Part shown: piece by piece, positions 1 through 64,000 of the stretch
Position numbering within the stretch: position 1 is the first letter of the stretch
Layout of the letters: each line of letters starts with the position of its first letter
Assembly: GCF_016907455.1 (NCBI RefSeq)
Contig: NZ_JAFBCB010000001.1
Span: forward strand, 3,286,001-3,350,000
Length of the DNA stretch: 64,000 nucleotides
Direction: 5' to 3'
Source: Brachybacterium muris
GTDB lineage: Bacteria > Actinomycetota > Actinomycetes > Actinomycetales > Dermabacteraceae
The notes under the pieces: generated by a model
Database searches by the model: none
Told to the model about the DNA's origin: nothing
The model's input: only the letters and a program-made list of their open reading frames with translations
Position numbers and translations under genes: made by a program

Positions 1-428
1 GAGCCCAGCAGCACGATGGAGCGCAGCGCGAGGCCGCCCTGCACGCCCACCATGGTGCCCACGGAGCCGTCCAGGCGGGACAGCTCCATGGTGACCAGGC
101 CCGTGGCCAGCGGGCTGAGGCGGCGGTGGCCGGGAATGTCCATGCCGTCGGTGAACAGGTCCAGCTCACCCAGGCGCGCGATGAGGTCGGTGGGGTACTC
201 GGCGCGATCCCAGCAGTCGTCGATGCGGGGCAGCACCTCGGGGGCGAAGGAGCGGGCCACCGTCCAGGCCTCGAGGTCCTCCCCTGCCACGTCCTGGAAC
301 AGGGCGTAGTGGTCGGCGGCGCGGGGCAGCAGCGCCTCGGGGGTGGCGGCGCCTGCGTCGGGAAAGGAGATCACGGGGCCGGTGCCAATGCTGTCCGGGC
401 GGCCGCTGGTGCTGTCGGTGCTGGTCAT
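1..428 (-). CDS. acyl-CoA dehydrogenase family protein, N-terminal part (runs off left edge)
   Basis: The first 142 residues are visible. They form the N-terminal helical region of a flavin acyl-CoA dehydrogenase; the stretch reading MVGVQGGLALRSIVLLG near the edge resembles the glutaryl-CoA dehydrogenase branch. The FAD-binding and catalytic parts lie outside the window, so substrate class is inferred. The ATG shares one base with the stop of the thiolase upstream (TGATG), so the two are translationally coupled and probably act together in acyl-CoA breakdown: the dehydrogenase makes enoyl-CoA, the thiolase does the last cleavage. A 30-residue polar, low-complexity start precedes the conserved part. 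Confidence 0.75.
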   Translation of the reverse strand, partial: MTSTDSTSGRPDSIGTGPVISFPDAGAATPEALLPRAADHYALFQDVAGEDLEAWTVARSFAPEVLPRIDDCWDRAEYPTDLIARLGELDLFTDGMDIPGHRRLSPLATGLVTMELSRLDGSVGTMVGVQGGLALRSIVLLG

Positions 429-1645
429 CAGTTCATCCTCTCGATGATGAGGGCCATGCCCTGTCCGCCTCCGACGCACAGGGTGGCAAGGCCCAGCGTG
501 CCGTCACGCTCGCGCAGGCCGTTGATCAGGGTGGTGGTCATACGGGCGCCGGTGGAGCCCCAGGGGTGTCCCAGCGCGATGGCGCCGCCGTGGACGTTGA
601 GCTTGTCGTGGTCGATGCCGAGGTCATCGGCTGACGGGAGCACCTGGGCGGCGAAGGCCTCGTTGAACTCCACCAGGTCGATGTCGGCCATGGTGAGGCC
701 GGCGAGCGCGAGGGCGCGGCGGGTGGACTCCACCGGGCTCAGGCCCATGATCTCGGGGCTGAGACCGGAGACGCCGGTGGCGAGGATCCTGGCCAGCGGG
801 GTGATGCCGAGGTCCTTGGCGTGGTCGGAGTCCATCACCACCAGGGCAGCGGCTCCGTCGGAGAGCGGGCAGCAGTTGCCGGCGGTGACGGTGCCGTCTG
901 GGCGGAACACGGGGTCCAGGGAGGAGACGGCCTCGAGGGTGACGCCGGCGCGCGGGGAGTCGTCGGTGGTGACCACGGTGCTGTCGGGGGTGGTGACCGG
1001 GGTGATGTCGCGCTCGAAGAAGCCGGAGGCGATCGCGGCCTCGGCGCGGTTCTGGGAGCGCACGGCGTACTCGTCCTGGGCCCGCTTGCTCACGCCGCGC
1101 AGTTCGGCGACGTTCTCGGCGGTCTGGCCCATCAGGATGTACGGGTCGGGCAGCTCGCCGTCCTCGCGGGGGTCGTGCCAGGGGGCGGGGATCTCTCGGG
1201 TGGCGCGGCGGGCGGTGCGCTTCCAGGCGTCCTGGTACAGCGGGTCGCGCAGTTCGTCGTCGATGAACTTCCCGGGCACCATCGTCAGCGACTCCACGCC
1301 GGCGGAGACCACGGCCCTGGCCTCACCGGAGAGCACGGCGTGGAAGGCGTTGCGGGTGGTCTGGATGCTGGAGGCGCAGAAGCGGTTCACGGTGCTGCCG
1401 GGCACGGTGTCCAGCCCCAGGCGCACGGCGACGATGCGGGCCAGGTTCGCGCCCTGGATGCCTTCGGGCAGGCCCACGCCGAGCTGGATGTCGTCCAGGG
1501 TGGTGGGGTCCAGCTCGGGGACCTGGTCGAGGGCGCCTTGAACCATCTGGGCGGCGAGGTCGTCGGGGCGGATGTCCTTCAGGGAGCCCTTGCGGGCGCG
1601 GCCGATGGGGGAACGGGCGGCGGCGACGATGACGGCCTCGGGCAC
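428..1645 (-). CDS. acetyl-CoA acyltransferase (thiolase)
   Basis: This 405-residue thiolase cleaves 3-ketoacyl-CoA to acetyl-CoA and a shortened acyl-CoA (or runs in reverse). The nucleophile Cys90 sits in NRFCASS, and the two C-terminal catalytic motifs are intact: GHPWG with His360 and CVGGGQG with Cys390. Length is normal for the family. The start is GTG with a strong AAAGGAGA ribosome site about 6 bases upstream. It is first in an operon with the acyl-CoA dehydrogenase at the left edge. Degradative FadA-type function is favoured by that neighbour, but a biosynthetic role cannot be excluded from sequence. Confidence 0.92.
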   Translation of the reverse strand: MPEAVIVAAARSPIGRARKGSLKDIRPDDLAAQMVQGALDQVPELDPTTLDDIQLGVGLPEGIQGANLARIVAVRLGLDTVPGSTVNRFCASSIQTTRNAFHAVLSGEARAVVSAGVESLTMVPGKFIDDELRDPLYQDAWKRTARRATREIPAPWHDPREDGELPDPYILMGQTAENVAELRGVSKRAQDEYAVRSQNRAEAAIASGFFERDITPVTTPDSTVVTTDDSPRAGVTLEAVSSLDPVFRPDGTVTAGNCCPLSDGAAALVVMDSDHAKDLGITPLARILATGVSGLSPEIMGLSPVESTRRALALAGLTMADIDLVEFNEAFAAQVLPSADDLGIDHDKLNVHGGAIALGHPWGSTGARMTTTLINGLRERDGTLGLATLCVGGGQGMALIIERMN

Positions 1646-1823
1646 GTGTTTCTCCTTTGATGACGGTGCACGGCGTCAGCGCGGCGAGCTGCAGGGTGCG
1701 AAGGCGCGCGAACAGCACGCGGACAACAGCAGCGGGAGCACCGCGACCGACTGTTCTTGATACTACGGGTTGCAGTTACTTTCGGGAAGCCGAGCGGCGG
1801 ATGAGCGGACGTCGTCGCCCCTC

Positions 1824-1829
1824 TACGAT
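1824..1829 (+). promoter_or_regulatory. leaderless -10 box TACGAT
   Basis: TACGAT lies 6 bases before the ATG at 1836, so the predicted transcript starts on the A of the start codon. There is no Shine-Dalgarno sequence, which supports leaderless translation and rejects the longer upstream reading. Confidence 0.6.
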
Positions 1830-1835
1830 CGCGTC

Positions 1836-2399
1836 ATGGCTTCCACCCCGACCGACGCTGCCGACCTCACCGGCACCCCTGCCCCACCTGCCAGCACTGC
1901 CTTCACGATCGACACCCCACGCCTGGAGGACGCTGCCGGGTGTGCCCGCATCCACGTGGAGAGCTGGCGGGATGCCTACGGGGACCTGCTGGAGGACCAC
2001 GTGCGCTGGTTCGGGAAGGCCGCGCTGGAGCGCCGCACCGCGCAGTGGACGGCGATGCTCACCCCGGGGGATCCGCAGTACGGGCGCAGCACGATCGCCG
2101 TGGGCCGCGCACCCGATGGTCAGGTGGTCGGTTTCGCCACCGGCGGTGAGACCCGCGACGAGGATGCCCCGCGGCCGCTGGAGCTGTTCGCGCTGTACAC
2201 CGACAGTGCCTGGCACGGCACGGGACTGGGGCGGGCGCTGGTCGAGGCGGTGATCGGGGATGAGCCGGCCAGTGTGTGGGTGGCGGCGGAGAATCCGCGC
2301 GCCCGACGCTTCTACGAGAAGCTCGGGTTCAAGGCCGACGGCGCCGAGAAGGTCGAGGAGCACCTGGCGAACCTGCGCGACATCCGCATGGTGCGGTGA
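1836..2399 (+). CDS. GNAT family N-acetyltransferase
   Basis: A 187-residue acetyl-CoA-dependent N-acetyltransferase. The acetyl-CoA pyrophosphate loop reads HGTGLGRAL (Q/RxxGxG/A type), followed by the usual AENPRARRFYEKLGF segment of motif B. The family is close to RimI-like and toxin-detoxifying acetyltransferases, but the acceptor cannot be told. The start is chosen from the leaderless promoter; about 25 residues of Ala/Pro/Thr-rich sequence precede the fold. It is monocistronic and divergent from the thiolase operon. Confidence 0.85.
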   Translation: MASTPTDAADLTGTPAPPASTAFTIDTPRLEDAAGCARIHVESWRDAYGDLLEDHVRWFGKAALERRTAQWTAMLTPGDPQYGRSTIAVGRAPDGQVVGFATGGETRDEDAPRPLELFALYTDSAWHGTGLGRALVEAVIGDEPASVWVAAENPRARRFYEKLGFKADGAEKVEEHLANLRDIRMVR

Positions 2400-2541
2400 C
2401 CGGAGGGCCTCGAGGTGCACCGGCGTACGGCCCCTCCGACCCCGGGGCCGATCCAACGCCCGCCAGGATCATCCCGCAGGCTGACCGGGACACCACTGGG
2501 GCCTGATGCGCAGGTCAGGGCCTCGGAAGGAAGGTGGAGCC

Positions 2542-2832
2542 ATGAGAGACGCCACCATCGCCACCAGCCGCACCCGAGCTTCCGACACCCCTGATCTGAT
2601 CGACTACCGGCCCGCTCCCCAGGAGTGGGGTGGCACCGAGGCCCTGTACCGTCTGCGCGCCGCCAAGGCCCGCGCCGCCGAACAGGGACTGGACCCTTCC
2701 GTGCTCGAGATCGCCACGGAACCCACCGCCGGTTCGCCCTGCCCCGTCGGCCGATCCGCACGGCGTCGGATGCCCGTGGCCCGTCACCGGCGTCAGCCGC
2801 TCTGGCGCACCCCGTTCTCCTTCGCGTCCTGA
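2542..2832 (+). CDS. small hypothetical protein
   Basis: A 96-residue protein that I do not recognise. It has a good ribosome site (GGAAGGTGGAG) 4 bases before the ATG. The middle is Ala/Arg/Glu-rich and probably helical (EALYRLRAAKARAAEQG); the C-terminus is very Arg-rich and may be a nucleic-acid or membrane-surface contact. There is no signal peptide, membrane segment or cysteine cluster. The ribosome site is the main reason to accept it as a gene. It stands alone between the GNAT gene and the hydrolase. Confidence 0.5.
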   Translation: MRDATIATSRTRASDTPDLIDYRPAPQEWGGTEALYRLRAAKARAAEQGLDPSVLEIATEPTAGSPCPVGRSARRRMPVARHRRQPLWRTPFSFAS

Positions 2833-2873
2833 ACGGAACGTCCTGCCCGCCGGTAGCGCCGAAGCCCAGCGCC

Positions 2874-2879
2874 TAGGAT
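2874..2879 (+). promoter_or_regulatory. leaderless -10 box TAGGAT
   Basis: TAGGAT is separated by 6 bases (ccagat) from the ATG of the hydrolase gene. No ribosome site is present, so transcription should begin at the start codon. Confidence 0.65.
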
Positions 2880-2885
2880 CCAGAT

Positions 2886-3968
2886 ATGACATCGACGCCT
2901 TCCGCACCTGACCCAGTGGGCCCCGTACGAGGCACCGCCGAGCCGGTCGTCGGCGCGACAGATCCCGTGCGCCCCGGCGTCCTGGACCGGGCCGTGCGCG
3001 CCGGGGTCACGGCACTCGGTGCGCTCCCCGACGCGGTGCTGCGTCGCCTGGCAGGCACGCCCACCGTGATCGACGGGCAGAGGCTCGAACCGGAGGTCCA
3101 GCTGGCCCTCTCGGTGCTGCACCGGCTTCCGGGCAAGACCTTCGAGGAGTTGGGTCTTGCCAAGGGGCGCCGCCAGATCGACGTCGAGGCCTGGCAGTTC
3201 GGCGGCAGGCCCGCCCCCGTCGGCCGCATCCAGGACATGCTGATCCCGGGAGCCGACGGGCCGATCCCAGCCCGGCTGTACCACCCCGTGGGCGCGACCC
3301 CGGAGACCCCGGACGGCGCGACCCCGGAGTCACGCACCACGTCGAGTCCCGGGGCGCTCCGCTCCCCCGGCGCAGCTGCTCCCCCGCTGGTGCTCTACTT
3401 CCACGGCGGAGGGTTCGTGCTGGGGTCGATCGCCTCCCACGAACCGATCGCCCGCTTCCTGGCCCACCATGCGCAGGCCGCGGTGCTGCTGGTGGGGTAC
3501 CGGCTGGCCCCGGAGCACCCCTTCCCCGCCGCCCACGAGGACGCCATCGCGGCCTACGCCTGGGCCGCCTCCCACACCGAGGACCTGGGCGTCGCGAACC
3601 GGATCGCGGTGGCCGGGGACTCCGCCGGCGGCAACCTCGCCCTGGCAGTGTCGATCGCGGCGCGGGACCGGGGACTGCCCGCATCGGACGATGCCGGCCC
3701 CCTCGCCACGGACCCGCGCGTCTCCCCGCTGCGGGAGCCCGACCTGACCGGTCTGCCGCCCACCTACTTGGCGTACGCGGGCTTCGATGTCCTGCGGGAC
3801 GAGTCACGGGAGCTGGCCGACCGGCTGCGCGAGGCCGGGGTGCCGATCACCGAGCGCTGCCACACCGGCCACATCCACCCGTTCTCCAACGTGCTCGGCG
3901 TGGGCCGCACCGGCCGCGCCGCGGCACTGGAGATCGCCCGGGCCGTGCGCGAGGGACTGCAGCGATGA
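2886..3968 (+). CDS. alpha/beta hydrolase, HSL (GDXG) family, shortened
   Basis: A 360-residue esterase/lipase of the hormone-sensitive lipase type. The oxyanion-hole motif HGGG is at 173-176, the nucleophile Ser246 in GDSAGG, the acid Asp301 in GFDVLRDE and the base His331 in GHIHPF. The roughly 45 residues that normally lie between the nucleophile helix and the 'SPL...GLPP' stretch, including a core strand (the usual LLLYP region), are absent, so the fold may be compromised or altered. The first 120 residues are a poorly conserved cap. Its stop overlaps the pdxH start as ATGA, so the two are coupled. Substrate unknown. Confidence 0.8.
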   Translation: MTSTPSAPDPVGPVRGTAEPVVGATDPVRPGVLDRAVRAGVTALGALPDAVLRRLAGTPTVIDGQRLEPEVQLALSVLHRLPGKTFEELGLAKGRRQIDVEAWQFGGRPAPVGRIQDMLIPGADGPIPARLYHPVGATPETPDGATPESRTTSSPGALRSPGAAAPPLVLYFHGGGFVLGSIASHEPIARFLAHHAQAAVLLVGYRLAPEHPFPAAHEDAIAAYAWAASHTEDLGVANRIAVAGDSAGGNLALAVSIAARDRGLPASDDAGPLATDPRVSPLREPDLTGLPPTYLAYAGFDVLRDESRELADRLREAGVPITERCHTGHIHPFSNVLGVGRTGRAAALEIARAVREGLQR

Positions 3969-4699
3969 GCGACCGCACACCCGCCGACCGCCTCGCCGCC
4001 GAGCGCACGGACTACGGGACGGGGAGCCTCGCGGACGAGGCCGCGAACGATCCCCTGGCCCTGTTCGATGCGTGGATGGCGGAGGCCTTCGAACGTCGGG
4101 AGAGCCACGGTGACCTGGCCGAACCCACCGCGGTGGTGCTGTCCACGATCGCCGTCGGCACCAACGGTGGGGCCGCCGATGGGGCCGACGGCGGGGTCGA
4201 TAGAGTGATCCGCCCGCGCTCCCGCACCGTGCTGCTGAAGGGCCGCGACGAGCGCGGGTTCGTGCTCTACACCAACCTCGACTCCGACAAGGGCCGGGAG
4301 GTGGCCGCGAACCCGTCTGCCTCCCTGCTGCTGCCCTGGTACCCGCTGCAGCGGCAGGTGCGCATCGAGGGGCTGATGGAGCCCGTCGATCCCGCGAAGG
4401 CCGATGCCTACTTCGCCTCCCGCCCCCGTGGTTCGCAGATCAGCGCCTGGGCCTCCCGTCAGTCGCGCCCGGTGGACTCCCGGGCAGCGCTGGAGGCGCA
4501 GTACACCGCGGCCCAGGAGCGCTTCGAGGGTGCAGACGTGCCGCGCCCGCCCTTCTGGGGAGGGCTGCGCCTGGTGCCGGACCGCATCGAGTTCTGGCAG
4601 GGCCGCCAGAACCGCCTGCACGACCGGATCGTGGTCACCCGAGTGGGGGTCGACGAGCAGCACGATGCCGCCTGGGAGCAGCACCGGCTCCAGCCGTGA
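3965..4699 (+). CDS. pdxH: pyridoxamine 5'-phosphate oxidase
   Basis: A 244-residue FMN enzyme that oxidises pyridoxamine or pyridoxine 5'-phosphate to pyridoxal 5'-phosphate. Family hallmarks are the FMN-binding RTVLLKGRDERGFVLYTN-type strand, the SDKGREVAANP segment, the SRPRGSQISAWAS loop and the C-terminal WQGRQNRLHDR motif that binds substrate and FMN. An acidic insertion (GTNGGAADGADGG) near residue 65 is unusual. Its ATG overlaps the hydrolase stop by four bases. It ends convergent with arsR. Confidence 0.92.
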   Translation: MSDRTPADRLAAERTDYGTGSLADEAANDPLALFDAWMAEAFERRESHGDLAEPTAVVLSTIAVGTNGGAADGADGGVDRVIRPRSRTVLLKGRDERGFVLYTNLDSDKGREVAANPSASLLLPWYPLQRQVRIEGLMEPVDPAKADAYFASRPRGSQISAWASRQSRPVDSRAALEAQYTAAQERFEGADVPRPPFWGGLRLVPDRIEFWQGRQNRLHDRIVVTRVGVDEQHDAAWEQHRLQP

Positions 4700-4741
4700 C
4701 AGGGACCGGAGCAGGGGCCGACGGGGCGGGCAGTCTCCCGG

Positions 4742-5146
4742 TCAGCGCAGGTCGAGGAAGGCGCGCAGTTCGGCGAAGGCCGCAGGCAGCACGGAGTAGT
4801 GCGCCCACCTGCCTCGCTGCTCGCGGGTGACCAGACCTGCCTCCACCAGCTTCTTCATGTGGTGGCTCACGGTGGGCTGGCTGATCCCCATCAGCTCCGT
4901 GAGGTCACAGGCGCACACGGAGGCGCATCCCTGATCCGCGACATGGGCGAGCAGCCGCAGCCGGGTCGGGTCCGACAGCGCCTTGAACGCCTCCGAGAGC
5001 CGCTGGGCATCTGCGGCGTCGAGCGGTCCGGTGGCCAGGGTGCAGCACTCCTCGTCCCCCCGCGTGCCTCCCGCGGCGGTCGCGGCGAGCGGGACGTCGT
5101 CGCGCACGGCGACTCGGCTTGCGCTCGGGGCAGGCGGGCTGGACAT
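4742..5146 (-). CDS. arsR: ArsR/SmtB family arsenic-responsive repressor
   Basis: A 134-residue winged-helix repressor. The recognition helix is in ISQPTVSHHMKKL. Cysteines occur as an N-terminal pair (Cys34-Cys35) and a cluster Cys74, Cys78, Cys80 ahead of the DNA-binding helix. Corynebacterial ArsR1 is known to bind As(III) through an N-terminal Cys pair plus one downstream Cys, so this is probably the same mode. It is divergent from acr3, its obvious target. I choose the ATG at 5146 because TATGGT lies 6 bases before it on the minus strand; a reading from 5161 would start upstream of the -10 box. Confidence 0.9.
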   Translation of the reverse strand: MSSPPAPSASRVAVRDDVPLAATAAGGTRGDEECCTLATGPLDAADAQRLSEAFKALSDPTRLRLLAHVADQGCASVCACDLTELMGISQPTVSHHMKKLVEAGLVTREQRGRWAHYSVLPAAFAELRAFLDLR

Positions 5147-5151
5147 GGGCA

Positions 5152-5190
5152 CACCATACATTGACGAGCATCGATATGACGCCCTACAGT
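5152..5190. promoter_or_regulatory. overlapping divergent promoters of arsR and acr3
   Basis: For acr3 (plus strand): -35 TTGACG at 5161-5166, 18-base spacer, -10 TACAGT at 5185-5190, predicted start near 5197. For arsR (minus strand): -10 TATGGT at 5157-5152, leaderless. ATCGAT-type half-sites occur at 5169-5174 and 5216-5221 with a related ATCGAC between, and are candidate ArsR contacts. Both promoters fit in 39 bp, so one bound dimer could silence both. Confidence 0.6.
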
Positions 5191-5245
5191 GCGAGCGGTC
5201 GACACATCGACGCCCATCGATAGAACTGAAGGCGAGCCACTCACC

Positions 5246-6340
5246 GTGAGCACCCCCACCGCCACCGCGGACACCCGTTCCCCCGTGCTGCAGGAGATGT
5301 CCTTCCTGGACCGCTGGCTGCCGGTGTGGATCCTGCTGGCCATGGTCACCGGCCTGCTGCTGGGCCGCTTCGTGCCCGGCCTGAACACCGCTCTGGAGGC
5401 CGTGAAGATCGGCGGGATCTCGGTCCCCATCGCACTGGGCCTGCTGGTGATGATGTACCCGGTGCTGGCGAAGGTGCGCTACGACGAGACCCGCCGGATC
5501 AGCGCGGACCGCAGGCTCATGATCTCCTCCCTGGTGCTGAACTGGGTGGTGGGCCCCGCCCTCATGTTCGCCCTGGCCTGGATCTTCCTGGCGGACCTGC
5601 CCGAGTACCGCACGGGGCTGATCATCGTGGGACTGGCCCGCTGCATCGCCATGGTGCTGATCTGGAACGACCTCGCCTGCGGTGATCGCGAGGCCGCCGC
5701 GGTGCTCGTCGCCATCAACTCCGTGTTCCAGGTGATCGCCTTCGGTGCACTGGGCTGGTTCTACCTGCAGCTGCTGCCCACCTGGCTGGGCCTGCCCACC
5801 ACCAGTGCCGAGTTCTCGGTCGGCACCATCGTGCTCAGCGTGCTGGTGTTCCTGGGCATCCCCCTGCTGGCCGGCTTCCTCACCCGCCTGATCGGCGAGC
5901 GCACCAAGGGCCGCGCCTGGTACGAGGAGCGCTTCCTGCCCCGCATCGGCCCGTGGGCGCTGTACGGCCTGCTGTTCACGATCGTGCTGCTGTTCGCCCT
6001 GCAGGGCGACGCGATCACCTCCAACCCCCTGGACGTGGCCCGCATCGCGGTACCGCTGGTCGCCTACTTCGCGATCATGTTCCTGGGTTCCCTGCTGCTC
6101 ACCCGCGCCATCGGACTGAACTACGCGAAGTCCACCACCGTGGCGTTCACCGCGGCGGGCAACAACTTCGAGCTCGCGATCGCAGTCGCGATCGGCACCT
6201 TCGGCGTCACCTCCGGCCAGGCCCTGGCGGGTGTCGTCGGCCCCCTCATCGAGGTGCCCGTGCTGGTGGCCCTGGTGTACGTCGCCCTGTGGCTGGCACC
6301 CAAGCTGTTCCCGGGCGACGCCACCGTCCCGGCCCGCTGA
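5246..6340 (+). CDS. acr3: ACR3 family arsenite efflux transporter
   Basis: A 364-residue membrane protein with about ten hydrophobic segments, exporting As(III) (and possibly antimonite) using the proton-motive force. The signature RCIAMVLIWNDLACGD with the conserved cysteine, and the FTAAGNNFELAIAVAIGTFG segment, are typical of ACR3. The GTG start at 5246 is preceded by AAGGCGAG. No arsenate reductase is encoded beside it, so arsenate resistance would need a reductase elsewhere. Expression should be controlled by the divergent ArsR. Confidence 0.93.
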   Translation: MSTPTATADTRSPVLQEMSFLDRWLPVWILLAMVTGLLLGRFVPGLNTALEAVKIGGISVPIALGLLVMMYPVLAKVRYDETRRISADRRLMISSLVLNWVVGPALMFALAWIFLADLPEYRTGLIIVGLARCIAMVLIWNDLACGDREAAAVLVAINSVFQVIAFGALGWFYLQLLPTWLGLPTTSAEFSVGTIVLSVLVFLGIPLLAGFLTRLIGERTKGRAWYEERFLPRIGPWALYGLLFTIVLLFALQGDAITSNPLDVARIAVPLVAYFAIMFLGSLLLTRAIGLNYAKSTTVAFTAAGNNFELAIAVAIGTFGVTSGQALAGVVGPLIEVPVLVALVYVALWLAPKLFPGDATVPAR

Positions 6341-6370
6341 AGCGGACCGGGACCGGGACCGGAGGCGGCG

Positions 6371-8338
6371 TCAGCGGCGTGCGGGCCGCAGCAGGCGCAT
6401 GGCGTTGACGATCACCAGCAGCACGCTGGCCTCGTGCACCAGCATCCCCAGGGACATGGTGACCCCTCCCAGCAGCACACCCAGCAGCAGGATCCCCACG
6501 GTGACCAGGGCGATCACAATGTTCTGCCGCATCACCGCGACGGTGCGGCGGGCCAGTCGCAGCGACTGCGCCAGGGCCGACAGCGAGTCCCGCATCAGCG
6601 CGATGTCGCTGGTCTCGATGGCCACCGCACTGCCGGCGGCCCCCATCGCGATGCCGATGTCGGCCGAGGCCAGGGCGGGGGCGTCGTTGACGCCGTCGCC
6701 CACCATCGCCACGGTGCGGCCGCGCGCCTGCAGCGCCGCGATCTGATCGAGCTTGCCCTCGGGCAGCAGACCGGCGTGCACGGTGTCGATGCCGACCTCG
6801 GCGGCCACGGCCTGGGCCACGCGGGGCTGGTCACCGGTGAGCATCACGACCTCGCGCACTCCCGAGCGGCGCAGGGCGGTGATCGCGTCGGCGGCCTCGG
6901 CGCGCGGGGGGTCGGCCAGTCCGATCACGCCCAGCACCGAGTCGTCCAGGGTGACGATCATCGGGGTGCGGCCGCGCCGGGCCGTCTCATCGGCCAGGTC
7001 GATCGCCTCCCGGGCCTCGGGGCGGTCGGCGATGTCGGACTCGCGCAGCATCGCCTGGTTGCCCACGGTGATGGCACGGCCGCCGTGGCGGGCCAGCACA
7101 CCGCGCCCCACCACCGCATCGGCCTGCTCGGGGATCTGCCCCAGGTCGAGCCCGTCGGCCCGGGCGGCCTGGACCACGGGGGCGGCCAGGGGGTGGTCGC
7201 TGGTGAGCTCGGCGCGGGCGGCCCACAGCAGCACCTCCTCGCGGGTGCGCCCCGGCAGCGGGAGCACGTCGGTGAGCACGGGCCTCCCGGTGGTGAGGGT
7301 GCCGGTCTTGTCCAGGGCCACGGTGTCGATCCGGGCGGAGGTCTCCAGGTGCTCGCCGCCCTTGATCAGCATGCCGTCGCGCGCACCGCGGCCGATGCCC
7401 GCCACGATCGCGACCGGGATGGAGATCACCAGCGCGCCGGGGCAGGAGATCACCAGCAGCGTGAGCGCCAGTTCGACATCCCCGGTGAGCACCCCGAACA
7501 CGACGGACAGCACGATGATCGCCGGGGTGTACCAGCGGGCGAAGCGGTCCATGAAGGCCTGCGTGGGGGCCTTGGCGTCCTGCGCCTCCTCCACCCGGCG
7601 GATGATGCGGGCCAGCGTGGTGTCCGCGCCGATGCCCTCGGCGAGGACGGTGAGCAGTCCACCGGTGGCGACGGTGCCGGCGTAGACGGGGTCCCCCTCG
7701 GACTTCTCGGCAGGAACGGACTCGCCGGTGATGCCGGCCTCGTCGATCGCGCCGCGGCCGGCCAGGACGTGCCCGTCCACGGGCACCCTGGTGCCGGGGC
7801 GCACCAGCACCTGCTCCCCCTGCCGCACCTCGGTGGCGGCGATGGTCTGCTCGGTGCCGTCCCGCAGCACCACGGCCTGCTCCGGGGCGGTGCTCACCAG
7901 GTCGGTGAGGGCCCGACGGGTGCGCTGCAGGGTGCCCTTCTCCAGGGCGTGGCCGATGGCGAACAGGGTGGTGACAGCCGCCGCCTCCCAGTACTCGCCG
8001 ATCACGATCGCGCCGATGGTGGCGATGGAGACCAGCAGATCGATGCCGATCACCCGGTGGCGCAGCGCCCTCACGGCGGCGATCAGGATCGGGGTGCCGC
8101 TCACCAGGGCCGCACCGACCATCAGCAGGTCAGCCGGCCCCGGCAGCACCGATCCAGTGGCCGGGGAGCCGGTCAGGGCGTCGAGCAGCCAGGACAGGCC
8201 GATCAGGACGGCGGCGATGCCAGGGCGCACCCAGGCGCGGGCCGGGAGCAGACCCGGCCCGGCCCCGCCTCCCCGCTCGGGGGCGGCGGGGGTGCCCGTG
8301 GTCTCCTCCTCTCGCAGGGTGGGGGTGGGGCTCGTCAT
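6371..8338 (-). CDS. heavy-metal-translocating P1B-type ATPase with CPG transport motif
   Basis: A 655-residue metal pump. It has TGES (204-207) for dephosphorylation, DKTGT with the phosphorylated Asp343, an SDHP loop and GDGVNDAPA. The ion-conducting helix carries SCPGALVIS (Cys299-Pro-Gly) rather than the common CPC, CPH or SPC, so the metal cannot be read off simply. There is no N-terminal metal-binding domain; that domain is a separate gene 40 bp upstream. The ATG at 8338 is chosen because of GAGAGGA before it. The C-terminal MLVHEASVLLVIVNAMRLL is typical of CadA/ZntA-like pumps. It forms an operon with the HMA protein. Confidence 0.9.
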   Translation of the reverse strand: MTSPTPTLREEETTGTPAAPERGGGAGPGLLPARAWVRPGIAAVLIGLSWLLDALTGSPATGSVLPGPADLLMVGAALVSGTPILIAAVRALRHRVIGIDLLVSIATIGAIVIGEYWEAAAVTTLFAIGHALEKGTLQRTRRALTDLVSTAPEQAVVLRDGTEQTIAATEVRQGEQVLVRPGTRVPVDGHVLAGRGAIDEAGITGESVPAEKSEGDPVYAGTVATGGLLTVLAEGIGADTTLARIIRRVEEAQDAKAPTQAFMDRFARWYTPAIIVLSVVFGVLTGDVELALTLLVISCPGALVISIPVAIVAGIGRGARDGMLIKGGEHLETSARIDTVALDKTGTLTTGRPVLTDVLPLPGRTREEVLLWAARAELTSDHPLAAPVVQAARADGLDLGQIPEQADAVVGRGVLARHGGRAITVGNQAMLRESDIADRPEAREAIDLADETARRGRTPMIVTLDDSVLGVIGLADPPRAEAADAITALRRSGVREVVMLTGDQPRVAQAVAAEVGIDTVHAGLLPEGKLDQIAALQARGRTVAMVGDGVNDAPALASADIGIAMGAAGSAVAIETSDIALMRDSLSALAQSLRLARRTVAVMRQNIVIALVTVGILLLGVLLGGVTMSLGMLVHEASVLLVIVNAMRLLRPARR

Positions 8339-8378
8339 GACGGTTCCTCTCGTTCCCGGGGGAGTCGGCTGGTTGTGA

Positions 8379-8633
8379 TCAGAAGGCGGAGGGGCGGGCG
8401 GTGTAGCCGGCGCGCTCGACGGCATGCACCAGCTCGTCGACGCCGGTCACGGACGGGTCGTGGTTCACCTCGATGCGGGAGGAGGCGAAGTGGACGGTGG
8501 CGTCGGTGACGCCCGGCAGGGACCGCAGGGCCTTCTCGATCTTGGAGACGCAGGAGGGGCAGGAGAAGCCCTCGGCGCGCAGCACGGTACGAGTGGCAGC
8601 GGGGGCAGCAGTGGTGGTGTCGTCGGTGGTCAT
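8379..8633 (-). CDS. heavy-metal-associated (HMA) domain chaperone, CopZ-like
   Basis: An 84-residue single ferredoxin-like HMA domain. The metal site is FSCPSC (Cys25 and Cys28), a CxxC variant of the usual MTCxxC in which Phe replaces Met. It should bind a soft metal ion in the cytoplasm and hand it to the ATPase encoded next. GGAAGG lies 6 bases before the ATG. Short N-terminal Thr/Ala-rich tail. First gene of the operon facing the Crp/Fnr regulator. Confidence 0.88.
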   Translation of the reverse strand: MTTDDTTTAAPAATRTVLRAEGFSCPSCVSKIEKALRSLPGVTDATVHFASSRIEVNHDPSVTGVDELVHAVERAGYTARPSAF

Positions 8634-8707
8634 GGGGTTCCTTCCGGTCGGGTGAGCGGCCGTTCCGCTCATGACAGGAAACTTAGATCCGTCAGAACCG
8701 CAGTGCC

Positions 8708-8721
8708 TTGACGTCGGTCTA
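8708..8721. promoter_or_regulatory. candidate Crp/Fnr-type operator
   Basis: TTGAC-N4-GTCTA is one mismatch from a perfect inverted repeat and matches the TTGAy-N4-rTCAA form used by Crp/Fnr proteins. It sits in the 122-bp region between the HMA-ATPase operon and the divergent Crp/Fnr gene. Confidence 0.4.
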
Positions 8722-8755
8722 GCGCCGCTGCCGGGCCGCATGCCACAGTGATGCC

Positions 8756-9490
8756 ATGGCCACCGATCCCCCGAGCAGCAGAACACCGGCGAGCCTGCCC
8801 GAGCCCGCCGGCGCACCCCGGGACACCTGCGTTGCGCGGGTGCCGATCTTCTCCCTGCTGAGCCCCGAGGACCAGCAGGCGGTGGCCTCCTTCGCTCACC
8901 CCGTGGACCTCGAGCGCGGGCAGCAGCTGTACCGGGCCGACGACCCGCTGCGCCGCCTGTTCGTGGTGCACCATGGGAAGCTGAAGCTGGTGCGCACCTC
9001 CGTCACCGGTCGCGAGCACCTGCTGCGCGTGGTGGGGCCCGGGGACGTGGTGGGCGAGCACACCTTCCTCACCGGGACCCGGCCGGACTTCGCGGTGCAG
9101 GTGCTCGAGCCTGCGCAGATGTGCGTGTTCGACCACCGGGACCTGGCCACGCTCGTGCGGCGGTTCCCCGCGATCTCCGTGGCCATGCTGCGGTCGCTGA
9201 GCGATCGTCTGGTCGCGAGCGAGAACCGCCTCGCGCTGGCGGGGGCGGAGGTGCCGGTGCGGGTGGCGGAGTACCTGCTCGCCCTGCCCTCGCAGGCGAC
9301 GACGGCCGAGGGGCATCCGCTGGTGCGCTGGCCGCTGCCCAAGCGGGACGTGGCCGCCCTGCTGGGCACCACCCCGGAGTCGCTCTCCCGCGCCCTGGCC
9401 CGTCTGCGGGACGAGGGCCTGGTGATCCCGGCGGGGGAAGCGGTGGCGCTGCCGGACCTCGACGCACTGGAGGAGCGGGCGCGATACTGA
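8756..9490 (+). CDS. Crp/Fnr family transcriptional regulator
   Basis: A 244-residue regulator with an N-terminal cyclic-nucleotide-binding-like barrel (about 28-140) and a C-terminal winged helix whose recognition helix is in RDVAALLGTTPESLSRALARL. The nucleotide pocket is not canonical, and only two cysteines occur (Cys25, Cys123), so it lacks the four-cysteine iron-sulfur site of FNR. It is divergent from the HMA-ATPase operon and is likely its metal- or redox-responsive controller, possibly through that cysteine pair. A weak CACAGT lies 6 bases before the ATG. The DsbA-like gene follows after 34 bp. Confidence 0.85.
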   Translation: MATDPPSSRTPASLPEPAGAPRDTCVARVPIFSLLSPEDQQAVASFAHPVDLERGQQLYRADDPLRRLFVVHHGKLKLVRTSVTGREHLLRVVGPGDVVGEHTFLTGTRPDFAVQVLEPAQMCVFDHRDLATLVRRFPAISVAMLRSLSDRLVASENRLALAGAEVPVRVAEYLLALPSQATTAEGHPLVRWPLPKRDVAALLGTTPESLSRALARLRDEGLVIPAGEAVALPDLDALEERARY

Positions 9491-9524
9491 GGGCGCCATC
9501 CGCACTCCCCGAAGGTAGCCACCC

Positions 9525-10310
9525 ATGAGCACCGCCCCTGAGCAGCCTGCAGCACCGCCCCCCGCCGGCCCGGCACCGAACCGGAAGCGGAACCTGATCC
9601 TCGGGATCGTCGGCGGCCTGGCCTGCCTGGGGCTCCTCGCGGCCGTGGTGATCGGGCTGATCGGCTTCGCCCTGTTCCGCGCCCAGCCCTCCGATCCCGT
9701 CTCCAACGGGAATCCTGGCACGCCGAACCCGGACGCCCCGGCAGCAGAGGCACCACTCACTACCCCTCCCGGCACGGCGGACGACCAGCCCTACCTCGAG
9801 CTGAGCAGCGCGGCCGACGGCCCCGTGGTGGACGTGTACCTGGACTTCCTGTGCCCGCACTGCGCCACCTTCGCCGAGAGCAACGGCTCGGACCTGCAGG
9901 AGCTCGCCGAGGCCGGCACCATCACCCTGCGGGTTCACCCTCGGCCGATGCTGGATGCGAACTCCTCCCCCGCCGGATACTCGGGCCGCGCCGCGAACGC
10001 TGCGGTGTGCGCCTACGCGGAGGACCCGGCCCTGTGGTTCCCCGTGGAGGAGGCCCTGTTCGATGAGCAGCCCGGCGCCGAGGGCCTGACCGACCAGGAG
10101 CTGACCGAGGTCGTCACCGACGCGGGTGCGAGCGACGCCGTGGGCGAGTGCATCACCGCCGGCACCTACCTGCCGTGGATCCAGGACGTGGTGGAGCCGC
10201 AGGCCCGCGAGAGCACCCAGGGCACCCCGACCGTGCTGATCGACGGCGTGCAGTACACCGGGACCCTCGACACCCCCGGCGCGCTGCGCGAGGCGATCGA
10301 GGCCGCCTGA
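9525..10310 (+). CDS. membrane-anchored DsbA-like thiol oxidoreductase
   Basis: A 261-residue protein with a Pro-rich cytoplasmic tail, one membrane segment (about 24-51), a Pro/Ala/Thr linker and an extracytoplasmic thioredoxin-fold domain. The active site is CPHC (Cys110, Cys113) and the cis-Pro loop is GTPTVL. CPHC is the motif of oxidising DsbA, and the architecture matches the actinobacterial membrane DsbA-like family that makes disulfides in exported proteins. Two more cysteines (in VCAYAE and GECITA) may form a structural disulfide. Possibly co-transcribed with the Crp/Fnr gene. Confidence 0.88.
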   Translation: MSTAPEQPAAPPPAGPAPNRKRNLILGIVGGLACLGLLAAVVIGLIGFALFRAQPSDPVSNGNPGTPNPDAPAAEAPLTTPPGTADDQPYLELSSAADGPVVDVYLDFLCPHCATFAESNGSDLQELAEAGTITLRVHPRPMLDANSSPAGYSGRAANAAVCAYAEDPALWFPVEEALFDEQPGAEGLTDQELTEVVTDAGASDAVGECITAGTYLPWIQDVVEPQARESTQGTPTVLIDGVQYTGTLDTPGALREAIEAA

Positions 10311-10337
10311 TTACTGACTGCTCCTGCTGAGCGCTGC

Positions 10338-11201
10338 CTACTCCTGGTCGGGGGCGGGCAGGCGCAGGTCCTCGCCGCGGGCGATCGCGGCGTGCTCACG
10401 CAGCACCTCGATGCGCACCACGTCGATGTCCACGGGGCCCTCGATGCCGGCCACGGTGCCGTCGAACCGCAGCTGCCACACCGACCAGTCCTCCAGCGAG
10501 GGCCGCCCCAGGTCCGAGTACAGCCAGTCCGGGCGGGAGTCCGCCACGGGCAGCCCGTAGTGTGCGCGCCACTCGCTGGAGGAGTAGATGACCATGCGAC
10601 GACCCCAGGCCTTCTCCACCTCGTACGTGAAGGCGTCGATCTGGGCCTGGGCGTCGGCCGCTTCGGGGCGCGCATCGCAGGCCCCGTCGAACTCGAGGTC
10701 CAGCGCCGGCGGCAGGGCGGCGTCGTCCGGCGGTGCGGCGGCCAGGAACGAGGCGGCCTGCTCGGCGCCCGGGGAGCACAGGGTGAAGTAGTGGTAGGCG
10801 CCGGGGGTGATCCCGGCGGCGCGGGCCCCGTCCCAGTTCTGGCGGAAGTGGGTGTCCACGAAGCCGGTGCCCTCGGTGGCCTTGATGTAGGCGAACACGT
10901 AGCCGTCGCCGGCCACCTGCTCCCAGTCGATGTCCCTCTGGTAGCTGGAGACGTCGATCCCCATGGCCTCCTCCGCGGTGAGCTGCGCACCCTCGGGCAG
11001 CTGAGTGAGGGCGGGGGCATCGGCGGGGGTGGCGCCCACGGTCATGGCGGCATCGTCGGCCCGGCGCGGTGTGTCCCCGCCACCTGCCAGGTTCGCCACC
11101 AGGGCGGTGCAGCCGCCGATCACCAGCAGCAGTACGAGCGCGAGGGCGGCCACGGCGATGCGCTGGCGGCGTCGGACCTGCTCACGGGTGAAACGGGGCA
11201 C
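10338..11201 (-). CDS. secreted or membrane-anchored GH25 lysozyme
   Basis: A 287-residue protein with a basic N-terminus, a hydrophobic anchor or signal at about 15-36 ending near a cysteine (IGGC), then a glycoside hydrolase family 25 domain. Key motifs are MGIDVSSYQ at the first strand and ALDLEFDG with the catalytic acids. The family cleaves the N-acetylmuramic acid to N-acetylglucosamine linkage of peptidoglycan. The IGGC could be a lipobox, which would make it a lipoprotein; a simple anchor is equally possible. It is followed after 9 bp upstream by the amidotransferase gene on the same strand. Confidence 0.88.
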   Translation of the reverse strand: MPRFTREQVRRRQRIAVAALALVLLLVIGGCTALVANLAGGGDTPRRADDAAMTVGATPADAPALTQLPEGAQLTAEEAMGIDVSSYQRDIDWEQVAGDGYVFAYIKATEGTGFVDTHFRQNWDGARAAGITPGAYHYFTLCSPGAEQAASFLAAAPPDDAALPPALDLEFDGACDARPEAADAQAQIDAFTYEVEKAWGRRMVIYSSSEWRAHYGLPVADSRPDWLYSDLGRPSLEDWSVWQLRFDGTVAGIEGPVDIDVVRIEVLREHAAIARGEDLRLPAPDQE

Positions 11202-11210
11202 GAGCGGACA

Positions 11211-11954
11211 CTACCTGCCGCGGGCGTGCACGGTCGCGAAGGCGCGCAGCAGATGGGGCGGCAGATCCGCGGTGCGGCGTCCCAGCAGCGCGAAGATGTC
11301 CTCCATCTCGCCGGGGTCGAAGTAGCCGTGGTCGCGGTAGGCACGGGCGCGCTCCATCACCGCGGGCACGTCCATCTCGGGGTGGAACTGGGTGGCGTAC
11401 TGCTTGGTGCCCACGCGGAACATCTGCACCGGGCACTGCTCGCCGGTGGCCAGCACGGTGGCGTGCGCGGGCAGCGCGGTGACGGCCTCCTTGTGGCCCA
11501 CCAGGCCCGTGAACACCTCCGGCAGGCCGGCCTCCACGACCACCGGGTCCTCCCTGCCGGCCTCGGTGAGGGTGATGGGCACGGCCCCGAGGGGTTCGCC
11601 GTGGGTGCGGTCGATGGTGGCTCCGGCGTGGGTTCCCAGCACCCCGATGCCGTAGCAGGCGCCCAGGAAGGGGATGTCCTGCTCCATCACCTGGTCCAGC
11701 ACCTCGGTGAGGGCCTTCTCGGCGTGGATCTGCTGGGCGCTCTTGGACTCCACCGGGTCCGAGACGGTGAAGGGGCTGCCACCGAGGTAGATCCCGGAGA
11801 TCTCCTCGGCGCGGATGCGGGGGGCGTCCTCCCGCTCCAGGCGGATCCACTGCAGGTCGGCGTGGTCGAGCTCGCTGAAGCGCTGGAAGGAGGCGGCCTC
11901 GGCGCGGGCCACGTCGTCCTCGGGTCGGGTGGTGAGCAGCAGGAACGGTTTCAC
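11211..11954 (-). CDS. class I glutamine amidotransferase-like protein
   Basis: A 247-residue stand-alone amidotransferase resembling the GMP-synthase glutaminase domain. The nucleophile is in GACYGIG and the His-Glu pair in QFHPEMD, so the triad is complete. The C-terminal AYRDHGYFDPGEMEDI stretch is typical of the actinobacterial family annotated as 'glutamine amidotransferase' with unknown acceptor. The GTG start is fixed by a -10 box TAGCAT 6 bases upstream and by absence of a ribosome site. It precedes the GH25 gene closely and may share its transcript. Confidence 0.85.
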   Translation of the reverse strand: MKPFLLLTTRPEDDVARAEAASFQRFSELDHADLQWIRLEREDAPRIRAEEISGIYLGGSPFTVSDPVESKSAQQIHAEKALTEVLDQVMEQDIPFLGACYGIGVLGTHAGATIDRTHGEPLGAVPITLTEAGREDPVVVEAGLPEVFTGLVGHKEAVTALPAHATVLATGEQCPVQMFRVGTKQYATQFHPEMDVPAVMERARAYRDHGYFDPGEMEDIFALLGRRTADLPPHLLRAFATVHARGR

Positions 11955-11960
11955 GCGAGA

Positions 11961-11966
11961 ATGCTA
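11961..11966 (-). promoter_or_regulatory. leaderless -10 box TAGCAT
   Basis: On the minus strand TAGCAT is followed by TCTCGC and then the GTG start of the amidotransferase, a 6-base spacing. Confidence 0.6.
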
Positions 11967-11992
11967 CGGCCACGCGACCAAGGAGAATGCCC

Positions 11993-12277
11993 GTGCCCCC
12001 CACCGCCAGCATCCCAGGCACCGCGACCGATCCCGCCGAGCCCGCGACCGCCGAGCCCACCGGCCGGATACGCAGGTCGGGAGTGCAGGCCGGGAGCCCA
12101 GGTCTTGGGGGGCGGGTTCAGCTGTTCGCGCCGAGGCGGGTGCGCAGGGCGTCGGTGAGCCCCTCGACCTCGACCCTCACCTCGGGGCGGCGGAAGGACT
12201 CGGGGGTGAGGCTGAAGCGCTGCGTGGTCTTGGCCTTCCCGTTCTCCTCGATCACCTCGAGGCCGTCCTCGCGGTAG
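11993..12277 (+). pseudogene. possible 5' remnant of a gene
   Basis: AAGGAG is placed 7 bases before a GTG, and the first 35 or so codons (Pro/Ala/Thr-rich) look like a normal N-terminal tail. After that the frame runs into DNA that is the antisense of the GNAT gene. The likely reading is a gene start whose body was lost, perhaps when the adjacent duplication formed. Chance is a real alternative. Confidence 0.2.
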
Positions 12278-12873
12278 CCGCAGGCGCGGGAGACGCCGCA
12301 GGAGGGGCCGTTGCCCACCACGGCACTGGTCTCGGCGCGCTCGGCTCCGAGGTGGTCGAAGGCCAGCACCAGCACGGCCTGGCGCATGAGCTTCCCGTAG
12401 CCCTGGCCCTGCTGGTCCAGGGTGAGCCACGATCCGGATCCCACCACGCGGCGCACCGCGAAGTGGGAGGCACTCAGGTCCTGCATGCCGATCAGCTGAT
12501 CGCCCAGGAAGATCCCGAAGGAGATCACCCAGCCCTCTGCGCGGAGCTCGGCGCGCAGATGCCACTGGAACTGCACGGAGTTCGCCACCCGCTGCTCGGG
12601 GTCCACGTCGTACCAGGGGAACACCTGGTCCGAGGTCATGTCCGCGAACACGGGCCGGCGCAGCAGGGCGGTGTACGCAGGCAGGTCCGCATCGCGCAGG
12701 GGGCGCAGGGTGAGGGGGCCGGCGGTGATCCGCAGACCGAAGGGCGGGTAGGCATCGATCAGTGCGGCGTCCGAGATCAGTGCGGCGTCCGAGATCAGTG
12801 CGTCGTCCGAGATCAGTGCGTCGTCGGTCGACATGGTCGGCTCGTCGGCCGACGGAGGCGGGGAGGTGGTCAC
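12118..12873 (-). CDS. GNAT family N-acetyltransferase, copy 1
   Basis: A 251-residue RimJ/RimL-like acetyltransferase. It contains TLRPLRDADLPAYTAL near the start of the fold, and the acetyl-CoA loop GQGYGKLMRQAVL. Product and substrate are unknown; the family includes ribosomal-protein and small-molecule acetyltransferases. It is a paralogue of the gene at 13984, about 85% alike by eye. The N-terminal linker contains ALISD repeated, encoded by an 18-bp minisatellite. The GTG start is set by TACGCT 6 bases before it. It lies downstream of hsp20 copy 1, separated by a terminator, so it is likely transcribed separately. Confidence 0.82.
   Translation of the reverse strand: MTTSPPPSADEPTMSTDDALISDDALISDAALISDAALIDAYPPFGLRITAGPLTLRPLRDADLPAYTALLRRPVFADMTSDQVFPWYDVDPEQRVANSVQFQWHLRAELRAEGWVISFGIFLGDQLIGMQDLSASHFAVRRVVGSGSWLTLDQQGQGYGKLMRQAVLVLAFDHLGAERAETSAVVGNGPSCGVSRACGYREDGLEVIEENGKAKTTQRFSLTPESFRRPEVRVEVEGLTDALRTRLGANS
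12757..12828. repeat. 18-bp minisatellite, four units, inside GNAT copy 1
   Basis: Four tandem 18-base units of the type GATCAGTGCGGCGTCCGA encode ALISDD/ALISDA repeats in the N-terminal linker. Being a multiple of three, unit gain or loss keeps the frame. Confidence 0.85.
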
Positions 12874-12879
12874 CGAGCC

Positions 12880-12885
12880 AGCGTA
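12880..12885 (-). promoter_or_regulatory. leaderless -10 box TACGCT
   Basis: TACGCT, then GGCTCG, then the GTG start of GNAT copy 1 on the minus strand. Confidence 0.6.
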
Positions 12886-12925
12886 CCGATGGCCCGGTCC
12901 GTGCCTCCTGCTCCGGGACGCACTA

Positions 12926-12959
12926 GCGCCCCCTGTATCCCGGAGGACACAGGGGGCGC
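12926..12959 (-). terminator. hairpin terminator after hsp20 copy 1
   Basis: An 11-bp perfect stem GCGCCCCCTGT / ACAGGGGGCGC with a 12-base loop lies 20 bp beyond the hsp20 stop. There is no U-tract, as is usual in actinobacteria. The same structure recurs after the second copy. Confidence 0.65.
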
Positions 12960-12979
12960 GCGTCAGGGCCGCATGCCGG

Positions 12980-13471
12980 TCAGGACTGCGAGTCACCCTC
13001 GACGGTGCGGTCGGTGTCGGAACCGGCGGTAATGCTGTTGCCGCTACCGGAGCCGACGGCGGTGGAGCGCTCGGAGTGGGCCACGTTGATCTTGCGCGGC
13101 TTGGCCTCCTCGGCCATCGGGATGGTCAGGCGCAGGACGCCGTCGGAGTACTCGGCCTGGATCCGGTCCAAGGACACCCGGCTGCCCAGGGTGAGCTGGC
13201 GGGCGAAGGTGCCGGTGGGACGCTCACGGGTGAGCCATGCACGGTCGGCGTCGCTCGCGGAGGCCGGCTTGCGCTCGGCACGGACGGTGAGGGTGCGGTC
13301 CTCGACGTCCACGTCGACGCTGGCCGGGTCCACGCCGGGCAGGTCGATCTCGGCCACGAAGCGGTCGCCGTCGCGGTACAGATCCATCGGCATGCCCACC
13401 GAGGCGGGCGTGCGGGTGAGGTCGGAGAAGAAGCGGTCCACTTCCTGGAACGGGGGGAAGCTGCGAGCCAT
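12980..13471 (-). CDS. Hsp20 small heat-shock protein, copy 1
   Basis: A 163-residue alpha-crystallin-type chaperone. The alpha-crystallin domain runs from MPMDLYRDGDRFVAEIDLPG to the VLRLTIPMAEEAKPRKINV end, followed by a polar tail (SGSGNSITAGSDTD). It holds unfolding proteins during stress without ATP. The first 138 residues match copy 2 except F6/T6. GGAGG is well placed before the ATG. Unlike copy 2, its upstream DNA shows neither the sigma-H/R-like promoter nor the HAIR-like site. Confidence 0.93.
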   Translation of the reverse strand: MARSFPPFQEVDRFFSDLTRTPASVGMPMDLYRDGDRFVAEIDLPGVDPASVDVDVEDRTLTVRAERKPASASDADRAWLTRERPTGTFARQLTLGSRVSLDRIQAEYSDGVLRLTIPMAEEAKPRKINVAHSERSTAVGSGSGNSITAGSDTDRTVEGDSQS

Positions 13472-13654
13472 GGTGTACCTCCTGCAGTACGGATGTGCGG
13501 ATCGAGCGGTGGGGCCGGTGGCTGGTAGCCCGCCGGCACCCCTGTCACCCAGCATGGCACAGACGGCCCTTCCTGTCTGCTCCCGGGGCGGAGAAATCTG
13601 GGCGGCGGTGACGGGGCTTCGACCGATCCTGCCACCGGCGCTGTCGAGCTCGCC

Positions 13655-13891
13655 GTGAAGCAGGTCAGCTCTGACCCCATCGACCCGTCGCTGCAGGCGG
13701 TAGAGCTCATGGCCTGGGGCGACTCGGGCTATGGGACGTGGGCGGAGCCGATCCTGGCGCGACTGGAACCGGCCTCACCAGATCAGCCGACGGACGGGGA
13801 CCTGGCCTGCACCGGCCTCATCGAGACCGGGCAGTTCCTCACCCCGTCGGCCGCGTTCACCATGCCGGAGCGGGTGCGCGCCCCGCAGTGA
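13655..13891 (+). CDS. hypothetical small protein, doubtful
   Basis: A 78-residue open frame from GTG, on the opposite strand between the two hsp20-GNAT units. It has no cysteine, membrane segment or recognisable motif, and no ribosome site before the GTG. Composition is ordinary for a soluble protein (WGDSGYGTWAEPILARLEP). It could be a short gene or a fragment left at the duplication joint. Confidence 0.3.
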   Translation: MKQVSSDPIDPSLQAVELMAWGDSGYGTWAEPILARLEPASPDQPTDGDLACTGLIETGQFLTPSAAFTMPERVRAPQ

Positions 13892-13983
13892 CCGGCCCGG
13901 GTCGGATCCCACGCTGACCGGCTGGGCCGCATCCGGCGGTGGCAGGCTGGACCGCATCCCGCGGCGAGCGCTTGGCCGCCGGG

Positions 13984-14742
13984 TCAGCCCTGTGCGCCGA
14001 GCCGCGCGCGCAGGGCATCGGTGAGGCCCTCGACCCCGACCTCGACCCGAGGCCGACGGAATTGCTCGGGGGTGAGGCTGAAGCGCTGCACGGTCTTGGC
14101 GCGGCCGTTCTCCTCGATCACCTCGAGGCCGTCCTCGCGGTATCCGCAGGCGCGGGAGACACCGCAGGACGGTCCGTTGCTCACGACGGCGCTGGTCTCG
14201 GCGCGGCGGGCGCTCAGGTGGTCGAAGGCCAGCACCAGCACGGCCTGGCGCATGAGCTTCCCGTGGCCCTTGCCCTGCTGGTCCAGGGTGAGCCAGGAGC
14301 CGGAGCTCACCACGCCGCGCACGGCGAAGTGGGAGGCGATCAGGTCCTGCATACCGATCAGCTGCTCGCCCAGGAAGATCCCGAAGGAGATCGCCCAGCC
14401 CTCGGGGCGCACCTTCGAGCGCAGGTGCCACTGGAACTGCACGGCACTCGACACTCGCTGCTCGGGATCCATGTCGTACCAGGGGAACACCTGGTCCGAG
14501 CTCATGTCGGCGAAGACGGGCCGGCGCAGCAGCGCGGTGTAGGCGGGCAGGTCCGCATCCCGTAGGGGGCGCAGGGTGAGGTCCCCGGCGCTGATGCGCA
14601 GCCCGAAGGGCGGGTAGGCGTCCACCAGGGCGGTGTCGACCACAGCGGTGTCGCTCGGAGCGGTGTCGCTCGGAGCGGTGTCGACCACAGCGGTGTCGAT
14701 CTCACGGGTGCCGGAGGCTGGCGGAGGGGTGGTGGGGCTCAC
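13984..14742 (-). CDS. GNAT family N-acetyltransferase, copy 2
   Basis: A 252-residue paralogue of the GNAT gene at 12118 with the same motifs (RPLRDADLPAYTAL; GKGHGKLMRQAVL). The two differ at scattered positions through the whole length, unlike the nearly identical hsp20 pair. The N-terminal linker has a different repeat, TAVVD/TAPSD, encoded by a 15-bp minisatellite. GTG start with TACCCT 6 bases upstream. A hairpin terminator separates it from hsp20 copy 2. Confidence 0.82.
   Translation of the reverse strand: MSPTTPPPASGTREIDTAVVDTAPSDTAPSDTAVVDTALVDAYPPFGLRISAGDLTLRPLRDADLPAYTALLRRPVFADMSSDQVFPWYDMDPEQRVSSAVQFQWHLRSKVRPEGWAISFGIFLGEQLIGMQDLIASHFAVRGVVSSGSWLTLDQQGKGHGKLMRQAVLVLAFDHLSARRAETSAVVSNGPSCGVSRACGYREDGLEVIEENGRAKTVQRFSLTPEQFRRPRVEVGVEGLTDALRARLGAQG
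14630..14704. repeat. 15-bp minisatellite, five units, inside GNAT copy 2
   Basis: Five tandem 15-base units starting GCGGTGTCG occupy the position held by the 18-bp repeat in copy 1, but the unit length and sequence differ. They encode a variable Thr/Asp/Ala-rich linker. Confidence 0.85.
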
Positions 14743-14748
14743 CGGGCA

Positions 14749-14754
14749 AGGGTA
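14749..14754 (-). promoter_or_regulatory. leaderless -10 box TACCCT
   Basis: TACCCT, TGCCCG, then the GTG start of GNAT copy 2 on the minus strand (6-base spacing). Confidence 0.55.
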
Positions 14755-14776
14755 TCGGCCGTCCCCGCGCATGGAC

Positions 14777-14809
14777 GCGCCCCCTGCATCGGGAGGACGC
14801 AGGGGGCGC
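14777..14809 (-). terminator. hairpin terminator after hsp20 copy 2
   Basis: An 11-bp perfect stem GCGCCCCCTGC / GCAGGGGGCGC with an 11-base loop, the counterpart of the terminator after copy 1. One stem pair has changed on both sides, which indicates selection for pairing. Confidence 0.65.
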
Positions 14810-14854
14810 GAGTGAGGGGGCGATCAGGGATGTCCCGATCGGGTCCGGGGCCGA

Positions 14855-15334
14855 TCAGGCCTGGACGTCGCCCTCGATGGTGCGGTTCTCGTCGGTCGAG
14901 GTCCCGGATCCGGAGCCGACGGCGGTGGAGCGCTCGGAGTGGGCCACGTTGATCTTGCGCGGCTTGGCCTCCTCGGCCATCGGGATGGTCAGGCGCAGGA
15001 CGCCGTCGGAGTACTCGGCCTGGATCCGGTCCAAGGACACCCGGCTGCCCAGGGTGAGCTGGCGGGCGAAGGTGCCGGTGGGACGCTCACGGGTGAGCCA
15101 TGCACGGTCGGCGTCGCTCGCGGAGGCCGGCTTGCGCTCGGCACGGACGGTGAGGGTGCGGTCCTCGACGTCCACGTCGACGCTGGCCGGGTCCACGCCG
15201 GGCAGGTCGATCTCGGCCACGAAGCGGTCGCCGTCGCGGTACAGATCCATCGGCATGCCCACCGAGGCGGGCGTGCGGGTGAGGTCGGAGAAGAAGCGGT
15301 CCACTTCCTGGAACGGGGTGAAGCTGCGAGCCAT
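14855..15334 (-). CDS. Hsp20 small heat-shock protein, copy 2
   Basis: A 159-residue small heat-shock protein, identical to copy 1 through the alpha-crystallin domain except residue 6, with a shorter, different C-terminal tail. GGAGG precedes the ATG by the usual distance. Upstream lie a sigma-H/R-type promoter and a HAIR-like element, so this is probably the stress-induced copy and the outermost gene of the duplicated array. HspR-controlled Hsp20 (Acr2 of Mycobacterium) is a known parallel. Confidence 0.93.
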   Translation of the reverse strand: MARSFTPFQEVDRFFSDLTRTPASVGMPMDLYRDGDRFVAEIDLPGVDPASVDVDVEDRTLTVRAERKPASASDADRAWLTRERPTGTFARQLTLGSRVSLDRIQAEYSDGVLRLTIPMAEEAKPRKINVAHSERSTAVGSGSGTSTDENRTIEGDVQA

Positions 15335-15406
15335 GGTGTACCTCCTGCAGTACGGATGTGCGGATCGAGCGGTGGGGGCCGGTGGCTCCCTGCTGACATG
15401 CAGGAC

Positions 15407-15432
15407 AACGCGGCGCCTGCCGCCCCTATTCC
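15407..15432 (-). promoter_or_regulatory. sigma-H/sigma-R type promoter of hsp20 copy 2
   Basis: On the minus strand GGAAT is followed by exactly 18 bases and GTT, the consensus of the thiol-oxidative/heat-stress ECF factors sigma-R (Streptomyces) and sigma-H (Mycobacterium). Transcription would start near 15400, giving a 65-base leader. Confidence 0.6.
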
Positions 15433-15435
15433 AGA

Positions 15436-15456
15436 GTTGAGCCTACCGGACTCATG
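15436..15456. promoter_or_regulatory. HAIR-like HspR binding site
   Basis: The HAIR consensus is CTTGAGT-N7-ACTCAAG. Here gTTGAGc-N7-ACTCAtG matches 11 of 14 fixed positions with the exact 7-base gap. It sits immediately upstream of the -35 of the sigma-H/R-type promoter. Confidence 0.5.
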
Positions 15457-15740
15457 TCTGCTGTGCCACAGAGGCGCAGGACGGGGTGCAGCCTGCCTCG
15501 TCCGGCCGGGACAGGGGGAGGGACCCATCGGCGAGCAGCACTCCCCCGCCCGCTCCTCCCCAGGTCCCAGGGACGCAAGCCCCAGGGAAGCTAGTCCCCC
15601 GGGCAAGCAAGTCCCAGGGAAGCAGGGCCCGGTCCGCCCCTCCCCCAGCATGGCGCAGACGGCCTGCACTGTCTGCCCCTTCGCGGTGAACACTGATCGA
15701 CGATCCGGAGCGTCGACCCTGCCCGGCCGCCCCGCGCACC

Positions 15741-15746
15741 TACCGT
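15741..15746 (+). promoter_or_regulatory. leaderless -10 box TACCGT
   Basis: TACCGT, then ggggcc, then the ATG of pcp. The 280 bp upstream hold only short direct repeats (AGTCCCAGGGAAGC and variants, about 15570-15630) and no gene. Confidence 0.6.
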
Positions 15747-15752
15747 GGGGCC

Positions 15753-16385
15753 ATGACGATCGACGTGCTGCTCTCGGGTTTCGCTCCCTTCGGCGGGGCC
15801 CCGCTCAACGAGTCCTGGCAGGCCGTCCAGCTCGCGGCCCGGGAACTGCGTGGGCAGGGCGTGGCAACCCAGATCCTGGAGCTGCCCGTCGAGTTCGGCA
15901 CCGCGGGCCAGCAGCTGGCTGCGGCCGTACGCGAGCACCGCCCGCGCCTGGTCGTGGCCACGGGTCTCGCCGCCGGCCGTACGGGGGTCACTCCGGAGCG
16001 GGTGGCAATCAATGTGCGCGATGCCCGAATCCCTGACAACGCAGGCGAGAGCCCGGTCGACCAGCCCGTGGTCGATGCCGGGCCCGTCGGCTACTTCTCG
16101 ACGCTGCCGGTGAAGGCGATGGTCGCCGCCCTCGGCGAGGAGCCACCGGTCCCGGGGTCGGTGTCGCAGACAGCCGGCACCTATGTGTGCAACGACGTGT
16201 TCTACCTGCTGCAGCACCTGCTGGCGACCGAACAGGGCCTGGCGGGGATCCGTGGCGGCTTCGTGCACGTCCCCGCCGCGGAGGAGCTGCCGGTGGAGGA
16301 ATCGGCCCGGGCACTGGCGCGGATGGTGCTCACGGCCCTGTCCACACAGCAGGACGCCCCGGTGGCCGGCGGCGCGGAGCACTGA
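15753..16385 (+). CDS. pcp: pyrrolidone-carboxylate peptidase (pyroglutamyl peptidase I)
   Basis: A 210-residue cytoplasmic cysteine peptidase that removes N-terminal pyroglutamate. The family start GFAPFGG..NxSW is present, and the triad is Glu82 (PERVAIN), Cys146 (TYVCND) and His172 (FVHVP). Length is normal. Leaderless start. It stands alone, ending just before a DnaA-box cluster. Confidence 0.93.
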   Translation: MTIDVLLSGFAPFGGAPLNESWQAVQLAARELRGQGVATQILELPVEFGTAGQQLAAAVREHRPRLVVATGLAAGRTGVTPERVAINVRDARIPDNAGESPVDQPVVDAGPVGYFSTLPVKAMVAALGEEPPVPGSVSQTAGTYVCNDVFYLLQHLLATEQGLAGIRGGFVHVPAAEELPVEESARALARMVLTALSTQQDAPVAGGAEH

Positions 16386-16426
16386 GCCGGGCCCTCGCAA
16401 AGAGCTGGGCCGCCCCCAAACCTGAT

Positions 16427-16674
16427 TTATCCACAGAGTTGTCCACAGTTGGGGATGAATGACAGCCTTGTAGTTCCGCAGGTCGCTCGCCCGGGGACTC
16501 TCTTGGGGTGCTGATCTCAGCCGGACTCCGGGGGGCGAGGCCATGGCGAGGAGCCCGAGTTGCTCCCTTGCGACCACCGGCTGTCCACATCGACACCACA
16601 GTTGTCCACAGCAAGATCGTGAAATCCCCCGCGCATCCCGAGTTATCCACAATCTTGTCCACGGCTGGGGATAG
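16427..16674. other. DnaA-box cluster
   Basis: Perfect boxes: TTATCCACA at 16427 and 16643, TTGTCCACA at 16439 and 16602. Near boxes: CTGTCCACA at 16581, TTGTCCACG at 16655. Two further reverse-type near boxes (TGGGGATga, TGGGGATag) follow at 16450 and 16666. The first and last groups have the same layout, TTATCCACA-N3-TTGTCCAC then GGGGAT, so the module is duplicated about 216 bp apart. No dnaA or dnaN is adjacent. Confidence 0.65.
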
Positions 16675-16832
16675 TCACACCGTTGTCATTCCCCGCCCCG
16701 AAGCCGCTGGCGCCGCTGCCGCTGGCTCCTCGCGCCCCTGGCCCCCCTGACTGTCCCTCATTCCGCCACCCCATCTGGTCCCCCTGGCTGGCCTCATCCC
16801 GTTCCCCATCTCGTGACCCCCTAGCTACCGAT

Positions 16833-16893
16833 AGGTATGGAGCGTGAGGTGTCGGAATGGGCGTCCCATTCCGACACCTCACGCTCCATACCT
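16833..16893. repeat. perfect 29-bp inverted repeat with 3-base loop
   Basis: The left arm 16833-16861 starts AGGTATGGAGCGTGAGG; the right arm 16865-16893 is its exact complement; the loop is CGT. It lies between the convergent pcp and rhomboid genes. It could act as a bidirectional terminator, but 29 perfect pairs without U-tract is far more than termination needs. Confidence 0.9.
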
Positions 16894-17018
16894 GCGAGTA
16901 ACCGGGGACTTGCGAGTAACCGGGAACCTGCGAGTACCTGGGAACTTGCGAGTAACCGGGAGCCTGCGAGTGACTGGGAACTTGCGAGTAACCGGGAACC
17001 TGCGAGTACCTGGGAGCT
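16893..17018. repeat. seven tandem 18-bp repeats
   Basis: Seven contiguous 18-base units beginning TGCGAGTA(A/C)C(C/T)GGGA start on the last base of the palindrome and stop 10 bp before the rhomboid stop codon. Units alternate between two subtypes (AACCGGG and ACCTGGG), so the array may have grown by copying longer blocks. No spacers, so not a CRISPR array. Confidence 0.9.
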
Positions 17019-17028
17019 CTGGGGCGGC

Positions 17029-17952
17029 TCAGAAGAACAGCGACGGCAGCGTCATGTACTTGATCATCACCGCGCCGATGCAGATCAGCACCGCGCCTGC
17101 GATCAGGAGCGAGTGGATCAGTGCGGAGCGCCTGGCCGCAGCCTGCCGGTCATCCCCGGCCTTAACCTTCGGACGCATCGCGAACATGGCTGCGGCCAGC
17201 GCCGTTCCCACCACCAGGCCGCCCAGGTGCCCCTGCCAGGAGATGTTGGGGACGGTGAAGGTGATCACCAGGTTCAGGCCGATCAGCACCAGGATCTGGG
17301 CGCTCTGGCCGCCCATCCGCCGGTTCACGATGAACATGGCGCCGAACAGGCCGAACACGCCGCCGCTCGCGCCGAGGGTGGCGGTGGTCCACTCCAGGGA
17401 CAGGGGGTTCGCCAGCAGGTACACGGCGGTGTGGCCACCCAGCACGGAGGCCAGGTACAGCCCGGCGTAGCGGGCATGACCCATGGTCTGCTCGACGTAC
17501 TGGCCCACGATCCACAGCGCCCACATGTTCAGTGCCAGGTGCAGCAGCCCACCGTGCAGGAACCCGGCGGTGAGGAACGTCCACGGCATCGCGATCGCGC
17601 GGAACGGGGCGAACAGACCCAGCTGCTCGACGATCCCCGGCACCAGCATCTGCCCCAGGAACGCCGCCACACACAGGGCCATCAGCGTGTACGTCACGTA
17701 GGGGGTGCGCCCACCCATGGAGGCACCCATCGCGTTGCGGGGCCGGGTGCTGGCCTGCTGGCGGGCGATGTCCTTCTCGCAGTCCACGCACAGCACGCCC
17801 ACCTGGGTGGGCCGCTGGCACTGGGGGCAGGCGGGTCGGTCGCACCGCTTGCAGCGCACGTAGCTGATGGTGTCCGGATGGCGGGGGCAGACGGGCTGGC
17901 CCTGCGGCTCCGGGGCGTCCTGGGCGCTGTAGCCGTAGGTGGGGCGATTCAT
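17029..17952 (-). CDS. rhomboid family intramembrane serine protease with N-terminal zinc-binding region
   Basis: A 307-residue protein. Residues 22-58 hold Cys22, His25, Cys34, Cys37, Cys42, Cys45, Cys55 and Cys58, a B-box-like zinc-binding segment common in actinobacterial rhomboids. Six or seven membrane helices follow. Catalysis uses Ser196 in GASGG and His242 in WQGHLGG; the HGGLLHLALNMWAL motif of helix 2 is intact. In many actinobacteria this gene lies near ppiA, as here (one gene away). TAGGAA stands 7 bases before the ATG, so it may also be leaderless. Confidence 0.92.
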   Translation of the reverse strand: MNRPTYGYSAQDAPEPQGQPVCPRHPDTISYVRCKRCDRPACPQCQRPTQVGVLCVDCEKDIARQQASTRPRNAMGASMGGRTPYVTYTLMALCVAAFLGQMLVPGIVEQLGLFAPFRAIAMPWTFLTAGFLHGGLLHLALNMWALWIVGQYVEQTMGHARYAGLYLASVLGGHTAVYLLANPLSLEWTTATLGASGGVFGLFGAMFIVNRRMGGQSAQILVLIGLNLVITFTVPNISWQGHLGGLVVGTALAAAMFAMRPKVKAGDDRQAAARRSALIHSLLIAGAVLICIGAVMIKYMTLPSLFF

Positions 17953-18110
17953 GGGGTCATTCCTACACGACGGCCCTGAGGCCAGGGCCCCGCCCGCGCG
18001 AGCTCACGCCCCGCACCGGGCCTGGCCGACGCCCGCACCGGACCTGGCTCACGCTCATCCCGGCGCACACGCCACCGTGTGCAGGCACTCGCGGCGCCGT
18101 GCACCGGCGC

Positions 18111-19268
18111 TCAGACCACCGTGTAGGGGAAGGCCCGGAACAGCTTCTCGAAGCGGCGCCGCTGGGCATCGCTCACGTCCGCGAGCTCCTGCAGCGCCAG
18201 CTTCCGCTTCCCTGCGCCACCACTGCGACCCCAGGTGCCCACCACCTCGCCACGACGGATCGCGGCCCGCTTGAACACCCCGTTGTTGCCCGGCACCAGG
18301 GCCTGGTGGCGCTCGGGGTCCATCAGGAACAGACGGTCGCGGTAGCCCAGCACCAGTTCGTCGAACCCGGGCAGCAGCAGCTCGGCCATGGTCTCCTTCT
18401 GGCGCTCGGCGTACTCATCGGCGAGACCCGGCCGGAACCACAGCTGCTCCCCGTCGCCGCCCCTCGCCGCAGCGGCATCGGCATGGAGTGCACCGGCGGC
18501 ATCGGCCCAACCGCTCTCGAGCTGATCCTCCACCTGCGGCAGCGCCTCACGGATGCGCCCCATCGGCAGCTTCGACCACCAGGCCAGGTCGCGCACGCTC
18601 GCGGGACCGTGGGTGGTGAAGTAGCGCAGGGCGAGCTCGGCGATCGCCGCGGTGCGGTCACCGCCGAAGGTGCCCTCGAGGTCGGAGCCGTGGGGCAGCC
18701 ACTGCTCGGCCAGCACCACCGCCGTCTCGCCCTCGTCGCGCCAGGGCCCGTACGCCGCGACACCGGTGGAGATCAGGTGGGTGAGCACGTGGTAGCCGCG
18801 TCCGCCGTCGGTGGCGAGGCCCGCGTCCTGCCAGGCGGCCATCAGCTCGGAGCGCAGCACGCCCTCCCCATAGCCGGCCTCGGAGTGCTCGCCCGCAAGG
18901 TCCTCGAGCACCCGACGGGCGGTGGTGAAGTGCTCCTCCTCCAGGCCCAGGCCAGCGCGGCGCCCGATGGCCGAGCGCACCGGGCCGTCGGCGCACAGCT
19001 CGGTGAGCCAGGCAAGGGTGTCGGCCGCCACCACGAACACGGTGCCGCGCATCGGGTAGCCGCGCACGATCAGCCCGCTGTCCAGGGCGGCGAACACCCG
19101 GGTGAGGTCGCCACCGGTGCGCAGGGCCAGAGAGGCGAGGACACCAGGGAGGTCCTGCCCCTGGTGGGCGCCGAAGGCCCGCGCCGCCTCCAGCGGCGTC
19201 GCGAACTGCACGGGACCGACGAGGCCCTGGGCGAGGATGCGGGCTCCGGCGAGGTGGCGCTGGGTCAT
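18111..19268 (-). CDS. winged-helix DNA-binding domain protein (HTH_42/DUF1006 type)
   Basis: A 385-residue cytoplasmic protein of the 'winged helix DNA-binding domain-containing' family. Recognisable pieces are RGTVFVVAADTLAWL, RYFTTHGPASVRDLAWW, a WLTHR-like central region and the C-terminal GNNGVFKRAAIRRGEVVGTW. Relatives (YcaQ/AlkX type) are DNA glycosylases that unhook interstrand crosslinks, but whether this divergent member is active cannot be told. ATG fixed by TACGCT 6 bases upstream. Confidence 0.8.
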   Translation of the reverse strand: MTQRHLAGARILAQGLVGPVQFATPLEAARAFGAHQGQDLPGVLASLALRTGGDLTRVFAALDSGLIVRGYPMRGTVFVVAADTLAWLTELCADGPVRSAIGRRAGLGLEEEHFTTARRVLEDLAGEHSEAGYGEGVLRSELMAAWQDAGLATDGGRGYHVLTHLISTGVAAYGPWRDEGETAVVLAEQWLPHGSDLEGTFGGDRTAAIAELALRYFTTHGPASVRDLAWWSKLPMGRIREALPQVEDQLESGWADAAGALHADAAAARGGDGEQLWFRPGLADEYAERQKETMAELLLPGFDELVLGYRDRLFLMDPERHQALVPGNNGVFKRAAIRRGEVVGTWGRSGGAGKRKLALQELADVSDAQRRRFEKLFRAFPYTVV

Positions 19269-19274
19269 GGGAGG

Positions 19275-19280
19275 AGCGTA
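19275..19280 (-). promoter_or_regulatory. leaderless -10 box TACGCT
   Basis: TACGCT, CCTCCC, then the ATG of the winged-helix gene on the minus strand. Confidence 0.6.
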
Positions 19281-19285
19281 ACGAC

Positions 19286-19324
19286 AGCGCCCCACCGCGG
19301 AGGACTGCTCCGGGGTGGGGCGCT
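19286..19324 (-). terminator. hairpin terminator between ppiA and the winged-helix gene
   Basis: An 11-bp stem AGCGCCCCACC / GGTGGGGCGCT with a 17-base loop, 76 bp beyond the ppiA stop and just upstream of the next promoter. Confidence 0.6.
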
Positions 19325-19399
19325 GTGCCGCGTCAGCGACGCGGTGTCGTCATTGGCCGTCGGCCCTGGTCAGGGCGCGCTGGGCCGGGTGGGCGCTGG

Positions 19400-19936
19400 T
19401 CAGCGCTCGATGCTGACCGACTGGATGACGACGTCCTCGAGGGGACGGTCGCGCATGTCGGTCTTGGTGGCGCCGATCTCGTCGACGACCTTCTTGGAGT
19501 CCTCATCGGCCACGACACCGAACACGGTGTGCTTGCCCTGCAGGTGCGGGGTGGGGCCCACGGTGATGAAGAACTGGGAGCCGTTGGTGCCGGAGGGGCG
19601 GCCGGTGATGGCGTTCATGCGCTTGCCGGCGTTGGCCATCGCGAGCACGTAGGGCTCGTTGAAGTTCTTCTCGGAGATCTCGTCGTCGAAGTTGTAGCCG
19701 GGACCGCCGGTGCCGGTGCCCAGGGGGTCACCGCCCTGGATCATGAAGCCGGAGATCACGCGGTGGAAGATCACGCCGTCGTAGAAGGGGCGGGTGACCT
19801 TCTGGCCGCTCTCGGGGTCGGAGAACTCGCGGGTGCCCTCGGCGAGGCCCACGAAGTTCTCGACGGTCTTGGGGGCGTGGTCGGGGAACAGCTCCAGGCG
19901 GATGTCCCCATGGTTGGTGTGCAGAGTTGCGAACAT
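19400..19936 (-). CDS. ppiA: cyclophilin-type peptidyl-prolyl cis-trans isomerase
   Basis: A 178-residue cyclophilin. The catalytic and substrate-binding core is present: FHRVISGFMIQGGDP, the MANAGKRMN(A)ITGRPSGTNGSQFFIT strand and KHTVFGVV. The MANA..NGSQFF order is the bacterial form. There is no signal peptide, so it acts in the cytoplasm. I start at the ATG of MFATLHTNHG; GAGGA is 7 bases upstream. ppiA next to a rhomboid gene near the replication origin is a common actinobacterial arrangement. Confidence 0.93.
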   Translation of the reverse strand: MFATLHTNHGDIRLELFPDHAPKTVENFVGLAEGTREFSDPESGQKVTRPFYDGVIFHRVISGFMIQGGDPLGTGTGGPGYNFDDEISEKNFNEPYVLAMANAGKRMNAITGRPSGTNGSQFFITVGPTPHLQGKHTVFGVVADEDSKKVVDEIGATKTDMRDRPLEDVVIQSVSIER

Positions 19937-20064
19937 GCGGTCATCCTCGCACACGGCCCCGACACGCAGCCGAGGGCCCCGGCGCGCCTCGCCCAGGGCT
20001 GAATCCATGGTGCCCACCGTGCCCGTGGACCCGCCAGGCCCTCTGCTCCGACCGACCCTCGCCC

Positions 20065-20070
20065 TAGTCT
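20065..20070 (+). promoter_or_regulatory. leaderless -10 box TAGTCT
   Basis: TAGTCT, ggatcc, then the ATG of the HIT-protein gene (6-base spacing). Confidence 0.6.
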
Positions 20071-20076
20071 GGATCC

Positions 20077-20442
20077 ATGAGTCTTCCCACGGGATCCACG
20101 GGCTACTACGACGGCCAGGACTTCTACTGCGACGTCGCGATCCCCAGGCGGCAGCCCATCGAGGTGGTCCACGAGGACGAGGAGGTGCTGGCCTTCCGCC
20201 ACACCCGCCCCTTCTGGCCGGTGCACATCGTCGTGGTCCCCAAGCGCCACGTGGAGTCCCTGCTCACCCTGGAGGACCAGGCGCTCGCCGCGAGACTGCT
20301 CGCGGTGGTCCAGCAGGTGGCGGCCGACGTGGTGGCACGTGAGGGCAAGGCGGGGGTCCTGACGAACCTGGGCGAGTACCAGGACTCCAAGCACCTCCAT
20401 ATCCATGTGCACGCGGGCTCGCCCCTGGACCGCAGCTCCTGA
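20077..20442 (+). CDS. HIT family (histidine triad) nucleotide-binding protein
   Basis: A 121-residue Hint-like protein. The histidine triad reads HLHIHVH near residue 110; PVHIVVVPKRHVESL and the NLGEYQDS segment complete the fold. Such proteins hydrolyse nucleoside phosphoramidates or related adducts in the cytoplasm. The N-terminal region (YYDGQDFYCDVAIP) resembles actinobacterial HinT-type proteins. Leaderless start. The 246 bp that follow hold the promoter region of the next gene (a TAGAGT at about 20588) and no other gene. Confidence 0.9.
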   Translation: MSLPTGSTGYYDGQDFYCDVAIPRRQPIEVVHEDEEVLAFRHTRPFWPVHIVVVPKRHVESLLTLEDQALAARLLAVVQQVAADVVAREGKAGVLTNLGEYQDSKHLHIHVHAGSPLDRSS

Positions 20443-20688
20443 CCTGCGGCGCGCGCCTCCCGTCCGGTCCAACGCAGCTCATCGCGGGCGGGCGGCCCCT
20501 TCCGACCGACCAGCAGCGGGCATCCTCTCCCCGCGCCTTCTTCCCGTGACGAACCGCTCGGCTGGGAACGATGTCGGTGGGGCGCGCTAGAGTTGTGCCA
20601 CACGGATAGCCGGCTCCTCACGGGAGGCGGTGCTCCAGGGACCGCCGTCGGCCCGATCCGGCGGATACGACCGAAAGGGGAACCCCTC

Positions 20689-21483
20689 ATGGCGTTGACC
20701 ACCAAGCGGGAGACCAAGAAGGCCAAGAAGCAGGCCAAGAAGACCGCGGCTGCTGCCGGCTCCACCCAGCAGCAGGCCGAGAAGGCCCTGATCGAGCTGC
20801 AGAAGCTCGCCGCGACCATCGGACCGGTCGTGTCCGAGGGCGCTCGCGAGGCCCGCAGCCGCGGCAAGGGCCTGGTCGACCAGTACCTCCCCACCGTGGA
20901 GGACAAGCTGCGTCACCAGGGCGACAAGATCGCCGGCCTGACCGCCACCGTCGGCCCCCGCGCCGACAAGTTCATGCACGACGTGCAGGACGACTACTAC
21001 CCCCGCGCCCGTCGCACTGCCAGCACCACGAACAACGTGCTGCGCGCCGCGATCGACGCTGCCCGTGCGGAGCTGGACAAGGGCCAGGCGGACATCCGCG
21101 CCGCTGTGCTCACCCCCACCCCGCAGAAGAAGAAGGGCAGCGCGGGCAAGGTCCTGCTGGTCCTGGGCCTGGCCGCGGCCGGTGCCGCCGCCGGGTACGT
21201 GGCCTGGCAGAAGACCCGTCCGGTGGAGGACCCCTGGGCCCCGCCGGCCGACTTCGCCCGCGCGCACTACCCCGCCTCGGCCTCCACCGAGACCGACTCC
21301 TCGACCGTGTCCGACACCGTCGGCTCGGCCGATGCCGGTGACGTGGCCCAGTCCCTGAAGGGTGAGGACCGCTCCTCCGACGTCGAGCCGAAGACCATCA
21401 AGGTCGAGTCGGACCTCGATGAGAGCAAGACCAACGGTGAGGTCGACGGCGAGAAGCGCGGCAACCACCGCGGCGACGCCTGA
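20689..21483 (+). CDS. hypothetical single-pass membrane protein with long charged regions
   Basis: A 264-residue protein, not recognised beyond its layout: a Lys-rich N-terminus, a long amphipathic helical region (about 25-135), one membrane helix (about 148-168, GKVLLVLGLAAAGAAAGYVAW) and an acidic Ser/Thr/Asp-rich tail. The family is seen widely in Micrococcales and often called 'DNA helicase' or 'hypothetical' without evidence. AAAGGGGAA lies before the ATG. A roughly 100-base leader follows the presumed TAGAGT promoter. A strong terminator follows. Confidence 0.8.
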   Translation: MALTTKRETKKAKKQAKKTAAAAGSTQQQAEKALIELQKLAATIGPVVSEGAREARSRGKGLVDQYLPTVEDKLRHQGDKIAGLTATVGPRADKFMHDVQDDYYPRARRTASTTNNVLRAAIDAARAELDKGQADIRAAVLTPTPQKKKGSAGKVLLVLGLAAAGAAAGYVAWQKTRPVEDPWAPPADFARAHYPASASTETDSSTVSDTVGSADAGDVAQSLKGEDRSSDVEPKTIKVESDLDESKTNGEVDGEKRGNHRGDA

Positions 21484-21515
21484 TCCCACCGGCTGGGAAC
21501 ACAGCTAGACACGAC

Positions 21516-21556
21516 CGGCGCGGCGGCCCCCTCCTCGGAGGGTGGTCGCCGCGCCG
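21516..21556 (+). terminator. hairpin terminator
   Basis: A GC-rich stem CGGCGCGGCGGCC...GGTCGCCGCGCCG closed around a CTCCTCGGAG tip, then TTCT, 33 bp beyond the stop of the membrane protein gene. Confidence 0.75.
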
Positions 21557-21612
21557 TTCTCATGCCCGAGGCCGGGTCCCATGCCCGATCTGGCCCGCAT
21601 CGCCTCACAAGC

Positions 21613-21680
21613 CACACAAGCCTCTGTCCGAACCGGCCCTCACCGTCACACAAGCCTCTCTCCGAACCGGCCCTCACTGT
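21613..21680. repeat. two tandem 34-bp direct repeats
   Basis: Two abutting copies of a 34-base unit beginning CACACAAGCCTCT and containing CCGAACCGGCCCTCA differ at two positions. They lie 90 bp upstream of the gluQ promoter. Confidence 0.8.
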
Positions 21681-21758
21681 CGAGACGCGTGCTTTGAGGG
21701 GTATTCGTCGAGATATGCCCCAGAATCCACGTCTCGCTAGGACGGGGGCCGGGCTTCC

Positions 21759-21764
21759 TAGACT
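21759..21764 (+). promoter_or_regulatory. leaderless -10 box TAGACT
   Basis: TAGACT, then 7 bases (ggcgtgc), then the ATG of gluQ. No ribosome site. Confidence 0.6.
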
Positions 21765-21771
21765 GGCGTGC

Positions 21772-22743
21772 ATGCCCGACGCCCCCGCCCCACCTCCGGA
21801 ACAGCCCTCCATGCCGACGGGTCCGCCCATGACCCCCCATCCCGCGGGTGCCGGCCGCTACGCCCCCGCCTCCTCCGGTGACCTGCACCTGGGGAACCTG
21901 CGCACCGCGATCCTGGCCTGGGCCCTGGCCCGCCGCACGCACCGTCGCTTCCACCTGCGCGTGGAGGACCTGGACCGGGTGAAGGAGGGTTCCGAGGCAC
22001 GCCAGCTGGAGGACCTCGCGGCCCTCGGCATCGACTGGGACGGCGAGGTGGTGCGGCAGTCCGAGCGCGGTGAGGCGCACGAAGCGGCGATCGAGCAGCT
22101 CGAGGCCGCCGGTGGCGTGTACGAGTGCTACTGCACGCGTCGCGAGATCCTCGATGCCCCCAGTGCCCCGCACTCCCCTCCCGGGGCTTACCCCGGCACC
22201 TGCCGCGACCTCACGGACGACGAGCGGGAGGCGGGCCGGGAGAAGATGCGCGAGCTGCGACGCGAACCGGCGCTCCGCCTGCGTGCCGAAGTGGATGAGT
22301 GGGCCGTCACCGACCTGTGGGCCGGACAGGTCACTGCGGCGGTGGACGATCTGGTGTTGCGCCGCGGCGACGGGGTGGTGGCGTACAACCTCGCCGTGGT
22401 GGTGGATGATGCCGCAGCCGGGGTGGACCAGGTGACCCGCGCCGATGACCTGCTCACCTCCGCCCCCCGCCAGGCCTACCTCGCGCACCTGCTGGGGCTG
22501 CCCGAGCCCACCTACGCGCACGTGCCTCTCGCGGTGAACAGGGACGGGGCCCGCCTGGCCAAGCGGGACGGCGCGGTGACACTGCGCGACCGCCTGGCGC
22601 GGGGCGAGAGCGCGGCCGACGTGGTGGAGCGGATCGGTGACTCACTGGGCCTTCCCGGCTGCCGCACCGCCGCGGACGTGCTGGAGCGATGGGCCCCGCA
22701 GAGCCTGCCCCGTGAGCCGTGGGTGGTGGACCTGAAGGACTGA
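21772..22743 (+). CDS. gluQ: glutamyl-Q tRNA(Asp) synthetase
   Basis: A 323-residue truncated glutamyl-tRNA synthetase paralogue that attaches glutamate to queuosine in tRNA(Asp). HIGH-like motif DLHLGNLRTA, the zinc-site cysteines in YECYCTRREI with a later CRDL, and the KMSKS-like LAKRDGAVTL are present; the anticodon-binding domain is absent, as expected for the family. The N-terminus has about 30 extra Pro-rich residues compared with the E. coli enzyme. The leaderless promoter fixes the start. Confidence 0.9.
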   Translation: MPDAPAPPPEQPSMPTGPPMTPHPAGAGRYAPASSGDLHLGNLRTAILAWALARRTHRRFHLRVEDLDRVKEGSEARQLEDLAALGIDWDGEVVRQSERGEAHEAAIEQLEAAGGVYECYCTRREILDAPSAPHSPPGAYPGTCRDLTDDEREAGREKMRELRREPALRLRAEVDEWAVTDLWAGQVTAAVDDLVLRRGDGVVAYNLAVVVDDAAAGVDQVTRADDLLTSAPRQAYLAHLLGLPEPTYAHVPLAVNRDGARLAKRDGAVTLRDRLARGESAADVVERIGDSLGLPGCRTAADVLERWAPQSLPREPWVVDLKD

Positions 22744-22882
22744 CGAAACCCCAGTTCCCCGCGACCCCACTCCCCCGCGACCCCCCAGCTCCCGGCCACG
22801 CCACCATGCGTCTCGCCCCACGGGGCCATGCCTCGCGCACCACGGGACCTTCGTCTACCGCGCCACACCTACCACGGAGTAA

Positions 22883-22911
22883 TACCGCAACTCGGTACAC
22901 GAATGTATCGT
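22883..22911 (+). promoter_or_regulatory. operator-like palindromes and -10 of the YhgE/Pip gene
   Basis: TACCG-N5-CGGTA (22883-22897) overlaps CGGTACA-N4-TGTATCG (22893-22910), the latter with one mismatch. The second half-site contains a TATCGT -10 box at 22906-22911. Overlapping palindromes covering a promoter suggest a dimeric TetR-type repressor; none is encoded nearby. Confidence 0.4.
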
Positions 22912-22919
22912 TTCGGCTC

Positions 22920-25900
22920 ATGATGCGAATCCTGCGCTTCTTCCTGGCCGTGCTGACAATGGCGGCACGTGGCCTGACCACGGCGCTCCGTTCGGCGGCC
23001 CGTGCTCTCGGCGACGGCATCAGCACCGTTGTCCATGCCGTCGGCCGAGGCGTCTCCGCCATTGCCCACGCCGTCGGCCGAGGCACCTCCGCCACAGCGC
23101 GCGGCGCAGCAGCCCTGCTGCCCCGGGAGTGGAAGAAGCCGATCGCAGCTGTGTTCGTGCTGGGTCTGGCGCTGGTGCCGGTGATCTACTCCGGCAACAT
23201 GACATGGTCCTTCCGGGACCCCGCCCACAGTCTCGACCAGATCACCGCAGCCGTGGTGAACCAGGACCAGCAGGCGTCGTTCACCCCTGCCGGAGGTGAG
23301 CCCACCACCATCGACGTGGGGGCCGAGTTCACCGAGTCCCTGCTCGAGATCGACGAGGAGACCGTCTTCCACTTCGTGGAGGTCTCTCCGGCCCAGGCCC
23401 GTCGCGGCCTGGAGGACGGCACCTACGGCGCCACGGTGGAGATCCCCTCCGACTTCTCCTCGAACATCGCCGCCCTGGGCAGTGACCCGGAGCAAGCCGC
23501 CCAGGCTGCTCCGGCCATGCTCACCGTCACCACCAACGACGCCGTGAACTACGTCGGCGGCAACTTCACCAAGTCCGTCGGTCAGGCCCTGACCGACTCC
23601 TTGCGCTCCACCGTGCTGGAGCAGTACCTGGACGGCATCTACGTGGGCTTCACCTCCATCCACAGCGGGATCGCCGACGCCGCTGACGGCGCCACCGACC
23701 TGGCTGACGGTGCCGCGCAGCTCTCCGACGGCACCGGCGATCTGGTCAACGGCGCGGGAGAGCTGGTGGACGGCACCGGGCAGCTCTCCTCCGGCGCGGA
23801 CGACCTCGCCGCCGGGACCTCAACCCTTCACGAGGGCGCCCTCGACCTAGTGGTAGGGCTGGATCAGCTCAGCGACGGTGCGGTCACCCTCCGTGACGGC
23901 ACCGCCTCACTCAGCGCGGGCGCGGACCAGCTCAGCGGTGGCCTGGCGACCCTGGACCGCGCGGGCCAGCCGCTGCGCTCCGGGGCCCAGCAGCTCGCCG
24001 ATGGCACGGACCAGCTCGCCGAGGGTGCCTCTTCCCTCGCCGACGGCGCTGATCAGGTCGCGGACGGCACCCGGCAGCTGGATGACACCGTCCGCGCGGC
24101 ACAGGACAGGGCCGAGGAGCTCGGAGTCACCACCGAGAGCGTGCAGGCCACCAGCGACGACCTGATCGCCGCGATCGACGCCCTCCAGGGCGCAGCGGAG
24201 GCCCGATCCAATGGCCTGGACCAGCCTGTGGGGGCCGACGCCGGCGCCCTCTCCTCCGCGGCGACCGCTCTGGACGCGGATGCCACCGCGGTGGACGCGG
24301 ACGCGCAGGCCCTCGCCTCGGAGACAGCGGACAGGTCCACTGACGCGACCACCCTCAAGGAGGGTGCCGCGAGCATCGGGGAGGACGCCTCTGCCCTCGA
24401 TACCGCCGTCCAGGATGCCAAGACCGCCACCGCGACCGCCGCCGACAGTGCTGCGGCGTCGTCATCGGGCACCCGCTCGTACACCGAATCGGTGGACGAC
24501 CTGGCCACCACGTACTGCAGCAACCCGGAAGCACCCGCCGAGCCCTCCGCCGATCCGGCCACCGACCCGGCGGGCACCCCCGCAGCGGAGCCGTCCGCTG
24601 CCTCGAACGTCCCGGCACTGTGCGCGGAGCTGGAGCGCATCACGGGCACCTCGCAGCAGGTGCGGGACGATGCCGCGAGCGCTTCTGCCGATGCGACCGC
24701 CGCCGATGACGCCGCGTCCACCGCCTCCCAGAAGTCCACCTCGATCGCCGAGACCGCCTCGGGCATGACGGAAGCAGCGGACCGCACCTCCACCTACCTG
24801 GACGGCCTGGTGGGCACCACGTCCGCCATCGCCGACGCCACCGCCGGTATCGCCGGCTCCACCGGGACCCTCGCCGCCGACGCCTCCTCCCTTGACTCCT
24901 CCCTGGCTTCCGCGCTCGAGCCCCCCTCGCCCGGCGACGGGCAGAGCAGCCCCACAGCGCGCGACCTGGCCGCGGAACTCACAGGGCAGGCCCGCGCGGC
25001 GGCCGAGGCGATGCCGGGCACCTTGGCCACCCTCCAGCGCGGTGCGCAGGATGTGCACCGCCTCGACGCCGGTGCCCAGCAGGTCGCCAGCGGTGCGGAT
25101 CGTCTGGCCACCGCCTCCGGCACCGCTCGCGACGGCGCCAACGAGCTGGCCGGCGGCGTCGGCCGGTACACCGACGGGGTGAGCACCGCCCGCTCCGGCG
25201 CCGACGATCTGGCCTCGGGTGCGCGCGAACTCTATTCGGGTGCGGACCGCCTGGCCGACGGGGTCCGCACCGCTCAGGACGGCGCCCAGCAGCTGGCCGA
25301 CGGCTCCGGTCGACTCGCTTCCGGCGCCGCCGAGCTCGCCGACGGCGCCGGCGCCGTGGACGACGGGGCTCGGGAGCTGTCCCAGGGAGCAGAGACCCTC
25401 AACGAAGGCGCCGGGGAGCTGGCCGACGGTTCCGCTGACCTGCGAGACGGCCTCGAGGACGCCAAGGACGAAGTGCCTTCGTACACCGACGAGCAGAGCT
25501 CCGCGATCGCCGCCACCGCTTCTGACCCGGTGCAGATGGACTTCGTCCGCGACCATGAGCTGACCCGCTTCGGTGAGGGCCTCGCCCCGCTGTTCCTCGC
25601 GATCAGCCTGTGGGTCGGTGCCATGGCGATCTTCCTGATGATGCCGCCGTTCTCCATGGAGGCAGCCGCCGCTGGAGCTGGCCCGGTGCGGCTGCTGGCA
25701 GGCGGTCTGCTCCCGGCCCTCGCCCTGGGCCTGGTGCAGTCCGCGATCGCGGTGGCGGTGCTGCACGGACCGGTGGACATCACCGTCACGGACCTGCCGC
25801 TGATGCTGGGCATGGCGGCACTGACCAGTGCGGTGTTCGTGGCGCTGAACCACGGCTTCGGGGCCCTGTTCGGGCCGGTCGGGAAGTTCGTGGCGCTGGT

Positions 25901-26183
25901 GCTCGTGGCCCTCCAGATCTCCGCAGCCGGCGGCACCTACCCCACCCCGACGTTGCCGGGCTTCTTCCGCGCCATCCACCCGTACCTGCCGATGACCCAT
26001 GCCGTGGACGCCTTCCGCGGGGCGATCAGCGGGAGCTGGATCGACCCCGCGGGGGATCTGACCTGGCTGGGCGGATGGCTGGCGATCGGGGTGTCGCTGG
26101 GCCTGGCGGGCGCCGTGGTGCAGCGCCGCCGGACCATGGTGGTGGAGGACCGCGTCCCGGTCACGGACGCCCCAGCGACCTGA
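22920..26183 (+). CDS. YhgE/Pip family membrane protein, very long
   Basis: A 1087-residue protein. A basic N-terminal stretch (about 1-75) precedes a first membrane helix (KPIAAVFVLGLALVPVIYSG), then an extracytoplasmic part starting like other YhgE proteins (NMTWSFRDPAHSLDQI). Most of the protein (about 240-850) is coiled coil with 'DGADQLADG'-type heptads and a low-complexity Ala/Ser/Asp insertion carrying two cysteines. The C-terminal 230 residues hold five or six helices of ABC-2 type. Relatives include phage infection protein and EsaA-like secretion accessories; function here unknown. Two adjacent ATGs; I take the first. Its 3' end overlaps the ugd 3' end by 23 bp. Confidence 0.85.
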   Translation: MMRILRFFLAVLTMAARGLTTALRSAARALGDGISTVVHAVGRGVSAIAHAVGRGTSATARGAAALLPREWKKPIAAVFVLGLALVPVIYSGNMTWSFRDPAHSLDQITAAVVNQDQQASFTPAGGEPTTIDVGAEFTESLLEIDEETVFHFVEVSPAQARRGLEDGTYGATVEIPSDFSSNIAALGSDPEQAAQAAPAMLTVTTNDAVNYVGGNFTKSVGQALTDSLRSTVLEQYLDGIYVGFTSIHSGIADAADGATDLADGAAQLSDGTGDLVNGAGELVDGTGQLSSGADDLAAGTSTLHEGALDLVVGLDQLSDGAVTLRDGTASLSAGADQLSGGLATLDRAGQPLRSGAQQLADGTDQLAEGASSLADGADQVADGTRQLDDTVRAAQDRAEELGVTTESVQATSDDLIAAIDALQGAAEARSNGLDQPVGADAGALSSAATALDADATAVDADAQALASETADRSTDATTLKEGAASIGEDASALDTAVQDAKTATATAADSAAASSSGTRSYTESVDDLATTYCSNPEAPAEPSADPATDPAGTPAAEPSAASNVPALCAELERITGTSQQVRDDAASASADATAADDAASTASQKSTSIAETASGMTEAADRTSTYLDGLVGTTSAIADATAGIAGSTGTLAADASSLDSSLASALEPPSPGDGQSSPTARDLAAELTGQARAAAEAMPGTLATLQRGAQDVHRLDAGAQQVASGADRLATASGTARDGANELAGGVGRYTDGVSTARSGADDLASGARELYSGADRLADGVRTAQDGAQQLADGSGRLASGAAELADGAGAVDDGARELSQGAETLNEGAGELADGSADLRDGLEDAKDEVPSYTDEQSSAIAATASDPVQMDFVRDHELTRFGEGLAPLFLAISLWVGAMAIFLMMPPFSMEAAAAGAGPVRLLAGGLLPALALGLVQSAIAVAVLHGPVDITVTDLPLMLGMAALTSAVFVALNHGFGALFGPVGKFVALVLVALQISAAGGTYPTPTLPGFFRAIHPYLPMTHAVDAFRGAISGSWIDPAGDLTWLGGWLAIGVSLGLAGAVVQRRRTMVVEDRVPVTDAPAT

Positions 26184-27573
26184 CCTCCCAGCCGGCCTCG
26201 CGCCACTGCCGCGGCTCCAGCACGTTGCGGCCATCGATGATCCGCGCATCGGCCACCAGCTCCCGCACCCGGGCGGGGTCCAGTTCCTTGTACTGGCCCC
26301 ATTCGGTCAGCAGCAGCACCAGCTCGGCTCCGCGCAGCGCCTCATCGAGATCGGCCTCGGTGGGCATGCCGGGCACGCGCTTCTCGACACCGCCCAGGGC
26401 TTCGGGGTCGGTGACGGTCACGGCCGCCCCCGCGGTGCGCAGACGGCAGGCCACGTCCAGGGCCGGGGAGTCGCGCACGTCGTCGCTGTCGGGCTTGAAG
26501 GCGGCACCCAGCACGGTGACGCGCCGGCCCTCGAGGCCGCCCAGCATCTCGGCGGCAAGGTCCACCACCCGGGCCCGTCGGCGCTCGTTGATCGCATCGA
26601 CCTCGCGCAGGAAGGCGAGGGACTCGCCGATGCCGAGGTCCTCGGCACTGGCCATGAAGGCGCGGATGTCCTTGGGCAGGCAGCCACCGCCGAAGCCCAC
26701 ACCGGCCCGCAGGAACTTCGCTCCGATGCGGTCGTCCATGCCGATGGCGCGGGCCACGTCGGTGACGTCGGCCCCGGTGGCCTCGCACATCTCGCTGATG
26801 GCGTTGATGAAGGAGATCTTGGTGGCCAGGAACGCGTTGGCGGAGACCTTGACCAGCTCGGCGGCCTCGTAGCCCATCACCAGGCGGGTGGTGCCGCGCT
26901 CGAGGATCTGCGCGTACACGGCATCCAGCATCCCCACGACCTGCTCGGTCTCCTCGACGTCCTCGGGGTCGCGCACCCCGTACACCAGGCGGTCCGGGGC
27001 CAGGGTGTCCTTGACAGCGAAGCCCTCGCGCAGGAACTCGGGGTTCCACACCAGGCGCACCCCGTCGATCTGCTCGAGCTGATCGGCGAGCATGCGGGCG
27101 GTGCCGGCCGGGACGGTGGACTTGCCGACCACCAGGGTGGGGGCGCCGTCGCGGGCGGGCAGCACCTCGCACAGGGCGTCGACGGCGGCCTGCAGGTAGG
27201 TGAGATCGGCGCCGTTGCCGTCGGCCCGCTGCGGGGTCCCCAGGCCCAGGAAGTGCACGTCGACCTGGGCGAGCTCGGCGTAGTCGGTGGTGAAGCGCAG
27301 CAGGTCCCTGTCGCGGCCGCGGCGCAGGATCTCCTCGAAGCCGGGCTCGTGGAAGGGGGCACGGCCGTCGTTCAGGGCCCCGACGCGGTCGACGTCGACG
27401 TCCAGGCCGATCACCTCGTGGCCCAGCTCCGCCATGCTGGCGGCGTGCACGGCGCCGAGGTAGCCCACACCGATCACGGAGACGGTGGTGCGCACGGGCG
27501 TGGTGCCGTGGGCGCTCCGGGCGGTCTCCGCACCGAGGGTGCGGCCGAGATTCTGACTGGTCAGGATGGTCAT
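26161..27573 (-). CDS. ugd: UDP-glucose 6-dehydrogenase
   Basis: A 470-residue NAD enzyme that oxidises UDP-glucose to UDP-glucuronate in two steps. N-terminal Rossmann motif GVGYLG (about 35-40), the ST(V)PAGTA segment, the WNPEFLREG motif, and the catalytic cysteine in GFGGGCLPKD are all present; the C-terminal UDP-binding domain has the VLGAAFKPDSDDVRDSP motif. GAAGGAG precedes the ATG, which overlaps the phosphotransferase stop as ATGA. It is the last gene of the broken glycan operon and would supply glucuronate donors; since the IS21 insertion its transcription may depend on the element or a new promoter. Confidence 0.93.
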   Translation of the reverse strand: MTILTSQNLGRTLGAETARSAHGTTPVRTTVSVIGVGYLGAVHAASMAELGHEVIGLDVDVDRVGALNDGRAPFHEPGFEEILRRGRDRDLLRFTTDYAELAQVDVHFLGLGTPQRADGNGADLTYLQAAVDALCEVLPARDGAPTLVVGKSTVPAGTARMLADQLEQIDGVRLVWNPEFLREGFAVKDTLAPDRLVYGVRDPEDVEETEQVVGMLDAVYAQILERGTTRLVMGYEAAELVKVSANAFLATKISFINAISEMCEATGADVTDVARAIGMDDRIGAKFLRAGVGFGGGCLPKDIRAFMASAEDLGIGESLAFLREVDAINERRRARVVDLAAEMLGGLEGRRVTVLGAAFKPDSDDVRDSPALDVACRLRTAGAAVTVTDPEALGGVEKRVPGMPTEADLDEALRGAELVLLLTEWGQYKELDPARVRELVADARIIDGRNVLEPRQWREAGWEVRSLGRP

Positions 27574-28384
27574 GACGCACTGCTCCTTCGGAGGGGGGTG
27601 GAGGATGCGGTCCGCAGGGTGCGGGCCAGGTCGGTGGCGGCGGCGCGCCAGCGGGGTCTGAGGGCGTACAGGCAGGTGAGGCGGGCCAGGGTGGCCGTCT
27701 CGTAGGCGGCGAGGGCGGCGGGGTCGATGCCCAGTGCGTCGGCACCGAGGCAGACCCGGTCGATCTCGGCGCGCACCTGGGCGGCCTGCTCACCGGTCCA
27801 CTGCCCCTGCCGCTCGCGCCAGGTGGCGTGGGCGCGCAGGTTCCCGGCGTCCAGGGCGGGGTCGCCCAGGCAGGCGGTGTCCACGTCGAGCAGGCCGGGG
27901 CCTCTCTCCGGGCCGTGGTCCTGGTCCTGATCCTGGTCCTGGTCGGGGTCCCAGAGGATCTGCTTGTCGTGCAGGTCGCGGTGGATCAGGGCGGGCCTGT
28001 CCAGGGCGGGCAGGTGGGTGAGCAGCTCGCGGGCCAGGGCGACGGCCCGGTCGCGGTGCTCGGCGCCCTCGGGGTCGACGTGGCAGGCGCGCTCGTGCCA
28101 CTTCTCGAGCACCGCGATCTCCTCGGCGGGTCCGTGGAGCGGGCCCTCGGGCGGGGCGGTGCGGGAGGTGCGCACGGCCTGGGCCCAGGCGTCCATGGTG
28201 GTGCGCCAGGCGCGCTGCCAGGTGCCGTCGGCGGTGGGCAGTCCCTCGTGCAGGGGGGTGCCGGACAGGGCGGCGAAGGTGAGGCTCTCGTCCTCGGCCG
28301 CCACCACCTGCGGGGTGCGGAAGGGGCCGTCGAAGGCGGCTGCCCGTTCGATGGCGCCGAGCGCCCGGCGGGTGCGGCCCTTGT
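27570..28384 (-). pseudogene. 3' fragment of a two-kinase phosphotransferase, cut by IS21 element
   Basis: This part encodes the C-lobe of an APH-type (aminoglycoside/choline kinase-like) domain: HRDLHDKQIL with the catalytic Asp and LLDVDTACLGDP as the metal-binding loop. A (DQ)n stretch interrupts it. Joined to the 5' fragment at 30966-32327 with one copy of the CTTGT duplication it gives an uninterrupted 723-residue frame (…VANKGRTRRALG…). The stop overlaps the ugd ATG (ATGA). The open frame continues into the element, but no plausible start with a ribosome site is seen there. Confidence 0.85.
28380..28384. repeat. IS21 target-site duplication, left copy (CTTGT)
   Basis: CTTGT abuts the left terminal repeat; the identical CTTGT at 30966-30970 abuts the right one. 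Removing the element and one copy restores the kinase frame. Confidence 0.85.
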
Positions 28385-28497
28385 TGAGTATTCGTAGTCG
28401 TGGGAGCCACCGAATCTTGCTCTTGGGGACCGCCGATCGTGCCGACGGGGGCCAGTAGCCGCCGCGGTGGGGACCACTGGCTCCCGCCGGCATCGGG

Positions 28498-29244
28498 TCA
28501 CTGGGGCAGTGCGGTGTGTTCTCGCATGTTCCTGTCGCCGGTGTCGATCCAGATTGTGTTGTGCACGATGCGGTCCATGATCGCATCGGCGTGGACTGCT
28601 CCACCGAGCCGGGCGTGCCAGTCCTTCTTCGGGTACTGGGTGCAGAACACGGTCGAGCCGGTGTCATAGCGGCGCTCGAGCAGTTCCAGCAGCATCGAAC
28701 GCATTCCCTCGTCAGGATGGTCCAGCAGCCACTCGTCGATCACCAGCAGCGAGAACGTGGAGTACTTCCGCAGGAACTTCGTCTGGCCCTGCGGCTTGTC
28801 CTTTGCCAGGGCCCAGGCCTCTTCGAGGTCGGGCATTCGGATGTAGTGGGCTCGGAGCCGGTGCTGGCAGGCCTGCTTCGCCAGCGCGCAGCCGAGGTAG
28901 GACTTCCCTGAGCCGGTGAAGCCCTGGAAGACCACGTTCTGTTGCCGCTGGATGAAGGAGCAGGTTGCCAGTTGCGCGATCACGTTCCGGTTCAGTCCCC
29001 GTTCCTCGACCAGATCCAGCCGCCGCAGGTCCGCTCCGGGATAACGCAGCCCCGCCCGGCGGATCAGACCCTCGACCTTTCCATGATTGAAGATGGAATG
29101 CGCCTCGTCCACGATCAGCTGGAGCCGTTCCTGGAACGACATCCCCAGCACGTGAGCCTCATCCTGGGCATCGATCGCGTCCAGCAGCGCGGTCGCGCCC
29201 ATCTCGCGCAGCTTCCGCTTCGTGTCGTTATCGATCACGCTCAC
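28498..29244 (-). CDS. istB: IS21 transposition helper ATPase
   Basis: A 248-residue AAA+ protein that assists the transposase in target selection. Walker A is GFTGSGKS, Walker B LLVIDEW, with the DnaC-like fold typical of IstB. The GTG start overlaps the istA stop (GTGA) and has GGAGG upstream, the usual coupling in the family. Confidence 0.93.
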   Translation of the reverse strand: MSVIDNDTKRKLREMGATALLDAIDAQDEAHVLGMSFQERLQLIVDEAHSIFNHGKVEGLIRRAGLRYPGADLRRLDLVEERGLNRNVIAQLATCSFIQRQQNVVFQGFTGSGKSYLGCALAKQACQHRLRAHYIRMPDLEEAWALAKDKPQGQTKFLRKYSTFSLLVIDEWLLDHPDEGMRSMLLELLERRYDTGSTVFCTQYPKKDWHARLGGAVHADAIMDRIVHNTIWIDTGDRNMREHTALPQ

Positions 29245-30803
29245 CGGACACCTCCGGCGTAGTAGTCGGCGCCACGGACGTATCCGCCGTCTTCCGCGGG
29301 TTCCTCGCGGGGTGGACGCAGGGCGGCGACCTTGTCCTGCCCGGTGGCCAAGATCGGGTGCAGATGCGCATAGCGCGGTGAACGGACCCGTCCCGTCAGC
29401 GCGAGTGCGCAGGCCGCCTCGACCCGATCTACGGAGAAGCGGCGAGAGAGCCGTAGCACCGCCAACGCGGGATCCAGGCCCTGTTCCACGATCGGCACGG
29501 ACTCGAAGATCCGCTGGATCACGATCACCGTGGCCGGCCCGACCCGATCTGCCCACGCCCGCACCCTCTGCGCGTCCCAGGCCTGGAAACGCTCGCCCGC
29601 AGGTAGGTCCGCGTCGTTGGTGCGGTACTCATTGCTCGCGGTCTCCGGGAGCAGCAGGTGACTGGTCAGTCGCTGGCTGCCCTGATAGATCTCCAGCGTC
29701 CGGGCCGTGATGCGCAGATCGACCTTCGCGCCGATGTGCGCGAACGGCGCGGAGTAGAAGTTCCGCGCGAACGTGACGTGCCCGTTCCTGCCCACTCGTC
29801 GTCCGTAGTGCCATGTCGAGATCTCGTAGGGCACCGCCGGCAGCGGCGTCAGCAGCGGCCGCTCCTCCGCGTCGAACACGCTGGCGCGGGATCCGGGCCG
29901 CTTCTGGAACGGCTCCGCGTTATAGGCCTCCATCCGCTGCCCGATGGCGGCTGCAAGTTCGGGCAGGGACGTGAATCGCTGATCCCGCAGCCCGGCGATG
30001 ACCCAGGTCGCGACGTGCGCGACGGTGTTCTCCACGCTCGCCTTGTCTTTCGGTTTCCGCACCCTCCCCGGGAGCACCGCCGCCGAGTAATGCGCTGCCA
30101 TCTCGCGATACGCATCGTTCAGGACGATCTCGCCCTCGCGGGGGTGCTTCACCACACCGGTCTTGAGGTTGTCCGGAACGATCCTCGGGACCGTCCCGCC
30201 CAGCGCCTCGAACATCGCTACGTGCGCTCGCAGCCAGGACTCCTGGCGCATATCCAGCGCCGGGAAGCAGAACGCGTAACGAGAAAAAGGCAGGCAGGCA
30301 ACGAACAAGAACACCTTCGAGACCTCGCCGGTGACCGGATCGGCCAGCTCCATCGTGGGGCCGGACCAGTCGACCTCCACGCTCTGGCCGGCCTTGTGAC
30401 CGACTCTCGAAGCGGCACCGGTGACCATGACGTGGTGCTGGTAGGTGCGGCAAAACCGGTCATACCCCATCGCCGGATCCCCAGCCGCCGTGGTCGCGTC
30501 GAAGTACTCGCCGTGCAACAGCTTCAGCGTCACGCCGACCCTGGCCATCTCTCGATGGACCTGTTCCCAGTCCGGCTGTGCGAACACGCTCTCGTGCTCG
30601 CCCCGGCCCGGGAACAACCGGGCATACACCTGCTCATCGGCGACGTCCGCGATATCGCCCCACCCGATCCCTGCAGCGTCAGCGGCCTCGAACACCGCCC
30701 TCACGGACTTGCGGGACATGCCCTGCGAGGACGAAATCGCTCGCCCCGACAGACCTTCTGCGCGCAGCTGGAGCACCAGCTTCGCCCTGATCTTCCGTAC
30801 CAT
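29241..30803 (-). CDS. istA: IS21 transposase
   Basis: A 520-residue DDE transposase. N-terminal helix-turn-helix (GLSGRAISSSQGMSRKSVRAV), then the catalytic acids in VEVDWSG, IVPDNLKTG and KDKASVENTV, and a C-terminal part that contacts the ends. Length is normal and the frame intact. AAGGAG lies about 10 bases before the ATG. Confidence 0.94.
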   Translation of the reverse strand: MVRKIRAKLVLQLRAEGLSGRAISSSQGMSRKSVRAVFEAADAAGIGWGDIADVADEQVYARLFPGRGEHESVFAQPDWEQVHREMARVGVTLKLLHGEYFDATTAAGDPAMGYDRFCRTYQHHVMVTGAASRVGHKAGQSVEVDWSGPTMELADPVTGEVSKVFLFVACLPFSRYAFCFPALDMRQESWLRAHVAMFEALGGTVPRIVPDNLKTGVVKHPREGEIVLNDAYREMAAHYSAAVLPGRVRKPKDKASVENTVAHVATWVIAGLRDQRFTSLPELAAAIGQRMEAYNAEPFQKRPGSRASVFDAEERPLLTPLPAVPYEISTWHYGRRVGRNGHVTFARNFYSAPFAHIGAKVDLRITARTLEIYQGSQRLTSHLLLPETASNEYRTNDADLPAGERFQAWDAQRVRAWADRVGPATVIVIQRIFESVPIVEQGLDPALAVLRLSRRFSVDRVEAACALALTGRVRSPRYAHLHPILATGQDKVAALRPPREEPAEDGGYVRGADYYAGGVR

Positions 30804-30962
30804 TCCAGATTGCTCCTTCCGCCGCGTGCCCTATACACACGGCGGAAGGAGCGTAGACAGAGCGGCCCCAACGACACCACTGGTGGTCCCGAACGACGCC
30901 ACCGCTACGGCAGCGACGTGGCACCCGAACCCTCGATCAGCGGACCCCAGCGAGGCGAATAT

Positions 30963-32327
30963 TCACTTGTTGGCGACCTTCACGTACAGCACCTGTCCGT
31001 CGCGGTCGCGGGTGCGCAGTACGGCGCGCTTGCCGGGCCGGTGGGAGACCACGGTGGCGCCGGGGTGGGCGGCCAGCGCCCGGGTGAGGGAGGGCAGGGC
31101 CTCGTCGGTCGCGGCATCGAGGACGCGTCGTGCCTGGTCCAGGCGTTGCTGGACCTGCAAGGGCCAGTCGGGGTGGTGGCGTCGCATCGGGTCCAGTGCC
31201 GCGGCCAGCAGTGCCCGGGCGGTCCAGGCGGCCAGCTGCGCGGGCTCGGGCAGGTCCAGGTGCTCCGCATAGGCGCGGAGGAACGGCCCGGTCAGGTGGT
31301 CGGTGCTGGCGCTCAGGCAGGAGGCGATCCAGGAGCCCAGGTCGGCGCCGCGTGGTCCCGGCCCGGAGCGGTCCAGGTCCACCACGCGGATCTCGGTGCC
31401 GGCGCCCAGCAGCACCTGGTCGGGGCTGAGGTCCCCGTGAATCAGGCAGCGGTCGCCGTCGCGGTCCGTCGGCAGCAGCTGGTCCAGGCGCGTCGCCAGC
31501 TCTCGCACCTGCTCGGCCCGCTGCGGCAGCAGGTCGTCGAGCACCTCGGTGGTGCAGGGCACACGGCCCCCGATCCGGGCGGCAGGCAGCTCCGGAGCCG
31601 ACGGTTCCAGGCCGCTCAGGTCCGCGCCGTGGAGGCGGGCGATCGCAGCTCCCAGCCCTGCCGCGGCGGCAGTGGCCCGCGGATCCTCGGCCAGCGTGGC
31701 CAGGTCGCCGCGGCCCCAGAACTCCCCCACCAGCACGGTCGGTCGGCCCTTCCAGAGCCTCTGCGGGGTGGTGGGGATACCGAGGCGCTGCCACTGCTCG
31801 CTGATGAGCAGCAGATCATCCAGGGGGCGGGCGGCCACCCGCAGCACCTCGCCGGTGCCGGGAAGGTCCAGCACCAGGTGGCGGCTGGGGTTGTAGCTGA
31901 GCACGCGGGGGGTGGGCTCACCCGTCAGGCGGCGCAGCACACCGTGGACCTGCTTGCCCAGGCGGGGGTCGCTGTCGACACCACCGCTGAGCAGGAAGGG
32001 AGTGTCACCGCGGTGCTCGGTGACGACGGCCCCGGTCCTCTCGGCTCGTCGCAGCACGCCGTCACGCTTGTCCGGGGAGGCCACCAGCAGCGCCCAGCCG
32101 ACGTCGGCCAGGGCCCGGCCGCACCCGGTGCTCGGCCCTGCCGCTCCGGCCGAGGCGAGCGCGCGGTAGGAGACCAGCACCGAGGCGCCGGGCTTGATGC
32201 GCACCCGGTCCAGGGCCACCTCCTGGCCCAGCAGGGCGGAGAGCCGGGCGGAGTCCAGCACCTGCTCGGCCCCGGGCAGGGCGGCGTGGGAGGTCATCAG
32301 AGCGGTCACGTCCTGGGTGGTGCTCAC
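30963..32327 (-). pseudogene. 5' fragment of a two-kinase phosphotransferase
   Basis: The 454-residue fragment contains one complete APH-type kinase domain (HGDLSPDQVL at about 297, VVDLDRSG at about 315) and the first strands of a second, ending at the beta-3 lysine region YVKVANK. The stop codon TGA is the first three bases of the IS21 end. The present start is GTG (AAGGATGGTGCACCA before it); the ancestral start was an ATG overlapping the ABC-exporter stop, displaced by the IS110 insertion. The first kinase domain might still be made and fold. Substrate is unknown; the context suggests a sugar or lipid-linked sugar rather than an antibiotic. Confidence 0.82.
30966..30970. repeat. IS21 target-site duplication, right copy (CTTGT)
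   Basis: Second copy of the 5-bp duplication flanking the element. Confidence 0.85.
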
Positions 32328-32340
32328 TGGTGCACCATCC

Positions 32341-32560
32341 TTAGTGCGGCCTTGTTCGGTAAGGTCGTGACCACTCGGTCCCGGTGGGTGCACGGCCATT
32401 TGTGCGTGCCGTTCGACGGCCACGATGAGTTCTGCCGGCCCCGCCGGGCCGAGGCCATCTGAACGGCGTCAGGAACATGCCCCTTTGAGGGCCGAGCAGT
32501 GAGCTTCCGGCAGATGACCTCCACCAAGTGGTGCTCCTTCGATGAACCTGGAGTACGCGC
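32341..32560 (+). ncRNA. candidate IS110 bridge RNA
   Basis: The leader contains, in order: GGTGGGTGC (32383-32391), like the left target GGTGGTGC; CGATGAG (32423-32429), exact complement of the right target CTCATCG; TCAGGAAC (32469-32476), like the left donor TCAGGGAAC at the element's right end; CAGTGAG (32497-32503), exact complement of the right donor CTCACTG at the element's left end. Two guide loops in the order target then donor is the layout known for the IS621 bridge RNA. GC-rich inverted segments surround them. RNA ends and promoter are not defined. Confidence 0.6.
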
Positions 32561-33781
32561 ATGTATGTCGGATGGGACTGGGGCAATACCACCCATGCTG
32601 TCGCTGTGATCGATGACCAGGGCCAGGTGATCGACCGCTGGCCCTGCCCCCACACCGAGGACGGGATTCGAGCCACCCTGGCCCGCCTGGCCAGCCACGG
32701 CCCTCCGGCTAGGCTGCCGGTCGCGATCGAGACCACCCGCGGGCTGGTGATCGACCGTCTCCTGACCGCCGGGCATCCCGTGGTCCCGGTCCATCCCAAC
32801 GCGTTCAACGCCGTCCGTCCCCGCTGGGGCGCTGCCCGCGCCAAGGACGACCCCGGCGACGCGTTCAAGCTCGCCGACTACCTCCGCACCGACGGGCACC
32901 GCCTGCGGACCCTGCGCCCGACCGAGCAGGCGACCCTCGAGCTGCAAGCGCTGGTCCGGGCCCGCGAGGACCAGGTCACCGCCCGCGTGGCCGCGACCAA
33001 CCAGCTCGCCGCCCTGCTGGCCGAGCACTGGCCCGGCGCCGGGGTGGTGTTCGCCCGCCTGGACTCCGATATCGCCCTGGCCTTCTGCGACAGGTTCCCC
33101 ACCCCAGCCTCGGCCAAGCACCTGGCCCCGGCCAGAATGCGGGACTGGCTCGCCCGGCAGCACTACTCCGGCCGCGTCGACCCCGCTGCCCTGGTGGCCA
33201 GGCTTCGTGGGGCCCCCGCGCCTGCCTCGCGGCTCGGTGAGGAGACGATCACCGCGCTGGTTCGCACACAGGTCCAGGTCATCCGGGCCCTCAGAACAGC
33301 GATCGATGACCTTGAAGCCCAGATCGAGACGGCTCTGGCCGCCCATTCCTGGGCAGCGTTGATCCAGCCCCTGCCCCGGGTGGGGATCGTCAACCTCGCC
33401 CAGATCATCGGGGAGATCGGACCGTTGCTCGAACACGCCTCCAACGCTGACCAGCTCGCCGCCGAGGCAGGCGTCGTGCCCGTCACCCGCGCCTCGGGTA
33501 AATCCCACGCGGTCGTGTTCCGCTACGCCACCAACCGGCGGGCCCGCCAAGCCCTGGTCCGCTGGGCAGACAACTCCCGCCACGCCTCGCCCTGGGCGAA
33601 GAACATTTACGAGACCGCACGCGCCCAGGGCAAACGCCATGCCCATGCCGTGCGGATCCTGGCCCGGGCCTGGCTGCGGATCATCTACGCCTGCTGGCGC
33701 GACGGCACCTGCTACGACCCCGCCACCCACCAAGCCCACAGAACCGACAGAACACACAAAACCACCGCTCTCGCGGCCTAG
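32561..33781 (+). CDS. IS110-family transposase (RuvC-like plus Tnp20 domains)
   Basis: A 406-residue serine/DEDD recombinase. N-terminal RuvC-like domain: Asp in VGWDWG, Glu in AIETTRG, Asp pair in KDDPGDAFKLAD. The C-terminal Transposase_20 domain begins near PLPRVGIVNLAQIIGEIG and carries the conserved serine region (ASGKSHAVVFRYATNRRARQAL). Such enzymes work with a bridge RNA. The frame is intact. CTGGAG is the weak ribosome site. Confidence 0.93.
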   Translation: MYVGWDWGNTTHAVAVIDDQGQVIDRWPCPHTEDGIRATLARLASHGPPARLPVAIETTRGLVIDRLLTAGHPVVPVHPNAFNAVRPRWGAARAKDDPGDAFKLADYLRTDGHRLRTLRPTEQATLELQALVRAREDQVTARVAATNQLAALLAEHWPGAGVVFARLDSDIALAFCDRFPTPASAKHLAPARMRDWLARQHYSGRVDPAALVARLRGAPAPASRLGEETITALVRTQVQVIRALRTAIDDLEAQIETALAAHSWAALIQPLPRVGIVNLAQIIGEIGPLLEHASNADQLAAEAGVVPVTRASGKSHAVVFRYATNRRARQALVRWADNSRHASPWAKNIYETARAQGKRHAHAVRILARAWLRIIYACWRDGTCYDPATHQAHRTDRTHKTTALAA

Positions 33782-33798
33782 AGGTTGACTCAGGGAAC

Positions 33799-35757
33799 TC
33801 ATCGCGGGACCTCCTGACCGGTGTCGGTGCCGGTGATCTGCCCTGCGGATCGGCCAGAGGCCTGCTCGGCGACCTGCTCGGCGACCTGTTCCGCGTCCTG
33901 TTCGGCGGTGCGCTGCTCGAGGATCCAGCGGGCGTAGCGGGAGTCGGGGTCGGCGGCGAGCTGGGCGGGGGTGCCGTCCTCGAGGATCTGTCCGTCCTCC
34001 AGCCACAGCACCCGGTCTAGGCCCGCCACGGTGGTGGCGTCGTGGGTGATGGAGATGGTGGTGCGGGACCGTGCCAGCTCCCGCAGCGACTCGTTGACCT
34101 GTGCCTTCGAGGCGGGGTCCAGGCCCGTGGTGGCCTCGTCCAGCACCACGACGGGGGCGCGGCGGATCATGGCGCGGGCGATGGCGATGCGCTGGCGCTG
34201 ACCGCCGGAGAGGGTGTCGCCGCGGTTGCCGAGCACGGTGTCGTAGCCCTCGGGCAGCCCGACGATGAAGTCGTGGGCACCGGCGCGACGGGCGGCCTCC
34301 TCGATCTCCGAGTCGGAGGCGTCGCGGCGGCCGAAGCGGATGTTCTCCCGCACGGACACGGAGAACAGCACCGATTCCTGCGGCAGGATCGCCACGTGAC
34401 GGCGCAGGTCCCCGAGGCTCACGGAGCGGGTGTCGTAGCCGCCCACCCGGATCCGCCCGTGCTGCGGCTCGGCGAGCCGCAGCAGGTAGGAGACCAGGGT
34501 GGACTTGCCGCCGCCGGAGGGCCCCAGGATGCCGATGTGCTGACCGGCGGGGATCTTCAGGTCCAGGCCCTCGAACAGGGGGCGGCCGTGGCCGTCGGGA
34601 GAGGTGATGGCCTTGAACTCGACGGTGCCGCGCACCTGCCGCATCGGTACGGGGCGCTCCGGGTCGGCGATCTCCACCTGCTCGTCCAGCAGGTCGGCGA
34701 TGCGCTCACCGGAGGCGGAGGCGCGGGCGATGCGGCCGGTGTACTTGGCCATGTCCCGCAGCGGCTTCATGGCGATCTTCAGGTACATCAGGAACAGCAC
34801 CATGTCGCCGGGGGTCATGGCTCCGCGCAGCACCTGCAGGCTGCCGATCAGCAGCACGGCTGCCTGGGCGAAGCCCACCAGCACGTCGGTGGAGCGCTCG
34901 AGCCCGGCGGCCAGCTTCTTGGCCTTGACCCCGGCTTTCATGGCTTTCTCGTTGCCGCCGGCGAACTCGTGGGCGACCGTCTTCTCCAGGCCGTAGGACT
35001 GGACCACGCGGATGGCGCCCAGGGCCTCGGCGGCCGCCCCCACCAGGGAGCCCTCTCCCTTGCGGGTGGAGCGGGAGGCGGTGACGATCTTCGGGGAGGA
35101 GCGGCGCGAGAGCAGCAGGTAGCACAGCGCCGCGGCGACCACCACCGCGCTCAGCAGCGGGTCCAGGATCACCATCACCACCAGCAGCACGGCCAGGGTG
35201 ATCACGTTGCCCACCAGCGGCAGACCGGCGGTGACGGCCACGTCCTGCAGCCGGCCCACGTCGCCCACCAGGCGCTGGGAGGTGTCGCCGATGGAGGCCC
35301 GGGAGTGGTAGCGCAGGGACAGTGACTGCACGTGGTCGAACACGCGGGTGCGCAGCTCGGTGGCGATGCGGGCGCCCACCTTGGCGAAGGACACGGTGGA
35401 CAGGTAGTTCGCACCGGCGCGACCGGCGATGATCACCACCAGGCCCAGGGCCGCGGCGACCACGGTGCCGCGGATGTCCAGGCCGAAGAGGGTGGACTGG
35501 GGGATGTTCGCGCCGAGGGCGGAGGTGACGGCGTCGACCGCGAACTTCAGCGGCCACGGCTCCAGCACCCGGAACACCACGTCGGCCAGCAGGGCGATCA
35601 TGCCCAGGATGCACAGCGCGAGGTGGCGCGGCAGGTGGGGGCGGATCACCGCGAGGGTGCGCCTGAGGGCCGACGGGTCCAGCTTGCCCTTCTTCGCCTT
35701 GCTCGAGGTGGGCTTCGGCTTCTTCCGCGCCTGGTCCTCGGCGCGCGGGGCCGCCAT
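33799..35757 (-). CDS. ABC exporter, fused permease and ATPase, catalytically intact
   Basis: A 652-residue half-transporter: basic N-terminal tail, six-helix type I exporter domain (about 40-340), and a nucleotide-binding domain with Walker A GPSGGGKST, Q-loop LPQES, signature LSGGQ, Walker B VVVLDEATTGLD and H-loop ITHD. The C-terminal tail is an AEQ/VAEQ repeat. ATG shares a base with the stop of the upstream glycosyltransferase (TGATG); its stop overlapped the phosphotransferase start before the IS110 insertion. Probably exports a glycolipid or glycan, alone or paired with the degenerate ABC protein at 39964. Confidence 0.9.
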   Translation of the reverse strand: MAAPRAEDQARKKPKPTSSKAKKGKLDPSALRRTLAVIRPHLPRHLALCILGMIALLADVVFRVLEPWPLKFAVDAVTSALGANIPQSTLFGLDIRGTVVAAALGLVVIIAGRAGANYLSTVSFAKVGARIATELRTRVFDHVQSLSLRYHSRASIGDTSQRLVGDVGRLQDVAVTAGLPLVGNVITLAVLLVVMVILDPLLSAVVVAAALCYLLLSRRSSPKIVTASRSTRKGEGSLVGAAAEALGAIRVVQSYGLEKTVAHEFAGGNEKAMKAGVKAKKLAAGLERSTDVLVGFAQAAVLLIGSLQVLRGAMTPGDMVLFLMYLKIAMKPLRDMAKYTGRIARASASGERIADLLDEQVEIADPERPVPMRQVRGTVEFKAITSPDGHGRPLFEGLDLKIPAGQHIGILGPSGGGKSTLVSYLLRLAEPQHGRIRVGGYDTRSVSLGDLRRHVAILPQESVLFSVSVRENIRFGRRDASDSEIEEAARRAGAHDFIVGLPEGYDTVLGNRGDTLSGGQRQRIAIARAMIRRAPVVVLDEATTGLDPASKAQVNESLRELARSRTTISITHDATTVAGLDRVLWLEDGQILEDGTPAQLAADPDSRYARWILEQRTAEQDAEQVAEQVAEQASGRSAGQITGTDTGQEVPR

Positions 35758-37049
35758 CAGGCCCCTGCTTCCACGGGGGCACCGGCGGGCACCACGGCAT
35801 CGGTGGGACGCGCGGTGACCGGAGCGCCGTGGGCACCGGCCGGGGCGACCGAGGGGCCCAGCACCCGATCGAGCAGTTCGCGGCAGCGGATCCGCCAGCC
35901 GTGCTCGGCCACCGCGCTCTCGCGGGCGGCGCGGCTGAGGCGGGCACGGTGGGCGGGGTCGGCAACCAGTTCGTCAAGGGCGTCTGCGAGCGCGTCCACG
36001 TCCCCGGGCGCGACCAGCACGCCCAGTTCGCCGTCGCGGAGCACGGCAGGGATGGTGCCGATGGCGGAGGCCACCACGGGCAGGCCGGCGGCGAGGTACT
36101 CGTACACCTTCAGCGGGGAGAAGTAGTGCTCCCCGGGCGGGTAGGGGGCGGTGGCGATGTCCATGCCGTGCAGCACGGCGGGCACCTGCTCGGGGGCGAC
36201 GGCGCCACGGAAGGTCACCTTCTCGGCGATGCCCAGTTCGAGGGCGAGCTCTTCGAGGGCGGGCTGCTGGGGGCCGGTGCCGCACACGTCCAGGCGCAGG
36301 TCACCGTGGGTGCGGGCCAGGGCCCGCAGCAGCACGTCGGTGCCGTGCCAGGGCTTCAGGGTGCCCACGAAGCCGACGGTGACCGGGCCCGAGCCGTCCC
36401 CCTCCTCGGGGCGGGGGGTGATGCGGGTGGTGTTGACGCCGTTGGGGGTGACCACTACGTGGGAGGGGTCCGCGCCCTCGGTGAGGGTCCAGTCGGCCAC
36501 GGCCCGGCTCACGCAGGAGACCAGGGTGGCGCCGCGCAGCTGGGCGCGGGTGGCGGCGATCGCGGCGGGCTCGTCGACCAGGCTGCGGTGCTCGCGCTGC
36601 TCGGCGATCAGGGGGGCGTTGACCTCGAGGATCGAGGGGATCGATCCGGTCAGCCGTGCGGCGACGTCGGAGAACAGGGAGTAGCGCTCGTACACCAGGT
36701 CGTAGCCACCGGCGGCGATCTCGTGCGCGATGTCGGCGGCGGCGCGGGCGACGGCCTGCTCCCGCTCGGCGCCCTTGCCCTTGGGCAGGCGATGGCGGCG
36801 CACCTCGAGATCGGCGAGGTCGGCGGGGACGTGCTCGTCGGTGCGGGTGCAGAACACGGTGACGTGGTGGCCGTCGGCGCGCAGCGCCCGCACCACTTCC
36901 TGCACGTGCACGGAGGCTCCCTTGGTGCCGAACACCCCGATGCCGGGGTCCAGCAGGGCGTAGGCGATCCGCAGCGGGCGGGCGCTGGCGCTGGTGCTGG
37001 TGCTGGTGCTGGTGCTGGTGCTGGTGCTGGTGCTGGTGCTGGTGGTCAT
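35757..37049 (-). CDS. glycosyltransferase family 4 protein
   Basis: A 430-residue GT-B transferase. N-terminal domain has the GTKGASVHVQEVVRAL loop; C-terminal domain GFVGTLKPWHGTDVLL and the EX7E-type stretch YFSPLKVYEYLAAGLPVVAS. The protein starts with Met-Thr-Thr and a Ser-Thr dipeptide run encoded by a hexanucleotide repeat. The start overlaps the upstream gene (ATGA). A Pro/Ala/Thr tail follows the fold. Donor and acceptor unknown; the neighbouring ugd makes UDP-glucuronate a candidate donor for one of the three transferases. Confidence 0.9.
   Translation of the reverse strand: MTTSTSTSTSTSTSTSTSTSASARPLRIAYALLDPGIGVFGTKGASVHVQEVVRALRADGHHVTVFCTRTDEHVPADLADLEVRRHRLPKGKGAEREQAVARAAADIAHEIAAGGYDLVYERYSLFSDVAARLTGSIPSILEVNAPLIAEQREHRSLVDEPAAIAATRAQLRGATLVSCVSRAVADWTLTEGADPSHVVVTPNGVNTTRITPRPEEGDGSGPVTVGFVGTLKPWHGTDVLLRALARTHGDLRLDVCGTGPQQPALEELALELGIAEKVTFRGAVAPEQVPAVLHGMDIATAPYPPGEHYFSPLKVYEYLAAGLPVVASAIGTIPAVLRDGELGVLVAPGDVDALADALDELVADPAHRARLSRAARESAVAEHGWRIRCRELLDRVLGPSVAPAGAHGAPVTARPTDAVVPAGAPVEAGA
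36991..37044. repeat. hexanucleotide microsatellite (CTGGTG)9
   Basis: Nine perfect tandem CTGGTG units, preceded by a variant CTGGCG, begin 5 bases inside the glycosyltransferase start codon and encode Ser-Thr dipeptides. Confidence 0.95.
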
Positions 37050-38335
37050 CGTGCGGTCCTTCCGATGGGAGCCTCGGCCAGCTCGCGCAGGGCGGCGGCC
37101 TGGAGGCGGGAGTCGTAGTTCGCCTCGACCAGTGCCCGGGCGGCGTCGGTGCGGCGGGCGATGTCGGTGGCGGGATCGAGGGCCCCGGCGATCGCGGCGG
37201 TGAGGGCGTGGGTGTCCCCGGCGGGCACCAGCCAGCCGGTCTCCCCATCGATCACAACCTCGCCGACGGCGGTGACGCTGGCCGCGACACAGGGGATACC
37301 GCTGGCCATGGCCTCGAGCAGCACGGTGGGCAGGCCGTCGGCGTTGCCGTCGCCGGCGATCACGAAGGGCGCCACGAACAGGTGGGCCTCGGTGAGGTGG
37401 GCGCGCACCTCCTCCTGGGTGCGGGGGCCCAGCAGGTGCACGTGCTCGGTGACGCCGCGCTGCTGGATGCGGGCCTCGAGGTCTGCGCGCAGGGGCCCGT
37501 CTCCGATGATCTCGACGCTCACGTCGTGGCCGTCCTCGCGCAGGGTCGCGACGGCGTCGATCAGCTGGTCGAAGCCCTTCTTCTCCACCAGGCGGCCCAC
37601 GCCCAGCAGTCGCACCGGTCCCTCCCCCGCGGATCCCGCAGCGCTGTGCAGGTCACGGCGGTGGTAGGGGAAGCGCTCGAGCTCCAGGCCGTTGCGCACC
37701 AGGTGCAGGCGGGCGGTGTCGGCGGTGCCGAAGCGGCTGCGCAGGTGGCGCAGGTTGTAGTCGCTGATGGTGATCGCGTGGTGGGCCCCGGCCAGCTTGC
37801 GGCGCAGGTCCTCGGGGTCCACGTCCTGGTGGAAGATGTCCTTGGCGTGGGCAGTGAAGGAGTAGGGCAGGCCGCTGACCAGGCCGGCCAGGCGGGCCAC
37901 GGTGGTGGCCATGGACGCGAAGTGGGCGTGCAGGTGGGTGACGCCGTGCTCGCGGGCCAGGCGGGCCACGGCGACGGCCTGCTCGGCGTCGTCCACACCG
38001 GCCGCCACCAGCTCGTCCAGGTGCTCGGCCATCCCTGCCGCGAGCGCGGGCCGGGCCATGGTCTCGCCCCAGGTCTCCCACAGGCGGCGGGGGCTCGATG
38101 CGCGGCCGACGTGGATCACGGGGGCCTGCACGCGGGCCAGCTCGGGGTGGAAGCGGGCATCGGTCGGGGGTCGCAGGGAGAAGATCACGATCTGCTCCCC
38201 GGCGGCCTCCCGGGCCAGGATCTCCGAGACGATGAAGGTCTCCGAGAAGCGCGGGTACATCTTCAGCACGTACCCGACGATCGGGGTCGGCGTCCCGTTC
38301 TCCGGGGTGGTCACGGCAGTGGTCTCAGACGGCAT
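37046..38335 (-). CDS. glycosyltransferase family 4 protein, WcaL/AmsK-like
   Basis: A 429-residue GT-B transferase. The N-terminal YPRFSETFIVSEI motif is characteristic of exopolysaccharide transferases such as WcaL/AmsK; further motifs are THLHAHFA, YSFTAHAKDIF, LLGVGRLVEKKGFDQLIDA and the EX7E region NADGLPTVLLEAMASG. Overlaps its neighbours at both ends (11 bases upstream, ATGA downstream), so it is an operon member. Confidence 0.92.
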   Translation of the reverse strand: MPSETTAVTTPENGTPTPIVGYVLKMYPRFSETFIVSEILAREAAGEQIVIFSLRPPTDARFHPELARVQAPVIHVGRASSPRRLWETWGETMARPALAAGMAEHLDELVAAGVDDAEQAVAVARLAREHGVTHLHAHFASMATTVARLAGLVSGLPYSFTAHAKDIFHQDVDPEDLRRKLAGAHHAITISDYNLRHLRSRFGTADTARLHLVRNGLELERFPYHRRDLHSAAGSAGEGPVRLLGVGRLVEKKGFDQLIDAVATLREDGHDVSVEIIGDGPLRADLEARIQQRGVTEHVHLLGPRTQEEVRAHLTEAHLFVAPFVIAGDGNADGLPTVLLEAMASGIPCVAASVTAVGEVVIDGETGWLVPAGDTHALTAAIAGALDPATDIARRTDAARALVEANYDSRLQAAALRELAEAPIGRTAR

Positions 38336-39536
38336 GGGAGGTCACCTCGGGGGCGGTGCGGACGGAGGAGGTCAGCAGGCGGGCGGCCAGGTGGGGCACC
38401 ACCGAGAGGCCGTCGAAGTCGATGCCGGTGCGGTCGGTGCGGGTGGTCACCGAGCGCTCCCACCAGGCGGTGATGTCCTGGGGGGTGAGGCCGGCGGCGT
38501 CGAGGGTCTCCACGGCGCCCAGTGCGGCCAGGGCCGCGGCGCGGCGGGGCTGCTCCTGGCGGCGGCGGGCGCGGGGCACCACCAGCGCGGGGGTGGAGGT
38601 GGCCATCACCTCGGCGAGGGTGTTGTACCCGCCCATGCACACCACGGAGACGGCCTCGGCGATCAGCTCGGGCACGTCGGGGGCGGAGTGCACCACGGTG
38701 GTGGCGTCGCCGCTGTGGGCGGCGATCTCCCGCACTTCCTGCAGGTCCGCGTCGGACATCTGGGGGCCGGTGATCAGCAGGTGGCGGTGGCCCTCGGGCA
38801 GCGTCGCGCGGGCGGCGATGCGGGCCAGGTCGCCGCCGTCGGAGCCGCCGCCCAGCACGGTGAGCACGTAGGGCGGGGGCGGCTTCGGGGAGGTGCGGCC
38901 GCGGGAGGGGCGACCGGCGGGACGGCCGTGGCCCAGGTAGCCGGTGGTGACGGCCAGGCGGGCCAGGGGGCCGGGCAGCTCGCCGGTGAGGCGGGGGTCG
39001 TACACGTGGTGGTCGCCGTACACCCACACCGCGTCCAGCAGCTCGGCGACCTGCTCGGCGCCGCCCAGGGCGTCCCATTCGGCGGCGGCAACACGGGGCG
39101 TGTCCAGCACTTCGCGCAGGCCCAGCACGGTGCGGGTGCCGCGGGCACGGACGTTGGCGAGGACGGGGCGCAGCTCGCCGTCGATGCCGAAGGGGTGGCG
39201 GTCGGCGATCAGCAGGTCCGGGTCGAAGGCGGCGAGCGCCGCGTCGATGGTGGCGCTGCGCAGGTCCCGCAGTCGCTCACCGTCCATGTCCAGGCGACGG
39301 GGACGGAATCCCTTGCCGTCGCTGGAGCGGGTCATCCCCGGCAGCACCAGCCAGTCCCAGCCCTCCGGCAGCGGGTCGCGGCCCGCGTCGGGGTGCCCGG
39401 CGATCAGCAGCCCACGGACGGTGCCGCCCACGAGGGCCGGCAGGTGGGCGGCCAGCGCGTAGGCGAGTGCGCGGTTGCGGCGGGCGTGGCCCAGGCCCAC
39501 GGAGTCGTGGGAGTACAGGACGATCGAGATGTCCAT
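38325..39536 (-). CDS. glycosyltransferase, MurG/GT28-like
   Basis: A 403-residue GT-B protein. The start SHDSVGLGHARRNRALA resembles the sugar-acceptor loop of GT28/MGT-like enzymes, and the C-terminal CMGGYNTLAEVMATSTPALVVPR is the diagnostic nucleotide-sugar site (compare the GGYNT stretch of related 'glycosyltransferase family protein' families). CAGGAGA precedes the ATG at 39536. First gene of the glycan operon. The 427 bp before it carry operator-like repeats and a hairpin. Confidence 0.88.
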   Translation of the reverse strand: MDISIVLYSHDSVGLGHARRNRALAYALAAHLPALVGGTVRGLLIAGHPDAGRDPLPEGWDWLVLPGMTRSSDGKGFRPRRLDMDGERLRDLRSATIDAALAAFDPDLLIADRHPFGIDGELRPVLANVRARGTRTVLGLREVLDTPRVAAAEWDALGGAEQVAELLDAVWVYGDHHVYDPRLTGELPGPLARLAVTTGYLGHGRPAGRPSRGRTSPKPPPPYVLTVLGGGSDGGDLARIAARATLPEGHRHLLITGPQMSDADLQEVREIAAHSGDATTVVHSAPDVPELIAEAVSVVCMGGYNTLAEVMATSTPALVVPRARRRQEQPRRAAALAALGAVETLDAAGLTPQDITAWWERSVTTRTDRTGIDFDGLSVVPHLAARLLTSSVRTAPEVTSHAV

Positions 39537-39576
39537 CGGGGTCTCCTGGTGAAGCGATGATGACCAGGAGGATGCC

Positions 39577-39621
39577 GGGTGGCTGTGAGGTGACGATGAA
39601 GTGTCGATGAGGACTCTCTCA
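39577..39621 (-). promoter_or_regulatory. operator-like repeats upstream of the glycosyltransferase operon
   Basis: GGGTGG (39577) and AGGTGA (39588) are spaced by 11 bases, the period of OmpR/PhoP-type direct repeats; 13 bases on is GATGAGGACtcTCTCA (39606-39621). The same 16-mer with two changes and the same 11-base repeat precede the degenerate ABC gene. Confidence 0.4.
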
Positions 39622-39848
39622 CCGACGATCCTCATCCGTCCCCTCCCCTCTCACCTGCACGCACGTTTCCTCACGCCCACGCCCACGCTCCGCCGGGCCC
39701 GGTTCCGATCCCGGCCCTGCACGAGGCGCGGCCCTGCACAACGAGCGGCCCCACACCCCGGATGGGGGCGCAGGGCCGCATGGTCTCAGGGCCGGACGAC
39801 GCCCCGGTGTCGGGACGGTGGCCGGGCGGTATCGGACTTCGCGAGAAC

Positions 39849-39908
39849 GGTGAGTGGACACTGGTGGCTGTTCTTCGGATCTTGAACAGCCACTGGCGTC
39901 CACTCACC
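39849..39908 (-). terminator. long imperfect hairpin after the degenerate ABC gene
   Basis: Arms 39849-39873 and 39884-39908 pair at 22 of 25 positions around a 10-base loop; outer arm GGTGAGTGGAC pairs perfectly. It lies 55 bp beyond the ABC stop on the minus strand. Terminator is the simplest reading, with regulation of read-through into the glycosyltransferase operon as an alternative. Confidence 0.5.
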
Positions 39909-39963
39909 CTCGGGGGCGGCAGTTCACAGCTCGCAGCCACCGCCACAGCCAGCAGCCTCGCGC

Positions 39964-42198
39964 TCAGGCGCCGCGGTGCTCCAGCCAGGCGCTGAGCCAG
40001 CTGTCGGGATCCTCGGCGAGGACCTGCGGGGCGCCGTCCTCGACCAGTTCGCCACCGTCGATCCACAGCACCCTGTCGGCAGCGAGCACGCAGTGGGCCT
40101 CCCGGCTGCGCACCAGGGCGGTGCGCCCGGTCATCAGCACCTGCAGGGCGTGCTGCACCTCGGCCTGCTCGGCGGGGGCCACGTCGTCCCCGGCCCGGTC
40201 CAGCAGCACCACGGGGGCGTCGCGCAGCAGGGCCCGGGCGATCGCGATGCGACGCAGCTGACCGTCGGTGAGCACCGGGTCACGAGGGTCGATCATGGTG
40301 TCGTAGCCGTCGGCCAGCATCACGATGAAGCCGTCGGCCCGGGCGCCGCGCGCGGCGCGGGTGACCTCGTCGTCGGTGGCCTCGGGGCGGCCGGCGCGGA
40401 TGGCCTCCCGCACGGTGCCGGTGAGCAGGGCGGGCTCGCGCTCCACCACGGCAAGGTGGGCACGCACATCGGCCACGGGGGCTCCGGCGATGTCCTGTCC
40501 GTCCAGCAGCACGGTCCCGTACTCGGGGGCCGCCGATCGCATCAGGTAGGCCAGCAGGGCGGCGCTCTCGCGACCGTCACGGTCCAGCAGGGCCACGTGC
40601 TGGCCGGCGGGGACGGTGGCGGTGAGGCCGTCCAGCAGGGGGTCGTCGGCGGTGAGGGACTGCAGGGTGATCTCCCCGCGCACCTGGTCCAGTTCCCGGG
40701 CCTCGGCCGGGTCGGCGACGCCGCTGGAATGGTCCAGCAGGTCGCGCAGACGGGTGCCGGCACTCGCGGCGGCCGGCAGCTCCTCGAGATGGCCGATCGC
40801 GCGGTGCATGAGCAGCACCGCCAGGGTCACGGCCCCCAGGGCCAGCACTCGGTCGGTGCCGCTGAGCAGGGCCGTCACGGCAGCGGCGACGGCGATGACG
40901 GTCGCTGCCAGGTCGACCAGGGCCCGGGCACGGCGGGCGGAGGCGCGGGCTGCGCCGGCGCGGCGACCAGCAGCGGCAAGGCCCTCGGATGCGGGGTCCT
41001 CCAGTGCGTAGGCGCGGATGGTGCCGCGAGCGTCCAGCAGTTCCTGGGTGAGATCGGTGAGGGTGCGCTCCTCGGCGGCGGCGCGCTGCTCACGGGCGGC
41101 CACCCGGCGCCTGCCCAGCAGCACCACCAGGGTGTACACCGCCGCGGTCACGCCGACCAGCAGGGCGGTCATGGGGGCGTTCAGCACCAGCACCACCAGC
41201 AGCGCCATCAGGGTCAGCACGCCGGTGGCCAGGCACGGTCCGGTGCCGGCCACCAGGTCGCGCAGAGTGGCGACGTCGGCGGTGAAGCGGGTGGGGGGCA
41301 TCGTCCCCTCCGCACGGTCCTCGGGGCTGCCGTGGCGGTGGAGGTGCTGCAGCAGCCGGCCGCGCAGATCGGTAGCGGCACGCGCCCCGGCGCGTTCGAG
41401 CAGGGCGGTGCGCAGGGCTGCGACCAGGCCGTACAGGGCCAGCAGCCCGCCCAGCAGGAGCGCACCGTCACGGGTGGGCGGTTGCAGGGCGTGGTCCAGT
41501 GCCAGCGGGGTAACCGCGAGCATCCAGATGCCCAGCACCAGCAGCACGCCGGCGCCGAGCACGGACCAGCGGTGGGTGCGCAGGTGGGGGTCGATCAGAT
41601 CGACTGCTGCCGTGAGTCCGCCGCGGCGGGGCACGGGATGGGTCTCACCCTGACCGGCAGCGCCCGATGCATCCTCACGTCGACCTCCGGGATCCGTGCT
41701 CGGAGGGGCTGCGTTCGCGGGGGTGGTACCGGAGGTTCCGGTGCGGGAGGTGCCGGCGCTCGCGGTGCGGGGGCTCGCGGTGCGTGGGCTCGCTCCCGTC
41801 GATCCTGCTGACCGTCCGACGCCACCGGGGGCGACCGCGGCTTGGCCGGCCTGCGGCTGCAGGCTGGCGGGATGCTCCTGCGTCGGGGGCTCCGTGGGGG
41901 TGGGCGCAGGATCCGCTGTCGGAACGGGGTTCGCGGTCGGCGCCATGTTGGCCGTCGGCACCAACGCCGCCGCAGGCGACAGGCTCGATGACGACGCGGG
42001 CAGCGGCGCCGGGGCGGGCTGCGTCCCGGGGGCGGAGGGGGGCCCCGAGGCAGACGGAGTCCCCGAGGCGGGCCTGGCCGGCGCCGCGGAGGGAGAGGTG
42101 CGGCGACGGGGCGTGCCCACCTCGATCCAGGGCAGCTGCTCGTCCCAGGGCAGGTCCTCGCGCACGGGGGTGTCGGGGGCGGTGGGACGCGATGGCAT
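39964..42198 (-). CDS. ABC exporter polypeptide with degenerate nucleotide-binding domain
   Basis: A 744-residue protein. About 215 residues of Pro/Ala/Ser/Thr-rich sequence precede a six-helix exporter domain (begins HLRTHRWSVLGAGVLLV) and an ATPase-like domain. Compared with the intact exporter at 33799: Walker A GPSGGGKST is DRDGRESAA (Lys to Ser545), Q-loop Gln is Arg587, signature LSGGQ is LTDGQ, the Walker B Glu is Arg668 (LLDRA), and the H-loop His is Arg699. The fold-forming residues (RIAIARALLRDAPVVLLD) persist and the frame is open, so this looks like a maintained, non-hydrolysing subunit. GGAGGAG precedes the ATG. A heterodimer with the intact exporter is inferred. Confidence 0.88.
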   Translation of the reverse strand: MPSRPTAPDTPVREDLPWDEQLPWIEVGTPRRRTSPSAAPARPASGTPSASGPPSAPGTQPAPAPLPASSSSLSPAAALVPTANMAPTANPVPTADPAPTPTEPPTQEHPASLQPQAGQAAVAPGGVGRSAGSTGASPRTASPRTASAGTSRTGTSGTTPANAAPPSTDPGGRREDASGAAGQGETHPVPRRGGLTAAVDLIDPHLRTHRWSVLGAGVLLVLGIWMLAVTPLALDHALQPPTRDGALLLGGLLALYGLVAALRTALLERAGARAATDLRGRLLQHLHRHGSPEDRAEGTMPPTRFTADVATLRDLVAGTGPCLATGVLTLMALLVVLVLNAPMTALLVGVTAAVYTLVVLLGRRRVAAREQRAAAEERTLTDLTQELLDARGTIRAYALEDPASEGLAAAGRRAGAARASARRARALVDLAATVIAVAAAVTALLSGTDRVLALGAVTLAVLLMHRAIGHLEELPAAASAGTRLRDLLDHSSGVADPAEARELDQVRGEITLQSLTADDPLLDGLTATVPAGQHVALLDRDGRESAALLAYLMRSAAPEYGTVLLDGQDIAGAPVADVRAHLAVVEREPALLTGTVREAIRAGRPEATDDEVTRAARGARADGFIVMLADGYDTMIDPRDPVLTDGQLRRIAIARALLRDAPVVLLDRAGDDVAPAEQAEVQHALQVLMTGRTALVRSREAHCVLAADRVLWIDGGELVEDGAPQVLAEDPDSWLSAWLEHRGA

Positions 42199-42244
42199 GG
42201 CTCTCCTCCGGTCGGGGCGACTGGGTGACCCATGCTGTCCGGGC

Positions 42245-42284
42245 GGGGTGAGCCAGGGGTGAGACGATGATGAGGACATTCTCA
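42245..42284 (-). promoter_or_regulatory. operator-like repeats upstream of the degenerate ABC gene
   Basis: GGGGTGAG occurs twice with an 11-base period (42245, 42256), followed by GATGAGGACatTCTCA (42269-42284), which matches 14 of 16 bases upstream of the glycosyltransferase operon. The 16-mer contains the inverted repeat TGAG-N6-CTCA. The FrnE-like gene diverges 24 bp away and could share control. Confidence 0.4.
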
Positions 42285-42307
42285 GCAACCGATCCCCGGA
42301 GGCCCGC

Positions 42308-43009
42308 ATGGACACCGACCAGCCCGTGACCAGCGAGGACCGCATGATCCTGGTGGACCTGTGGACCGACCTGGTGTGCCCGTGGTGCTACCTGGGCGAG
42401 GCGCGCCTGCACGATGCGATCGAGGCGGAGGGGCTCACGGGCCGGGTGCACCTGCGCCTGCACTCCTTCGAGCTGGACCCCACGGCCCCCGTGGGCGAGG
42501 CGCGCAGCAACATCGCCCACCTGGTCCAGGCCAAGGGCATGCCGGAGCCGGATGTGCGGGCCATGGAGGCGCAGATCCAGCAGCTTGCCGGGGAGCTGCA
42601 CCGCGACTACGCCCCGGAGCGGCCGATGGCCAATACCCGTGCCGTGCACCGAGTGATGCAGGCGGTCCACTCCTCCGCAGGCGAGTCGTCTGCCGGCGAG
42701 CAGGCTGCCGCCGCGTTCTTCCTGGGCCTGCAGCGTGACTACTTCGCCGGCCGCGTGGATCCCTTCGATGCGGAGCAGGTGATCGCGCGGGCCGTCGAGG
42801 CCGGCCTGGACCAGGACACGGCCCGCTCCGCCTGGGAGGGCGCCACCGGTGAGGAGGCCGTCGCGGACGACGTGGCGCTGGCCCAGGAGATCGGCGTGCG
42901 AGGGGTGCCGTTCTTCGTGTTCGACGAGACGTACTCCGCGCCCGGCGCGATCCCGCTGGATGCCTTCCGCCAGGTGCTGCGCTCCCTGGCCGACGGCACC
43001 GCGCCCTGA
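42308..43009 (+). CDS. DsbA family oxidoreductase, FrnE-like
   Basis: A 233-residue thioredoxin-fold protein with CPWC (Cys24, Cys27), the helical insertion typical of FrnE/2-hydroxychromene-2-carboxylate isomerase relatives, and the cis-Pro loop RGVPFFVFD. No signal peptide, so cytoplasmic. FrnE-type proteins act as disulfide isomerases in oxidative stress (Deinococcus) or in polyketide pathways; the former is likelier here. GGAGG is 5 bases before the ATG. Confidence 0.9.
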   Translation: MDTDQPVTSEDRMILVDLWTDLVCPWCYLGEARLHDAIEAEGLTGRVHLRLHSFELDPTAPVGEARSNIAHLVQAKGMPEPDVRAMEAQIQQLAGELHRDYAPERPMANTRAVHRVMQAVHSSAGESSAGEQAAAAFFLGLQRDYFAGRVDPFDAEQVIARAVEAGLDQDTARSAWEGATGEEAVADDVALAQEIGVRGVPFFVFDETYSAPGAIPLDAFRQVLRSLADGTAP

Positions 43010-43077
43010 CAGCTGCACGGGTCGCCCTGAGAGCTGCACGGATCACCCTGACCGGTGCTCTGACCACGCCGTCCTGA

Positions 43078-44004
43078 TCAGCGGGCCAGCAGCTGCTCCA
43101 CCTCGGTGCCCGGGAGGCTCGCGGTCACGGGGGTGCCCCAGGGATCGGTGACAGAGATCGAGCGGCCGTCGTCGGCGAACTCGAGGCCGGCGGTGCGGAG
43201 CCGTGCCGCGAGGGCGTCGAGGTCCTCGCGGGCCGGGAGGGTGAGGGCCACGTCGGCCAGGCCCAGGGAGGCGGCACGGGGGCCGGCCCCGCGGCTGTTC
43301 CAGGTGTTCATGGCGACGTGGTGGTGGTAGCCGCCGGCGGCGGCGAACAGCGCTCCGGGGTGGGTGCCCACGGTGGTCTCGAAGCCCAGGGTGTCGATGT
43401 AGAAGCGGCGGGCGGTCTCCACGTCGCCCACCTGCAGGTGCACGTGGCCCACCACGCCCGGCAGCGCCCCGGTGCCGGTGGCGGCCTGCTCGGTGAGGTG
43501 CTGGTCGAGGTAGGCCTGGGGGTCGATGTACAGGGTGTCCATGACGACCTGGCCATCCTTCCACTGCCAGCTGTCCCGGGGTCGGTCCACGTACAGCTCG
43601 ATGCCGTTGCCCTCGGGGTCGGTGAAGTAGAACGCCTCGGAGACCAGGTGGTCGCCGGTGCCGGCGAAGCGGGAGCGGGGGTCCTGGGCGGCGCGCAGCA
43701 CGGTGCCGGCCAGGGAGGCCTGGTCCGCGAACAGGAACGCCGTGTGGAACAGCCCTGCCTCGCGGGGGTCCACGGCCGGCAGGCCCGGGGTGGAGATCAG
43801 CCGCACGAACGGCACCTGGCCGCGGCCCAGCACCCGGTGCACCTCCCCCGCGCGGCGCGAGGTCTCCTCCAGCGGTGTCAGCGCCAGGGCGTTCTCGTAG
43901 TACGAGCTCATCATCTCCAGGTCGCCCACGCGCAGGGTGACGGCGTCCATCGCGAGGTCGGCGGAGAGGTGCCGATCATCGACCGCGGCAGCATCGAGGT
44001 TCAT
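43078..44004 (-). CDS. VOC superfamily ring-cleaving dioxygenase, CatE/MhqO-like
   Basis: A 308-residue protein with two vicinal-oxygen-chelate modules (about 17-140 and 175-300). Metal-ligand candidates are His in LFHTAF and Glu in GIELYVDRP of the first module and His in VGHVHL and YHHHVAM of the second. Relatives cleave hydroquinones or catechols and are induced by quinones through MarR-type repressors. A good palindrome lies 20 bp before the ATG, whose ribosome site is GAGGA. Confidence 0.85.
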   Translation of the reverse strand: MNLDAAAVDDRHLSADLAMDAVTLRVGDLEMMSSYYENALALTPLEETSRRAGEVHRVLGRGQVPFVRLISTPGLPAVDPREAGLFHTAFLFADQASLAGTVLRAAQDPRSRFAGTGDHLVSEAFYFTDPEGNGIELYVDRPRDSWQWKDGQVVMDTLYIDPQAYLDQHLTEQAATGTGALPGVVGHVHLQVGDVETARRFYIDTLGFETTVGTHPGALFAAAGGYHHHVAMNTWNSRGAGPRAASLGLADVALTLPAREDLDALAARLRTAGLEFADDGRSISVTDPWGTPVTASLPGTEVEQLLAR

Positions 44005-44023
44005 GGAGCCATCCTCACCCCTC

Positions 44024-44043
44024 GTGGTTGAGATATCAACTAC
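44024..44043. promoter_or_regulatory. MarR-type palindromic operator candidate
   Basis: GTGGTTGA-GATA-TCAACTAC: 8-base half-sites with one mismatch around a 4-base centre, directly upstream of the dioxygenase gene. No MarR gene is near, so the regulator would act in trans. Confidence 0.5.
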
Positions 44044-44117
44044 TTGTGGTGTACTTCGCGCAGTGCGGCCATGGTGCGCTTCGCGGCGAGGCCATGATGA
44101 GCTTCGGGAGCAAAGAG

Positions 44118-44148
44118 AAGGGCGGCGGGCACATGGCCCACCGCCCTT
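44118..44148 (-). terminator. hairpin terminator after the NmrA-like gene
   Basis: On the minus strand AAGGGCGGTGGGC / GCCCGCCGCCCTT with a short loop, then CTCTTTG. About 100 bp beyond the NmrA-like stop; the rest of the 246-bp gap shows no gene. Confidence 0.7.
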
Positions 44149-44250
44149 CGGCCGAGTCCGCTCTCCCCTGCGAGCTCGGCGTCTGTCGCTGCGCTCCGGT
44201 GCGCAGCAGGTCTTCACATGCCGGGGATGCTCAGCGCATCGCCCGCCTCG

Positions 44251-45243
44251 TCACTTCCCCTCGTCGCGCAGCACCACCTGGATGGTCTCGTCGATCGCCG
44301 CGGGTACGTCGTCGTCCTCGTAGCCGAGCACGCCCTGGGTGAGGGCCGGGTCGATGGAGAGGTCCACGGCGCGCAGGCGCGAGGCCTCCACCATCGGGAT
44401 GCCGTGCTCCAGGCCCTGGGAGGCGGCGTGGGCATCGGCCTGGGCGACCTGCTCCTCGATGGCCTCGAAGGGGATCAGCGGCACCTGGGTGTCCTGGCCG
44501 AGGGCGGTGATGATGGTGCGGTAGAAGGCCTCGTGCGAGAGGGAGTAGCCGCTGATGGGGTAGGTGCCGCGGTGCTCGCCGTTCTCCATGGCGCCCACGG
44601 CGGCCTGGCCCACCTGGCGGGTGGTGACGGCGGCGGTGCGACCACCCGGGTGGGCGGGGAACACCTCGACGCCGCGGATCATGTCCACGAACATCTTCCA
44701 CAGCGGCATGCGGCCGGGCATGGTGCCGAAGATGTAGGGCAGGCGCAGGCTGGTCACGTCCATCGCGCCGTCGCCCTCGGCGAAGGCCACCTGCTCCTGG
44801 AGCAGGCGGGTGAGCGGGTAGCCGTACTTCTTCAGGCCCAGCTCGGGCATGGTCTCGGCGAACTCGGCGAAGTAGGAGCCGTACACCACGAACTTCTTCA
44901 CCCCGGCCTTGCGGGCCAGAGCCGCCAGGCGCTGCGTGGGCAGCACGTTGGCCTCGTAGAAGAAGCGGGAGGCGGGGGCGGGCGGGGTCACGCGCTCGTC
45001 GGCGCCGATCGCGTACATCACCGCGTAGCAGCCCTTGAGCAGCTCCAGCACCTCCTCGTCGCTCATCTCAGTGACATCGGCGAGGCGGGAGTCGACCGCG
45101 TCACCGAACTCCTCGAAGAGGTCCTCGGTGGGCATCGGCGGCAGCGCCACGGAGGTCACGGTGTACCCGCGGGCAACCAGCTCGCGAATGGTGGAGTGGC
45201 CCAGCAGGCCGGTACCACCAAGGACGAGGACGCGCTGGGACAC
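44251..45243 (-). CDS. NAD(P)-binding NmrA/epimerase-like reductase
   Basis: A 330-residue Rossmann protein of the atypical/extended SDR group. GGTGLLG at residues 9-15 binds the cofactor; the SDR Tyr and Lys may be in VVYGSYF and LKKYGYPLTR. Central LRLPYIFGTMPGRMPL is typical of nucleoside-diphosphate-sugar epimerase-like proteins. Substrate unknown. GTG start with GGAGG 9 bases upstream. Confidence 0.85.
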   Translation of the reverse strand: MSQRVLVLGGTGLLGHSTIRELVARGYTVTSVALPPMPTEDLFEEFGDAVDSRLADVTEMSDEEVLELLKGCYAVMYAIGADERVTPPAPASRFFYEANVLPTQRLAALARKAGVKKFVVYGSYFAEFAETMPELGLKKYGYPLTRLLQEQVAFAEGDGAMDVTSLRLPYIFGTMPGRMPLWKMFVDMIRGVEVFPAHPGGRTAAVTTRQVGQAAVGAMENGEHRGTYPISGYSLSHEAFYRTIITALGQDTQVPLIPFEAIEEQVAQADAHAASQGLEHGIPMVEASRLRAVDLSIDPALTQGVLGYEDDDVPAAIDETIQVVLRDEGK

Positions 45244-45401
45244 GGGGATCAGCCTCCAGGGAGAAGAGCGGGCGATACGTCGACGTTATCCGTTCTCACC
45301 AGGCCATCCTGAGGACCTTCGCCCTTGCTCAGGGCCGTCCATCCCTCGCTCCGGGCCGCCCACCCCTCGCTCCGGACCGCCGTGGCTGGCCCCGGGCCCG
45401 G

Positions 45402-45863
45402 TCACAGCCGGGCGGCGATCTCCTCGGGCAGTTCCGCGGCGGGCTCCTTGCTCCAGCCGCCCTCGGCGCGAGGGGCGATCCGGAAGATCTCCCCCGCGGG
45501 TCCGCCCGCCACGTGGTCGCCCGGGACCACCCACAGCACATCGGCCTCGGCCTCCCACAGCAGTGCCGGGGGCTCGGTGCGGGAGTACCCGTAGTCGTCT
45601 CCCCAGACGTCCTGCCCGGAGGCGTCGCGCAGCAGCACGCCCACGCTGTCGCCGGCCGCATCGATCACCGCGGTGTACTCACCCGAGGGCGATGCCACCT
45701 CGGCCCCCACCTCCGTGATCGGAGCGGGCCCGACGGGCTCCGGCTCCTGCTCAGCGCAGGCCGGGAGCAGCCCTGCGATGCCGACCGCAGCGAGCCCGAG
45801 CAGCAGCGACCGCCTGCTGGCGCCCGGGCCGGGCACCAGGGGCGGCGAGGGCATCATGCTCAC
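45402..45863 (-). CDS. small putative lipoprotein
   Basis: A 153-residue protein with a twin-arginine-like start (ASRRSLLLGLAAVGIAG) and a lipobox LLPAC, so it is probably exported and lipidated at Cys36. The mature part is acidic, with repeated short strands (GDSVGVLLRDASGQDVWGDD) reminiscent of beta-propeller or immunoglobulin-like repeats, and is not recognised. The GTG start overlaps the stop of the M20 gene (GTGA), so it belongs to that operon; an ATG two codons later is an alternative start. Confidence 0.75.
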   Translation of the reverse strand: MSMMPSPPLVPGPGASRRSLLLGLAAVGIAGLLPACAEQEPEPVGPAPITEVGAEVASPSGEYTAVIDAAGDSVGVLLRDASGQDVWGDDYGYSRTEPPALLWEAEADVLWVVPGDHVAGGPAGEIFRIAPRAEGGWSKEPAAELPEEIAARL

Positions 45864-47149
45864 GCGACGCCGTTGCCCGGACCGTCGGCGTCGCGTCCGG
45901 CCGACTCACGGGCGGCCAGCTCCCGGGCCGTGGCGAGCACCCGCTCCCGACGCTCCGGATCGGCGGCGACGGACTGGATCGCCCAGGCCATGGCCAGTGC
46001 CGCGTCGTCCATCAGGTGGTAGGCCTCGTCGGTGGCGGCGGCGGCCGCGAACTCGCGGGTGTGCAGGGGCACGTCCACCCCGGTGATGCCCACGAAGGGA
46101 TGCAGGGAGGGCACCCGCTGGGACACGTTGCCCATGTCGGTCGAGCCGGCCATCACACCGAGGCTCCCGGCCAGCGGCCTGCCCAGCACCTCCATGCCCT
46201 CGTTCCAGGCCTGCCCCAGCACCTCGTCCTGCAGCAGAGGCTCGTAGACGGGCTCGGTGGCGGTGATGTCCAGTTCGCAGCCGGTGGCGACCGCGCCGGC
46301 TCGCAGGCAGTCGAAGAGCCGGTCGCGCAGGGAGGTGAACTGGTCCATGGTCAGCGCCCGGCACTCGAGGTCGATCTCGGCCTTCTCCGGGATGATGTTG
46401 GTGACGCCGGACTGCTGCGGCACCAGGGCCAGTCGCTGCCCATCGGCCACCTGCTGGCGCAGCAGACCGGCCGCGACCTGGGCGATCACGGCGGCGTCGT
46501 TGGCGTTCAGGCCGTCGGCAGGGTTGGCGGCGGCGTGGGCGCCGCGGCCCGTGTAGGTGGCGCGCCAGCGGCCGACGGCCTGGCTGGTGGAGCCGATGGG
46601 GTCGTAGGTGTCGGTGTGGCTCATGGCGTGGGTCATCAGCGACAGGTGCACGCCCTCGAACACTCCGCGTTCGATCAGCAGCTGCTTGCCGCCGCCGTGC
46701 TCCTCGGCAGGGGTGCCGATGACCTGCACTGTCACGTCCAGCTCGGGGGCCGCCTCGACGAGTGCGAGGGCTGCCCCGAGCGAGGCGCCGGCGATGAGGT
46801 TGTGGCCGCAGCCGTGGCCGATGCCGGGCAGGGCGTCGTACTCCACGCACAGCGAGGCCACCAGGGATCCGCCGCCCAGGGTGGCGCGGAAGGCGGTGGG
46901 GAGATCGGCGATGCCGCGCTCCACGGTGAAGCCGGCCTTCTCCAGCAGGTCGGTGACGCGGTCGCGGGCGCGGTGCTCCTCGAAGGAGATCTCGGGGTCC
47001 GCGTGGATGGCGCGGGCGACGTCGAGCACCTCGGCCCGGCGGGCACGGTAGGCATCGGCGATCCGTGCCTTCGCGGGGTCGGGGTGGACCGGAGAGGTGG
47101 AGTCGGGGGCAACAGGGGCGGGGGCGGGGGCGGCGTCGTCGGCGGTCAC
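45860..47149 (-). CDS. M20 family amidohydrolase (peptidase M20D, AbgB/HipO-like)
   Basis: A 429-residue metal-dependent amidase. The family start IHADPEISFEEHRA, the metal-site GHGCGHNLIAGASLG, the catalytic GTPAEEHGGGK and the late GSTDMGNVSQRVPSLHPF with the last ligand are all present. This set is typical of the M20D branch that hydrolyses N-acyl or p-aminobenzoyl-glutamate-type amides. The start is GTG at 47149, with CAGGAT 6 bases before it as a weak leaderless signal. Confidence 0.9.
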   Translation of the reverse strand: MTADDAAPAPAPVAPDSTSPVHPDPAKARIADAYRARRAEVLDVARAIHADPEISFEEHRARDRVTDLLEKAGFTVERGIADLPTAFRATLGGGSLVASLCVEYDALPGIGHGCGHNLIAGASLGAALALVEAAPELDVTVQVIGTPAEEHGGGKQLLIERGVFEGVHLSLMTHAMSHTDTYDPIGSTSQAVGRWRATYTGRGAHAAANPADGLNANDAAVIAQVAAGLLRQQVADGQRLALVPQQSGVTNIIPEKAEIDLECRALTMDQFTSLRDRLFDCLRAGAVATGCELDITATEPVYEPLLQDEVLGQAWNEGMEVLGRPLAGSLGVMAGSTDMGNVSQRVPSLHPFVGITGVDVPLHTREFAAAAATDEAYHLMDDAALAMAWAIQSVAADPERRERVLATARELAARESAGRDADGPGNGVA

Positions 47150-47244
47150 AGGTCGATCCTGCCACGCCCGCACGCGCCCGTCAGGGGGTGTCCGGCCCTC
47201 GTCCGCCCGCCAGGAGTTCAGACCTCCAGCTGGCTGCCCGGCCC

Positions 47245-47928
47245 TCAGCCCTGCCGCATCAGCGGCGGGTTCAGGGAGGTGCCCTCCCCCGCGCGGTACA
47301 GACGGGCGGGCCGGCCACCGGTGAGCAGGGCCCGGGTGCCCAGCTCCTCCACGAAGCCGGGGGTGCGGGTGGCCTTGCGGTGGAAGTTCCCGGCGTCCAG
47401 GCTCACGCCCCACACGTCCTCGTAGACCCCGCGCAGCTGGGAGATGGTGAACTCCGGCTCCAGGAAGGTGACGGCTAGGGTGGTGTACTCGAGCTTGGAG
47501 CGGGCGCGGTCGATCGCCACCTCCAGCACGGTGGCGTGATCGAAGGCCAGGTCGATCTCGGCGAGGTCCTTGACGGCCCACCAGCGGGCGTCGGCCACGG
47601 CCTCGCCTCGCTGCGGCTCGGGCAGGTTCGCGCCGAGCGCCATGAACGCCACGGAGATCACGCGGCCACGGGGGTCGCGGCCGGGCCGGCCGAAGGTGCG
47701 CACCTGCTCGAGGTAGACGGTCTCGCTGCCCAGGGACGCCTCGTCGGACAGCACCCGCTGGGCGGCGTCCTCGAGGTCCTCCTGGGCTGTCACGAATCCG
47801 CCGGGCAACGCCCAGCGACCGCGGTGCGGTTCCTCGTCGCGCTGCACCAGCAGCACGCTCAGCTCGCGCTCGCGAAGGGTGAGGATCACCAGGTCAACCG
47901 CGACCCGGAGGGGCTCGTCGTAGGGCAT
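47245..47928 (-). CDS. NrtR-like regulator: Nudix domain plus winged helix
   Basis: A 227-residue protein. The N-terminal Nudix fold binds ADP-ribose-type ligands, but the Nudix box is eroded (GGFVTAQEDLEDAAQRVLSDEA lacks the REUXEE core), which is characteristic of NrtR sensors that bind but do not cleave. The C-terminal part (FTISQLRGVYEDVWGVSLDAGNFHRKAT) is the NrtR winged helix. NrtR usually represses NAD biosynthesis or salvage genes; none is adjacent, so targets are elsewhere. Leaderless ATG. Confidence 0.85.
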   Translation of the reverse strand: MPYDEPLRVAVDLVILTLRERELSVLLVQRDEEPHRGRWALPGGFVTAQEDLEDAAQRVLSDEASLGSETVYLEQVRTFGRPGRDPRGRVISVAFMALGANLPEPQRGEAVADARWWAVKDLAEIDLAFDHATVLEVAIDRARSKLEYTTLAVTFLEPEFTISQLRGVYEDVWGVSLDAGNFHRKATRTPGFVEELGTRALLTGGRPARLYRAGEGTSLNPPLMRQG

Positions 47929-47934
47929 GGCGGC

Positions 47935-47940
47935 AGGATA
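47935..47940 (-). promoter_or_regulatory. leaderless -10 box TATCCT
   Basis: TATCCT, GCCGCC, then the ATG of the NrtR-like gene on the minus strand. An ACTAGT palindrome lies about 25 bases upstream and could be autoregulatory. Confidence 0.6.
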
Positions 47941-48025
47941 CGAGCGTTCTGGTCGAAATGACTACTAGTGCGGCGGTGGTCACAGCGGAAAACGGGAGTT
48001 CTAGCTCGCATAGAAACGAAAGGGC

Positions 48026-48053
48026 GCCCCGGGACCGACCAAGGTCCCGGGGC
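48026..48053 (-). terminator. hairpin terminator after glpX
   Basis: An 11-bp perfect stem GCCCCGGGACC / GGTCCCGGGGC with a 6-base loop, followed on the minus strand by GCCCTTTCGTTTC. Confidence 0.8.
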
Positions 48054-48144
48054 ACTCCCGTGTCGGGGTCGCCTCGTACCGACCGGATCACGTGACCGGC
48101 CGGGCCGGCGCACGAGTCGATCCGAGTCGATCAGAGGACGATGA

Positions 48145-49143
48145 TCACGCCTTCAGCCAGCGCTCCCACTTCTCCACGCGGTGCTCGGCCTCCACGAAGC
48201 GCACGGTGCCGGAGGTGGCGCGCATGACGATGGACTGGGTGTGCACGTAGTCCTTGTCGTAGCGGACGCCCTCGAGCAGGTCACCGTGTGTGATGCCGGT
48301 GGCGGCGAAGTAGCAGTTGTCGGTGGTGACCAGGTCGTTGGTGGTGAGCACGCGGTCCAGGTCGTGACCAGCGTCGATCGCGCGCTGCTTCTCCTCGTCG
48401 TCCTTGGGGGCCAGGCGGCCCTGGATCATGCCGCCGGTGGCCTTGATGGCGCAGGCGGCGACGATGCCCTCGGGGGTGCCGCCGGCGCCCAGCAGCATGT
48501 CCACGCCGGTGCCGCGGGCGGCAGCGATCGCCCCGGCCACGTCGCCGTCCATGATGAACTTGACGCGGGCTCCGGCGTCACGGATCTCCTTGACCAGGTT
48601 CTCGTGGCGGGGGCGCTCCAGCACGCACACGGTGATCTGCTCGACCGGCTTGCCCAGGGCCTTGGAGACCAGGTTGATGTTCTGCTTGACCGGCAGGCGC
48701 AGGTCCACGAAGTCGGCGGCCTCGGGGCCCACCACCATCTTGTCCATGTAGAACACGGCCGAGGGGTCGTACATGCTGCCGCGCTCGGCCACTGCGAACA
48801 CCGACAGGGCGTTGTCGTAGCCGAGGGCGGTCAGGCGGGTGCCGTCGATCGGGTCCACCGCGACGTCAACGTCGGGGCCGGTGCCGTCGCCCACCTTCTC
48901 GCCGTTGTACAGCATGGGCGCTTCGTCCTTCTCGCCCTCACCGATCACCACGGTGCCGTTCATGCGCACGGTGTCCATGAAGGACCGCATGGCGTCCACG
49001 GCGGCGCCGTCGGCCTTGTTCTTGTCGCCGGCGCCCACCCAGCGGCCACCGGCGATGGCGGCGGCCTCGGTGACGCGCACCAGTTCGAGGGCGAGGTTGC
49101 GGTCGGGGGCGGTCAGGTTCGCGGGGGATTCGCTGTTCACCAT
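48145..49143 (-). CDS. glpX: class II fructose-1,6-bisphosphatase
   Basis: A 332-residue GlpX enzyme, removing the 1-phosphate of fructose 1,6-bisphosphate in gluconeogenesis. Metal and phosphate motifs [11 protein letters not shown] and VDPIDGTRL, and the GGTPEGI loop are intact. Actinobacteria commonly use GlpX as the only FBPase. I start at the ATG of MVNSES because GGAG is well spaced before it; an ATG three codons upstream is possible. Confidence 0.93.
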
Positions 49144-49318
49144 GGTCTCCATCGTCGAGGTGGGGTCCGACGGGCGGGTGAGGGATCGTCGTGATCGCTC
49201 CGCCCGTCTGACGTGCGGATTCACTCTACCGCGAGGCCCCGACCGCCACAGGGGCCCAGGGACCCCGGGCCGGCCCGTCCACCGCGGCGTGCCTGCTCAG
49301 AACGGGCAGGCGCAGCCG

Positions 49319-50440
49319 TCATGACCTCCGAAGCCGCTGCGCGATCGCATCCATGGTCTCGCCGGCAGCGGCGAGGCCCCGACGGTTCAGGTGGCCGTGG
49401 GGCACGCCGCGGCGCAGCACCAGCTCCACGTCCGCCCCGGCCGCCTGCAGCTGCTCGACGTAGCGGGCCCCGGAGATGCGCAGGTCGTCGAACTCGCTGA
49501 TCTCCAGGTAGGTGGGCGGCAGCCCGGCGAGCTGCTCGCGGGTGGCCAGTGCCGGGAAGTCGTGCGCGGTGGCCTCGGCCAGCGGCCGTCCCAGGTAGTT
49601 CTCGCTCATCTCCCGGTACACCTCGGGGCTGAACCGCAGGGGCAGCGGGACGTGGGCGAGCGCCGCGGCTTCGTCCTCGGTGGGTTCTGGCAGCTCCCCG
49701 TGCAGCGCCGGGTAGATCGGCAGCGACTGGGCGATCGCGATGCCGTCGTGGGTGGCGCGCAGGGTGGCGGCCGCGGCGAGGTTGCCACCCGCACTGGCAC
49801 CGCCGACGCAGATGCGTTCCGGGTCGCCGCCCAGCTCACGGGCGTGCTCGACGGTCCACCGCAGTGCCGCCATCACGTCGTCCAGCGGCACGGGGGCGTG
49901 CACGCCGGTCTCCCCCTCGGGGTTCGCGGCGGGCTTCGCATCGGCCCAGGTGGCGGGCTCGTCGACGAGACGGTAGAAGACGGAGACGACGACGGCGTCG
50001 GCCCTGCCGGCGACGCCGCGGGCCACGTCGTGGGCCTCGGGCATGTCCAGGTCGCCGTGCATGAACGAGCCGCCGTGGATCCACACCAGCACGGGTCTCC
50101 CACCGTCCGGCACCAGGCCCTCGGGGGTGTAGATCCGCACCGGCACACGGCCGTGGGGGCCGGGCAGGTCGCGGTCCTCGATCATCAGGTCCCAGCTCTC
50201 GGCGGGGCCGTAGTCGGCGGTCCACTGCTCGAAGGTGCCGGCGGGGGCGTCGGCGAAGGAGTCGAGGTGCTGCACCAGCGGCAGCCGTTCGGCGATCTCG
50301 GGGCGGAACGCAGGGGTGGGCGACGGGACGGCGGGGGTGGGCGACGGGACGGCGGGGGCGGGCGACGGGAACGCGGGGGCGGGCGACGGGAACGCGGGGG
50401 CGGGCGCGGCGGGAGCAGGAAAGGCGGGGTCGATGGGCAT
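49319..50440 (-). CDS. alpha/beta hydrolase, HSL family
   Basis: A 373-residue esterase-type hydrolase: oxyanion motif IHGGSF, nucleophile in GASAGG, Asp in SEFDDLRISG, His in VPHGHLN. Unlike the hydrolase at 2886 the core is full length. The first 45 residues are Pro/Ala/Ser repeats encoded by a 21-bp minisatellite, so the N-terminus is probably a flexible tail. GAGAAT lies 6 bases before the ATG, a weak leaderless signal. Substrate unknown. Confidence 0.88.
   Translation of the reverse strand: MPIDPAFPAPAAPAPAFPSPAPAFPSPAPAVPSPTPAVPSPTPAFRPEIAERLPLVQHLDSFADAPAGTFEQWTADYGPAESWDLMIEDRDLPGPHGRVPVRIYTPEGLVPDGGRPVLVWIHGGSFMHGDLDMPEAHDVARGVAGRADAVVVSVFYRLVDEPATWADAKPAANPEGETGVHAPVPLDDVMAALRWTVEHARELGGDPERICVGGASAGGNLAAAATLRATHDGIAIAQSLPIYPALHGELPEPTEDEAAALAHVPLPLRFSPEVYREMSENYLGRPLAEATAHDFPALATREQLAGLPPTYLEISEFDDLRISGARYVEQLQAAGADVELVLRRGVPHGHLNRRGLAAAGETMDAIAQRLRRS
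50318..50401. repeat. 21-bp minisatellite, four units, in the hydrolase N-terminus
   Basis: Four tandem 21-base units beginning GGGCGACGGGA encode the repeating heptapeptide PSP(A/T)PA(F/V). Two subtypes occur, each twice. Confidence 0.85.
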
Positions 50441-50470
50441 GCGGCCATTCTCCCCCGCCCGTCTGTCGGA

Positions 50471-50980
50471 TCAACGCTGAGTGGCCTCGGGTGTCGTGCT
50501 CGCGGGCGTCGCCTCGAGTGCCGCATCAGCCGAACGCACTCGGGCCTGTGGCTGTGCCTGGGCCTGTGCTAGGCCGACAGCACCGCGCAGGGCGATGAAG
50601 AGGGCCACCAGACCGACGGCCAGCAGCATGTGGCCCAGACCCGCGATGCCGGGGATGGCCGCAGTGGTCTGGGTCGGGTCGGCCCCGTCGAGGGTCAGGA
50701 CCCCGCGCACCACCATCATCACGATCGTGATCACCAGGCCCACGTTGTAGGTCCAGTAGAAGACGGTGAAGGAACGTCGGCCGCTGACGTGCAGCATCGC
50801 CTCCAGCGCCAGTACCACCAGGAACATCAGCATGCCGAGCACCAGCAGGTGGGTGTGCAGGGTGCTGAGCTGGGAGGGCTCGCCCAGGTTGCCGGTGAGC
50901 TTCGTGTACTCCCGGTAGAACACGCCGGAAACGAGGCCGAGGACCATGTAGACGGCAGCGGTGTTGAGCAGGCGTTTCAT
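50471..50980 (-). CDS. DUF2871 family membrane protein
   Basis: A 169-residue protein with four membrane helices. The conserved start VYMVLGLVSGVFYREYTKL and the LSTLHTHLLVLGML segment with a His pair match DUF2871, a family of unknown function. A Gln/Ala-rich cytoplasmic tail follows. ATG set by TACGGT 6 bases upstream. Confidence 0.88.
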   Translation of the reverse strand: MKRLLNTAAVYMVLGLVSGVFYREYTKLTGNLGEPSQLSTLHTHLLVLGMLMFLVVLALEAMLHVSGRRSFTVFYWTYNVGLVITIVMMVVRGVLTLDGADPTQTTAAIPGIAGLGHMLLAVGLVALFIALRGAVGLAQAQAQPQARVRSADAALEATPASTTPEATQR

Positions 50981-50986
50981 GCTTCC

Positions 50987-50992
50987 ACCGTA
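50987..50992 (-). promoter_or_regulatory. leaderless -10 box TACGGT
   Basis: TACGGT, GGAAGC, then the ATG of the DUF2871 gene on the minus strand. Confidence 0.6.
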
Positions 50993-51209
50993 GGAACCGC
51001 GCGGGGCGCGAGGCATCCATCGAATGGTTGAGGTCGAGGCCGAGGGGGTGTGAGAGGGGGTGGGGGTGCGGGAGAGGTGCTGGACGCGAAAGCCCGCGGC
51101 ACCACAGGTTCGTGATGCCGCGGGCCAGCGCTCGGATCCCGGCCCGGCGTGATGCCACGGGCCGGCTGGGCCCCGAGCCTGCTGGGCCACGGGCCTTTGG
51201 GGACGCCGA

Positions 51210-51338
51210 TCAGATGATCGGGCGACCCTCCTTCTTGGCCTCGCGCATGTCGCGAATGAAGCCGCGGGCGATGGTCACCAGGATGCCCAGCACGATCACG
51301 GGCCACATCAGCACGTAGGCGGTCAGCAGAGCAGTCAT
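51210..51338 (-). CDS. 42-residue single-helix membrane protein, putative symporter small subunit
   Basis: The peptide has one membrane helix (LLTAYVLMWPVIVLGILVTI) and a basic cytoplasmic tail ending in KKEGRPII. GAGAGGA is 9 bases before the ATG, the same ribosome site used by the symporter gene 43 bp upstream. Small proteins of this shape accompany sodium:solute and sodium:neurotransmitter symporters in actinobacteria, so a partner role is likely. Confidence 0.75.
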   Translation of the reverse strand: MTALLTAYVLMWPVIVLGILVTIARGFIRDMREAKKEGRPII

Positions 51339-51380
51339 GAGCTTGTCCTCTCGGTAGGGACGGTCAGGGAGATGCGGGGG

Positions 51381-53084
51381 TCAGCGGGCGGCATCGGGGT
51401 TGTCGTCCCCGCGGGGCGCGGTAGCCCACGTGGGGGCAGTCCCGATAGCACCGGCGCTGCCCACGGCGCCGGTGCTGCCCACAGCGCCGGCATCGTCCGA
51501 GCTCGAAGCGGCAGCGGCGACCGGGTCCTCGGGGTCGAAGTCGCCGGTGACGTGGCGGATGGTGTCGAAGTCGAAGTCCTGCTTCGAGCGGAACGACAGC
51601 AGGTAGCACACCAGGAACGACACGGCGTAGGCCACCAGCGAACCGGCCAGCACCTCGTAGTCGCGCAGGAACCCGAAGCCCAGCGGGATCATCACCACGG
51701 TGGCGAGGGCGCCCACGATCACGGCGACGTTCCTGCCGAAGAACCCGAAGGCCATGATGCCCAGCACCACGCCCACACCGATGATCGACAGGGCCTCGAC
51801 GATCACGGCCCAGGCGCCGGTGATCGGGATCCACTGGAAGCGCACCGGCAGGAACACGGCCAGCGCCGCCAGCACGCCCAGGGTGAAGCCCAGGTTGGTG
51901 ACCTTCTTCCAGTAGAAGGAGGCGATCACCGGGAACACCAGGCATCCCCACAGGGCACCCACGAACACCAGCAGGTTCAGGATGTTGAACTGCGCGGTGG
52001 CGAAGAACAGCGCCGCACCGGTGGCCACGATCATGGTGATCCGGCCGATCAGCAGCATCAGCTTCGGCTTCGCGTTGTCGCGGCCCACGGACTGGCCGTA
52101 CACGTCGGCCATCACGATGGAGCTCAGGGCCGAGAGGTCGGAATCAGCGGTGGAGGACAGCGAGCCGATGATCATCAGGAATGCCAGGCCCACCAGGATC
52201 AGCGGCAGGTAGGTGCCGGCCATCTGGGGCAGCAGGTTGTTGACGTCGCCGTCCATCGGGGTGATGCCCAGGTACAGGGCCATCACGCCCACCATGCCGA
52301 TGCCGATCACGGTGCCGCCGTAGCCGACCGTGGCGGTGATGAAGGTGGGCTTGATCAGGTCCTCACGCACGGCGAACAGGCGCTGGGCGATGGTCTGGTT
52401 GCCGATCGCGTAGGCCAGCACAGCGGCGATGTACGGGGCGCCCTGGTTCATGAACGCGTCGGAGGAGAAGAAGCTCTGCTGCTGGGCGGTGACGTTGCCG
52501 ACGGCGACCCCGTCGGCGAACATCGAGGGCCCGCCGGCGGCGAAGAAGATCACCGGGATCACGATCACGGTGGCGCCGAGCATCGCCATGACCTGCGCGA
52601 AGTCGGTGAGCACGGAGGCGCGGAAACCGGACCACAGGGTGTACAGCAGCACACCGCCGGCCACGATCAGGATGCCGGCGCCGAAGCTCAGCGGGGACAG
52701 CATCGCGATGATGGCACCACCGGCGATGAAGTTGGAGGTCAGCGAGATGACCGAGCCCAGCACGTTGGAGCCGGCCAGCATCAGCTGCGAGGAGCGGCCG
52801 TGGCGGGCGTACATCACCTCGGCCAGGGTGTGGGCCTTGGGGGCGACCTTCCGGATGCGTCGACCGAAGGGGTAGATGAACAGGATCATCAGCGCACCCC
52901 ACAGCCCGTAGTGGATGGGGCCGGAGACGCCGTAGGTGTAGCCGGCGGTCACCGAGGCGTACATCGAGGACGCCCAGATCCAGGTGGCGGTCATCGACGC
53001 GGCCGAGACGCCGAAGCCGATCCGGTTGCCGGCGGTCATGTAGCCGTCGGCGTTCTCCTTGCGTCGGCTGATCGCCACCGACAT
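51381..53084 (-). CDS. sodium:solute symporter (SSS) family transporter, body, preceded by an in-frame TGA
   Basis: A 567-residue membrane protein with about twelve hydrophobic segments. The stretch ENADGYMTAGNRIGFGVSA, then ASMTATWIWASSMYA and the GPIHYGLWGALMILF helix place it in the SSS group near Dur3-type urea transporters; substrate is not certain. It lacks the first helix, which is encoded in the same frame immediately upstream but cut off by TGA. The ATG directly follows that TGA and has no ribosome site of its own. The C-terminal tail has a Gly/Ala/Val repeat. Either a nonsense mutant, a reinitiated gene, or a read-through case. Confidence 0.85.
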   Translation of the reverse strand: MSVAISRRKENADGYMTAGNRIGFGVSAASMTATWIWASSMYASVTAGYTYGVSGPIHYGLWGALMILFIYPFGRRIRKVAPKAHTLAEVMYARHGRSSQLMLAGSNVLGSVISLTSNFIAGGAIIAMLSPLSFGAGILIVAGGVLLYTLWSGFRASVLTDFAQVMAMLGATVIVIPVIFFAAGGPSMFADGVAVGNVTAQQQSFFSSDAFMNQGAPYIAAVLAYAIGNQTIAQRLFAVREDLIKPTFITATVGYGGTVIGIGMVGVMALYLGITPMDGDVNNLLPQMAGTYLPLILVGLAFLMIIGSLSSTADSDLSALSSIVMADVYGQSVGRDNAKPKLMLLIGRITMIVATGAALFFATAQFNILNLLVFVGALWGCLVFPVIASFYWKKVTNLGFTLGVLAALAVFLPVRFQWIPITGAWAVIVEALSIIGVGVVLGIMAFGFFGRNVAVIVGALATVVMIPLGFGFLRDYEVLAGSLVAYAVSFLVCYLLSFRSKQDFDFDTIRHVTGDFDPEDPVAAAASSSDDAGAVGSTGAVGSAGAIGTAPTWATAPRGDDNPDAAR

Positions 53085-53174
53085 TCACATGGTGCCGCCG
53101 TAGAACAGCAGCAGCAGGAGCAGCACTCCGATGGTTCCTAGCTGGGCGATCTCCCCGTTGGGCGTCGACGGCAC
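53085..53174 (-). CDS. first membrane segment of the symporter, ended by in-frame TGA
   Basis: Twenty-nine codons from a GTG behind GAGAGGA encode a short polar start and a helix (IGVLLLLLLFYGG), ending Thr-Met-TGA. The next codon is the ATG of the symporter body in the same frame. The segment is what SSS proteins normally have as helix 1, and a TGG codon at the TGA position would join the two into 597 residues. Confidence 0.65.
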   Translation of the reverse strand: MPSTPNGEIAQLGTIGVLLLLLLFYGGTM

Positions 53175-53883
53175 AGTGAATCCTCTCGTCGGCGTTCGTT
53201 CGGTCGTTCAAGCACGCAGGTCTTCTGCAGCCGACGGGCGCGCAGCGGTCCCCGGGCGCGGTGCGGCCTCGCGGTGTCCGTACATCGGGGTCCGCAGGTC
53301 CATCGCGCTCGAGCACAGGGGATCTCCACCACGTGCCGTTCGGCGTTCGTAGCCCGTCACCGGTGCCGTACGACGTCGACCCGAGCTGCGCATCGCGCTC
53401 GCTCCGAGGACGTGAACCACGACGGCGACGGCGGGACCAAGGTCTCTGGTGTGACCTTTTCCTGCACGTCAGAGCCGCGTTCGGGGCCTCGTCGATGGAG
53501 GCATACTCCGCGTGGCTTGGCCAGCGAGCAGGTCACTGATCGGTAACACCTGCTGGCAGGAGCCTGAAAGAAGACTGGTGGCAACATGTGGCAACCAGAC
53601 AGGCTGGGGGGCAGGCCGCGGTGTATGCGGCGGGATCACACCCCTTCCCCCCCGCACCGACCCCTCCCTCGCCCCTCCCCGCCCGGAGCCGGTGGCGCCT
53701 CTCACGCCACACCTCCTGGCAGGTCGACGATCACACCTCCTGACAGTTCAAGGTTCCTCCCCAACAGCAGGTTCTCCACCGGCTTTTCCACATTTGTTTC
53801 CACATTCTGGGGACCACCCACGAGTTATCCCCATTTCATCGAACCTGCTTTCGATTGTCAGTGCCGGGTCGGAGAATGAACAC
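53175..53883. other. 709-bp intergenic region between symporter and DUF222 gene
   Basis: No gene is supported. It holds short direct repeats (CACACCTCCTGGCAG and CACACCTCCTGACAG near 53708 and 53732; TGGCAAC twice near 53580; TTTCCACATT twice near 53785-53806) and a TTATCCCCA at about 53824. The control region of two divergent genes must lie here, but I could not assign promoters with confidence. Confidence 0.5.
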
Positions 53884-55524
53884 ATGGAACCCCAGCTCCC
53901 GCCCGATGAGGACACCGCACCCGGTACCGGCCGGCCTGCGGGGGATGCTCTGTCGCTGGTATTGGAGCGCACTGCTGATCTGCCTCGCTCCGGCGCGGTG
54001 AGGAATGTCGTCGCAGAGGTAATGGTCCGCACCCTTGCTGCATTCACGGCAACCATTTCCGTGATGGACCCCGTCCCCGACACTGCTCCCGGCTCCTCCC
54101 AGGAGGCTCTGGCCGTCGTCGCGGGGATCGAACAACTACGCGCAGGGATCGCCGCACTGGACGCCTCATGGCAGGTCACCACGGAGAACCGCATCCGCGA
54201 GTCCGATGCTGCTCACGATGTGCGCGAGCAGGATCAGGGGCGCGCCGCCGCGCACGAGGTGGCCCTGGCTCGCCGTATCTCCCCCAGCTCGTCCTCCATG
54301 TCGCTGGCCTCCGCCCGGAGGCTGGTCGCTCAGATGCCGGCCACGTACCTGCAGCTGGCCGAGGGCCGCCTCCCGGAGCGAAACGTCCAGGCGATCACGC
54401 GTGCCCTGGACAATGCGCGCCCTGAGACCTGCGCTCTTATCGACCAGTGGGTCGAGGAGGACCCCACCCGCATGGACGGGCTCGGCACCCGTCGCACGAC
54501 GCAGCTGGTGCGGGAGATGGCTCAGGCGCTGGATCCGGGGGACTCCCGGGCCAGGGCTGAACGAGCCGCCCGGAAGCGGAACGTCACCATGGAACCTCTC
54601 GGGGACGGCATGGCGCGCATCTCCGCCACCCTTCGCGCGCTGGACGCCTCCGCTGTGATGAAGCACCTCCACGCGGGCGCGGAGGCTTCTCGCGCAGCGG
54701 GTGCTCGCGATTCGTTCGGCGCTCTGCAGGCAGATCACCTGGTCGCGAGCATCGTCGGTGGTCCGACGGAACTCGACCCGACACTTCCGGCACCCACAGC
54801 GAGCGCCCCCGGCGCCCGGCTCGATGTCGGTGTCGTGATCACCGACCGCGCCCTGCTGGGGTGCGCCGATGAGGCCGAGCACGCTCGGATCGAGGGCTAT
54901 GGGCCTGTGCCGGCGCACATCATCACCGATGCCCTCCTCGGTCGCCCTCCCGGCATGATCACGCCGAAGGCGCCCGAACGGGGCTGCGGCGAGCACACCG
55001 ATACGTCCGCGGCGGCAGTCTTCCGCCGCCTCTACTCGCACCCCGTCACCGGCGAGCTGGTGGCGATGGAATCACGTGCCCGCGCCTTCCCCGTCGGCCT
55101 GGCACGGATGATCCGCTGGCGGGACCAGACCTGCCGCACCCCCTGGTGCAACGCTCGAATCCGCCACCTCGACCACATCGCCCCCCACGCACGTGGCGGC
55201 GCCACCAGCTACGACAACGGTCAGGGGTTGTGCGCACGCTGCAACTACCTGAAGGAGCACGGACAGTGGTCGGTGCACCGGACCACCACGCCCTCGCCCG
55301 TCGCTTCCTCCCCCGTCGCCCCCTCCCCCGCGGACGACCCCACCGCGATCAGGTGGGCCAGCCCGCACGGAGCCCGCGGCATCTCACCGACCCCTCCATC
55401 AGAACCCCCTCCCCCGCCCCGGTCAGCACAGCTCGAACCACCACCGGGCCCGACACATGAACACGGAGCGACGAGCACCCCACCGACCCCGCCACGCCTG
55501 GAGTTCGACGACCCTCCGTTCTGA
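53884..55524 (+). CDS. DUF222/13E12-type protein with C-terminal HNH nuclease domain
   Basis: A 546-residue protein. A helical DUF222 region (about 20-330) precedes an HNH domain with CRTPWCNARIRHLDHI, GGATSYDNGQGLCARCNYLK and HGQW, including both zinc-binding Cys pairs and the catalytic His. A Pro/Ser/Thr-rich tail follows. The family is abundant in actinobacteria (13E12 repeats of mycobacteria); its role is unknown, and multiple copies per genome suggest mobility. GGAGAAT is 8 bases before the ATG. Confidence 0.88.
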   Translation: MEPQLPPDEDTAPGTGRPAGDALSLVLERTADLPRSGAVRNVVAEVMVRTLAAFTATISVMDPVPDTAPGSSQEALAVVAGIEQLRAGIAALDASWQVTTENRIRESDAAHDVREQDQGRAAAHEVALARRISPSSSSMSLASARRLVAQMPATYLQLAEGRLPERNVQAITRALDNARPETCALIDQWVEEDPTRMDGLGTRRTTQLVREMAQALDPGDSRARAERAARKRNVTMEPLGDGMARISATLRALDASAVMKHLHAGAEASRAAGARDSFGALQADHLVASIVGGPTELDPTLPAPTASAPGARLDVGVVITDRALLGCADEAEHARIEGYGPVPAHIITDALLGRPPGMITPKAPERGCGEHTDTSAAAVFRRLYSHPVTGELVAMESRARAFPVGLARMIRWRDQTCRTPWCNARIRHLDHIAPHARGGATSYDNGQGLCARCNYLKEHGQWSVHRTTTPSPVASSPVAPSPADDPTAIRWASPHGARGISPTPPSEPPPPPRSAQLEPPPGPTHEHGATSTPPTPPRLEFDDPPF

Positions 55525-55706
55525 TCTCACCACGCGCCCGGACACCGATCATGCCTGGACGAGGAACCGGGCTGGGGAGACAGGGCGGGGGCGGGGGCGG
55601 GGACCGCCGGACAGCCCGGTACGGACAGCAGCAGGCCGGCGTCGTACCAAATGACCTATCGGTATCAGCGGGACGGAGATGTCGAACCCCGTGCTCAGAG
55701 ATGTCC

Positions 55707-55712
55707 TAGAGT
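55707..55712 (+). promoter_or_regulatory. leaderless -10 box TAGAGT
   Basis: TAGAGT, 7 bases (ccgaagc), then the ATG of the ATP-grasp gene. Confidence 0.6.
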
Positions 55713-55719
55713 CCGAAGC

Positions 55720-56634
55720 ATGACCCGTATCGCCCTTGTCGTGACCGATCCCGAGTTCTACGCCGACGACCCCGATCCCGACACCCCTCTCATCCTCGAC
55801 TTCCTCCTCAACCAGGACGTGCCGGCCGAGATGGTCGTCTGGCACGACCCGGAGGTGGACTGGTCCGCCTACGACCTCGCCGTGCTGCGCAGTCCCTGGG
55901 ACTACCCACTGCGGCCGGCCGAGTTCGACCGCTGGCTGCAGCACGTCGCACCCCGCACCCGGGTCCTCAACGAACCGCACATGGTGCGCTGGAACATGGA
56001 CAAGCACTACCTCGATGACCTCGCCTCCGCCGGCATCACCGTGGTGCCCACCAGCTACCACCGCTCCCCCGGCTCTGCGGCCGAAGCCCTCACCCGCGCC
56101 GCACAGGAGGGCGTGACTGGCGGGGCCGACGGCCCCGCCCACGTGGTCGTCAAGCCCACCGTCGGCTCCCGCTCCCGACTGGCCGGCCTGTTCCGGGCCG
56201 ACGACCCGGGCGCTCAGCAGCTCGCCGAGGCGATCATCGCCGACGGTGCCGCAGCGATGATCCAGCCCGAGGTGCCGGAGCTGTCCGAGGGCCTGGAGAA
56301 GGCCGTGTACATGGTGGACGGCCAGTTCACCCACGCGATCGCCAAGGGCGCTCTGCTGGCCCGGGGCGGCGGCATGATCGGCGGCATCTACGGCGAGAAC
56401 GCCCAGGTGGTCGAGGTGACCGAGGAGGAGAAGGCGTTCGTGCGGCAGGTGCTCGAGGCCGTCATGAAGGTCAACGGCACCGAGATGCCGCTGTACGCCC
56501 GCATCGACATCGTGGACACTGCCCGGTACGGGAAGGTGCTGCTGGAGGCCGAGCTGATCGAGCCCCTGCTGAACCTGCACCATGCCCCCGGCGTGGAGCA
56601 TGTGTTCGCCGAGGCGATCCGCGCCCGCGCGTGA
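55720..56634 (+). CDS. ATP-grasp domain protein (RimK/DcsG-like ligase)
   Basis: A 304-residue ATP-dependent carboxylate-amine or -thiol ligase. The start (DPDPDTPLILDFL, WHDPEVDWSAYDLAVLRSPWDY) is diagnostic for the DcsG/glutathione-synthetase-like branch; ATP-binding residues lie in VVVKPTVGSRSR and the metal-site acids near YARIDIVD and EAELIEP. The family makes small peptides or modified amino acids, but the product is unknown here. No partner genes of a cycloserine-like pathway are nearby. The 295 bp after it contain only AGCAGCTCCG-type short repeats and the next ribosome site. Confidence 0.88.
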   Translation: MTRIALVVTDPEFYADDPDPDTPLILDFLLNQDVPAEMVVWHDPEVDWSAYDLAVLRSPWDYPLRPAEFDRWLQHVAPRTRVLNEPHMVRWNMDKHYLDDLASAGITVVPTSYHRSPGSAAEALTRAAQEGVTGGADGPAHVVVKPTVGSRSRLAGLFRADDPGAQQLAEAIIADGAAAMIQPEVPELSEGLEKAVYMVDGQFTHAIAKGALLARGGGMIGGIYGENAQVVEVTEEEKAFVRQVLEAVMKVNGTEMPLYARIDIVDTARYGKVLLEAELIEPLLNLHHAPGVEHVFAEAIRARA

Positions 56635-56929
56635 ACGGCACCGGGAGTACTGCACGCCCACGCGCGAGCAGCTCCGTGGGCGGCTCCGCGAGCAGCTCCG
56701 GAGCAGCTCCGGGGCGCCGAGGGCCCGCCTCTCGGCCATGTCGAGCCCCGGCATCCGCTCTGGCAACCTCCGGCATCCGCCCCCGAACCCCCAGGGGATA
56801 CGGGACACTCGCGATGGTGACGCAGGACACTCTGCCTGCTCGTCGATGGGGAGCTGAGCTGCTGCCCGGTCGGCGGGGCAGAGCACTTCCCAGAAGACAC
56901 GCCACCGCCCACGAGCGAAAGGACCCTCG

Positions 56930-58018
56930 ATGAGCGCCTCCGACGGAGCCAACTACGCCCCCGCGGCCATGCCCAAGCCGGTGGTGGGGCCCGGCGAGTT
57001 CGTGTTCGCCGCCATGCACCTGGACCACGGTCACATCGTCGGCATGACCGAGGGTCTGATCGGCGGCGGCGGCACCCTGAAGTGGGTGTACGACCCGCAA
57101 CCGGAGCGTGCTGCCGCCTTCGCCGAGAAGTTCCCGCAGGTCACAGTGGCCACCAGCGAGGAGCAGGTGCTCGAGGACCCCGAGATCCACATGGTGGCCG
57201 CCGCCGCGGTGCCCGCCGACCGCGCGCCCCTGGGGATCCGGGTGATGGAGGCCGGCAAGGACTACTTCACCGACAAGACCCCGCTGACCACCCTCGAGCA
57301 GCTGGCCGCCGCGCGCGAGGCCACCGCCCGCACCGGTCAGAAGTACGCCGTGTACTACTCCGAGCGGATCCACGTGGAGGCCGCGGTGCTGGCCGGCCAG
57401 CTGATCGACCGCGGCGCCATCGGCCGCGTCATCCAGGTGATGGGCATGGGTCCGCACCGACTCGGCGATCCGGCATCCCGCCCCGACTGGTTCTACGAGC
57501 GCGCCCGCTACGGCGGGATCCTCACCGACATCGGCTCCCACAACTTCGAGCAGATGCTCACCTTCACCGGGTCCGACGACGCCGAGATCCTCTCCAGCTC
57601 CATCGGAAACTTCGGGCACCCCGACCATCCCGAGCTGGACGACTTCGGCGACGCCCACATCGCACTGAGCTCCGGGGCCTCCGGGTACGTGCGGGTGGAC
57701 TGGTTCACGCCGGACGGTCTGCGCACCTGGGGCGACGGCCGCAGCTTCATCCTGGGCACCGAGGGCTACATCGAGCTGCGCAAGTACGTCGACATCACCA
57801 CCGACCACGGCCCCAACCAGGTGTTCCTGGTCAACGGCGAGGGCGAGCACCGCATCGAGGCCGCCGGCCAGGTGGGGTACCCGTTCTTCGGGGAACTGAT
57901 CCTAGACGTGCTGAACCGCACCGAGAACGCCATGACCCAGGAGCACGCCTTCAAGGCCGTCGAACTGGCTCTGAAGGCCCAGGAGCAGGCGCGGGTGCTG
58001 ACCGCACCGCAGGGCTGA
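56930..58018 (+). CDS. Gfo/Idh/MocA family oxidoreductase
   Basis: A 362-residue NAD(P)-dependent sugar or cyclitol dehydrogenase-like protein. Residues 1-140 form the Rossmann domain, with TDKTPLTT in place of the usual EKP catalytic-site motif, then the C-terminal alpha/beta domain with YGGILTDIGSHNFEQML carrying the active-site Asp and His. GAAAGGA precedes the ATG. Substrate unknown. Convergent with the acyl-CoA ligase gene. Confidence 0.9.
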   Translation: MSASDGANYAPAAMPKPVVGPGEFVFAAMHLDHGHIVGMTEGLIGGGGTLKWVYDPQPERAAAFAEKFPQVTVATSEEQVLEDPEIHMVAAAAVPADRAPLGIRVMEAGKDYFTDKTPLTTLEQLAAAREATARTGQKYAVYYSERIHVEAAVLAGQLIDRGAIGRVIQVMGMGPHRLGDPASRPDWFYERARYGGILTDIGSHNFEQMLTFTGSDDAEILSSSIGNFGHPDHPELDDFGDAHIALSSGASGYVRVDWFTPDGLRTWGDGRSFILGTEGYIELRKYVDITTDHGPNQVFLVNGEGEHRIEAAGQVGYPFFGELILDVLNRTENAMTQEHAFKAVELALKAQEQARVLTAPQG

Positions 58019-58033
58019 TCGGGCCCCCGCCCC

Positions 58034-59761
58034 TCACACCTCGGCGCTGATCTGCTCCCGCACCTGGGCCCGCAGCACCTTGCCGATCAGCGAGCGGGGC
58101 AGGTCCTCCACCACCACGATGCGGCGCGGGACCTTGTAGGCCGAGAGGCGCTCCTTGGCCCAGCCGCGCACCTCGGTCTCGTCGATCTCACCGGATGCGA
58201 TGACCGCCGCGACCACCTTCTCGTCGCCGCGCTCCTGACGCACGCCCACCACGGCGGCCTCCTCGATCGCGGGGTGGTCGCGCAGCACGCGCTCCACCTC
58301 GCTCGGGGAGACGTTGAAACCGCCGGTGATGATGATCTCCTTCTTGCGGTCCACGATGGTGGCGAAGCCGTCCTCGTCCAGGGTCACCAGGTCACCGGTG
58401 CGCAGCCAGCCGTCCTCGGTCATCGCCTCGGCGGTGGCCTCGGGCTTGTCCCAGTACCCCTGGAACACCTGCGGGCCCTTCACGATCAGCTCGCCGGCCT
58501 CGCCGGGGCCCACGTCGTTGCCGTCCTCGTCGACCACGCGGCGCAGGGTGGAGGGGAAGGGGATGCCGATGGTGCCGGTCTTGCGGGTCTCGGAGAAGGG
58601 GTTGCCCATCGCGATGGGCGCGCACTCGGTGAGGCCGTAGCCCTCCACCAGGCGGCCGCCGGAGACGGACTCCCACAGCTCCACCACGTCGTCCGGGAGG
58701 GTCATCGCCCCGGAGATGCACCACTTCACGCCCTTGAGCGAGATGCCCTTCTCCTTGGCGCCCTTGGCGGTGCGCTCGTACAGCGGCGGCACCGCGCAGT
58801 AGATCGACGGCGGGTTCTTCTTCATCGCCGCGAGGGCCATGTCCACGTCGGGCCGGGGGAACAGCACCTGGCGGACCTGCTTGTACACGCCGAAGGTCAC
58901 GTACAGCACCATGCCGAAGGCGTGGAACATCGGCAGCATCGCGTAGCTGGTCTCCTCACCCGTGCGGGCGCCGTGCATCCACGCCACGCCCTGCAGGGCG
59001 TTGGCGTACATGTTGCGGTGGGAGAGCATCACGCCCTTGGGCACACCGGTGGTGCCGGAGGTGTACTGGATCGCGCCCAGGTCGTCGATCGTGGGACGCG
59101 GGTGCGAGGCGGGCAGCGCTGGGTGGGCCACCAGCTGCTTCCAGGTCATGTCGCCCTTGGCACCGCTGGTGAGCTGCTTGCGCTGGGCGGCGAGCTTCGG
59201 CACCGGCAGGTGCAGCGCCAGGCGCTTCACCATCGGGAAGGCGTCCAGCAGGTTCACCGCCACGACCTTGGGGGCCGACGGGATCGCGCGCAGCTTCGGC
59301 ACCACGGTGTCCATCGCGATCGCGACCTTCGCACCGTGGTCGGAGAACACCTCTCCCAGCTCCCGCTCGGTGGACAGAGGGTTGTGCTCGCACACGATGC
59401 CGCCCAGGCGCAGCACCGCGTAGAACGCGATCAGGTGCTGGGGGCAGTTGGGCAGCAGGATCGCCACCCGGTCACCGGGGCGCACACCCATGCGACGCAG
59501 GCCCTCGGCGGCGGAGGCGATCCGCTCCCCCATCTCGGTGTACGTCATGGTGGCGCCGAAGAACTCGGTGGCCACCCTGTCCCCGGCCTCGGCGCAGGAG
59601 CGCTCGCACATGTCGCTCAGGGACTCGTCGGGGATGTCGATGCTGGCGGGCACCCCGGGCTCGTAGAAGCGCACCCAGTCGGGGGTCGCATCGGCGCCGG
59701 GGGCGTCGTTCGCGGAGGTGTTCGGGGAGTCGGGCGTGGTGGGGGTGGCGTCACTGGTCAT
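58034..59761 (-). CDS. long-chain fatty-acid-CoA ligase
   Basis: A 575-residue AMP-forming ligase. The P-loop-like motif is YTSGTTGVPKG, then GYGLTECAP, GWLRTGDL, and the C-terminal KEIIITGGFNVSPSEVE hinge with the catalytic Lys in RSLIGKVLR. It activates fatty acids as acyl-CoA for beta-oxidation or lipid synthesis. TACACT lies 10 bases before the ATG, implying a leader of only a few bases. The N-terminus has about 25 extra residues rich in Thr, Pro and Asp. Confidence 0.92.
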   Translation of the reverse strand: MTSDATPTTPDSPNTSANDAPGADATPDWVRFYEPGVPASIDIPDESLSDMCERSCAEAGDRVATEFFGATMTYTEMGERIASAAEGLRRMGVRPGDRVAILLPNCPQHLIAFYAVLRLGGIVCEHNPLSTERELGEVFSDHGAKVAIAMDTVVPKLRAIPSAPKVVAVNLLDAFPMVKRLALHLPVPKLAAQRKQLTSGAKGDMTWKQLVAHPALPASHPRPTIDDLGAIQYTSGTTGVPKGVMLSHRNMYANALQGVAWMHGARTGEETSYAMLPMFHAFGMVLYVTFGVYKQVRQVLFPRPDVDMALAAMKKNPPSIYCAVPPLYERTAKGAKEKGISLKGVKWCISGAMTLPDDVVELWESVSGGRLVEGYGLTECAPIAMGNPFSETRKTGTIGIPFPSTLRRVVDEDGNDVGPGEAGELIVKGPQVFQGYWDKPEATAEAMTEDGWLRTGDLVTLDEDGFATIVDRKKEIIITGGFNVSPSEVERVLRDHPAIEEAAVVGVRQERGDEKVVAAVIASGEIDETEVRGWAKERLSAYKVPRRIVVVEDLPRSLIGKVLRAQVREQISAEV

Positions 59762-59792
59762 GATGCCGTCGAGTGTAGTGACCGGTGCGGGG

Positions 59793-61151
59793 TCAGCGGG
59801 TCCCGTCCACCGGCTGCGCCGCCGCCCCTCCGGACGGCTCTGCGCGGTCGAGCAACCGCCGCCGCACCAGCAGGTGCCAGCCCCACAGGGCGCTGCCTGC
59901 CAGGACGAAGCACAGGGCGGTCGCGGCGAGGGTGACCAGGCTGGCGGTGACGATCGGGGCGATCACCCCGGCCAGCAGGGCGTTGGTGAGCAGCGTGAAG
60001 AAGGTGCCCAGCGAGGCGGCGGCGCCGCGCTCGTGGGGGAACAGGTCCAGGATCTCCAACTGGATCGGCGCGAAGAACAGCGAGGCCGTGAAGCTCATCA
60101 GCATCGGCCCCACCAGCACCGGCAGCAGTGAGGCGTCGAAGCTGCCGCTGGGCGTTGGGGCGATGATCACCAGCAGCAGGTTCACGGTGGTGGTGACGAT
60201 GGTGGCGAGGTAGCCGATGGTGATCAGCCGGGAGCGGTCCACCGCGTCGGCCGTGCGGCCCACCACCCAGGAACCGCAGATCATCCCGATGATCAGGGGC
60301 GCGAACAGCACCCAGAAGTCCTGCTCGCCCAGCCCCAGCAGCCGCACCACGATGATCGGCGCGGAGGCCACGAACACGAAGTGCGCCGCGAACCCCAGGG
60401 CCGTCGCCGCCGCGATCCGCAGCATCACCGGCGAGCGCCCCACCCGCCACAGTGCCCCCACCACGGAGCCCAGGCGCAGCGGGGTGCGGTGCTCGCGCGG
60501 CAGGGACTCCGGCATCATCGCCGTCAGCACCAGCACCACCACGCCGTAGATGCCGACGCCGGCGAACACCCAGCGCCAGTCCCCCAGCAGCAGGAGCCAC
60601 CCGCCCAGCACCGGCGCCAGCACCGGCGCGAGGGCGAAGATCATCATCACCCGGGCCATCAGGCGCTGCGCCTCCGGGCCGTCGAACAGGTCGCGGATCA
60701 CCACGCGGGAGACGATCGTGGCCGCTCCCGCGCTCGCGCCCTGCAGGATCCGCAGGGCGATCAGCACGCCGAGGCCGCCGGCGAGGATCGCGCCGAACAT
60801 GGCCAGCAGGTAGATCACCAGGCCGCCGATCATCACCTTCTTGCGGCCCAGGGCGTCCGAGAGTGGGCCGTGGAACACGCTGAGCACCGCGAAGGCACCC
60901 AGGTAGGCGCTGATCAGCTGCTGCAGCTGGGCGTCGGTGGCGCCGAACTCCTCGCCGATCCGGCTGAAGGCGGGGAACACCGTGTTGATGGTGAAGGGCC
61001 CCAGCATGGCCAGGGCCGCCAGGGTGAGGGTGATGCGGGCGCTGGCTCGGGCCCGCGGGGTGAGGTCGGGGCGGGAAGCAGGGTCGGTCGGGTCCGCAGG
61101 GTCGGCGCGTCGGGCTCCGCCGTCGGCCGACGCTGCCTGATCAGCTGCCAC
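59793..61151 (-). CDS. Bcr/CflA-type MFS drug efflux transporter
   Basis: A 452-residue proton antiporter with twelve membrane helices. Motif A of the family is GPLSDALGRKKVMIGG; FTINTVFPAFSRI and the drug-exporter motif C-like stretch ALAPVLAPVLGGWLL mark the Bcr/CflA group. The GTG start lies inside the 3' end of the ABC1 gene (11-base overlap), so expression is coupled. Asp- and Pro-rich cytoplasmic tail at the start. Confidence 0.92.
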   Translation of the reverse strand: MAADQAASADGGARRADPADPTDPASRPDLTPRARASARITLTLAALAMLGPFTINTVFPAFSRIGEEFGATDAQLQQLISAYLGAFAVLSVFHGPLSDALGRKKVMIGGLVIYLLAMFGAILAGGLGVLIALRILQGASAGAATIVSRVVIRDLFDGPEAQRLMARVMMIFALAPVLAPVLGGWLLLLGDWRWVFAGVGIYGVVVLVLTAMMPESLPREHRTPLRLGSVVGALWRVGRSPVMLRIAAATALGFAAHFVFVASAPIIVVRLLGLGEQDFWVLFAPLIIGMICGSWVVGRTADAVDRSRLITIGYLATIVTTTVNLLLVIIAPTPSGSFDASLLPVLVGPMLMSFTASLFFAPIQLEILDLFPHERGAAASLGTFFTLLTNALLAGVIAPIVTASLVTLAATALCFVLAGSALWGWHLLVRRRLLDRAEPSGGAAAQPVDGTR

Positions 61152-62829
61152 GCAGGTTCCGCCTGACGAAACGGCCAGCGGTGCGCACGGGCCCGGCTCC
61201 GGCGGCCAGCAGCATGCCCATCAGGGCCGTGGTGCCGCCCGCGCCGATCAGCAGCGGGTCCCGCATGCGACCGACGGCCGACGGCTGGGAGGCCAGCACG
61301 GTGCTGATCCCCACCAGCAGGGCGCTCATGGTCATGCCCACGATGAGCCGGTCGGCGGTGTTCTCCATGCGGGTGATGACCTTGTCGAGGTCCGCGGCGT
61401 CGATGTGCACGTCCACGCCGCGGGTCTCGTAGTCGTCCAGCAGCCGCAGGGCCCGCTGGGGCAGTTCGGAGCCCAGCCGCAGCGCGGTGCGGGACGCGCT
61501 GCCCATGCGCCGGGCCAGGGCGTCCGGGCTCAGCAGCTCACCGATCGCGATCGGCAGCACCTCCTCCAGCACCGTCGCCACCCGGAAGTCGGGGTCCAGG
61601 GCGATGGCGCTGGACTCGGTGAGCACCAGCATGCGCAGCAGGGAGGACACGTCGGCGGGCAGCTGCAGGCGATGCCGGCGCAGCAGCGCGGTGATCCGCT
61701 CCACCACCGCCGCCACCGAGATCTCCCCCAGCGGCTTCTCGGTGATCAGGTCCACCAGCTCGGAGACGTCGCGGGTGAGGCGGCGGCGGTCCACCCCGCG
61801 TCGCGGCGGGGCCAGCTGCAGCAGGGCGGAGGCGACCGCGTCCTCGTCCTGCCTGCCCAGGGCCACCGCCAGCCACAGCAGGTGCTCACGCACCTCCGGG
61901 GTCAGGGTGCCCACCATGCCGAAGTCGATCAGCCAGATGGTGCCGTCGGACTCCACGAACATGTTGCCGGGGTGGGGGTCGGCGTGGAAGAAGCCATCCA
62001 CCAGCACCATCCGCAGCAGGGAGTCGGTGGCGTCGTGGGCGACCTTGCGGCGGTTGATGCGGGCCGCATCCAGGGCGGCGGCGTCGGTGATGCGCATGCC
62101 GGTGACGAACTGCTCGGTGAGCACCCCGGAGGTGGTCAGCTCGTCGTACACCCGCGGGATGTGCACGGTGCGGTCCTCGGCGAGGTTCCTGCGCAGGCGG
62201 CGGGCGTTGGCGGCCTCGGTGCGGTAGTCCAGCTCGCGGCGCATCATCTTGTCGAAGGAGGCCACCACCGATTCGATGTCGGCATCGCGGGCCAGCGACC
62301 ACTCGCGGGAGGCCAGTGCGGCCAGCGACTTCATCAGGTCCAGGTCCGAGCGGATCATCTCGGCGGCGCCGGGCTTGCGCACCTTGACGATCACCGCGGT
62401 GCCGTCCCTCAAGCGCGCCTTGTGGGCCTGGCCGATGGAGGCCGATGCCAGCGGGGTCTCCTCGAACTCGTCGAACAGCTCGTGGGGGTCCGCGCCCAGC
62501 TCCCGGCGGATGGTCTCGGCGATCTGGGGATAAGTCACCGGGGAGGTGCTGGTCTGCAGCTTCTCCAGCTCCGCGGTGTACTCCAGCGGCAGCATGTCGC
62601 GGCGGGTGGAGAGCATCTGGCCGAGCTTGACGAACGTCGGCCCCAGGTCCTCCAGGGCGCGGCGCAGGCGGGTGGGGCCGGGCACGGGGCCGGAGTCGTC
62701 GCCGGAGAGGTGGCGGTACACCAGCCCGGTCATGTGCTCGCGCAGGCCGATCTGGTCGGCCAGGGCGGACATGCCGTTGCGCACCAGCACCTCGGCGATC
62801 CGGCGGTATCGGGCGGTGACGGAAGGCAT
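61141..62829 (-). CDS. ABC1/UbiB family atypical kinase
   Basis: A 562-residue protein kinase-like ATPase of the UbiB/ADCK family. The KxGQ motif (TFVKLGQMLSTR), the Ala-rich loop LASASIGQAHKA, FHADPHPGN and LIDFGM are all present; two C-terminal helices (VGMTMSALLVGIST, LIGAGGTTALMGMLLAA) anchor it in the membrane. In bacteria with quinones it supports their synthesis or transport. I take the ATG of MPSVTAR: TAGCAT is 7 bases before it and overlaps the alternative ATG at 62838. Confidence 0.9.
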   Translation of the reverse strand: MPSVTARYRRIAEVLVRNGMSALADQIGLREHMTGLVYRHLSGDDSGPVPGPTRLRRALEDLGPTFVKLGQMLSTRRDMLPLEYTAELEKLQTSTSPVTYPQIAETIRRELGADPHELFDEFEETPLASASIGQAHKARLRDGTAVIVKVRKPGAAEMIRSDLDLMKSLAALASREWSLARDADIESVVASFDKMMRRELDYRTEAANARRLRRNLAEDRTVHIPRVYDELTTSGVLTEQFVTGMRITDAAALDAARINRRKVAHDATDSLLRMVLVDGFFHADPHPGNMFVESDGTIWLIDFGMVGTLTPEVREHLLWLAVALGRQDEDAVASALLQLAPPRRGVDRRRLTRDVSELVDLITEKPLGEISVAAVVERITALLRRHRLQLPADVSSLLRMLVLTESSAIALDPDFRVATVLEEVLPIAIGELLSPDALARRMGSASRTALRLGSELPQRALRLLDDYETRGVDVHIDAADLDKVITRMENTADRLIVGMTMSALLVGISTVLASQPSAVGRMRDPLLIGAGGTTALMGMLLAAGAGPVRTAGRFVRRNLRGS

Positions 62830-62836
62830 GGTGGTC

Positions 62837-62842
62837 ATGCTA
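62837..62842 (-). promoter_or_regulatory. leaderless -10 box TAGCAT
   Basis: TAGCAT, GACCACC, then the second ATG of the ABC1 gene. The box overlaps the first ATG, which argues against that start. Confidence 0.55.
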
Positions 62843-62906
62843 CTGGCGGGCCCTGGGGCCGAGGGGTTCCGGCCTCCGCCCGGGCGGTCGGCTCAGCGCC
62901 GGTGAG

Positions 62907-63356
62907 TCAGTGCACGGGCACGATGTACAGCAGGCACTCGTCGACCAGCCCCGCATCCAGCGCCTGGGCGGCCAGGTCCGCGCCGCCGATGATGATTGGC
63001 CCATCGGCCATAGCCTTCAGCTCGCGCACCGCCGCCGGATCGAAGCAAGGCTCGATCCGGGTGCGGACGGTCGGCACGGTGGTCAGCGTCCTCGAGCAGA
63101 CGATCTTGTCCGCCGCCTGCCAGGCGGCCGCGAACCGGGCCATCGGTGCGGACTGCGCTGCGAGCGCGGGGTCGGTCTCCCACACCGCCATCGCCTCGTA
63201 CAGCCGCCGCCCGTACAGGAAGGTGCTCGCGCCCTCCAGCAGCTCCGTGTGGGAGGCGAACACCTCCTCGTCCACGGGGAAGAAGTCGGGGGCACCGCTG
63301 GGGTCCTCGATGAATCCGTCCAAGCTCATGTTGTTCACGTAGACCAGTGCGGCCAT
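62907..63356 (-). CDS. dihydrofolate reductase-like (RibD C-terminal family) protein, C-terminally truncated
   Basis: A 149-residue member of the RibD_C/DHFR-like family. It starts normally (VYVNNMSLDGFIEDP) with YGRRLYEAM and IIIGGADLAAQAL, but stops right after DECLLYIVPVH, where relatives continue for 35-40 residues with a conserved GGG-containing strand. No continuation is found in other frames. It is therefore probably shortened by deletion and may be inactive. AAGGAGG is well placed before the ATG. Confidence 0.8.
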   Translation of the reverse strand: MAALVYVNNMSLDGFIEDPSGAPDFFPVDEEVFASHTELLEGASTFLYGRRLYEAMAVWETDPALAAQSAPMARFAAAWQAADKIVCSRTLTTVPTVRTRIEPCFDPAAVRELKAMADGPIIIGGADLAAQALDAGLVDECLLYIVPVH

Positions 63357-63546
63357 GGCGCACCTCCTTCGAGGGTGTCCTGCCCATGCTCCGCTCCGGC
63401 CGGGCATCCCGCATCCACCCCCGGGGCGATTGCTCCCCGTGATCGACCCGCCGGAGCTGCTGGAGGAGTTCGCGGCGATCACCCGCCGGGCGGGGGGCAG
63501 TGACGGGGGCTGGGTGAGGGGCCTGACACCGGGGCTTTCCAGGGGG

Positions 63547-63816
63547 TCAGAGAGCGTCGTGGAGGTCGCGCATCAGCTGCGAGGGCGTGATGTGGCGAGC
63601 CTGCGCAGCATCGGCCAGCTTCGCCCGGCGCGCTGCATCGAGACGCAAGGTGAACGGTTTCGCCTGCGCACCGACGCTGATCGGCCTACCGGGCGCTGAG
63701 GGGCCGAGGTGCTTACCCGCATACCCCTGCTCGGTCTCGGCCGCCCAGCGTTCGATGTCTGCTTCAGTGAACGGGGTCCCGTTCACATCGGTGTACTCCG
63801 TGGTGTGCTCAGCCAT
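63547..63816 (-). CDS. putative antitoxin, ribbon-helix-helix type
   Basis: An 89-residue acidic-to-basic protein. The C-terminal half (KPFTLRLDAARRAKLADAA, then ITPSQLMRDLHDAL) fits a ribbon-helix-helix DNA-binding fold; the acidic N-terminal part could neutralise the toxin. AGGAGG is 7 bases before the ATG and overlaps the toxin stop region, so the pair is coupled. Toxin-first order is a minority arrangement. Confidence 0.7.
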   Translation of the reverse strand: MAEHTTEYTDVNGTPFTEADIERWAAETEQGYAGKHLGPSAPGRPISVGAQAKPFTLRLDAARRAKLADAAQARHITPSQLMRDLHDAL

Positions 63817-63820
63817 CGGT

Positions 63821-64000
63821 CTACCTCCTCAGTCCTACCTCGGTGAGAACCTTCGCCGTCGCCTGCATCGCATAGAACACCAGCCAACCGTCGGGTTCGT
63901 CCTCGACCGCGACGTATTCCAGCAATCGCCCTCTCCCGTCGACTCCCACGCCGACCCACTGGATCGGATCGGTGTCCCGCGCTCGAGATCGGAGCGTGCT
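63821..64000 (-). CDS. putative toxin, C-terminal part (runs off right edge)
   Basis: The last 59 residues are visible and end VLTEVGLRR. The pattern of a Trp-Val-Gly strand, a RLLEYVAV strand and WLVFYAMQATAK resembles small toxins of actinobacterial type II systems with RelE/BrnT-like beta sheets. It stops 4 bp before the antitoxin ATG. The missing N-terminus prevents a family call. Confidence 0.6.
   Translation of the reverse strand, partial: STLRSRARDTDPIQWVGVGVDGRGRLLEYVAVEDEPDGWLVFYAMQATAKVLTEVGLRR

Follow-up and report, generated by a model that had tools for sequence, protein, structure and literature searches.

A conserved module of predicted DnaA boxes and an overlapping dyad beside a rhomboid gene of Brachybacterium muris, a candidate DnaA-control locus of actinobacteria

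Results

The stretch of the B. muris genome that was analysed (the window, 64 kb) contains a non-coding spacer between the convergent ends of pcp, encoding a pyroglutamyl peptidase (PF01470; 15753-16385, plus strand), and a rhomboid gene (PF01694; 17029-17952, minus strand), both with the 3′ end toward the spacer. The cyclophilin gene ppiA (PF00160) is located at 19400-20017 on the minus strand. Four exact matches to TTRTCCACA, the only ones in the window, begin in the spacer at positions 16427, 16439, 16602 and 16643 of the plus strand, and boxes with one mismatch begin at 16581 and 16655, the six together spanning 16427-16663, in agreement with the sequence-only reading that had counted four perfect and at least two near-perfect DnaA boxes. 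A further box with one mismatch at 16338 is inside the end of pcp. Shuffling of the window yielded a mean of 0.22 exact boxes per shuffle, and four were reached in none of 100 shuffles. The genome, assembled as a single contig of 3,647,194 bases, contains 32 exact TTRTCCACA matches versus 6 matches to a reversed control pattern.

The boxes belong to a module present in two copies. Module A (16427-16477, plus strand; 54.6 bits with profile R2) begins with the perfect box A1 (16427-16435, plus strand; TTATCCACA) followed after 3 bp by the perfect box A2 (16439-16447, plus strand; TTGTCCACA), an inverted near-box A3 (16450-16458, minus strand; TGGGGATGA on the plus strand) and, overlapping this near-box by 2 bp, dyad A (16457-16476, no strand assigned; G000:C1:3302457-3302476) with the sequence GAATGACAGCCTTGTAGTTC that matches GAANNACANNNNTGTNNTTC exactly. 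Module B (16643-16692, plus strand; 46.7 bits with profile R2) contains the perfect box B1 (16643-16651, plus strand; TTATCCACA), the near-box B2 with one mismatch (16655-16663, plus strand; TTGTCCACG), the inverted near-box B3 (16666-16674, minus strand; TGGGGATAG on the plus strand) and dyad B, a degenerate copy (16672-16691, no strand assigned; TAGTCACACCGTTGTCATTC). Between the modules are a near-box with one mismatch (16581-16589, plus strand; CTGTCCACA), 21 bp before the next box, and that perfect box (16602-16610, plus strand; TTGTCCACA), 41 bp before module B; a box 21 bp ahead of the next one is also present in some relatives. The segments 16410-16456 and 16626-16672, 216 bp apart, are 74% identical. 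The duplication that had been described was thus borne out, while its extent had been set too short, since the GGGGAT taken as the end of the module is part of the inverted near-box, which is followed by the dyad, exact in module A and degenerate in module B.

On the rhomboid side of the site, positions 16810-17036 comprise a long inverted repeat, with arms at 16810-16861 and 16865-16916, and an array of 18-bp tandem repeats; in the consensus of 24 relatives the corresponding positions appear as gaps. On the other side, adjoining pcp, positions 11950-15334 contain two consecutive pairs of acetyltransferase and Hsp20 frames whose Hsp20 sequences are nearly identical, which suggests a tandem duplication; the Pfam assignment was run on the second pair.

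The rhomboid gene was detected in 34 of 38 congeneric genomes. A search with the rhomboid protein returned six loci, of which the three closest are from named Brachybacterium species, each with two modules; the remaining loci are two from more distant actinobacterial MAGs, where no full module was found beside the related rhomboid gene (none in L056, a partial one in L057), and one weak archaeal match. Exact or one-mismatch boxes were located within 1.5 kb of the rhomboid end in 28 of the 30 genus loci read, and the two loci without them (L102 and L110) are from genomes in which both modules are 1.8-3 kb away (G028 and G018). With profile R1, 36 of the 38 genomes had two matches each at E < 1e-7. 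The two genomes with none, G029 and G032, have completeness values of 74% and 84% and consist of 570 and 410 contigs, respectively. The two modules were no more than 3 kb from the rhomboid match in 34 of these 36 genomes; the other two, G016 and G030, have the modules but gave no rhomboid match. Conservation in close relatives, which had been proposed as a check, was therefore evident both from the paired modules and from the boxes beside the rhomboid gene. Twenty-four of the 30 spacers were aligned, those of L102, L110, L114, L115, L116 and L117 having been omitted because the site was displaced, missing from the flank or in a different arrangement. With module column ranges set by hand, identity of at least 80% was reached in 83 of 118 module columns versus 40 of 525 others.

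Comparison with relatives revealed the full length of the module. The unit consists of a box, 3 bp, a second box, 2-3 bp and an inverted near-box; GGGGA is part of this near-box, which is overlapped by a 20-bp dyad with the consensus GAAYNACA-N4-TGTNRTTC. Profile A1 was assembled from 42 of 44 module sequences, two with shifted spacing having been left out, and alignment A3 from 50 modules (32 of 40 loci of one set, 12 of 13 of another and 6 Brachybacterium sequences). The spacing between boxes was 3 bp in 46 of these 50. The first box was exact in 32 and had one mismatch in 15, the second was exact in 9 and had one mismatch in 32, and the inverted box, taken as the best over several offsets, had 0-2 mismatches in 49. 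The dyad core ACA-N4-TGT was present in all 50 modules and in all 42 of the genus set, and both arms fit a single consensus, approximately RAAYNACA.

The invariant core is uninformative for covariation, which was evaluated at the variable arm positions. Observed versus expected pairing was 0.50 versus 0.40 at position 1, 0.52 versus 0.57 at position 4 and 0.22 versus 0.31 at position 5 in alignment A3, and 0.45 versus 0.47, 0.43 versus 0.34 and 0 versus 0.06 at the same positions in the genus set; pairing was thus close to that expected for independence and no covariation was found at these positions in either set. Fold z-scores averaged -0.94 and -0.95 and fell below -2 in 6 and 8 of 50 cases. 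An RNA hairpin or intrinsic terminator was rejected on the basis of no covariation, weak folding and no hairpin with a U tract at the module. The exact dyad was found at 15 sites in 14 genomes, 11 within a module, compared to 0 for the control, and was absent from two genomes (G023 and G238). Since the exact form is rare and the variable arm positions do not covary, the dyad looks like a site for a protein dimer, a reading of the sequence pattern.

The B. muris genome contains six places that match the dyad with at most one mismatch, one of which is the site described here. The others are at G000:C1 positions 82793, 1254270, 1600769, 2290450 and 2940333, one located upstream of a gene for a protein with the Rpf-type transglycosylase-like domain, and are possible further targets of a putative partner protein. 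No match was found in the open-licence literature for the dyad, searched as six forms of 12-14 bases, or for crgA, DnaA, intergenic and replication initiation jointly, and the names of Streptomyces clusters gave nothing of relevance there.

The module extends well beyond the genus. At order level, 216 of 297 genomes, distributed over 77 of 94 genera, had a match to profile R1 (E ≤ 0.001); at class level, profile R2, which was derived from modules across the order, found matches in 281 of 394 genomes and 110 of 137 genera. Both tallies cover Brachybacterium itself and partial oriC-type matches without the dyad, and the R2 tally includes the weak matches of the Streptomyces-like family f37, counted on score alone. 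Gene context was read at 86 loci from 22 families, chosen non-randomly from the best-scoring matches with one to few per genus and including four from Dermabacteraceae genera other than Brachybacterium; a rhomboid gene, crgA or both were within approximately 2 kb of the module in 80 of these. In the remaining six, dnaA was nearby in three and none of the queried genes in three, one of which (L180) has a contig edge approximately 0.6 kb from dnaA. All three proteins used as CrgA queries scored above the Pfam cut-off. Where both genes were present (60 loci), the module was between convergent rhomboid and crgA genes in 54, between them in another order in one and beside them in five. In the 54 convergent loci it pointed toward crgA in 36 and toward the rhomboid gene in 18. 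The place and anatomy of the module are thus kept across actinobacterial families, mostly between gene ends. In B. muris crgA is 276 kb from the site and, judged from the genomes compared, the site in this lineage has evidently stayed with the rhomboid gene.

Full modules were also observed beside dnaA in G039, G228, G426 and G076 (L179, L177, L254 and L272), replacing or added to the rhomboid/crgA place; such modules could reveal whether the element moves between control site and origin.

The dnaA gene of B. muris is at approximately 3.474-3.476 Mb, approximately 173 kb from the site. Across the 400 kb around dnaA the cumulative GC skew reached its maximum at approximately 3.467-3.50 Mb and did not change direction at 3.302 Mb. 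Because the signal is weak and 18 stretches of 14 kb across the rest of the genome gave no clear pattern, only the local extreme was used. This mapping, which had been suggested as a check, led us to drop the identification of the site as an origin, given the distance from dnaA and the skew extreme elsewhere.

For 41 of 49 genomes from other families, 29 of them with the gene context read, the module was downstream of dnaA at a distance of 9,962 to 95,944 bp from the edge of the DnaA domain match (median 21.5 kb). The eight genomes left out comprise six in which the interval wraps the contig end, G039, whose module is upstream of dnaA, and G076 with two full matches, one at dnaA and one approximately 15 kb on. 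For G611, with a second match 11 kb away, the match used has neither rhomboid gene nor crgA beside it. Three genomes of genus g96, which we take to be Mycobacterium, gave distances of 13.6-15.4 kb. In 16 Brachybacterium genomes the distance was 79-397 kb (median 243 kb), likewise on the downstream side. The proposal that ppiA and rhomboid genes are origin-proximal in actinobacteria consequently holds outside the genus for the genes adjoining the module (10-96 kb, 41 genomes) but not for Brachybacterium.

The arrangement of box, 3 bp, box and GGGGA also occurs at the dnaA region of the genus. Among 20 oriC regions of other genomes, the full-length module was present in two (G039 and G076) and missing from 18, many having box pairs without the dyad. 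These 20 regions contained eight dyad-like sites (at least 12 of 14 positions), in six regions, versus approximately 0.35 expected from base-composition shuffles. This enrichment ties the putative dyad-binding partner to replication, and such a partner may act at oriC too.

A second box cluster is located approximately 14 kb from dnaA at G000:C1:3489794-3490026 (L011:5794-6026). It contains five exact and two one-mismatch boxes, is adjacent to a pyridine nucleotide-disulphide oxidoreductase and to a thioredoxin-like frame with a weak Pfam match, and has a transposase gene nearby; the cluster may belong to the actual origin region in Brachybacterium. In 21 of the 38 congeneric genomes, box pairs in opposed orientation were found on a single contig at a separation of 8-13 kb.

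Discussion

The recurrence of similar units in the same gene neighbourhood of many actinobacteria indicates that the site is probably a replication-control site and not an origin. We consider it reasonably likely, from comparison of sequences, that it is a non-origin control element of actinobacteria with predicted DnaA binding and a putative dedicated partner protein. By analogy the best reading is an old actinobacterial DnaA-control locus, comparable to datA and DARS or to the Bacillus and Streptomyces clusters. One Streptomyces cluster, H69, may be close to crgA and could correspond to this element. DnaA would assemble on the triad of two direct boxes and an inverted near-box, and a dimeric partner would bind the dyad. 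Since the dyad overlaps the inverted near-box, binding of the two is expected to be interdependent, DnaA and the partner either aiding or excluding each other. Early copying of the site would allow the complex to lower free or ATP-bound DnaA after firing by titration or inactivation, as datA does, a sink or inactivator role suited to a site that is duplicated soon after initiation in most families; reactivation of DnaA by the complex, as for DARS, is the less likely alternative. Several findings weigh against a control site, among them the three loci with none of the queried genes nearby, the partial matches within the genome tallies and the two distant MAGs with no full module. The distance from dnaA differs approximately tenfold between Brachybacterium and the other genomes, which does not favour a strict dosage clock, and the full module is at dnaA in 3 of the 86 loci as well as in the 2 of 20 oriC regions, so that the module may also act at origins.

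To our knowledge the class lacks Hda and SeqA, and little is understood of the post-initiation restraint of DnaA in actinobacteria. Being short, constant in anatomy, predictable in place and equipped with a second putative binding site, the element offers a target for deletion in laboratory species and a bait for the partner protein. Should it prove to control DnaA, loci of this kind can date back as far as much of the class does, and the rhomboid/crgA spacer would have a reason for staying near the origin in most families. A broader proposal, advanced tentatively, is that the rhomboid/crgA site could be an ancestral actinobacterial cell-cycle locus at which DnaA and the dimeric partner on a near-single-copy dyad form a switch for the timing of initiation, a counterpart of datA and DARS that would include the presumed Mycobacterium (g96).

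The site has parallels in known systems. It is a non-coding DnaA-box cluster outside oriC with a putative site for a second protein among the boxes, comparable to datA of E. coli, in which the second protein is IHF (PMC4585315, PMC5742627). It differs from datA in having a dyad in place of the IHF consensus and in its retention beside rhomboid/crgA; no IHF consensus was found at the site, the sole match in the window to WATCAANNNNTTR within one mismatch being at 44034. Accessory DNA-binding proteins are used by both datA and DARS2 according to the same papers (PMC4585315, PMC5742627). DARS2, which needs such proteins, is comparable in this respect; the accessory sites of DARS1 and DARS2 differ from those found here. 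The fixed triad of the site, with its inverted third near-box, may resemble the DARS core of three boxes at fixed spacing with an opposed pair. Position, anatomy and conservation favour the datA-like or DARS-like role suggested by the sequence-only reading, with DnaA binding as a prediction. That reading went too far in stating that none of these elements is well described in this group, since a review (PMC5742627) and a research paper (PMC4585315) state that DnaA-box clusters on the chromosomes of B. subtilis and S. coelicolor repress initiation at the wrong time. The site, like them, is a conserved DnaA-box cluster outside oriC; for the published clusters the passages concerned mention neither a dyad nor a rhomboid/crgA place.

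MtrA was considered as the partner, given a dyad half-site similar to reported motifs, the location of regulator sites among DnaA boxes in mycobacterial oriC, the inclusion of rpf genes among MtrA targets, and the Rpf-type gene downstream of one dyad-like site. It was rejected since MtrA sites are described in PMC13189361 as direct repeats of a GTNAC-type motif, as opposed to the inverted dyad of the module.

DnaA-box roadblocks occur in E. coli, and the location of the module between convergent rhomboid and crgA genes in 54 of the 60 sites with both genes is what would be expected if DnaA halted both transcripts. The slightly low fold z-scores and the nearby long inverted repeat without a T run are also consistent with termination in the spacer. 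A roadblock terminator is nevertheless unlikely, since module orientation is variable (36 versus 18), the variable arm positions do not covary, and the modules persist 1.8-3 kb from the rhomboid gene in G018 and G028 and without crgA at the B. muris site. In addition, no terminator-like match was found at the site, the sole one being at 17041-17054 at the end of the rhomboid gene.

A site for chromosome organisation or segregation (parS-, matS- or loader-like) with DnaA as a helper accords with a rare dyad near dnaA in most families and with placement independent of orientation. We know of no such mark that has a conserved DnaA triad or resembles the dyad, which makes this explanation improbable as well. 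An operator for a neighbouring gene or small RNA is suggested by three f22 loci (L223, L238 and L245) in which the module separates crgA from the open frame that follows on the same strand, and by at least one of the five other dyad-like sites of the genome being upstream of a predicted gene. This too is quite unlikely, as the module is elsewhere mostly between gene ends and the site contains neither a promoter-like match nor an Rfam family at gathering score, the latter result leading to rejection of a small RNA. An extended or secondary replication origin is highly improbable despite the oriC-like triad and a local dip to 40% GC over 30 bp at boxes A1 and A2 (43% in the dnaA-dnaN spacer), since dnaA is 173 kb away, the skew extreme is elsewhere, and the dip is made by the boxes themselves and is equalled in 13 of 317 overlapping tiles of the window, that of the site included.

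Other DnaA-box-like clusters of the genome are built from a different composite repeat, TGTGGAWAA-N7-9-GGGGAGGAAC, which was at first equated with the module and then recognised as distinct. Such clusters were observed at G000:C1:1639970-1640405, 2735069-2735256 and 1041479-1041564, one of them adjoining a DUF222/HNH frame, and GGGGAGGAAC occurs 52 times in the genome versus 10 for the reversed control.
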